Both the position numbers and the translations under genes were made by a program. Below, in pieces: positions 1-23,557 of a stretch of DNA of 23,557 nucleotides. A model generated the notes under the pieces. It ran no database searches, was not told where the DNA came from, and saw only the letters and a list, made by a program, of their open reading frames with translations. This DNA is from a virus, in the IMG/VR virus record IMGVR_UViG_3300048839_000092, positions 1 through 23,557 of that record; one strand, written 5' to 3'. Each line of letters begins with the position of its first letter. Position 1 is the stretch's first letter.

Positions 1-870
1 AGGCGAATTTGGTGTTGTCAAACAGCTCAATATTTATTGGAAAGGCAAGGAAACCCCTATCCAAGTCTTGAGGAAACTAGCGAACGATATGGAATTGGAG
101 CAAAGTTAAAAGAAGTAGAAGAGTACTGGGAACGCGGAGTCCAGACATCTGAAATTCCGCGAGATGTACTCGATAAGTATGTCAGACAAGACGTTGATAT
201 TACTTATCAAGTCTATCTTGCACAACAAAAACTAATAAAGCCAAGTCAGCGTACCCTGTTCCGTCTAGCGATGCTAGACCTCCTCTGCCTAGAGGAGCTT
301 GAATGGAACGGCATGCGGTACGACAAGATCGGGATCGAAAAAAAATCAAAAGAAATTGAATCCGAGATCGCCAAACTCCAATCAGAACTTAATCTTTACC
401 ACTCTATACCTAATTTTAACTGGGCTTCTTCTGATCACCTTTCTGCCCTTCTATTTGGTGGGACTATTACTGAGAAAGTAAAGGTCCCTTGCGGACATTA
501 TAAGTCCGGGGCTAAGTCAGGAGAAGTCAAGTATAAAACTGAGGTAGTAGAGCATCACCTACCACGTAGGTACACCCCAAAAAGAACTACTCCGGGAGGA
601 AAATATTCGACTGATGAGTCCTCTTTAGTGGAACTTGATGGCTCAGATCTTGTCAAAGGTATTCTCCGAATAAAAGAACTTGAAAAGCTAAACACCACCT
701 ACTTTCGGGGTCTCTTGGAAAAGACAGAGAAATTCAACTTCGAGCCAGAGTATCTGCATTCTTCGTTTAATCAGTCAGTAACTAAAACAGGTCGGTTATC
801 AAGTACGAAGCCTAATCTGCAAAACAAGCCGGAGGCGCTGGATGAATTTATCATTACAAGATTCAGCTAG
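1..870 (+). CDS. DNA polymerase A-family, N-terminal fragment (3'-5' exonuclease plus thumb), 5' truncated by window edge
   Basis: The reading frame is open from base 1, so the start codon lies outside the window; 289 residues are visible. The first visible part is the end of a 3'-5' exonuclease domain. It contains the ExoIII-type YVRQD motif (YxxxD, about residue 60) and a PSLEE stretch typical of the region before it. The thumb region follows and ends in SVTKTGRLSSTKPNLQNKP, the strongly conserved TGRLSS...NLQN signature that directly precedes palm motif A in PolA enzymes. The frame then stops at TAG 868-870, before motif A. The rest of the polymerase resumes at 1036 as a separate ORF. I see no intein or frameshift signature. 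The fragment is expected to associate with the C-terminal fragment to form one replicative polymerase. Identity as PolA is secure from motifs; the two-subunit nature is inference. Confidence 0.9.
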   Translation, partial: RRIWCCQTAQYLLERQGNPYPSLEETSERYGIGAKLKEVEEYWERGVQTSEIPRDVLDKYVRQDVDITYQVYLAQQKLIKPSQRTLFRLAMLDLLCLEELEWNGMRYDKIGIEKKSKEIESEIAKLQSELNLYHSIPNFNWASSDHLSALLFGGTITEKVKVPCGHYKSGAKSGEVKYKTEVVEHHLPRRYTPKRTTPGGKYSTDESSLVELDGSDLVKGILRIKELEKLNTTYFRGLLEKTEKFNFEPEYLHSSFNQSVTKTGRLSSTKPNLQNKPEALDEFIITRFS

Positions 871-1036
871 GTATACGCAGGCCATAGCTGATATGGCGCA
901 CCTCATAAAGGAGTTTAGTGCCCATGAAGTGATACAAGACTTGAGGGTGTTTTTCCCTGACCAATATGAAGAACTGATAACGGCAGCAAGGGGAGACGAA
1001 AAAAAGAAAAAGATAGCTAGACTATTGGGCTACTAA
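842..1036 (+). CDS. 64-residue protein of unknown function lying between the two polymerase fragments
   Basis: I do not recognise a family. The ORF starts 29 bases before the stop of the polymerase N-fragment, in a different frame. A GGAGG at 831-835 sits 6 bases before its ATG, inside the polymerase coding sequence, so it is very probably translated. Its TAA overlaps the ATG of the polymerase C-fragment (TAATG, 1034-1038), which suggests translational coupling. The protein looks helical and charged, with an aromatic FFPDQYEEL stretch in the middle and a basic KKKK patch near the C-terminus (around residue 56). No homing endonuclease motif (LAGLIDADG, GIY-YIG, HNH) and no Cys/His cluster is visible. 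It could be a polymerase accessory subunit or simply an inserted small gene. Confidence 0.75.
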   Translation: MNLSLQDSARYTQAIADMAHLIKEFSAHEVIQDLRVFFPDQYEELITAARGDEKKKKIARLLGY

Positions 1037-1746
1037 TGCTCGTCAAGGTAGACGCTGCCGGGTTGGAGTGGAGGACTATAGCGTGGTTGTCCAAAGACCC
1101 AGTGGCTATACGAGAACTCAATGACGGGGTTGATACTCATGCAGAGAATCAAACACGCTTTGGATTACCTACTAGACTTATCTCAAAGAGATACCTCTTT
1201 AGAACCATTTATAGAGGCTCTGGGTACGCATTTTCTAAGGACACTGATTTTTCTGTTGTTAGTGACAATCCCGATTATTGGGATAACATCAATCGTAAAT
1301 TTTATGGAAAGTATAAGGGGATAGATGAATGCCATACCCGGTGGGCACAATTAGTAGCAAAGAAACAACCAATAGTCAGTCCGTTGGGCAGGGAGTGGTT
1401 GATTCCGCTGCGCGACGATGGCAAGCTACCGTGGACGACATTAACAAACTATCCAGTACAAGGGACTGGAGCAGACATTGTAATGATAGCGCGTATCAGT
1501 CTGCGACGGAGATTACAAGAATCTGGAAAGCGCTCGTTAATGATATGCACGGTTCACGATGACATTGTTTTAGACTGCCCTACAGAGGAAGTAGATGACG
1601 TAGCCCAAATGTGTTACGGTGTGTTTGACGATATATCCACGAACATATCCCGGATATGGAAAGTAGAAGTTCCTATTAAATTTCCGGGAGAGGTATACAA
1701 AGGAATGAACCTTAAAGACCTAGAGCCAGTAGAGAGGAGACTATGA
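1036..1746 (+). CDS. DNA polymerase A-family, C-terminal fragment (palm and fingers)
   Basis: This 236-residue protein carries the catalytic core missing from the fragment at 1-870. Motif A is VKVDAAGLEWR, with the metal-binding Asp at residue 6. Motif B on the O-helix is R47-x3-K51...Y59, within an LPTR...K...IY..G pattern like that of T7 DNA polymerase. A conserved NYPVQGTGAD follows (138-146). Motif C is VHDD (173-176), with Asp where most PolA enzymes have HDE. The in-frame codon run upstream of ATG 1036 reaches a TAG at 1018-1020, so ATG 1036 is the only sensible start. There is no strong ribosome binding site of its own, so translation probably depends on coupling to the upstream 64-residue ORF. 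It overlaps the next gene by ATGA. Confidence 0.9.
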   Translation: MLVKVDAAGLEWRTIAWLSKDPVAIRELNDGVDTHAENQTRFGLPTRLISKRYLFRTIYRGSGYAFSKDTDFSVVSDNPDYWDNINRKFYGKYKGIDECHTRWAQLVAKKQPIVSPLGREWLIPLRDDGKLPWTTLTNYPVQGTGADIVMIARISLRRRLQESGKRSLMICTVHDDIVLDCPTEEVDDVAQMCYGVFDDISTNISRIWKVEVPIKFPGEVYKGMNLKDLEPVERRL

Positions 1747-2228
1747 GTGCAATTAACATCGAAGTAATCGACGTAACAGTAGAAGAAGTACCACGCCCTA
1801 GCGGTAAGGGGTCTTACGAGAAGGCTACAGTTACCTTCAAGAATACAGAAGGCAAGGTAGATGCGAAGACTCTCCTAGACTTTGCTTCCAAAAATGTGTG
1901 GCCTGTAATCACGACTGCTAAGAAAGGAGATACATTTTCAGTAGAACGCGAGAAAGACGCCAAGGGGTATTGGGTATGGACGGAGATTGCTAAGCAGGAC
2001 ATGCCAGTAGCCCCTACCACAAATAAAACTCCCACTAAGCCGACTTACGAAACGCCTGATGAACGGGCACAACGACAGGTCTATATCATTCGCCAGTCCT
2101 CACTTACGAATGCTATAGCTCTGTTAGGACCAAAGTCAAAGGTTGAGGATGTCCTAAAGACTGCCTCTATCTTTGTCGATTACGTCCTACAAAACGGGGT
2201 TGAATTCCTCGAAGATAATCCAGTATAA
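1743..2228 (+). CDS. Putative single-stranded DNA-binding (OB-like) replication protein
   Basis: The 161-residue protein is encoded directly after the polymerase, with ATGA overlap and a GAGGAG-type ribosome binding site at 1734-1739. The N-terminal half (about 1-85) is rich in alternating beta-type residues, with aromatic and basic positions (GYWVWTEI around 75-82) as in OB-fold proteins. A Pro/Thr/Lys-rich linker covers about 86-108. A C-terminal helical segment contains RQSSLTNAIALL, a pattern I associate with phage ssDNA-binding or replication-accessory proteins next to polymerase genes. Only a weakly acidic tail (EFLEDNPV) is present. The role is inferred mainly from position and overall character. 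Another polymerase cofactor is possible. Confidence 0.5.
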   Translation: MSAINIEVIDVTVEEVPRPSGKGSYEKATVTFKNTEGKVDAKTLLDFASKNVWPVITTAKKGDTFSVEREKDAKGYWVWTEIAKQDMPVAPTTNKTPTKPTYETPDERAQRQVYIIRQSSLTNAIALLGPKSKVEDVLKTASIFVDYVLQNGVEFLEDNPV

Positions 2229-2239
2229 GGAGAGTTCCT

Positions 2240-2410
2240 ATGTTTGTAATCTTTAAGAACAAGCGTCCAGCAGGTAATCAGAAGTACATCACTTACGAAC
2301 AAGCACGGCAAGCTGTGCGTAAGCGACTACGTAAACTCGTAGATGTTCGCAATGCAGGACAACCTAGCTTCCCCATGTGGGCACTGGGCTACGAGATCCG
2401 TAGAGTCTAA
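2240..2410 (+). CDS. Small basic hypothetical protein, 56 residues
   Basis: This short ORF has an AAGGAG ribosome binding site at 2227-2232, 7 bases before its ATG, and fills the gap after the putative SSB gene. The product begins MFVIFKNKRPAGNQKYITYE and is rich in Arg and Lys in its middle part (RQAVRKRLRKLVD), suggesting a nucleic-acid-binding helix. It ends PMWALGYEIRRV. I do not recognise the family. Good ribosome binding site, spacing and size support a real gene. Function is unknown. Confidence 0.65.
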   Translation: MFVIFKNKRPAGNQKYITYEQARQAVRKRLRKLVDVRNAGQPSFPMWALGYEIRRV

Positions 2411-2488
2411 TAGAACTCGACTGCGCGGCTGCGTAGCGGCCGTCCTTGGACAGAGCCGGATAGGCGTAACCGGCATTTTGAGAACAAC
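2411..2488 (+). other. GC-rich structured intergenic block
   Basis: This is the only real intergenic gap in the left block, and it is far more GC-rich than its surroundings (29 of 40 bases at 2421-2460 are G or C by hand count). It holds a CGGC...GCCG inverted repeat around 2426-2442, a GTCC-TT-GGAC palindrome at 2442-2451, and GCCGG...CCGGC at 2455-2474 followed by ATTTT. It lacks a tRNA T-arm consensus. It could be a weak terminator, a phage promoter or RNA-processing site, or a small structured RNA. I cannot decide from the sequence. Confidence 0.45.
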
Positions 2489-2716
2489 ATGACATTGAAA
2501 ATTGTTGGGGTAGAGAATGGTACCAAAAACGTATACGCGGGTAATGATGTATACATAGGAGATTTTGTGTGTATGGTTGATGGGTATTATGTGTATTTTC
2601 CCGATGACAAAACCACTGGTTATTGGTCCGAAGGTTTTCTATTAGAAATTGCTGCTGAGTTACGAAAGTTAAACAAAGAATGGGATGACATAGTACAAAA
2701 CGACGCTAGTATATGA
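2489..2716 (+). CDS. Hypothetical phage protein, 75 residues
   Basis: The ORF starts with ATG shortly after the GC-rich block, with only a weak GAGA-type ribosome binding site. It overlaps the exonuclease gene by ATGA at 2713-2716. The protein has a beta-rich, Tyr-rich first half (GDFVCMVDGYYVYFPDD) and a helical second half (EGFLLEIAAELRKLNKEWDD). No motif points to a function. Its place directly upstream of, and coupled to, the exonuclease suggests an early or replication-period role. Confidence 0.65.
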   Translation: MTLKIVGVENGTKNVYAGNDVYIGDFVCMVDGYYVYFPDDKTTGYWSEGFLLEIAAELRKLNKEWDDIVQNDASI

Positions 2717-3483
2717 GTAAAATAGCGTTAATTGACGGGGACATTCTGGCGTATAGGTGTGCTGCTTCTATTCTCCAGACAAAGACAAAGGAAGCTGAAC
2801 CAGATGATCTGGCAATACTTCGATTGGATGAGCTTATGTATCGCGTTCTTAACGATACACAATCAAGTGAATATAAGCTCTTTCTTTCGGGAAGTGAGAA
2901 CTTTCGTAAAATTATATATCCAGCATATAAAGCAAACAGGACACAACCACCTCCCCCCATGCTAGGTCCATGTCAGGAATTTCTCTTGAAGGAGTGGGGT
3001 GCTAAGTTTACTGACGGGTACGAAGCTGATGATGCTATTGGAATAAATCACGATCCAGAAAAGACTATTGTTGTATCTATCGACAAAGACTTAAAGCAGC
3101 TTCCGGGAGAACACTATCACTTTGTAAAACTAGAGTTCGAGATTGTTGACGAAGAGACCGCAGAACTAAACTTTTGGACCCAGATGTTAGTTGGTGACAC
3201 CTCAGATAATGTCAAAGGTGTTGCCGGGATTGGGCCAGTCAAAGCAAAAAGAATACTGGAAGGAAATAGCCAGATGTATGAAACAGTACGCGAGATGTAC
3301 AACGATGACGAACAATTCCTGATGAACTTTCGTCTGTTACGCATTCTCCGTAATCCTATTGAATATGACAACATCCTAAAGGAGATCGAAAATAAAAACA
3401 GCCTCGGCGAAAGCGAAGGGCAGGAATCTCCAGAAGATAGTGGCGCAGAAGATTCTGGAGATTTTTCCATCGCTGTCTCCTGA
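2713..3483 (+). CDS. 5'-3' exonuclease, FEN/PIN family
   Basis: The 256-residue protein has the ordered acidic motifs of the PolI-N/T7 gp6-like 5' nucleases that remove RNA primers or resect DNA. These are D8-G-D10 at the N-terminus, YEADDA with E104, D106 and D107, SIDKD with D124 and D126, and GDTSDN with D162 and D165. A helix-hairpin-helix segment, GVAGIGPVKAKRIL, follows at 169-182. The YKANR arch motif is at 72-76. The last about 30 residues are a Gly/Ser/Glu-rich acidic tail, probably disordered, whose end overlaps the next gene. All metal ligands appear intact, so activity is expected. It is coupled to the preceding small gene by ATGA. Confidence 0.93.
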   Translation: MSKIALIDGDILAYRCAASILQTKTKEAEPDDLAILRLDELMYRVLNDTQSSEYKLFLSGSENFRKIIYPAYKANRTQPPPPMLGPCQEFLLKEWGAKFTDGYEADDAIGINHDPEKTIVVSIDKDLKQLPGEHYHFVKLEFEIVDEETAELNFWTQMLVGDTSDNVKGVAGIGPVKAKRILEGNSQMYETVREMYNDDEQFLMNFRLLRILRNPIEYDNILKEIENKNSLGESEGQESPEDSGAEDSGDFSIAVS

Positions 3484-3757
3484 TGATGTACGTTCTACTT
3501 CAAGTGGAGCGAGCGGACGAGACGTGCTTCTTTCTCAAGCCGCTAAAGCATCGTTTCCGTTTGCCATCGAATGCAAATCTCATGCAAGCTTTTCTGTTTA
3601 TAAACACTACGAACAAGCCAGATCCCACATTGAAGGACCTGAGTTTGCTATGCTCGTTATCAAACAAAATAGATCCGAGCCGCTTGTACTGCTCTCACTA
3701 AACGACTTCATGGAGATATATGGAAGTAAAAAAAGTAATCAAAACCCCAAAGGGTGA
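3440..3757 (+). CDS. Putative PDDEXK-fold nuclease (Holliday-junction-resolvase-like)
   Basis: This 105-residue ORF begins with GTG inside the exonuclease 3' end (44-base overlap). It shows a compact D-ExK pattern: D28 in GRDVLLS, then E44-C-K46 at the end of a strand (FPFAIECK), then a helix with E58-Q59. This is the arrangement of small PDDEXK nucleases such as Hjc-type resolvases. The following strand (FAMLVIKQNRSEPLVLLS) and the terminal helix DFMEIY complete the small alpha/beta fold. Resolvase or recombination nuclease activity fits the replication context. A competing ORF in another frame (from 3483) lacks any such motif, so I chose this one. Confidence 0.65.
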   Translation: MAQKILEIFPSLSPDDVRSTSSGASGRDVLLSQAAKASFPFAIECKSHASFSVYKHYEQARSHIEGPEFAMLVIKQNRSEPLVLLSLNDFMEIYGSKKSNQNPKG

Positions 3758-3905
3758 ATTCACATTTGAAGGGAATCTTTCTCAAGAGGAACTGGACGTA
3801 ATCGTTACAGTCGGCATTGGCTATCTTCTTGAGAAAGGTGCTCTACCATTATTGACAGAGATCGATGAGAATCTGGACGTAAGTGCTCTATCGGGGCTAC
3901 AATGA
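3720..3905 (+). CDS. Hypothetical phage protein, 61 residues
   Basis: The ATG at 3720 is preceded by a GGAG ribosome binding site inside the end of the nuclease gene (38-base overlap). It ends with an ATGA overlap onto the next ORF. The protein has a short KTPKGEFTFEG beta hairpin, then a helix beginning LSQEELDVIVTVGIGYLLEK, then an acidic C-terminus. The pattern resembles many tiny phage accessory proteins, but no function can be assigned. Confidence 0.6.
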   Translation: MEVKKVIKTPKGEFTFEGNLSQEELDVIVTVGIGYLLEKGALPLLTEIDENLDVSALSGLQ

Positions 3906-4105
3906 AACTACATCTCATTAAAGATGATTGGTATTCATATGGGGCTATTTGGGGTTCAAATGACGACCTTTATACTTGGTCTTCTTGGGAAGTTCCTTAC
4001 GAAGAGTTTCTTACAGCCCACATCTACGACAATCTCATGCAGGAAGGTAATGACTACATAGCAAGCATATATGAGCGTGATCGAGAGAATCCTAGTTATA
4101 CCTGA
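3902..4105 (+). CDS. Hypothetical phage protein, 67 residues
   Basis: The start overlaps the previous stop (ATGA), and the 3' end overlaps the metallophosphatase by 35 bases. The product is rich in Trp and Tyr (DDWYSYGAIWGSNDDLYTWS) and acidic overall, with no Cys pairs and no membrane segment. I do not recognise it. Tight coupling on both sides is the main evidence that it is translated. Confidence 0.6.
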   Translation: MKLHLIKDDWYSYGAIWGSNDDLYTWSSWEVPYEEFLTAHIYDNLMQEGNDYIASIYERDRENPSYT

Positions 4106-4847
4106 CACTCAGGTTAAGCCGGGGGTCCCTTTAGATCATTTTAATTGGATAGGGAATTATATTGCCGCTAAGCAACCTGAAGTCATTGTCCATATCGGGG
4201 ACTTTGCAGACATGCCAAGCTTATCTTCGTATGATCAGGGTAAGAAGTCATTCGAAGGTAGACGATATGTTAAGGATGTTGAGAGCGTCATCAAAGCACA
4301 GGAGATCTTGTTTGACCCAATACATCGACTCAACCGAGATCGAAAAGCCTCTCGTAAGGCTTTGTATCGTCCTAAACTTGTGCTTACCCTCGGAAACCAT
4401 GAGCAACGAATTAACCGGGCTGTGGACGACGATCCTAAACTTGAAGGCGTCATCTCTATCAACGACCTTCAGTATCACCGTTTCGGATGGGAAGTCTTCC
4501 CATATCTGGAGGTCACTATCATCGGAGGAGTTGCCTTCTCTCACTACTTCACAAGCGGGCTGCTTGGGAGACCTGTTACAACCCCCCAAGCCCTCCTAGC
4601 CAAAAAACACATGTCCTGCGTAATGGGACATGTGCAAGTTGATGGAATAGCTTCTCAATATCGTGCGGACGGTAAACGAATCACAGGCATCTTTGCGGGA
4701 TCTTGTTACCTTCACGACGAAGAGTATCTTAACCCACAAGGAAATAAGACATGGAAGGGTATCTGGATGCTCCACGACGTAGATGATGGAGAGTTCGATA
4801 TCATGCCTGTATCACTTAACTATCTGAAAAAGAAATATGCCTCTTAA
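4071..4847 (+). CDS. Calcineurin-like metallophosphatase
   Basis: The 258-residue protein has the ordered metal-binding motifs of the metallophosphoesterase superfamily. DTQ (D12) stands in place of the usual DxH. GDFAD follows at 43-47, then GNHEQR at 108-113, a SHY motif with H158, and GHV at 186-188. The DTQ variant is common in phage members. The substrate is unknown; relatives act as DNA or RNA end phosphatases or nucleotidases. It may process DNA ends or recycle nucleotides in the replication module. It starts inside the previous gene and has only a weak ribosome binding site, so coupling is likely. Confidence 0.85.
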   Translation: MSVIERILVIPDTQVKPGVPLDHFNWIGNYIAAKQPEVIVHIGDFADMPSLSSYDQGKKSFEGRRYVKDVESVIKAQEILFDPIHRLNRDRKASRKALYRPKLVLTLGNHEQRINRAVDDDPKLEGVISINDLQYHRFGWEVFPYLEVTIIGGVAFSHYFTSGLLGRPVTTPQALLAKKHMSCVMGHVQVDGIASQYRADGKRITGIFAGSCYLHDEEYLNPQGNKTWKGIWMLHDVDDGEFDIMPVSLNYLKKKYAS

Positions 4848-5004
4848 GAACATCTTTATGAATAAACCGGGTTCTTTTGTTTATGACGACTATGAGCTTG
4901 TCGAAAAGCTTGATCTATGTGATCCTTATATGGGGCTTTCTAGTATCACCCCTGCCTTATCATTCGACTGGAACGAATATCATGAATCCAGCGACAGCAG
5001 TTAG
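4837..5004 (+). CDS. Small acidic hypothetical protein, 55 residues
   Basis: The ATG at 4837 lies in the last codons of the metallophosphatase gene. The ORF runs to TAG at 5002-5004, overlapping the endolysin start at 4982. The translation begins MPLKNIFMNKPGSFVYDDYE and has an acidic Tyr/Asp-rich core ending NEYHESSDSS, which looks protein-like. It would fill the otherwise empty stretch between metallophosphatase and endolysin. An overlapping frame could extend the endolysin upstream instead; I prefer this reading because that extension has no ribosome binding site. Function is unknown. Confidence 0.5.
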   Translation: MPLKNIFMNKPGSFVYDDYELVEKLDLCDPYMGLSSITPALSFDWNEYHESSDSS

Positions 5005-5461
5005 ACTGTTTAAGGTCTTAGCTATGGCGGTTGCCATTGCCGCACCCGCAGAGGGCTTAAGGCAGGCAGCTTACCGGGATTCTGGGGGTATTATAACTAC
5101 GTGTTATGGGTCCACTTCAAATGTACGAGAGGATGTAGTATACTCCATAGAGGAGTGCCACAACAGGCTTAGCCAAGACATGCTGAAAGCCATACACATT
5201 GTAGAGAAGTGTGTGCCCGGTCTACCAGATCATATGCTTGCAGCTTGGGCAGATGCGGTATTTAATATAGGTGAGCGCATAGTATGTGACACAAATACTA
5301 GCACAGCAGCTCGACTGCTCAAAGCAAATAAATTGACCGAGGCTTGTAACGAGCTTCCTAAATGGAACAAGGCCAGAGTTGGCGGATTTCTAGTAGAACT
5401 TCCGGGCCTGACAAAGAGACGAGAACGGGAGAGAGACTTATGTTTGTCTGGAAATACGTAG
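4982..5461 (+). CDS. SAR-type endolysin, GH24 lysozyme (phage P21 R-like)
   Basis: From ATG 4982 the product is 159 residues, the usual length of P21-type lysozymes. The catalytic triad has the family spacing: E24-x8-D33-x5-T39 (AEGLRQAAYRD then IITTCYG). The C-terminal block WNKARVGG...LPGLTKRRERERDLCL is the conserved GH24 end. Residues about 9-23 are a short, weakly hydrophobic, Ala-rich segment, as in signal-anchor-release enzymes that are secreted by Sec and activated on leaving the membrane. The frame is open further upstream to a TTG at 4877, but that part lies over another ORF and has no ribosome binding site, so I reject the 194-residue version. It overlaps the spanin gene by 22 bases and degrades murein at lysis. 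Confidence 0.85.
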   Translation: MNPATAVRLFKVLAMAVAIAAPAEGLRQAAYRDSGGIITTCYGSTSNVREDVVYSIEECHNRLSQDMLKAIHIVEKCVPGLPDHMLAAWADAVFNIGERIVCDTNTSTAARLLKANKLTEACNELPKWNKARVGGFLVELPGLTKRRERERDLCLSGNT

Positions 5462-6144
5462 CAGCTGGACTATTGATTCTGTGGTTGGGAGCACTGGCTT
5501 TGTTGGGGTTTGGTTACGTTTACTACGAAGGTCAATTACTTGTAGCTGAACAAGCCCATCAAAAAACAAAAACTGAGCTTGCTGACCTAAATCTGGAGCT
5601 GCAAAAAGCTATAACTCATGCTCTAGAAGAAAGCTTACGACAAAATGAAGTAGTGATAAATGTTCAGAGAGAACTCGAAAATGCTAAATCAGAAATCAAC
5701 GCTAAAGATGCTACTATTTCTAAGCTCAATGCTCGTGGGGTGCGCGACAACCTCCGTACCCACGCCGCCGCCCAAGTTGCCGCCTCCACCAGTGACACTG
5801 CAATCGTCGAGCTTGCCGAGGTGGCAGCCGAAGGCGCAGAACTTCTTGCGGAAAGTGGAGAATTACTTAGACAGTGTGCAAAAGATCACGACACGAGAGC
5901 AGCCGAAGTAGAGGCTTTAGTTAAAGCATGGCCTGTAAATGGAGAACAAATGACATTGAATGATATTAAGAAAGCTCTCGTCAAGATGGACGAAGTTACT
6001 TTGCTGGAAATTTTGGATATATCCTCAGAGGATCTTGTCGAGCGTTTTGGGGATTTTATTGAAATCAAGGCGGATCTTTTAGAAGAGGATCTGGAGTCTG
6101 ACATGGAGTTTTATGACGGACAAGAAGATACAGAAGAGGCATAA
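5440..6144 (+). CDS. Inner-membrane spanin (Rz-like) with acidic C-terminal extension
   Basis: ATG 5440 follows a GGGAGAG ribosome binding site, giving 234 residues. The frame is open further upstream, but that portion overlaps the endolysin. Residues about 6-27 are one membrane segment, followed by a long heptad-like coiled coil (about 35-100) and an Ala/Glu-rich helix ending RAAEVEALVKAWPVN, as in Rz i-spanins. The outer-membrane partner is nested in another frame. The final about 64 residues, from MTLNDIKKALVKMDE on, are acidic and unlike a spanin; they resemble a separate small phage protein family. An in-frame ATG at 5950 with GGAGA just upstream could also give that part separately. It would act with the o-spanin to disrupt the outer membrane. 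Confidence 0.8.
   Translation: MFVWKYVAAGLLILWLGALALLGFGYVYYEGQLLVAEQAHQKTKTELADLNLELQKAITHALEESLRQNEVVINVQRELENAKSEINAKDATISKLNARGVRDNLRTHAAAQVAASTSDTAIVELAEVAAEGAELLAESGELLRQCAKDHDTRAAEVEALVKAWPVNGEQMTLNDIKKALVKMDEVTLLEILDISSEDLVERFGDFIEIKADLLEEDLESDMEFYDGQEDTEEA
5681..5911 (+). CDS. Outer-membrane lipoprotein spanin (Rz1-like), nested in the i-spanin gene
   Basis: This ORF lies wholly within the i-spanin gene in another frame, the classical Rz/Rz1 arrangement. The product has a signal sequence KSTLKMLLFLSSMLVGC with a lipobox ending in the Cys to be lipidated (LVGC). A Pro-rich linker follows (PTPPPKLPPPP), then a short C-terminal helix. I use ATG 5681 (76 residues); an ATG 7 codons upstream (5660) gives 83 residues and cannot be excluded. 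The lipobox means the host has an outer membrane and lipoprotein sorting, which supports a Gram-negative host. Confidence 0.85.
   Translation: MLNQKSTLKMLLFLSSMLVGCATTSVPTPPPKLPPPPVTLQSSSLPRWQPKAQNFLRKVENYLDSVQKITTREQPK
5950..6144 (+). CDS. Possible internal in-frame product: 64-residue acidic protein
   Basis: An in-frame ATG with GGAGA at 5941-5945 lies exactly where spanin-like sequence ends. The 64 residues MTLNDIKKALVKMDEVTLLE through EDTEEA form two or three predicted helices, with an ISSEDLVERFGDFIE core, and are strongly acidic. My recollection is that stand-alone phage proteins of this type exist near lysis or late genes, so this may be a formerly separate gene now read through from the spanin. 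Whether it is made separately, only as a fusion, or both cannot be told from the sequence. Confidence 0.4.
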   Translation: MTLNDIKKALVKMDEVTLLEILDISSEDLVERFGDFIEIKADLLEEDLESDMEFYDGQEDTEEA

Positions 6145-6295
6145 AGACCAAGAAAAGCAGCATCACAGAGATGCTGTCAAAGGTCATCGCACTCGTAAAC
6201 ACTTCATTAACTCAGTGAGGGATGAAGAGGCTGATAAGGAAATCATCGAGGAAACTATAATTGGAACAGAAACGATTCAAGACCACCTTCTCTGA
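6113..6295 (+). CDS. Small highly charged hypothetical protein, 60 residues
   Basis: ATG 6113 has a GGAG ribosome binding site at 6105-6108 and overlaps the spanin end by 32 bases. The product is Lys/Arg/His-rich in its first half (KKIQKRHKDQEKQHHRDAVK) and acidic in its second half (DEEADKEIIEE). There is no membrane segment and no Cys. It may bind nucleic acid or another protein, but no family is recognised. Its 3' end overlaps the ribonucleotide reductase start by 35 bases. Confidence 0.55.
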   Translation: MTDKKIQKRHKDQEKQHHRDAVKGHRTRKHFINSVRDEEADKEIIEETIIGTETIQDHLL

Positions 6296-7952
6296 GAATA
6301 TATTCAGGCAAAAATACGCAAATGGACCAAACGATACATGGGATGCCCTTTCAGACAGAGTGGTTGAGGATGTCTGTGGAACTCGATGGGGCACAACTAA
6401 CAAACTCATGTCTGATGGAGACCGTATCCAGCTTAGTCAGTATATTAAGGAGCAGAAATTTATACCCGGTGGGCGTTATCTTTATTACGCCGGACGTGTT
6501 GCGAAATATTTCAACAATTGCTATCTCTTACGTGCCGAGGAAGATACTAGAGAGGAATGGGCAAACATAATGTGGAGGGCAACCTCCTGTTTGATGACTG
6601 GAGGTGGGATTGGTATTGACTACTCAAGATTACGAGCTTCTGGAAAGTCGTTGTCGAGAACTGGAGGAATTGCTTCGGGTCCAATCCCTCTCATGTTTGC
6701 GGTCAACGAAATCGGACGTAATGTTATGCAAGGAGGAAGCAGACGCTCTGCTATTTATGGCTCGCTTAATTGGAGACATGAAGATATACCTCTTTTCCTT
6801 AAAGCAAAGAACTGGCAAGACCAAACCATACTGCAAGGTGTTACCCATTGGGACGCAAAGCAAGTAAACTTTAATCACAATGCCACGCTGGATATGACGA
6901 ATATCTCAGTGAACTACGACAGTACTATGTCGCAAATAGCCGGTTGCTTTGGTGACGATTCTCTCGCACTGAAAAATAGCTATGTCTTTTTAGAAAACTG
7001 CCAACAAGCGATGATGACCGGGGAGCCGGGGTTCAGCTTTAACTTTGGAGACAAGGAAAATGAGACGCTTCGTAACGCTTGCACAGAAGTTACGTCTGAA
7101 GATGATTCTGACGTTTGCAATCTTGGGAGTATCAATGTCGGCAATATTGGCTCTCTGGAAGAACTTAGGGCTGTTGTCGGACTCGCAGCAAAGTTTCTGG
7201 TCTGCGGGACAATACGCGCGGACCTTCCTTACGATAAAGTCTACAAAGTTAGGGAAAAAAACCGTCGCCTCGGTCTTGGGTTGATGGGAATACATGAGTG
7301 GTTACTTAAGAGAGGTCTTAAATATGAAGTGGGTCAAGAACTACACCATTGGCTCGCAGCCTATCGAGATGAGTCGGAGCGAGGCGCTAATGAGCATTGC
7401 GACAGGCTGTTCGTATCTCGGCCTATGGCTTATCGTGCTATCGCTCCTACTGGCAGTATTGGTATCCTTGCAGCCACTACTACTGGCATTGAGCCACTAT
7501 ATGCTGTGGCTTATAAGCGTAGGTATCTTACTGATGGTACTAGGTGGAAGTATGAATATGTGGTGGATTCTACAGCCGATTTTCTCATCAAAGAATACGG
7601 AATCAACCCAGACAAAATCGAAACCGCATCAGACCTAGCGAGTGATTATGAGCGAAGAATTAGATTCCAAGCGGACGTACAGGATTACGTTGACATGTCA
7701 ATCTCAAGCACCATTAACTTACCTGCTTGGGGCACAAAAGAAAATAACGAGGACAAGATTGAGCAATTTGCACTGGTTCTTGGAAGATATGCTCCACGAC
7801 TGCGCGGTTTCACGTGCTATCCAGATGGAAGTAGAGGAGGTCAGCCAATAACAAAGGTAGACTATGAAGAAGCAATCAAGCACAAAGGAACAGTCTTTGC
7901 CGAGAACGACATATGCGACATTACCGGAAAAGGAGGAACGTGTGGAGTGTGA
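6261..7952 (+). CDS. nrdJ: Ribonucleotide reductase, class II (adenosylcobalamin-dependent) type
   Basis: The 563-residue enzyme reduces ribonucleotides to deoxyribonucleotides for phage DNA synthesis. Active-site residues are in order: C87 (NNCYLL) and C286 (DVCNLGS) form the redox pair; N272-A-C274-T-E276 carries the thiyl-radical Cys with the catalytic Asn and Glu; PTGSIG (396-401) binds substrate phosphate. The C-terminal C552/C561 pair (CDITGKGGTCGV) fits the swinging reducing arm. There is no ATP-cone, no class I tyrosine pair near the end, and no nrdB neighbour. FTCYPDGSRGG is a class II-like feature. The start is TTG 6261, supported by GAGGAAA at 6248-6254. At 563 residues it is shorter than typical class II enzymes, so allosteric control is probably reduced. 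B12 would have to come from the host. Confidence 0.85.
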   Translation: MEQKRFKTTFSENIFRQKYANGPNDTWDALSDRVVEDVCGTRWGTTNKLMSDGDRIQLSQYIKEQKFIPGGRYLYYAGRVAKYFNNCYLLRAEEDTREEWANIMWRATSCLMTGGGIGIDYSRLRASGKSLSRTGGIASGPIPLMFAVNEIGRNVMQGGSRRSAIYGSLNWRHEDIPLFLKAKNWQDQTILQGVTHWDAKQVNFNHNATLDMTNISVNYDSTMSQIAGCFGDDSLALKNSYVFLENCQQAMMTGEPGFSFNFGDKENETLRNACTEVTSEDDSDVCNLGSINVGNIGSLEELRAVVGLAAKFLVCGTIRADLPYDKVYKVREKNRRLGLGLMGIHEWLLKRGLKYEVGQELHHWLAAYRDESERGANEHCDRLFVSRPMAYRAIAPTGSIGILAATTTGIEPLYAVAYKRRYLTDGTRWKYEYVVDSTADFLIKEYGINPDKIETASDLASDYERRIRFQADVQDYVDMSISSTINLPAWGTKENNEDKIEQFALVLGRYAPRLRGFTCYPDGSRGGQPITKVDYEEAIKHKGTVFAENDICDITGKGGTCGV

Positions 7953-8022
7953 CCATAGGTGGGAAGAGTGCGGATTCTTTTATCGATGTTACAAGTGTGG
8001 TCAAGTTGAGTACGTAGACTGA
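7942..8022 (+). CDS. Very small Cys/His-rich (zinc-ribbon-like) protein, 26 residues or 52 with an upstream start
   Basis: In the frame overlapping the 3' end of the reductase, a GTG at 7942 follows a perfect AGGAGG (7931-7936) at 5-base spacing. It encodes CDHRWEECGFFYRCYKCG near its start, with Cys and His ligands in a C-x-H...C...C-x2-C pattern. An in-frame ATG at 7864 with AAAGG upstream would give 52 residues. The TGA stop shares a base with the ATG of the glycosyltransferase (TGATG). Metal binding is inferred from ligand spacing. Function is unknown. Confidence 0.55.
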   Translation: MECDHRWEECGFFYRCYKCGQVEYVD

Positions 8023-8672
8023 TGTTCAAGTGCCTCATCTCTACAGCATCGGCAGGTTGGTGTAGGTCAGCATTCCCATACAGCCTGTTTAACTTAGTAC
8101 GCTACTTCCATTCTAAACGGATTTGGCCGGAAGAAGACTTCCAAGTTCTAGACTTTAACATTTATGAGGGGTCTTGGATCTCTCACCAACGAGAGAAGAC
8201 TATTTTAGATGCTCTTAAAGAAGATTGGTCCCACGTACTCTTCATCGACGACGACATGGGGTTCAACCCAGATACTCTTCATCGTCTCGCCGGGCGTCGG
8301 GTGCCCTTGGTGGGTTGTAACTACAGAAAGCGGAGACCTCCTGCCGAATTCCTTGCCAAACGAAACGGGAAGATTATCGAAACAACAGACGAAACTTCCG
8401 GACTAGAGCCGGTAGACTTTATGGGGTTTGGTTTCTTCTTGGCGGAGATGAATGTCTTCAGAAATATCCCGCAACCTTGGTTTGACTCTCAATGGCAGGG
8501 TGGTGGTGACTACTCTACTGAGGATGCTTACTTTATGACTAAGGCTAGGGATCATGGTTACGAAGTTCTTCTAGACCACGACACCAGTAAGCTCATCTGG
8601 CATAACGGGAATGTAGCTTACACCTATAAAGACGACTTCACGAATATAAATAAAATATTCAAGACTGCATAA
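8022..8672 (+). CDS. GT-A-fold glycosyltransferase-like protein
   Basis: The 216-residue protein has the look of a GT2-like, GT-A enzyme. An N-terminal strand/helix region (with QREK near 56) precedes VLFIDDDMGF with the metal/nucleotide-sugar DDD motif at 76-78. A VGCNYRKR strand follows, then a FMGFGFFLAE acceptor-side motif, then a STEDAYF acidic motif, and a HDTSKLIWHNG segment with candidate metal-binding His. There are no membrane segments. Acceptor and sugar are unknown; modification of host surface glycans, virion protein or DNA bases are all possible. It is the last gene of the + strand operon, ending just before the shared terminator. Confidence 0.7.
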   Translation: MFKCLISTASAGWCRSAFPYSLFNLVRYFHSKRIWPEEDFQVLDFNIYEGSWISHQREKTILDALKEDWSHVLFIDDDMGFNPDTLHRLAGRRVPLVGCNYRKRRPPAEFLAKRNGKIIETTDETSGLEPVDFMGFGFFLAEMNVFRNIPQPWFDSQWQGGGDYSTEDAYFMTKARDHGYEVLLDHDTSKLIWHNGNVAYTYKDDFTNINKIFKTA

Positions 8673-8701
8673 AAGAAAAGGCCCCGAAAGGGGCCTTTTT
8701 T
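8671..8701. terminator. Bidirectional intrinsic terminator between convergent operons
   Basis: A perfect GGCCCC-GAAA-GGGGCC stem-loop (8680-8695) is flanked by an A-rich run on the left (8671-8679) and seven T on the right (8695 onward). It therefore reads as a Rho-independent terminator on both strands. It lies exactly between the glycosyltransferase stop and the opposing gene stop, whose TAA overlaps the T tract. Confidence 0.95.
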
Positions 8702-8972
8702 ATTCCAGTTCTCGTATATGTTTTATCATCCCTATGGGGATTTGTAATCGACAGTTAGTGTTAAATTCTCCATCACATATAGTTGATGCCACGATTATGT
8801 GGTTATCTCCTACATGAGTAAGAAATCCTACAGTCAAGACCAACTCGTCTTTGGCTGGCTTCACTCCCTCCCATCCGGTATCCGCCGCCGCGTCGTCCCA
8901 TACAACCTCCACCATCCCAAAAGGAACAGGGCCGCTAAGAAAAGAAACGTCAATTAGTTTGGGCTTGTCCAT
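8700..8972 (-). CDS. Conserved-looking hypothetical phage protein, 90 residues
   Basis: It is the last gene of the leftward virion operon; its stop overlaps the terminator T tract. The start is ATG at 8972 (MDKPK), preceded by GGAGG at 7-base spacing; the frame also offers a TTG one codon earlier. The protein is beta-rich: LIDVSFLSGPVPFGMVEV, a WDD...TGWEG loop, HIIVASTICDGEFN and QIPIGMIKHIREL. There is no membrane segment. I have an impression of similar proteins in other podoviruses at the end of structural modules, but I know no function. Confidence 0.65.
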   Translation of the reverse strand: MDKPKLIDVSFLSGPVPFGMVEVVWDDAAADTGWEGVKPAKDELVLTVGFLTHVGDNHIIVASTICDGEFNTNCRLQIPIGMIKHIRELE

Positions 8973-9276
8973 CAATAAACCTCCGAAGTTCTGTCATCCG
9001 TTTCATAAACGACTTCTCGTTAGTTTTCTTATAATGGGCAAGCCTATTTTGTAGATAGGTTACGTGGTTTGTGGAGTTCTTGAGAAAAGATTCGGCAAGC
9101 TTGGGTCCGTGGCATACTGTAGTGTCTAACATACAGGCGGCTAACGGAAGGCCAAGATCATCCCACTCATCTTTCCAATACATGTCGTAATACATTTGAA
9201 CTGCCTGTTGAGGCTTTAAGTCGGCTATGTATTCGTGCTCTAACACAAAAGGGATTATTTGGTGGTATAAACTCAT
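8950..9276 (-). CDS. Shortened GH108/peptidoglycan-hydrolase-like protein
   Basis: The 108-residue protein matches the order of motifs in the GH108 (ZliS-like) N-acetylmuramidase family, but with a gap. An N-terminal FVLEHE could represent the start of the catalytic helix. It then jumps straight to AVQMYYDMYW, the family's Y..YW region, then LPLAACMLDTTVCHGPKLAES (family: D..VN.G...A), LQNRLAHYKK, and FMKRMTELRRFI (family: F..GW..R...L). The segment that normally holds HEGGY..DP.D.GG.T is missing, so muramidase activity is doubtful. It overlaps the giant ejection protein gene by ATGA, suggesting a virion or ejection-apparatus role. An unrelated helical protein is the alternative. Confidence 0.45.
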   Translation of the reverse strand: MSLYHQIIPFVLEHEYIADLKPQQAVQMYYDMYWKDEWDDLGLPLAACMLDTTVCHGPKLAESFLKNSTNHVTYLQNRLAHYKKTNEKSFMKRMTELRRFIDGQAQTN

Positions 9277-12200
9277 TGTTTTAGTCTGGTTATAAATGCA
9301 TCCACAGCCGGCTTAGATTTGTTGTTTGCTGCTTCGGCTAGTCTGTCTAGGTAAGTTCTATGGCGGTTCTTCCAATCTCTATCTAGCTGAGCTTGGGCCG
9401 CTAGAGTATCTGGATCACCTCCCCATTCTATATATCTGGTAATCAATTTTGCAGAGTATTCCGGGCTGTTTAGGATGATGTTTCCTCGGAAAGTATCGGC
9501 AATCTTTTGTCGTTGTTGGTCAGCAAAGGTGTTCTTCTTCTTTGCTTGAAAATCCTTCTCTCTATACAAAGCTTCGTCCGTGCTACGGAATCCAAACATA
9601 CGCTTGTTAGAATCTGACTTTGTTCTTGGATACTGTCCACCACCCCTAGCAGGGTCTTTTGTAGATTGTACGTAAGCGCCGTCTTTCATTCCGGGCATAA
9701 ATTCCTCATAAATACCACGAAGCGCGGGCGGTGTGACGTTATATCCTGCCGCAAGAGCGTCCGATTTATCACCCCCAGATGTAAGGTACTTACCAACTTC
9801 CAAAATACCGGATGCTACGTCCCAACCAACATTTACGTATGGGAACAAGTCTCTAAAAGTCTCTACTGGATTTAGTGGGTCTACTGGTAGAATGTCCGCT
9901 TGGCTAAATCGAGTGTATATGTTATAACCAGACAGTGAGGATACTGGACCGACAGATACCAACTCTGGAGTTTGCAGTATTAGCCCCTTTAAGGAAAACT
10001 CCTCTACTTTTCTCGGCAGTGGTCGAAACTCTCTGACCATCGCCTTTGCCAGATCTATTAGTTTATCAGCTTCGTCAATACCGATAAAGCCAACCAATCC
10101 TCCCATAGCATACGTAGTTGCCAAGAAATAGAACAGGGGCATTGGATTACCATTTTGAGCCTTCAAGACATTTGAGTATAGCTGAGAATAATAGTTGAAT
10201 TTGAATCCAGTAAAAGTATTAAGGGCATGGCCCGTAAGACCCATGTAGTCAAATATAGCAGCACGCTCCTGTGGTCGGTAATCAACCATAGTATAGTTCG
10301 TGGCTTCCTCCGCCTTTCTAAGTAGCGCCAACCTACCATCTGCTGTATCTGCAAATTTACCTGACTGGCTTAGATGTGATACAAAGCTTGCAAATGCCGC
10401 CGTTCTTGCCAACTTCTCGGTAAGTACGACGTTAAAGGAAGAATATTTAGTGACATCCGATGCTATTTTGGGCATCTTCAAATCCATGATGTCTGTCGTA
10501 GGATTGATGTCTATCATCCCGTTAGCTTCCATATACGCAAACATATCTTTTGCCAACGGATTTGCGTTGTCCCAAACAAAACTTTGTTTGGTAAAAGCAG
10601 CTTCGCCTTCTATTAGACCTGCTTGGGCAAGAAAAGCAAACGTGTCTTGTTGTGTTTTTACTGGATTATGAGAATATCCGTTAAAAGACAAGTCATTGTG
10701 TTTTGCAGCAGTAAATATAGGCTGCATCATTTGGGCCAAACTAAAAGGAAGGTTTCCCATACCTAGAGTATGGGCATAAAAACCACCCTTAGACATTCCA
10801 AGAGAAGACTCTAGTGTTTTTGTGCTGGTCCCTAATGCATAAGCAAGTCCATTTTCCATTGTGCTAAAGAAGTCTTTTGACCCCAAACCTGCATGACGGC
10901 GAGCATAAACAGTAGCCCATTTAGCAACATTAGGGTGTCCCTTTGTAAACTCCTCGTCTGACAAAAGCTTTCGTGCATCTGTCATAGACCTTTGGTACGA
11001 AGCCCACATATATGCATTCCGCATATACTCAATCTGCTGAATGAACATATCCCGAGCATCAGAGGCACTGTCTCCAACCAGCCTACGAGCAATGAATGAG
11101 TTGTCATCATTAGCCCAAGGACGATTGCCTCTCCAACCCTGAGTTCCACTCTTCTTCATGAAGTGCTTTTCTTGCTGACCAATATCGACAGTACGAAGAG
11201 CAGCCTCCTCTTTCAAGGCTTCCCTGATTTCCTTTGCTGCGATACTATCGCTGTCCAATAAAGACAAGATATCCGCGTACATCGAACGGAAAGGTGAACT
11301 ATCTCCTTTACCACCAACATAGCGGATTTGGTCTACTATATACTTGTTCTCGTCTATAAGACCTTTCTGCTTGAGGTACTTTAAAGCGTGATTAGCTGCA
11401 TACCTATTGTTCTCTTTAATATAGGTTACGACTTTTCCACGTTGAGGTCTGCCTTTCTCGTCAAATACACGCTCATAGATTCCGATAGTCCAAGGCCCAT
11501 TCCAGCGGTGTGAAATATAGGCTTGTTCGTAAGGAATCTCAGGAAGCTGTAGTTTTTTACGTTCTTCATTTTGCATGGTCCACGTATCGTCTAAAGCCTT
11601 CCTGAAAGGTTCATAGACTTCGACGATCTGTTGTGGTACTCCAGCTCTAGTAAGCTCCTCACTAGAGAACCTACTCTTACGCTTTGACTCCTCTACAAAG
11701 ATCTTTTGCATAATCTTCACAGCTTTGTCGTTACGCAGGAAAGGCTTTAGTTGCTCTTCCAGAGGGCGGACGACTTCACGGTTATAATATTGTCCTTTCT
11801 TCCACCCTGAGTCCATTAGTTTATGGAACCAGAGTACAATAGGATTGCCGTTATTGTGTTCAGCTACAGCAAGAGCACCGGGAGCAAACGAAGAGGTCTT
11901 TCCTATGTCAGGATGAGCCTTTAGCTCCTCTAGTTTGGCAGGAGTAAGTGGCTCTGCTTCAGGGATTAACTGAACTCCCTTAATGCCTGCTTTCTCAAAT
12001 ACAGATTGTTTCTTGTCTATGTCAAGCTTTGGCTTGATAGATTCCAGCTCAGCACGCTCTCGATTGACTTCAGCAATAAAGTCATCGGAGCTTTTACGCC
12101 AGCTACGGGTAAGGCTTAGAAACTTTTGCTTGGCCTTATACGGGTCCCAAGTTCCCTTAGCCCCACCACGTTGTGATTTAAGCACGCCTTGTGGGGGAGT

Positions 12201-13979
12201 TTCTCCATAAGTCCTGAAAATCCTTTCCGGAAACTTAAGAATATATTCCCCATCTTCCGATTTAATAGCGGAGAACTTTTGAGTATTCCAACGGGTAGGT
12301 TCTCCCTTCTCCAGAATAATACGAACTGGGTATTTATCTACACCAAGTTCCTTAAAGATATCCCCACGGTGTCTCCCTTCGTGGCCAAAGACCTCAACCC
12401 TGCTAGGATTGTTAGGATCTACGCCCACCATAAGATATGGGATGTCCGCTAGTCCGCGGCTTGAGTTAATACCTGTGCGAATCTCTGCTCGTTTTTGGTC
12501 AAGAGTACCTGTCTTGTCTCCAGCCGTATTCATATAATGAGCTGGACGTTTAATGGACAGTTTATGAAAATCGTCAGCACTCAACCAAACAAGTGTTTCT
12601 CTTGAGTTTGGGTTACGTGCGTTTCTTTCCGCAACCTCCATTTCCCAAACATCAAACGTACCTCTGAATCTATTCCAAGTAGCCTCATCTCCTAATTTCC
12701 TGAGCATGTCAGCTACCTTTCCTATACCCAATAGGTCAGGATGAATTGCTCCACTTTGTTTGGTTAAAGCAGCAACTCTCTTAACAGACTCGTTATAGTC
12801 TTTTACGCTAGTTGGCGTATCTCCAAGCTCAGCGCGCTCTTTTTGTAGCTGATCAAGTTTTCCATATTCAGAGTCTAAAAGCTTATTCTCTAAACCTACA
12901 TTTTCTGAAGTTCTTCCTGCCTTCCACGACTCGGCAAAATCTTCGATGTTTTCGATACGCCCATACTGATCCGTTATACGAGATTCGGCACCTTCGATAG
13001 AAGTACGCAGTGGGGACTGTACATCGGCGTCAAACAAACCCAACTGACCGTCAATCCCTGTTTCCATATTCTGTTCAAGTCGAGTAACTTCCCCGCCAAT
13101 ATCAAAGGGATTTACTCTACCTGTCGTATCTACAATAGGAGGCTCTAGCGGAAGATCTAGTTGACGTTGCGGAATAGGTTGCGGAGCAGAAGGCTCTGGT
13201 TCTGGGGGTTGTCTAATATTTTCTAAATTCTTACCTACTTGCTTTGGATCTACATCTATCTTAGATTTTGATTTTTTACTGTGATCTGCAAGAATATAAG
13301 AAGGTACAATATCTACTACTCGTTGAATCCAATATTCTTGAGAAGTTGGTGTAAATTGTTCCTGCGCCTTTTCGTACTCAGACAGAATTTGACGAGCAAT
13401 TTCATCAGCAGCAACTCCACTAACCAAATTGGTAATGACGGAAACAACTGGTTTTAGTAGAGGAATGGCTGCCATTGCTCCCATACCGCCAATTTGAACT
13501 TGGGCGACAGTAGTTGCTTTTTCAGGAGAAACTCCCTCATCCATAAGTCTCTTTTGAAGCATTGTGGAGCCGCCTAAAATACCCGGCACTGCTGTCATAG
13601 GACCACCGCCAATAACAGGCAAAACTGCGGCCGTGGACTCTAAAGCTTGCCCAGCAAATGACTTCGGAGGAGACCAAGCCTTTTCAATCATTGTTTGGCT
13701 TAACTTTAACTCTTGCTCTGCTTTATTACGAAGTTCATCGGCACGCTCTTGATTGCCAAACAGCTTATTTGAAGTTGCTTGTAACTGCCTACCCCCATAA
13801 ACAATAGAAGCTAATCCACTTGCTAAACCTCTAGGTACAGCTCTACCCATACCTTCATACCAAGGTGTTTCTGGAGGACGTTGCTTATGGAATTCGTTAG
13901 CCCATGCCCAAGCAGTTTGCTCGTCAGGGGCATCGACGTCGTATTCCTTACCCTCAACTGTAACTACGAAAGGTTTCAT
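9273..13979 (-). CDS. Giant internal virion / ejection protein, 1568 residues
   Basis: The gene accounts for a fifth of the window and lies in the late operon after the tail genes, where podoviruses encode large ejection proteins (T7 gp16-like position). The N-terminus (1-30) has a beta-type segment, KEYDVDAPDEQTAWAWANEF. Hydrophobic Gly/Ala-rich stretches follow at about 110-210 and again near 1275-1300, suitable for membrane insertion during DNA entry. A Pro-rich linker is near 255-285. At about 528-560 a VEVFGHEGRHRGDIFKELG patch resembles ParB-like/polyvalent-protein domains. The rest is largely helical and charged, and the C-terminal 140 residues are basic and Lys-rich. No transglycosylase motif was found by eye. 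Overlap with both neighbours is ATGA. Role is inferred from size, position and composition. Confidence 0.7.
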   Translation of the reverse strand: MKPFVVTVEGKEYDVDAPDEQTAWAWANEFHKQRPPETPWYEGMGRAVPRGLASGLASIVYGGRQLQATSNKLFGNQERADELRNKAEQELKLSQTMIEKAWSPPKSFAGQALESTAAVLPVIGGGPMTAVPGILGGSTMLQKRLMDEGVSPEKATTVAQVQIGGMGAMAAIPLLKPVVSVITNLVSGVAADEIARQILSEYEKAQEQFTPTSQEYWIQRVVDIVPSYILADHSKKSKSKIDVDPKQVGKNLENIRQPPEPEPSAPQPIPQRQLDLPLEPPIVDTTGRVNPFDIGGEVTRLEQNMETGIDGQLGLFDADVQSPLRTSIEGAESRITDQYGRIENIEDFAESWKAGRTSENVGLENKLLDSEYGKLDQLQKERAELGDTPTSVKDYNESVKRVAALTKQSGAIHPDLLGIGKVADMLRKLGDEATWNRFRGTFDVWEMEVAERNARNPNSRETLVWLSADDFHKLSIKRPAHYMNTAGDKTGTLDQKRAEIRTGINSSRGLADIPYLMVGVDPNNPSRVEVFGHEGRHRGDIFKELGVDKYPVRIILEKGEPTRWNTQKFSAIKSEDGEYILKFPERIFRTYGETPPQGVLKSQRGGAKGTWDPYKAKQKFLSLTRSWRKSSDDFIAEVNRERAELESIKPKLDIDKKQSVFEKAGIKGVQLIPEAEPLTPAKLEELKAHPDIGKTSSFAPGALAVAEHNNGNPIVLWFHKLMDSGWKKGQYYNREVVRPLEEQLKPFLRNDKAVKIMQKIFVEESKRKSRFSSEELTRAGVPQQIVEVYEPFRKALDDTWTMQNEERKKLQLPEIPYEQAYISHRWNGPWTIGIYERVFDEKGRPQRGKVVTYIKENNRYAANHALKYLKQKGLIDENKYIVDQIRYVGGKGDSSPFRSMYADILSLLDSDSIAAKEIREALKEEAALRTVDIGQQEKHFMKKSGTQGWRGNRPWANDDNSFIARRLVGDSASDARDMFIQQIEYMRNAYMWASYQRSMTDARKLLSDEEFTKGHPNVAKWATVYARRHAGLGSKDFFSTMENGLAYALGTSTKTLESSLGMSKGGFYAHTLGMGNLPFSLAQMMQPIFTAAKHNDLSFNGYSHNPVKTQQDTFAFLAQAGLIEGEAAFTKQSFVWDNANPLAKDMFAYMEANGMIDINPTTDIMDLKMPKIASDVTKYSSFNVVLTEKLARTAAFASFVSHLSQSGKFADTADGRLALLRKAEEATNYTMVDYRPQERAAIFDYMGLTGHALNTFTGFKFNYYSQLYSNVLKAQNGNPMPLFYFLATTYAMGGLVGFIGIDEADKLIDLAKAMVREFRPLPRKVEEFSLKGLILQTPELVSVGPVSSLSGYNIYTRFSQADILPVDPLNPVETFRDLFPYVNVGWDVASGILEVGKYLTSGGDKSDALAAGYNVTPPALRGIYEEFMPGMKDGAYVQSTKDPARGGGQYPRTKSDSNKRMFGFRSTDEALYREKDFQAKKKNTFADQQRQKIADTFRGNIILNSPEYSAKLITRYIEWGGDPDTLAAQAQLDRDWKNRHRTYLDRLAEAANNKSKPAVDAFITRLKQ

Positions 13980-14962
13980 CGTGGCCTAACTGCTCCCGGA
14001 GGCATTGGTGGGACTCCACCCGGCTGCTGTTGTTGTGGATAAGGCAGGTTTGGATTGGCAGGGGGATGTACCTGTACACCGCCACCTTGAGCTGTCCTAC
14101 CAGTATCTATAGTGCCCGCTCTCCGAGCATCTTCTCTGAGTTTAATTGCAGCTTGGTTTTGTTCTGCAAACTTATTAGCCATTTCTTCGTATTTCTGGGC
14201 GGTTGCTATGTCACCGGCTTCTCTAGCAGCTTCGGCTGCGTACATCATTTCAACAGCAGCTTTTTCAAAGTCTTGTTTATTGGCGTATCTCTGTGCGCTT
14301 GCAACCTTTACTTGAGCCACCCTCATAGCCCTATCTGTACGCTCCTTTTCAACTGCTAGTCGAGTTTGTCTATCTGCTTCAATTCTAGTAGCTTGCTCTC
14401 TTCCTTTGCGTGAATTATTGTACAGTCCGTCCTGAAGTGCTTTCCACTGTTCTGGAGATCTGCTGGCAGCTAAGATGTTGTTCATAAAAATCTCGGGCAG
14501 TTGTAACTCTGTTCCAAGCTTTAAAAGCTTCTCTTCCATTCCTTGAGAGTAAGGCATGTTCATGATAGTATCTTCAAAGGCTTCTCGAAGTTTGTCAAAG
14601 AGTTCTGTCTTCTTCTTTTGATCTTCTACGGAGATGCGCTTTGCGGCTCCTTGAACACCACCAGTCGCTTCAAATATGTTTCCAGTGCGTTGTTTATCTA
14701 GAACTTGCTCTCTGGTTAAATCAGTTCCAACTCTGCGAGAATTTATATCGACACGTTTTCCTTCCATTTCTAAAGGGTGCATTTCGGATTTACGCCTGTT
14801 TTCTGCTTCGGCCATTAGATTAGCAAGTAGGGTCTTTTGTAGGTCTGCTTTCTGCTGTTGCTGTTGAGCATGCATAAGCTGCCCAAGGACAAAAGACCCC
14901 TGCCCTGCTCCTGCGACATTTAGCAGATCGTTTACGTTACCTTGGAAGAAAGGGAAACTCAT
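13976..14962 (-). CDS. Coiled-coil internal virion protein, 328 residues
   Basis: The protein starts with MSFPFFQGNVNDLLN and soon becomes Gln/Ala-rich and strongly helical, with long charged coiled-coil regions (about 30-70 and 175-275) rich in Arg, Glu, Ala and Lys. The C-terminal 45 residues are Pro/Gly/Gln-rich and presumably disordered. There are no Cys, no signal peptide and no membrane segment. It sits between two other late proteins with ATGA overlaps on both sides, matching the set of two to three ejection proteins encoded together in podoviruses. A role in the internal core or ejection tube is inferred. Confidence 0.6.
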   Translation of the reverse strand: MSFPFFQGNVNDLLNVAGAGQGSFVLGQLMHAQQQQQKADLQKTLLANLMAEAENRRKSEMHPLEMEGKRVDINSRRVGTDLTREQVLDKQRTGNIFEATGGVQGAAKRISVEDQKKKTELFDKLREAFEDTIMNMPYSQGMEEKLLKLGTELQLPEIFMNNILAASRSPEQWKALQDGLYNNSRKGREQATRIEADRQTRLAVEKERTDRAMRVAQVKVASAQRYANKQDFEKAAVEMMYAAEAAREAGDIATAQKYEEMANKFAEQNQAAIKLREDARRAGTIDTGRTAQGGGVQVHPPANPNLPYPQQQQPGGVPPMPPGAVRPR

Positions 14963-16614
14963 GGATTGCCTCCAAAGTTAAGTCCGCTCAGCCAGTCCCA
15001 CGCTTCTCTTGCCACACCGCCTATTTGTTGGACTTGATTCCACAGATCAGTTATAGTCCCTCCTACGTTTGTACCGCCTTGTTGGCCTTGTCCATACGTC
15101 AATGGGGTATACCACTGGGAAGCGTTTGTTTCGGACTGTAGGGCCTTTCCTACGGCATCTAGGGCCACAGCAGAGGCATTCCTACCAAGAGCGGAATCTC
15201 TAGATAATCCAGTTCTATAATTACTTAAACCTTGCATCATTTTATCCTGAAGCACTACAGAGCGATTGGTGTCGTTGCTTAGATTTCCTGCTCTTGAGTC
15301 AGTACGCAAGGCTTGGTTTTGTACTATACGATTTAGAGCTGAGCCTTCCGGACCTTCCAACCAACCCGAGGGATTGGTGTAGGTGTTCATAAGCATTTCT
15401 TCAAAGTCACCAGATCTTCCAAAAATTTTATTTGCCCAACGAAACATCTCATCTGCATTTTCTTCTTGACGATTACCTTTGTTATAGGCGTCGTATGTAC
15501 GTATAAGCCAATCAAGTAGACTTACAGCAGATGTGTTGTTATTGTTTCCGGGTTGACTTGGGGGTGTTCCCGGAGGGGCTGGAGGACCCGTAAAATCAGG
15601 AGATCCGGGAACACCAGATCCCGGTACATTTGGTAAATTAGATCCCGGCGTTCCGGGAGGGGCTGGGTATTGTGGTAATGGGAGACCTTCCCCACCACCC
15701 GGAGTATTCAGTGGATTACCTCCTGGCATTTGCGTACCGGGTGGAAATGTGTTTACATTGTTTGGAGCAACTGGAAGGGCTGTAGTATTGTCTAATCCAT
15801 AACCCGGAGGAATTTGAGCACCCGGAAATCCAGCTTCCGGAATACCAAACCAGTTAGCTTCAGTTAGAGGTAAGGACCCAATAGAAAACGCAGGGGCAAA
15901 TGAATTTACTCCCGCCAACACTCCTGGACCAGTCAATCCAGCCGGACCCAAAGTGCTCCCCGGAGCCACCAAAGAAGAACCCTCTAGAAGTGCAGTAGAT
16001 CCCATAGACTCTGGTACACCTAATCCAACAGTTGCCTTTGTTCCGGGACCCAACAAACTATTTCCTGCTGATAAATCATAAAGAGGATTTGGCGTGGTGG
16101 CCGCAGCGCCACCACCAGCAGTAAGATCCCCTAAAACACTACCACTTGCAACACCTTCCACAGGAAGTGCTCCACCTGCTCCAGCGGGTAGTACTCCAAG
16201 ATACTGAAGTGCTCCAACACCAAACATTGCAATCACAGGTAGGGCAGGACCCCACTGCCTCATGAAGTCGTTAGTATCCCAAGGGACAGTCCCAACAGCA
16301 GCGGAGGTAAATCCACCACTTTCAGTTGGAGACATGAGATACATAGTTGCTTCTTTATCTCCAGTTTTTGTACGGACTAGAAAAGAGCCATCTTCGTTTG
16401 CCTGATCAATTCTGAAGTTACTAGAATTGCTCCAGTTCTCAGCCAGCCAAGGGTCCTTTTCTCGCAGTTCGTTTGATAAACCCCAACGCTCTTCTCTTAC
16501 GATAGGTTCGGAGCCATCGTAATAAAGAGGATCTACAAAACCCCCTCCCTCCGCGTTCCTCATAACTTCCCCAAGACTGAAGGGATTGTAGGCAAAGTTT
16601 TGTGGCATTGACAT
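14959..16614 (-). CDS. Pro/Gly-rich internal virion protein, 551 residues
   Basis: The start is ATG 16614, preceded by AGGAA at suitable spacing. The domain layout has four parts. An N-terminal soluble part (1-110) is followed by a hydrophobic segment near 124-150 (ALPVIAMFGVGALQYLGVLP). A long low-complexity region rich in Gly, Pro, Asn and Leu (about 150-365) includes collagen-like PPGTPG, PGSGVPGSP and PPAPPGTPP stretches. A C-terminal helical domain (about 370-551) holds WLIRTYDAYNKGNRQEENAD and an NASQWYTPLTYG motif. Its place directly upstream of the other ejection protein candidates suggests an internal or tail-interior component; the membrane-like segment would fit DNA-channel formation. 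The family is not recognised. Confidence 0.6.
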   Translation of the reverse strand: MSMPQNFAYNPFSLGEVMRNAEGGGFVDPLYYDGSEPIVREERWGLSNELREKDPWLAENWSNSSNFRIDQANEDGSFLVRTKTGDKEATMYLMSPTESGGFTSAAVGTVPWDTNDFMRQWGPALPVIAMFGVGALQYLGVLPAGAGGALPVEGVASGSVLGDLTAGGGAAATTPNPLYDLSAGNSLLGPGTKATVGLGVPESMGSTALLEGSSLVAPGSTLGPAGLTGPGVLAGVNSFAPAFSIGSLPLTEANWFGIPEAGFPGAQIPPGYGLDNTTALPVAPNNVNTFPPGTQMPGGNPLNTPGGGEGLPLPQYPAPPGTPGSNLPNVPGSGVPGSPDFTGPPAPPGTPPSQPGNNNNTSAVSLLDWLIRTYDAYNKGNRQEENADEMFRWANKIFGRSGDFEEMLMNTYTNPSGWLEGPEGSALNRIVQNQALRTDSRAGNLSNDTNRSVVLQDKMMQGLSNYRTGLSRDSALGRNASAVALDAVGKALQSETNASQWYTPLTYGQGQQGGTNVGGTITDLWNQVQQIGGVAREAWDWLSGLNFGGNP

Positions 16615-16617
16615 AAA

Positions 16618-17049
16618 TTAGTTCCTTAAATAAAACCCAGAGATTATGACCTCTGTGGGACTTGCTGACTGTGCGGTTAGGAGAGTTATCCTTCCGCCGT
16701 CGTCCGGACTAGCGGTTACTGCTGGATATTCATCATTTAGAGCAAGACGAGTGGTTACGTCTACCACAGGATTTAGAGACTGCGGGAACTCATCAGTGGT
16801 TGGAATATATGGTTTTACTGGTATATCTATGGTAGACTCCGCACCCCATCCAAAGGCAATCTGACTTTCTATGTGAAGCATAACAAAAACTAATGGGCCA
16901 TACAATACGTAATAACCATTAGAAGTTACGCCATCATCAAATCCAGCCAAAGTAGGAACAAATAACTTGGTTGCAGTGTTTTGGGTAAGAATGTCCCAAT
17001 TAGCCTGTTCTTCGCTTTTGACTGGTTTGAATTGAAAAGATCGGATCAT
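16618..17049 (-). CDS. Beta-rich small tail/fibre-associated protein, 143 residues
   Basis: It starts at ATG 17049 with AGGAC just upstream and overlaps the previous tail gene by ATGA. The product has an N-terminal SFQFKPVKSEEQANWDILTQ, followed by alternating hydrophobic strands typical of a beta sandwich (GYYVLYGPLVFVMLHIES) and Thr/Ser-rich turns. The pattern suggests a tip or head-domain protein of a tail spike, but no receptor-binding motif is recognisable. Function is inferred from neighbours only. Confidence 0.5.
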   Translation of the reverse strand: MIRSFQFKPVKSEEQANWDILTQNTATKLFVPTLAGFDDGVTSNGYYVLYGPLVFVMLHIESQIAFGWGAESTIDIPVKPYIPTTDEFPQSLNPVVDVTTRLALNDEYPAVTASPDDGGRITLLTAQSASPTEVIISGFYLRN

Positions 17050-18092
17050 TTTGTCCTGAGATTGTATCTTACTTCTAAAGAGTGGTGTTCTATGTTACTA
17101 TCTCCACTCCACTGTACGTCGAAAGCAAATCGTTTTGCTTGTCCCATGTTGTACCATCGAGTAGCTTGTACGACACTTGGGTCTGTTGGAGTCTTTTCGT
17201 AATAATCGCTCCAATTGTCGTAATCTGGATATTTAGTCCACGCCAGCTTTATAGTGTTATCACCATAATCACCAATAGCTGTTATGCTCTTTATATGTTT
17301 CCATTTGTTAGATTCTAGATCTTGTACGTCTGTTATATACTGAGCAAATTGGCAGAAATTGTTTTGATCTTTGTTTAAGTAAAAAACATCTAGAAATACA
17401 GCAGAAATGATGTAAGCATCTATATCTATACTTGTATCGTTTGCTATTACTAGAACAGCATTTATGGATACGGTAGCGGAAATTGTGTCTTGCAGTACGG
17501 CGTCTACAGACAATGTAGCGGTGTTTGTTGCCGCCAGTGTAGTTTGAGTAAAATTGTCAAACAAACAACCACGCCCAAAAGCAGAAATGTCTGAGTAGTT
17601 ACCTATTCCAATCTTCGATGCTGTATTATAGGTAGAATCAGTTACGTCTATTACAAGCGACGTATTGATGTATACTTTATGTGAGTCGCCAGTTACTACC
17701 AGTTCGTAGCTATTATTAGTTCCTGCTGTTACGCTGGAGTTTCCCAGTACAGTACCATTTTTTAAAAGCTGTACAGTACCGCCTCTAAATACAATTAAAG
17801 CATAGTTTGCTGTTGTGTAGTTGGCGTTTGCAGGAGTGGGCGGGTGTCTATAAAATACCCACCCAGCTATATTATCTACTGTTTGACTTGAGTAGACCTC
17901 TAAATCAAACGAAAGTTCAAAATTAGCACTTTCCTCGGAATCTGTAAAGTATGCAGCATAGTATTGATTTGCAGATGCCGCAACAAACTGAAGTCTTCCA
18001 GAACTAATAGATGGAGTTCCGGGTTCTGCAACACCAACGCTGTTTTCAAACGATGGAACCCCGCCACTGAAATCTTCTGTCCAAGTTGCCAT
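17046..18092 (-). CDS. Modular tail protein A: lectin-like N-domain plus shared C-module
   Basis: The 348-residue protein has three parts. Residues about 1-190 look like a concanavalin/LamG-type jelly roll: TEDFSGG start, SGRLQFVAA, ELSFDLEVYSS, AGWVFYR, YELVVTGDSHKVYINTSLV, FDNFTQT. Such domains often bind glycans. Residues about 191-236 are short repeats of SVDAVL, INAVL and IDIDAYI type. Residues about 237-348 form a module beginning FYLNKDQNNFCQFAQYI that is 76 of 112 identical (hand count) to the end of the next-upstream gene product. The stop/start overlap with that upstream gene is one base. Probably part of the tail tip or a side fibre contacting host surface sugars. Confidence 0.65.
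   Translation of the reverse strand: MATWTEDFSGGVPSFENSVGVAEPGTPSISSGRLQFVAASANQYYAAYFTDSEESANFELSFDLEVYSSQTVDNIAGWVFYRHPPTPANANYTTANYALIVFRGGTVQLLKNGTVLGNSSVTAGTNNSYELVVTGDSHKVYINTSLVIDVTDSTYNTASKIGIGNYSDISAFGRGCLFDNFTQTTLAATNTATLSVDAVLQDTISATVSINAVLVIANDTSIDIDAYIISAVFLDVFYLNKDQNNFCQFAQYITDVQDLESNKWKHIKSITAIGDYGDNTIKLAWTKYPDYDNWSDYYEKTPTDPSVVQATRWYNMGQAKRFAFDVQWSGDSNIEHHSLEVRYNLRTK
17049..17384 (-). repeat. C-terminal module copy A shared by the twin tail genes
   Basis: This encodes the last 112 residues of tail protein A. At the protein level it matches 18095-18430 at about 68% identity. At the DNA level it includes a 29-base perfect direct repeat (17332-17360 versus 18378-18406) followed by near-identical sequence. 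It reads as a gene-segment duplication. Confidence 0.9.
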
Positions 18093-19351
18093 CAGTCAGT
18101 CTTTATGTTAAACTCTACTTCTATTGCATTATGCTCTATGTTTGAGTTTCCTTGGAATACGACATCAAAGGCAAACCTACGGGCATGTCCCAAATTATAG
18201 AATCTAGTTGCTTGGTCTGTACCGGGATCTGTTGGAGTACGCTCGTAGTAACTACTCCAAACAGAATAATCAGGTGTTTTAGTCCAAGCTAGACTAATTG
18301 AATTATCCCCATAATTACCAATCATATCTATGGACTTAATGTGTTTCCAATTCTGTGCTTCAAGGTCTTGCAGTCCAGTTATATACTGAGCAAATTGGCA
18401 GAAATTATTTTGGTCTTTGTTTACGTAATAGATTTGAAACTGATCTTCTTCAAGCAAAACAGCATCAATTTCTTGAAATAGACCTCTTATTATGTGGGCA
18501 TCTATATCAAAAAAAGCTGTTGGGGGGCCATCTACTAAATGTGCGTCTATATTGACAGTACTATTACAATCTAAAAATACGCCACTTCTATTAGATCCAA
18601 ATTCTATTAGAACAGCGGAGTCTACGCCGTCATCCGCTACATCTGCTATCGCCAGTACAAAATCGTATTGCTGACCTGCTACAATTGGAACTTCTAGAGT
18701 TTGTAATGGAACTGTAAAACCGTCAAAATATATCTCTGGATATGTAGAGGGAAGTCCATAAACATCGTCGTAATCGTTATCTACATACAACGATGAGTTT
18801 GTAGTATCGTTTACATTATCTATATTTACGGGTAAATTTCCTGGGAGGACGGCAATATTTGTCCACGTTCCTCCATTTACCCTATAAAACATTCCAAAAA
18901 GATCTCTATATTCAGTACCTACAAACTCCTTATATTCTTCCGAAGCAAATATGTAAGTCCACTGAAGAGTACCTGAATAGTCAAATACTACACTAAACTT
19001 TAATCTAGCCAAGTCCCATTGAGTAGCAGATTCTAATGTGGCTAACAGTGGATCCTGAGTAGTAGTTCCATGTGCAGTAGTTTGAGTACCACCTTCATTT
19101 GATTCGATGTAAGCGTCGTTGGCTGTTCCAGTGGATAGAACAACTGCACCAGCACCTTGTAGGCCATATCCCGGATCAAATGAACCACTACCTCCTATAT
19201 ACTGTTCATTTCCAGAAGGATCAGGATAGTTGTGTAATTCAGCAGAAATTAAAGTATAGGCATCATCAACAAGCCAAATAATATTTTTAGCGAGATGCTC
19301 GGCAAACGTCCCACTTGGAACGTAATCTTCTGGAGCACGTTTACAAGGCAT
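18092..19351 (-). CDS. Modular tail protein B: choice-of-anchor L domain plus shared C-module
   Basis: The 419-residue protein carries, at about 95-265, the hallmarks of a choice-of-anchor L domain: IFASEEYKEFVGTEYRDLFG, then NIAVLPGNLPVNIDNVN, a FDGFTVPL strand and AIADVADDGVDSAVLIEFGS. This beta-sandwich is usually found in secreted or surface proteins of bacteria, often with calcium-binding acidic loops. Between about 268 and 308 come IDAH-type repeats (NIDAHL, DIDAHI, EIDAVL). The last 112 residues duplicate those of tail protein A. It lies directly downstream of the gp10-like hub gene. The N-domain is probably exposed on the tail and used for adhesion; this is inference. Confidence 0.7.
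   Translation of the reverse strand: MPCKRAPEDYVPSGTFAEHLAKNIIWLVDDAYTLISAELHNYPDPSGNEQYIGGSGSFDPGYGLQGAGAVVLSTGTANDAYIESNEGGTQTTAHGTTTQDPLLATLESATQWDLARLKFSVVFDYSGTLQWTYIFASEEYKEFVGTEYRDLFGMFYRVNGGTWTNIAVLPGNLPVNIDNVNDTTNSSLYVDNDYDDVYGLPSTYPEIYFDGFTVPLQTLEVPIVAGQQYDFVLAIADVADDGVDSAVLIEFGSNRSGVFLDCNSTVNIDAHLVDGPPTAFFDIDAHIIRGLFQEIDAVLLEEDQFQIYYVNKDQNNFCQFAQYITGLQDLEAQNWKHIKSIDMIGNYGDNSISLAWTKTPDYSVWSSYYERTPTDPGTDQATRFYNLGHARRFAFDVVFQGNSNIEHNAIEVEFNIKTD
18095..18430 (-). repeat. C-terminal module copy B shared by the twin tail genes
   Basis: This encodes the last 112 residues of tail protein B, beginning YYVNKDQNNFCQFAQYI. See copy A at 17049-17384. Conserved positions include WKHIKSI, GDN, LAWTK, PDY, TPTDP, RFAFDV and SNIEH. 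Confidence 0.9.
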
Positions 19352-19352
19352 G

Positions 19353-20726
19353 TTATACTGTCAAATGGGCGTCTATACTTACAGTTTTAGAGTATTTTAA
19401 ATGAGCGTCTATGTTGAGAACTCTCACAAAATCATACTCATAGTAGAAAGTAGTACCGCCTGGAATTATTACAGAAAACTGAGCATTTGACGCAACATTC
19501 AATCTTGGACCATCCAAGAAAAATGGTTTTCCAGACAATAGGTTTCCTATACCAACATCGGAGGCTACAAATCCAGCTTCGTTGGAATTGACCCATTCCC
19601 ACCACACCATATCTCTTTCGTTGAATACGAATACGTGATCTAGGTACCCGGTAGTCTGGTTACGAAACTGAACCACCAGCATGTTGTTGCCCATAACGTC
19701 AGCAAAACCTAACTCAATGGCTGACGGAGAGATATCTTTTACAACGCCACCTTGATCACTCAATAGCCTATCTATATAGTCATCGCTTATCTTGATAGCT
19801 TGGAAGTTTCTGATTACGTAAATTGCGTTTCCGCCGTTTTCAGAAGAAGCTACAAAATAAATGTCGTCTCCTAATGCAGCGGAGACCAGCCCAAAATTAA
19901 AGGTTAGGTTTTGTGCAGCGCCTAGCCTAAGAGTGTAGTTGTCCTGTCTTTGGAAAGGGGAACCCAATTCGTTACCTGAATTATAAAAAAACTCAACACT
20001 GTGAGTTCCTATTACGCAAATAAAGTTCCTATGTTTTTGGATATCTACTACATCGTCAGGGTCTATTTCAGGTACAAAGTAATCAGTGGAGGTGTAGAAT
20101 ACGTTAGGTTGACCTGCATTTGACACGTATATTCTATTAGTACCTCCGTTTTGGGACTTTGTTGCTACAATGTGATACCCGTCAATCATCAAATCCCGTA
20201 CCAGCGCGTAGGTGTCAATTGGCGCTCCGGGGCCAGCTAGGGCATTATCCCCAACTTCAAAAGTGTCTGTTGTCTTGTTATACGTGTACGAATATACAAA
20301 TTGATTGGAATCTTTAATCACTAATCCGGTAATAATTACATCACCGTTTCCTGCGTAATCTACTATTTTTTGACAAGAGAGAAATTTATACCCAGTGGCA
20401 GTATGTTTCAGCGAAACTGACTGCCCTAGTTCTTTAAAGTAAATCCTGTTTTTATATACGAACAGGTTAGTCTGGTAATCATATGCAGTTACTCCCGGAT
20501 CATTGTCTGGGAAGATCCAGATTACACTCTCTAATCTTGGGGCTTTTGTCAGGGTTACGACAGGTTCCTGAGTCTTGGATTCCCTGATTGTGGGATAGCA
20601 ATTTACGTACCGCAGCCCTGCTCTATTAGTATAGGGGGCTGTTACGGCAGTTAAAGACTGATTACCCCTCGGAGGTATCCGAAAAAAACTATGGGTGTCT
20701 GACTCAGGTGTTTTAGTAAACGCCAT
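19353..20726 (-). CDS. P22 gp10-like tail hub / packaged DNA stabilisation protein
   Basis: The 457-residue product resembles the gp10 family, which closes the portal after packaging and forms the tail hub. The N-terminus (HSFFRIPPRGNQSL, TNRAGLRYVNCYPT) matches the typical start. The central part is a run of beta blades with motifs such as YVSNAGQPNVFYTSTDYF, HSVEFFYNSG, GLVSAALGDDIYFVASS and AIYVIRNFQAIKISDDYID, then VFNERDMVWWEW. The extreme C-terminus ends in two IDAHL repeats rather than in the usual C-domain. Position after the gp4-like adaptor gene agrees with P22 gene order. Similarity is judged from patterns, not a search. Confidence 0.7.
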   Translation of the reverse strand: MAFTKTPESDTHSFFRIPPRGNQSLTAVTAPYTNRAGLRYVNCYPTIRESKTQEPVVTLTKAPRLESVIWIFPDNDPGVTAYDYQTNLFVYKNRIYFKELGQSVSLKHTATGYKFLSCQKIVDYAGNGDVIITGLVIKDSNQFVYSYTYNKTTDTFEVGDNALAGPGAPIDTYALVRDLMIDGYHIVATKSQNGGTNRIYVSNAGQPNVFYTSTDYFVPEIDPDDVVDIQKHRNFICVIGTHSVEFFYNSGNELGSPFQRQDNYTLRLGAAQNLTFNFGLVSAALGDDIYFVASSENGGNAIYVIRNFQAIKISDDYIDRLLSDQGGVVKDISPSAIELGFADVMGNNMLVVQFRNQTTGYLDHVFVFNERDMVWWEWVNSNEAGFVASDVGIGNLLSGKPFFLDGPRLNVASNAQFSVIIPGGTTFYYEYDFVRVLNIDAHLKYSKTVSIDAHLTV

Positions 20727-21443
20727 TTACCACTTCAACATGGGTTGTATATAAATAGACCCTTCTTCTTGGTCAAAGGAAAGTGCAAGCTCTAGAATCT
20801 CGTCTGCTTCCTTTTTTAAAATCATTCGATCGTTTGGAGCTAAACCGTAATTTGGAGCAAGTCTTACTGCAAGCTGATAAATAAGAGCTTCGTGCCACTC
20901 AATCGGGAAGTCAGGCTCGTCGGTCGAGGTGTCTAGATCCTGTATCTGCCTGCGGAACGTCGTTTCAAGAGTGCCATTAGCATCCCAATAAGTATCTGGA
21001 GGTTGCCAAAGGTATATCTTTCCTACGTAAGCTTCCGGCTTATAATAGAACATTGTTGGAGTTCCAGTCTGTGTCTTTGTAGGCTGGTTCTCATATTCAC
21101 TGTTTGAAATCTGTATTAAAGGCGTTTCAATACTTCCGTCACTACGAAGTGCATCCGTAATAGCCAAAGGTTTGTAGTCAATAACGTAAGTACCCGTAGG
21201 TCCAACTATAAGCTCAGGGGCATTTGCCCACTCACTTAGCGGAATGGAAATCTTATCTAATGTCCAAACACTCATCCCATAAGATGAAAACGCCTTGACC
21301 ATTGGATTCAATACATTTGATCCAATAGTAAGGCGGGTTGCATCAATCGTTTCTCCATCACCCAAAGCTCCGATTTTACGAAATGCTTCTGTGATGATAA
21401 AATCTCTATTAGTACTAAAGCCGTATGTTCCAGAAGTAGCCAT
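20727..21443 (-). CDS. P22 gp4-like tail accessory factor (portal adaptor)
   Basis: The 238-residue protein has family features of the gp4 head-to-tail adaptor. An N-terminal helical segment reads DFIITEAFRKIGALGDGETI and LNPMVKAFSSYGMSVWT. A mid segment contains LIQISNSEYENQPTKTQTGT and a YLWQPPDTYW strand. A conserved-looking DEPDFPIEWHEALIYQLAVRL helix comes next, and a tail ends near SIYIQPMLKW. It would bind the portal ring and receive the gp10-like hub encoded immediately downstream (one-base gap). Overlaps the upstream small gene by one base. Confidence 0.75.
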   Translation of the reverse strand: MATSGTYGFSTNRDFIITEAFRKIGALGDGETIDATRLTIGSNVLNPMVKAFSSYGMSVWTLDKISIPLSEWANAPELIVGPTGTYVIDYKPLAITDALRSDGSIETPLIQISNSEYENQPTKTQTGTPTMFYYKPEAYVGKIYLWQPPDTYWDANGTLETTFRRQIQDLDTSTDEPDFPIEWHEALIYQLAVRLAPNYGLAPNDRMILKKEADEILELALSFDQEEGSIYIQPMLKW

Positions 21444-21694
21444 TACAATTCCTGATTAAAGGTGCCTGACGGCGGTCCCGGAGACTCATATGAGTATGTT
21501 ACAGTAACGTACTCATCTGCCAATTCAGGTCTAGTCCAAGGCAAGGTTTGGTCTTCTATTCGGCCTTTTAAGAAATCCATTGGGTGTCTTGTTTCCCAAT
21601 CTCTATTGCAGACCATCAAGTTATCCCACCTCAACTTTAAATCTGAGGCTGCAAACTCAAACCCACACACATCGCATATTGCCCTGTATTTCAT
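21443..21694 (-). CDS. Small zinc-ribbon-like virion-operon protein, 83 residues
   Basis: An N-terminal C7-x2-C10 (ICDVCG) is followed by C29 and H37 in a VCNRDWETRHP segment, consistent with a small metal-binding knuckle. The C-terminal part contains LPWTRPELADEYVTVTYSYE and a Pro/Gly tail. Similar small proteins often sit next to adaptor genes in podoviruses, to my recollection. The role in the virion or assembly is unknown. Overlap with the upstream gene is ATGA. Confidence 0.6.
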   Translation of the reverse strand: MKYRAICDVCGFEFAASDLKLRWDNLMVCNRDWETRHPMDFLKGRIEDQTLPWTRPELADEYVTVTYSYESPGPPSGTFNQEL

Positions 21695-21936
21695 TTGTCT
21701 GCTTTTAGTTTAAGATCTTCTCTCATTTCTCTGCGAAAATCTCGAATTTCTTCTACAATCCTAGATTCGATGGCTTGCATTTCATTTCTAGGGACGTAAT
21801 TTTTACCCACGTTCTCTTGTAATACTGCCAAATCCCTTCTTAGATTTTCGACAGCATTCCATAGGGTTTTAAGTAACCACCCCCCAACACCAAATAAAAT
21901 ATAGGACAACGCGCTTGCAATAGCCACCCAATCCAT
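21691..21936 (-). CDS. Membrane-anchored coiled-coil protein, 81 residues (possible holin-like or tail-operon membrane protein)
   Basis: ATG at 21936 (MDWVAIASALSYILFG) is preceded by GAGGAG at 7-base spacing; the longer frame from a TTG at 21951 includes that ribosome binding site, so I reject it. Residues 3-27 form one membrane segment, followed by a charged coiled coil (LRRDLAVLQENVGKNYV, then an Arg/Glu-rich helix) ending LKADK. No holin is otherwise visible near the lysis genes, so a holin or pinholin role is possible. Single-membrane proteins with this layout in late operons also have unknown roles. Confidence 0.6.
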   Translation of the reverse strand: MDWVAIASALSYILFGVGGWLLKTLWNAVENLRRDLAVLQENVGKNYVPRNEMQAIESRIVEEIRDFRREMREDLKLKADK

Positions 21937-21952
21937 AGGTTTTCTCCTCAAC

Positions 21953-22177
21953 CTACGGACGTAGGTTATCCTTGGTCATGATTATATCATTTCCGATAAT
22001 GTAAGTTCGGACTCCATCAATTTCCATAACCAACCACTCGACTGGCTCTGCATCACCTGATTTCCATCTGATAGCCCGGCGTTTAAACATCTTTCCGTCG
22101 CCTAATAGTTTTCCAGTCAGGTGTCTGTTAGTACCCTCTATATGATCTTCTACTTCTTTTATTTCAAAAGGAACCAT
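21953..22177 (-). CDS. Hypothetical protein, 74 residues
   Basis: It starts at ATG 22177, sharing one base with the stop of the upstream gene. The protein is small and beta-rich (MFKRRAIRWKSGDAEPVEWL, IDGVRTYIIGNDI) with no Cys and no membrane segment. Nothing in the sequence indicates function. Position in the virion operon suggests a minor structural or assembly role. Confidence 0.55.
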   Translation of the reverse strand: MVPFEIKEVEDHIEGTNRHLTGKLLGDGKMFKRRAIRWKSGDAEPVEWLVMEIDGVRTYIIGNDIIMTKDNLRP

Positions 22178-22668
22178 TAGGTTTCATCCCATGCCCAAGT
22201 AATCGTCTCAGAGGCGGTGGTTCCTGCTCCAGCCGTGTCAGCTACGGCAAGCATCATGACCACATAATTACCTTTGTCTCCGGTCGAGGTATATGGTCCT
22301 GCCCCCACCGTAAGAGGAGATCCCGATGTATATGAAAACAGTGCCGTATATCCAGATGTGCTCGTAGCCTCTGCTGGAGTTACATAAGATGCAGCAGTCT
22401 TAGCATATGGAGTAACTCCAGTACCAAGCCCATTTGCACCATCTGTGTATAGTTCAATGTTTGTAATCTCGGTATAAGTCCCACCAGAGACATAAAACCT
22501 AAGCCACTTTTCATACGAATAGTCTGTTCCAGAACCGGGAATGACCATTGGATCGGAGGTATCTACAGTAGCATTGTCTGCGTTTTTAAAGCGCACAGTG
22601 CCACTTGTCTTGTCTGTAGCGGTTTCTCCGGCTCCGTTTTTTTCTCTAATTTGTACTGTTGCTGCCAT
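22177..22668 (-). CDS. Thr/Gly-rich small virion protein, 163 residues
   Basis: ATG 22668 follows AAGGA at suitable spacing. The product is almost entirely beta-type and rich in Thr, Gly, Ala and Ser. It begins MAATVQIREKNGAGETATDK and contains GTVRFKNADNATVD, YEKWLRFYVSGGTYTEITNI and an ETITWAWDET end. Such proteins occur as head decoration, neck or fibre-attachment components in tailed phages. I cannot name the exact family. It shares one base with the following gene, and the upstream gene ends 9 bases away. Confidence 0.6.
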   Translation of the reverse strand: MAATVQIREKNGAGETATDKTSGTVRFKNADNATVDTSDPMVIPGSGTDYSYEKWLRFYVSGGTYTEITNIELYTDGANGLGTGVTPYAKTAASYVTPAEATSTSGYTALFSYTSGSPLTVGAGPYTSTGDKGNYVVMMLAVADTAGAGTTASETITWAWDET

Positions 22669-22677
22669 AATTTGTCC

Positions 22678-23523
22678 TTATTTCAAAGCTAAGAATTTGC
22701 CTACAGTTAGTAGATTTGCTTGTTGTAGTGCTGCGATTACCGCATCTTGGAGACCTAGCATAACCTGAGAAACAACTGCTTGGTTATCTGCTCCAGTTCC
22801 CTCTACAGTGAATACGTAGTCACCTTCAGTATCTAAATCACTGCCTGAGATTGTTACTGCATACCATCCAGCACCTCTATCTGTAACTGAAGGTGATAGT
22901 GGAGCAAATGCTCCTCCTGCCTTAGATGCATTAAATGATAGTGTGAGTCCAGATACGCCAGTTGTATGGTCTGAGTCAGAAACCATTCTGACCATAAACG
23001 TATAATCTTCGTTTAGAGGTACAGTTCGTATACCTCCCGTACCGCCACTACTTCCGCCTGAAGATAATATTGATCCGCTTACAGTAAAGTTAATTGTAGC
23101 GGTTTCTGTTATGGTTACATAACCATTCCAGATGGACGTATATGTATCAGAGAGTGTTCCAGACTCTAGGATTGTTCCTTTAGCTATCAGTACAGAAACA
23201 TATGAATCTGATAGTGTAGCTGTTTCTAGTATAGTCCCGGCATATATTCCGGATCCACTTATTAGCTCACTTGCGTATGTATCTACTAAACTAGAACTTT
23301 CTACTATAGTACCTACGAATACAGCAACACTTCCGTATGTATCCGCTAAGGTAAAGTTTTCAGTTAAGGTACTATTAAATACTACAGAACTAACATAGGA
23401 ATCAGTTAGCGATATTAGTTCTGAAATAGAACCAGTATATTCAGTTCCTCCGGCTTCAACCGGAACGCCCGCGCCGAATGCCCCGCGCGAGCCGAAACTG
23501 CCGCGCCCGCCGAACGCGGCCAT
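22678..23523 (-). CDS. Repeat-containing appendage/fibre protein, 281 residues
   Basis: The protein has three parts. Residues 1-25 are Gly/Phe/Arg-rich (GGRGSFGSRGAFGAG) and encoded by very GC-rich DNA. Residues about 29-150 are five or six tandem repeats of about 20 residues with consensus GTIxExxxLxDxYxS, suggesting a repetitive beta structure. Residues about 165-281 look like an Ig-like domain found in phage tail and neck proteins (LNEDYTFMVRMVSD, GVSGLTLSFNASKAGGAF, DRGAGWYAVTISGSDLD, YVFTVEGTGAD). It is the first gene of the visible late block. ATG 23523 has no clear ribosome binding site. A virion surface role is inferred. Confidence 0.65.
   Translation of the reverse strand: MAAFGGRGSFGSRGAFGAGVPVEAGGTEYTGSISELISLTDSYVSSVVFNSTLTENFTLADTYGSVAVFVGTIVESSSLVDTYASELISGSGIYAGTILETATLSDSYVSVLIAKGTILESGTLSDTYTSIWNGYVTITETATINFTVSGSILSSGGSSGGTGGIRTVPLNEDYTFMVRMVSDSDHTTGVSGLTLSFNASKAGGAFAPLSPSVTDRGAGWYAVTISGSDLDTEGDYVFTVEGTGADNQAVVSQVMLGLQDAVIAALQQANLLTVGKFLALK
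23080..23440 (-). repeat. Tandem repeat region encoding about 20-residue units
   Basis: Five to six successive units share GTI(L/V)E...L(S/T/A)D(S/T)Y at protein level; one unit is longer by about 5 residues. DNA copies are diverged, so the repeat is old or selected at protein level. Confidence 0.8.
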
Positions 23524-23530
23524 TGCTTAC

Positions 23531-23556
23531 GTCATCCGGCTGACGTGCCGGACGAC
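23531..23556. promoter_or_regulatory. GC-rich hairpin upstream of the appendage gene
   Basis: A 10-base stem with one mismatch (GTCATCCGGC / GCCGGACGAC) and a 6-base TGACGT loop lies 8 bases before the start codon of the gene at 22678-23523. It has no T tract in the direction of transcription, so it is more likely an RNA structure affecting translation or stability, or a recombination site, than a terminator. Confidence 0.5.
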
Positions 23557-23557
23557 T

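Follow-up and report, generated by a model that had tools for sequence, protein, structure and literature searches.

The replicative family A DNA polymerase of the phage studied here is, with a probability that we put at roughly 0.87, an enzyme made of two chains. The window, by which we mean the whole stretch of DNA that was analysed, is a linear virus record of 23,557 bp (an IMG/VR phage contig, 23.6 kb), and its polymerase is encoded by two genes at the left end of the contig, polA-N and polA-C, with a small gene in the slot between them (Table 1). We infer that PolA-N would contribute the exonuclease, the thumb and one palm strand, and PolA-C motif A, the fingers and the remaining palm, and that the two chains, translated from separate, close or overlapping genes, would reassemble in vivo at the palm sheet. 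The structural model, the co-divergence of the halves and the phylogeny fit an ancestral two-chain enzyme.

Table 1. Features of the split polymerase locus (positions on the window)
Feature	Position	Strand	Description
polA-N	1..870	+	3'-5' exonuclease, thumb, first part of palm; 5' end open at contig end
polA-N stop TAG	868..870	+	
polA-C	1036..1746	+	ATG 1036 to TGA 1746, 236 aa; carries motif A, the fingers (motif B) and the remaining palm (motif C)
Motif A core DAAGLEW	1051..1071	+	catalytic Asp codon 1051-1053
Small slot gene	842..1036	+	ATG 842 to TAA 1036, 64 aa; matched by a profile built without the window
GGAGG ribosome-binding site of slot gene	831..835	+	inside polA-N, 6 nt before ATG 842

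Two complementary polymerase genes in the window

The Pfam DNA_pol_A matches of the two products are complementary and together cover the domain. PolA-N matched PF00476 at E 6e-21 over profile positions 5-132 of 381, as well as phrog_9556 at E 3.5e-48, while polA-C matched the same Pfam profile at E 3.5e-21 over positions 154-359 of 381, as well as phrog_17 and phrog_2573. The C-terminal end of polA-N is TGRLSSTKPNLQNKPEALDEFIITRFS, with the tail IITRFS before the stop and in register with 119 relatives, and polA-C begins with MLVKVDAAGLEW, at motif A. Alignment to relatives showed that motifs A, B and C are all present (VDAAGLEW, KRYLFRTIY and TVHDDIVLD), motif A being uninterrupted in the window, also at 1065/1066, to which the site of the frame-breaking indels in some relatives is equivalent. 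These results confirm the initial annotation, made from the sequence alone, in placing the split just before motif A with all catalytic motifs kept, and its count of 16 residues between NLQNKP and motif A was approximately right.

The structures were predicted as single read-through chains encoded by the window or by the locus itself, and thus speak for compatibility of the halves and not for their binding. AlphaFold returned a pLDDT of 85.8 and a pTM of 0.81 for the window N part, read-through linker and C part, with only residues 291-341 (the linker) below 50 and disordered, and a pLDDT of 92.5 and a pTM of 0.89 for a relative (L013) in which the one TAA between N and C was read through. The window model superposed on Bst Pol I with a TM of 0.70 over about 600 columns; modelled as one chain, the halves fold as a Klenow-type polymerase. 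The segment with the SRF/SRY end lies on one side of the break and the motif A strand, predicted at 380-388 in L013, on the other, so that neither chain has the complete palm and a working site would be expected to need both.

The halves are separated by 165 nt in the window and are there in the same frame. We found no Pfam match to an intein or Hint domain in the window, and stops lie on both sides of the gap, so that an intein was ruled out, in agreement with the initial annotation, which had seen no intein ends. Neither a tRNA nor, even at E<=1, an Rfam RNA was found in the window, and thus no group I RNA in the gap. An endonuclease gene is likewise absent from the window's break, the gap holding the 64-aa slot gene alone.

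Elsewhere in the window, a 105-aa ORF with a GTG start (3440-3757) resembles phage Holliday junction resolvase/PDDEXK proteins (phrog_244, E 2e-11; PF24608, E 5e-5), and the longest ORF, of 1568 aa, lies on the minus strand at 9273-13979.

A constant break across the clade

Several hundred loci were collected by IMG/VR profile searches, about 390 were retrieved, and their six-frame ORFs were scored with N and C profiles; the loci were drawn by similarity to the split fragments, so that the sampling favours the split clade. A single-protein search with the window C fragment in viral contigs gave no match, and alignments were needed instead. Among the roughly 390 loci, an intact gene was present only in HMO-2011, which differs in this from the window, and in one HMO-2011-type locus (L443). 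The five closest genomes revealed by protein searches in phage records are all split. The halves overlap by one base in Alcaligenes phage QDWS535, flank a 77-codon ORF in MEP401 and MEP402 and an R67-type dihydrofolate reductase ORF in MW202697, and are 3.6 kb apart in MW202796, with several genes including a cytosine methyltransferase between them. PHROGs also contains families that consist of one polymerase half alone.

The break residue is constant in the 119 distinct loci in which both ends are readable: the N part stops a few residues after S/T-R/K-[YFW] and the C part starts with M-x-x-x-DA, a few of these loci having an N part that ends earlier owing to an intron. The window conforms to this pattern, with its N stop after SR[YFW] and its own C start at M-x-x-x-DA. 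Such an identical junction is far beyond chance, and it agrees with the earlier view that the split is not a sequencing error. A decaying or misassembled gene could be suspected from a single contig in which polA-N is cut at the contig end. Considering that the same junction recurs throughout these loci, including the sequenced isolates MEP401, MEP402 and Alcaligenes phage QDWS535, and that the catalytic motifs are kept, we give this explanation next to no weight.

The gap, on the contrary, is free in length, frame and content. It ranges from -17 to 3598 nt with a median of 210 (17 loci overlapping, 6 with 0-30 nt, 22 with 31-100, 41 with 101-300, 25 with 301-1000 and 8 with more than 1 kb), and the relative frames of N and C are distributed 41/34/44. 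These data bear on two ways in which a single polypeptide could still be made. In one, left open in the description of MEP401-type phages (PMC10580990), a self-splicing intron lies between the halves and the spliced RNA encodes one chain. Group I introns do exist in some relatives, between SSSKP and NLQN (L193, L196, L024, L015) and at motif B (L131), with Rfam RF00028 at E 3e-5 to 0.02, and the halves are in the same frame in the window. Against this, the window has no Rfam match and a coding family takes up its gap, relatives with gaps of -17, -1 or 0 nt could not accommodate an intron, the frames are random across relatives, and where a true group I intron sits at the SSSKP-NLQN site the polA-N stop is unchanged at the SRY/SKY end beyond it. 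Because the gap runs from overlap to several kilobases and occurs in all frames, an intron is excluded as the general cause, and for the window itself we consider it very improbable. Group I introns accompanied by HNH ORFs were noticed within these polymerase genes in L015, L024, L133, L193 and L196 (N site) and in L131 (motif B), all below the Rfam gathering score; that of L133 was judged from its HNH ORF and position, with no Rfam match.

In the other, programmed frameshifting, bypass or readthrough fuses N and C across the 165 nt. This idea draws on relatives whose halves overlap by 1-17 nt or are separated by a single stop codon, the latter being the case in three loci. PolA-C has its own ATG in 110/123 rows, however, and gaps of up to 3.6 kb with several genes and random frames are hard to reconcile with such a fusion, which is thus highly improbable.

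The two halves have evolved together, as the N and C distances correlate with a Mantel r of 0.89 (0/999 permutations). In the tree, a branch with 100/100 support separates 81 split genes from three intact ones, and the window falls on the split side, grouping with L009 and L236. The split is, judging from these data, a single old event common to the whole clade. The root of the tree, and hence the reading as fission rather than fusion, rests on intact genes being the general rule among family A polymerases. A two-subunit enzyme, which the initial annotation had thought likely, is therefore supported by a break that is fixed across the clade, a gap that is not, and halves that co-diverge and fold together in prediction.

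The split is not unique to the window phage and has already been reported for MEP401-type phages. The 2023 study assigned the exonuclease and N part to ORF13 and the C part to ORF15, with a small ORF between them whose role was left open, and considered an intron (PMC10580990). The MEP401/MEP402 polymerase has the same split as that of the window, with homologous fragments 35-39% identical; different from that study, we found the break across a broader clade, in which some gaps shrink to overlaps, and excluded an intron as the general cause. The split was thus known in outline, and its clade-wide extent and non-intron cause are new here.

Other phage replication enzymes also come as two chains after an insertion in a critical region, namely the gp43A/gp43B polymerase of Aeromonas phages and the MobE-split nrdA of Aeh1, whose enzyme was reported active (PMC2988022), but these concern other enzyme families and break points, the Aeromonas split being in a family B polymerase. 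The polymerase of Vibrio phage ICP2 (Zobellviridae) also has an interruption ahead of motif A that contains an HNH ORF, but its break lies about 10 residues earlier (N ends NLQNISN, and the ISRF strand is on C). In the tree it groups with the intact polymerases, at the end of a long branch, and its break may be a separate fission. In its record (L008, 4885-6254) the gene is annotated as a two-exon join, the HNH ORF overlaps both parts, and Rfam found no intron at gathering score.

The slot and its genes

The initial annotation had described the 165 bases between the halves as other coding sequence. The region is indeed coding, but it is not arbitrary, as it corresponds to a conserved slot gene, which overlaps polA-N by 29 nt and the polA-C start by 1 nt (TAATG). 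When a profile was built from L023 and L033, two relatives, and the window was left out, it matched the window 64-aa ORF at E 6.9e-11. The family comprised 63 ORFs: 52 were flanked by polA-N on one side and polA-C on the other, 8 came from loci that do not have both halves, and 3 were counted elsewhere; each of the latter three begins within the slot or extends over its edge, and none is clearly outside. The slot protein may be a third subunit. The L023/L033 profile did not recover the slot ORF of MEP401/402, which may belong to a different family from that of the window. An earlier profile combining the window and MEP401/402 small ORFs (A3) was discarded, since it mixes two small-protein families.

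The slot is a cargo position inside an essential gene pair. Its contents in other loci include a T7 gp5.9-type RecBCD inhibitor (L018, 786-1058; PF25708, E 2e-20), R67 DHFR (L004), a 2OG oxygenase (L043), a cytosine methyltransferase (L003) and an HTH protein. In L004, which is MW202697, the beginning of polA-C (5074-5090) is shifted out of frame by one base where five A occur in a row, and the GenBank CDS starts late, probably reflecting an assembly error.

Some relatives, and not the window, carry in this slot an HNH homing endonuclease of phrog_3322 (E about 1e-30 to 1e-36), with its gene ending 22-40 nt ahead of the Glu codon of motif A; HNH genes of the phrog_374 family also occur in relatives' slots. 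The same endonuclease family, phrog_3322, is found inside the split RNR of phage CRP-7. Considering these relatives, we infer that the old fission most likely began with the insertion of a free-standing homing endonuclease directly ahead of its own target in motif A, and that the slot would later have been taken by other small genes, often of the family found in the window.

Motif A indels as candidate ribosome-hop sites

In relatives bearing the endonuclease, motif A itself is disrupted by a frame-breaking indel, always at one site, DAx(Q/A/G)L|E|W. The indel accompanied phrog_3322 in 12/12 distinct genes, against 0/228 uninterrupted genes (Fisher 8e-14), and at the level of 90% clusters the comparison was 10 v 0 (5e-10), both statistics ignoring relatedness. 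A second draw of loci with the endonuclease as query added new alleles and no exception. About 12 further distinct genes have a motif A indel without phrog_3322, among them L017, with another HNH gene at the same place. Indels were seen in L022, L023, L096, L135, L188, L190, L200, L207, L217, L225, L364, L483 and others, most with a preceding hairpin. One locus first flagged as disrupted, L143, was withdrawn, as its start misfitted the search pattern and its motif A is continuous. From the annotations of the endonuclease-bearing isolates Klebsiella P5026 and IME346, Methylophilaceae P19250A, KBS-S-2A and S-EIVl we recognised no recoded polymerase.

The indels measure -1, +1, +2, +4, +6, +7, +8 or +10 nt. 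Usually the inserts hold a stop, and the +6 class, the only multiple of three, always contains one. In each insertion allele, the exact DAxxLEW sequence is regained when the insert is skipped. Take-off and landing codons are matched in L200 (CUU UAG CUU), L135 (CUG UAA CUG), L096 and L087 (CUU..CUU) and L188 (CAA..CAG), and near-cognate or unmatched in the other indel loci; a prfB-like CUU UGA occurs in L022 and L023, and a slippery A AAG in L364 and L401. A search for motif A carrying a TAG insert, with an exact DNA pattern, gave 16 matches; 3 of them were polymerases, including L483 as a new one, and the others were chance matches or belonged to a different sequence that is not a polymerase.

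We also looked at the 48 nt before the insert, where a hairpin was found, with the end of its 3' arm at the take-off codon or close by. The median z was -1.2, compared to 0.1 in 138 uninterrupted clusters (p 9e-9), and stems of >=7 bp were present in 12/21 recoded loci versus 2/138 uninterrupted clusters, the 21 loci excluding L004, whose +1 is probably an A-run assembly error. The signal was absent in windows shifted by >=48 nt, and the stem sequences are lineage-specific.

By their architecture, the indels resemble sites at which ribosomes hop naturally, of the kind known from T4 gene 39/60. The T4 topoisomerase genes 39/60 are split by MobA and involve a 50-nt bypass (PMC5009743, PMC2988022), with a stop after the take-off codon, matched codons and a 5' hairpin in gene 60 (PMC5009743). 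Both systems have an essential replication gene that a homing endonuclease has split, most likely so in the case of the polymerase. In the relatives studied here, the endonuclease gene has close behind it a short insert that ribosomes would need to bypass, and a stop following the take-off codon and a hairpin on the 5' side are frequent. On the other hand, the gene here is a family A polymerase and not a topoisomerase, the indels span -1 to +10 nt where T4 has 50, the tree has no fewer than 13 separate changes, and the window has neither endonuclease nor insert.

The indels could instead be sequencing errors or dead alleles, considering that small indels at one spot are expected from a mis-repaired endonuclease cut and that the +1 of L004 falls within an A run. 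This is unlikely, however, as the same allele appears across several metagenomes and codon differences downstream are mostly synonymous (42:7 for L225 v L226, and 70:35 and 35:15 in other pairs). In addition, no second C gene was found in 17 records with a motif A indel, the alleles are scattered on the tree (16 changes, at least 13 of them on supported branches), and a hairpin lies directly before the indel in these loci only.

We consider it probable, with strong statistical and structural support, that the slot preceding motif A serves as a homing locus, in which endonucleases arrive together with a target-destroying indel that ribosomes hop over, helped by the hairpin at the take-off codon. 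As homing endonucleases aim at sequences that the phage cannot change, protection would come from inserts that translation skips. These loci would constitute a second, much larger natural set of mobile bypass cassettes resembling T4 gene 60 and would include the first natural stop-hops, which were unknown to a 2016 review (PMC5009743). In the open-licence literature we found no earlier report of bypass in a phage polymerase.

In conclusion, a whole clade stably keeps a break that separates two adjacent palm segments immediately ahead of the catalytic aspartate, which suggests that two chains can together form the active site of a polymerase. Such an arrangement would offer a natural template for conditional or split polymerases, and the slot suggests how polymerase splits can arise. 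Moreover, should translation proceed across the motif A inserts, these would provide a ready-made collection of minimal bypass signals, natural stop-hops among them, with which the conditions for ribosome hopping would be directly testable.
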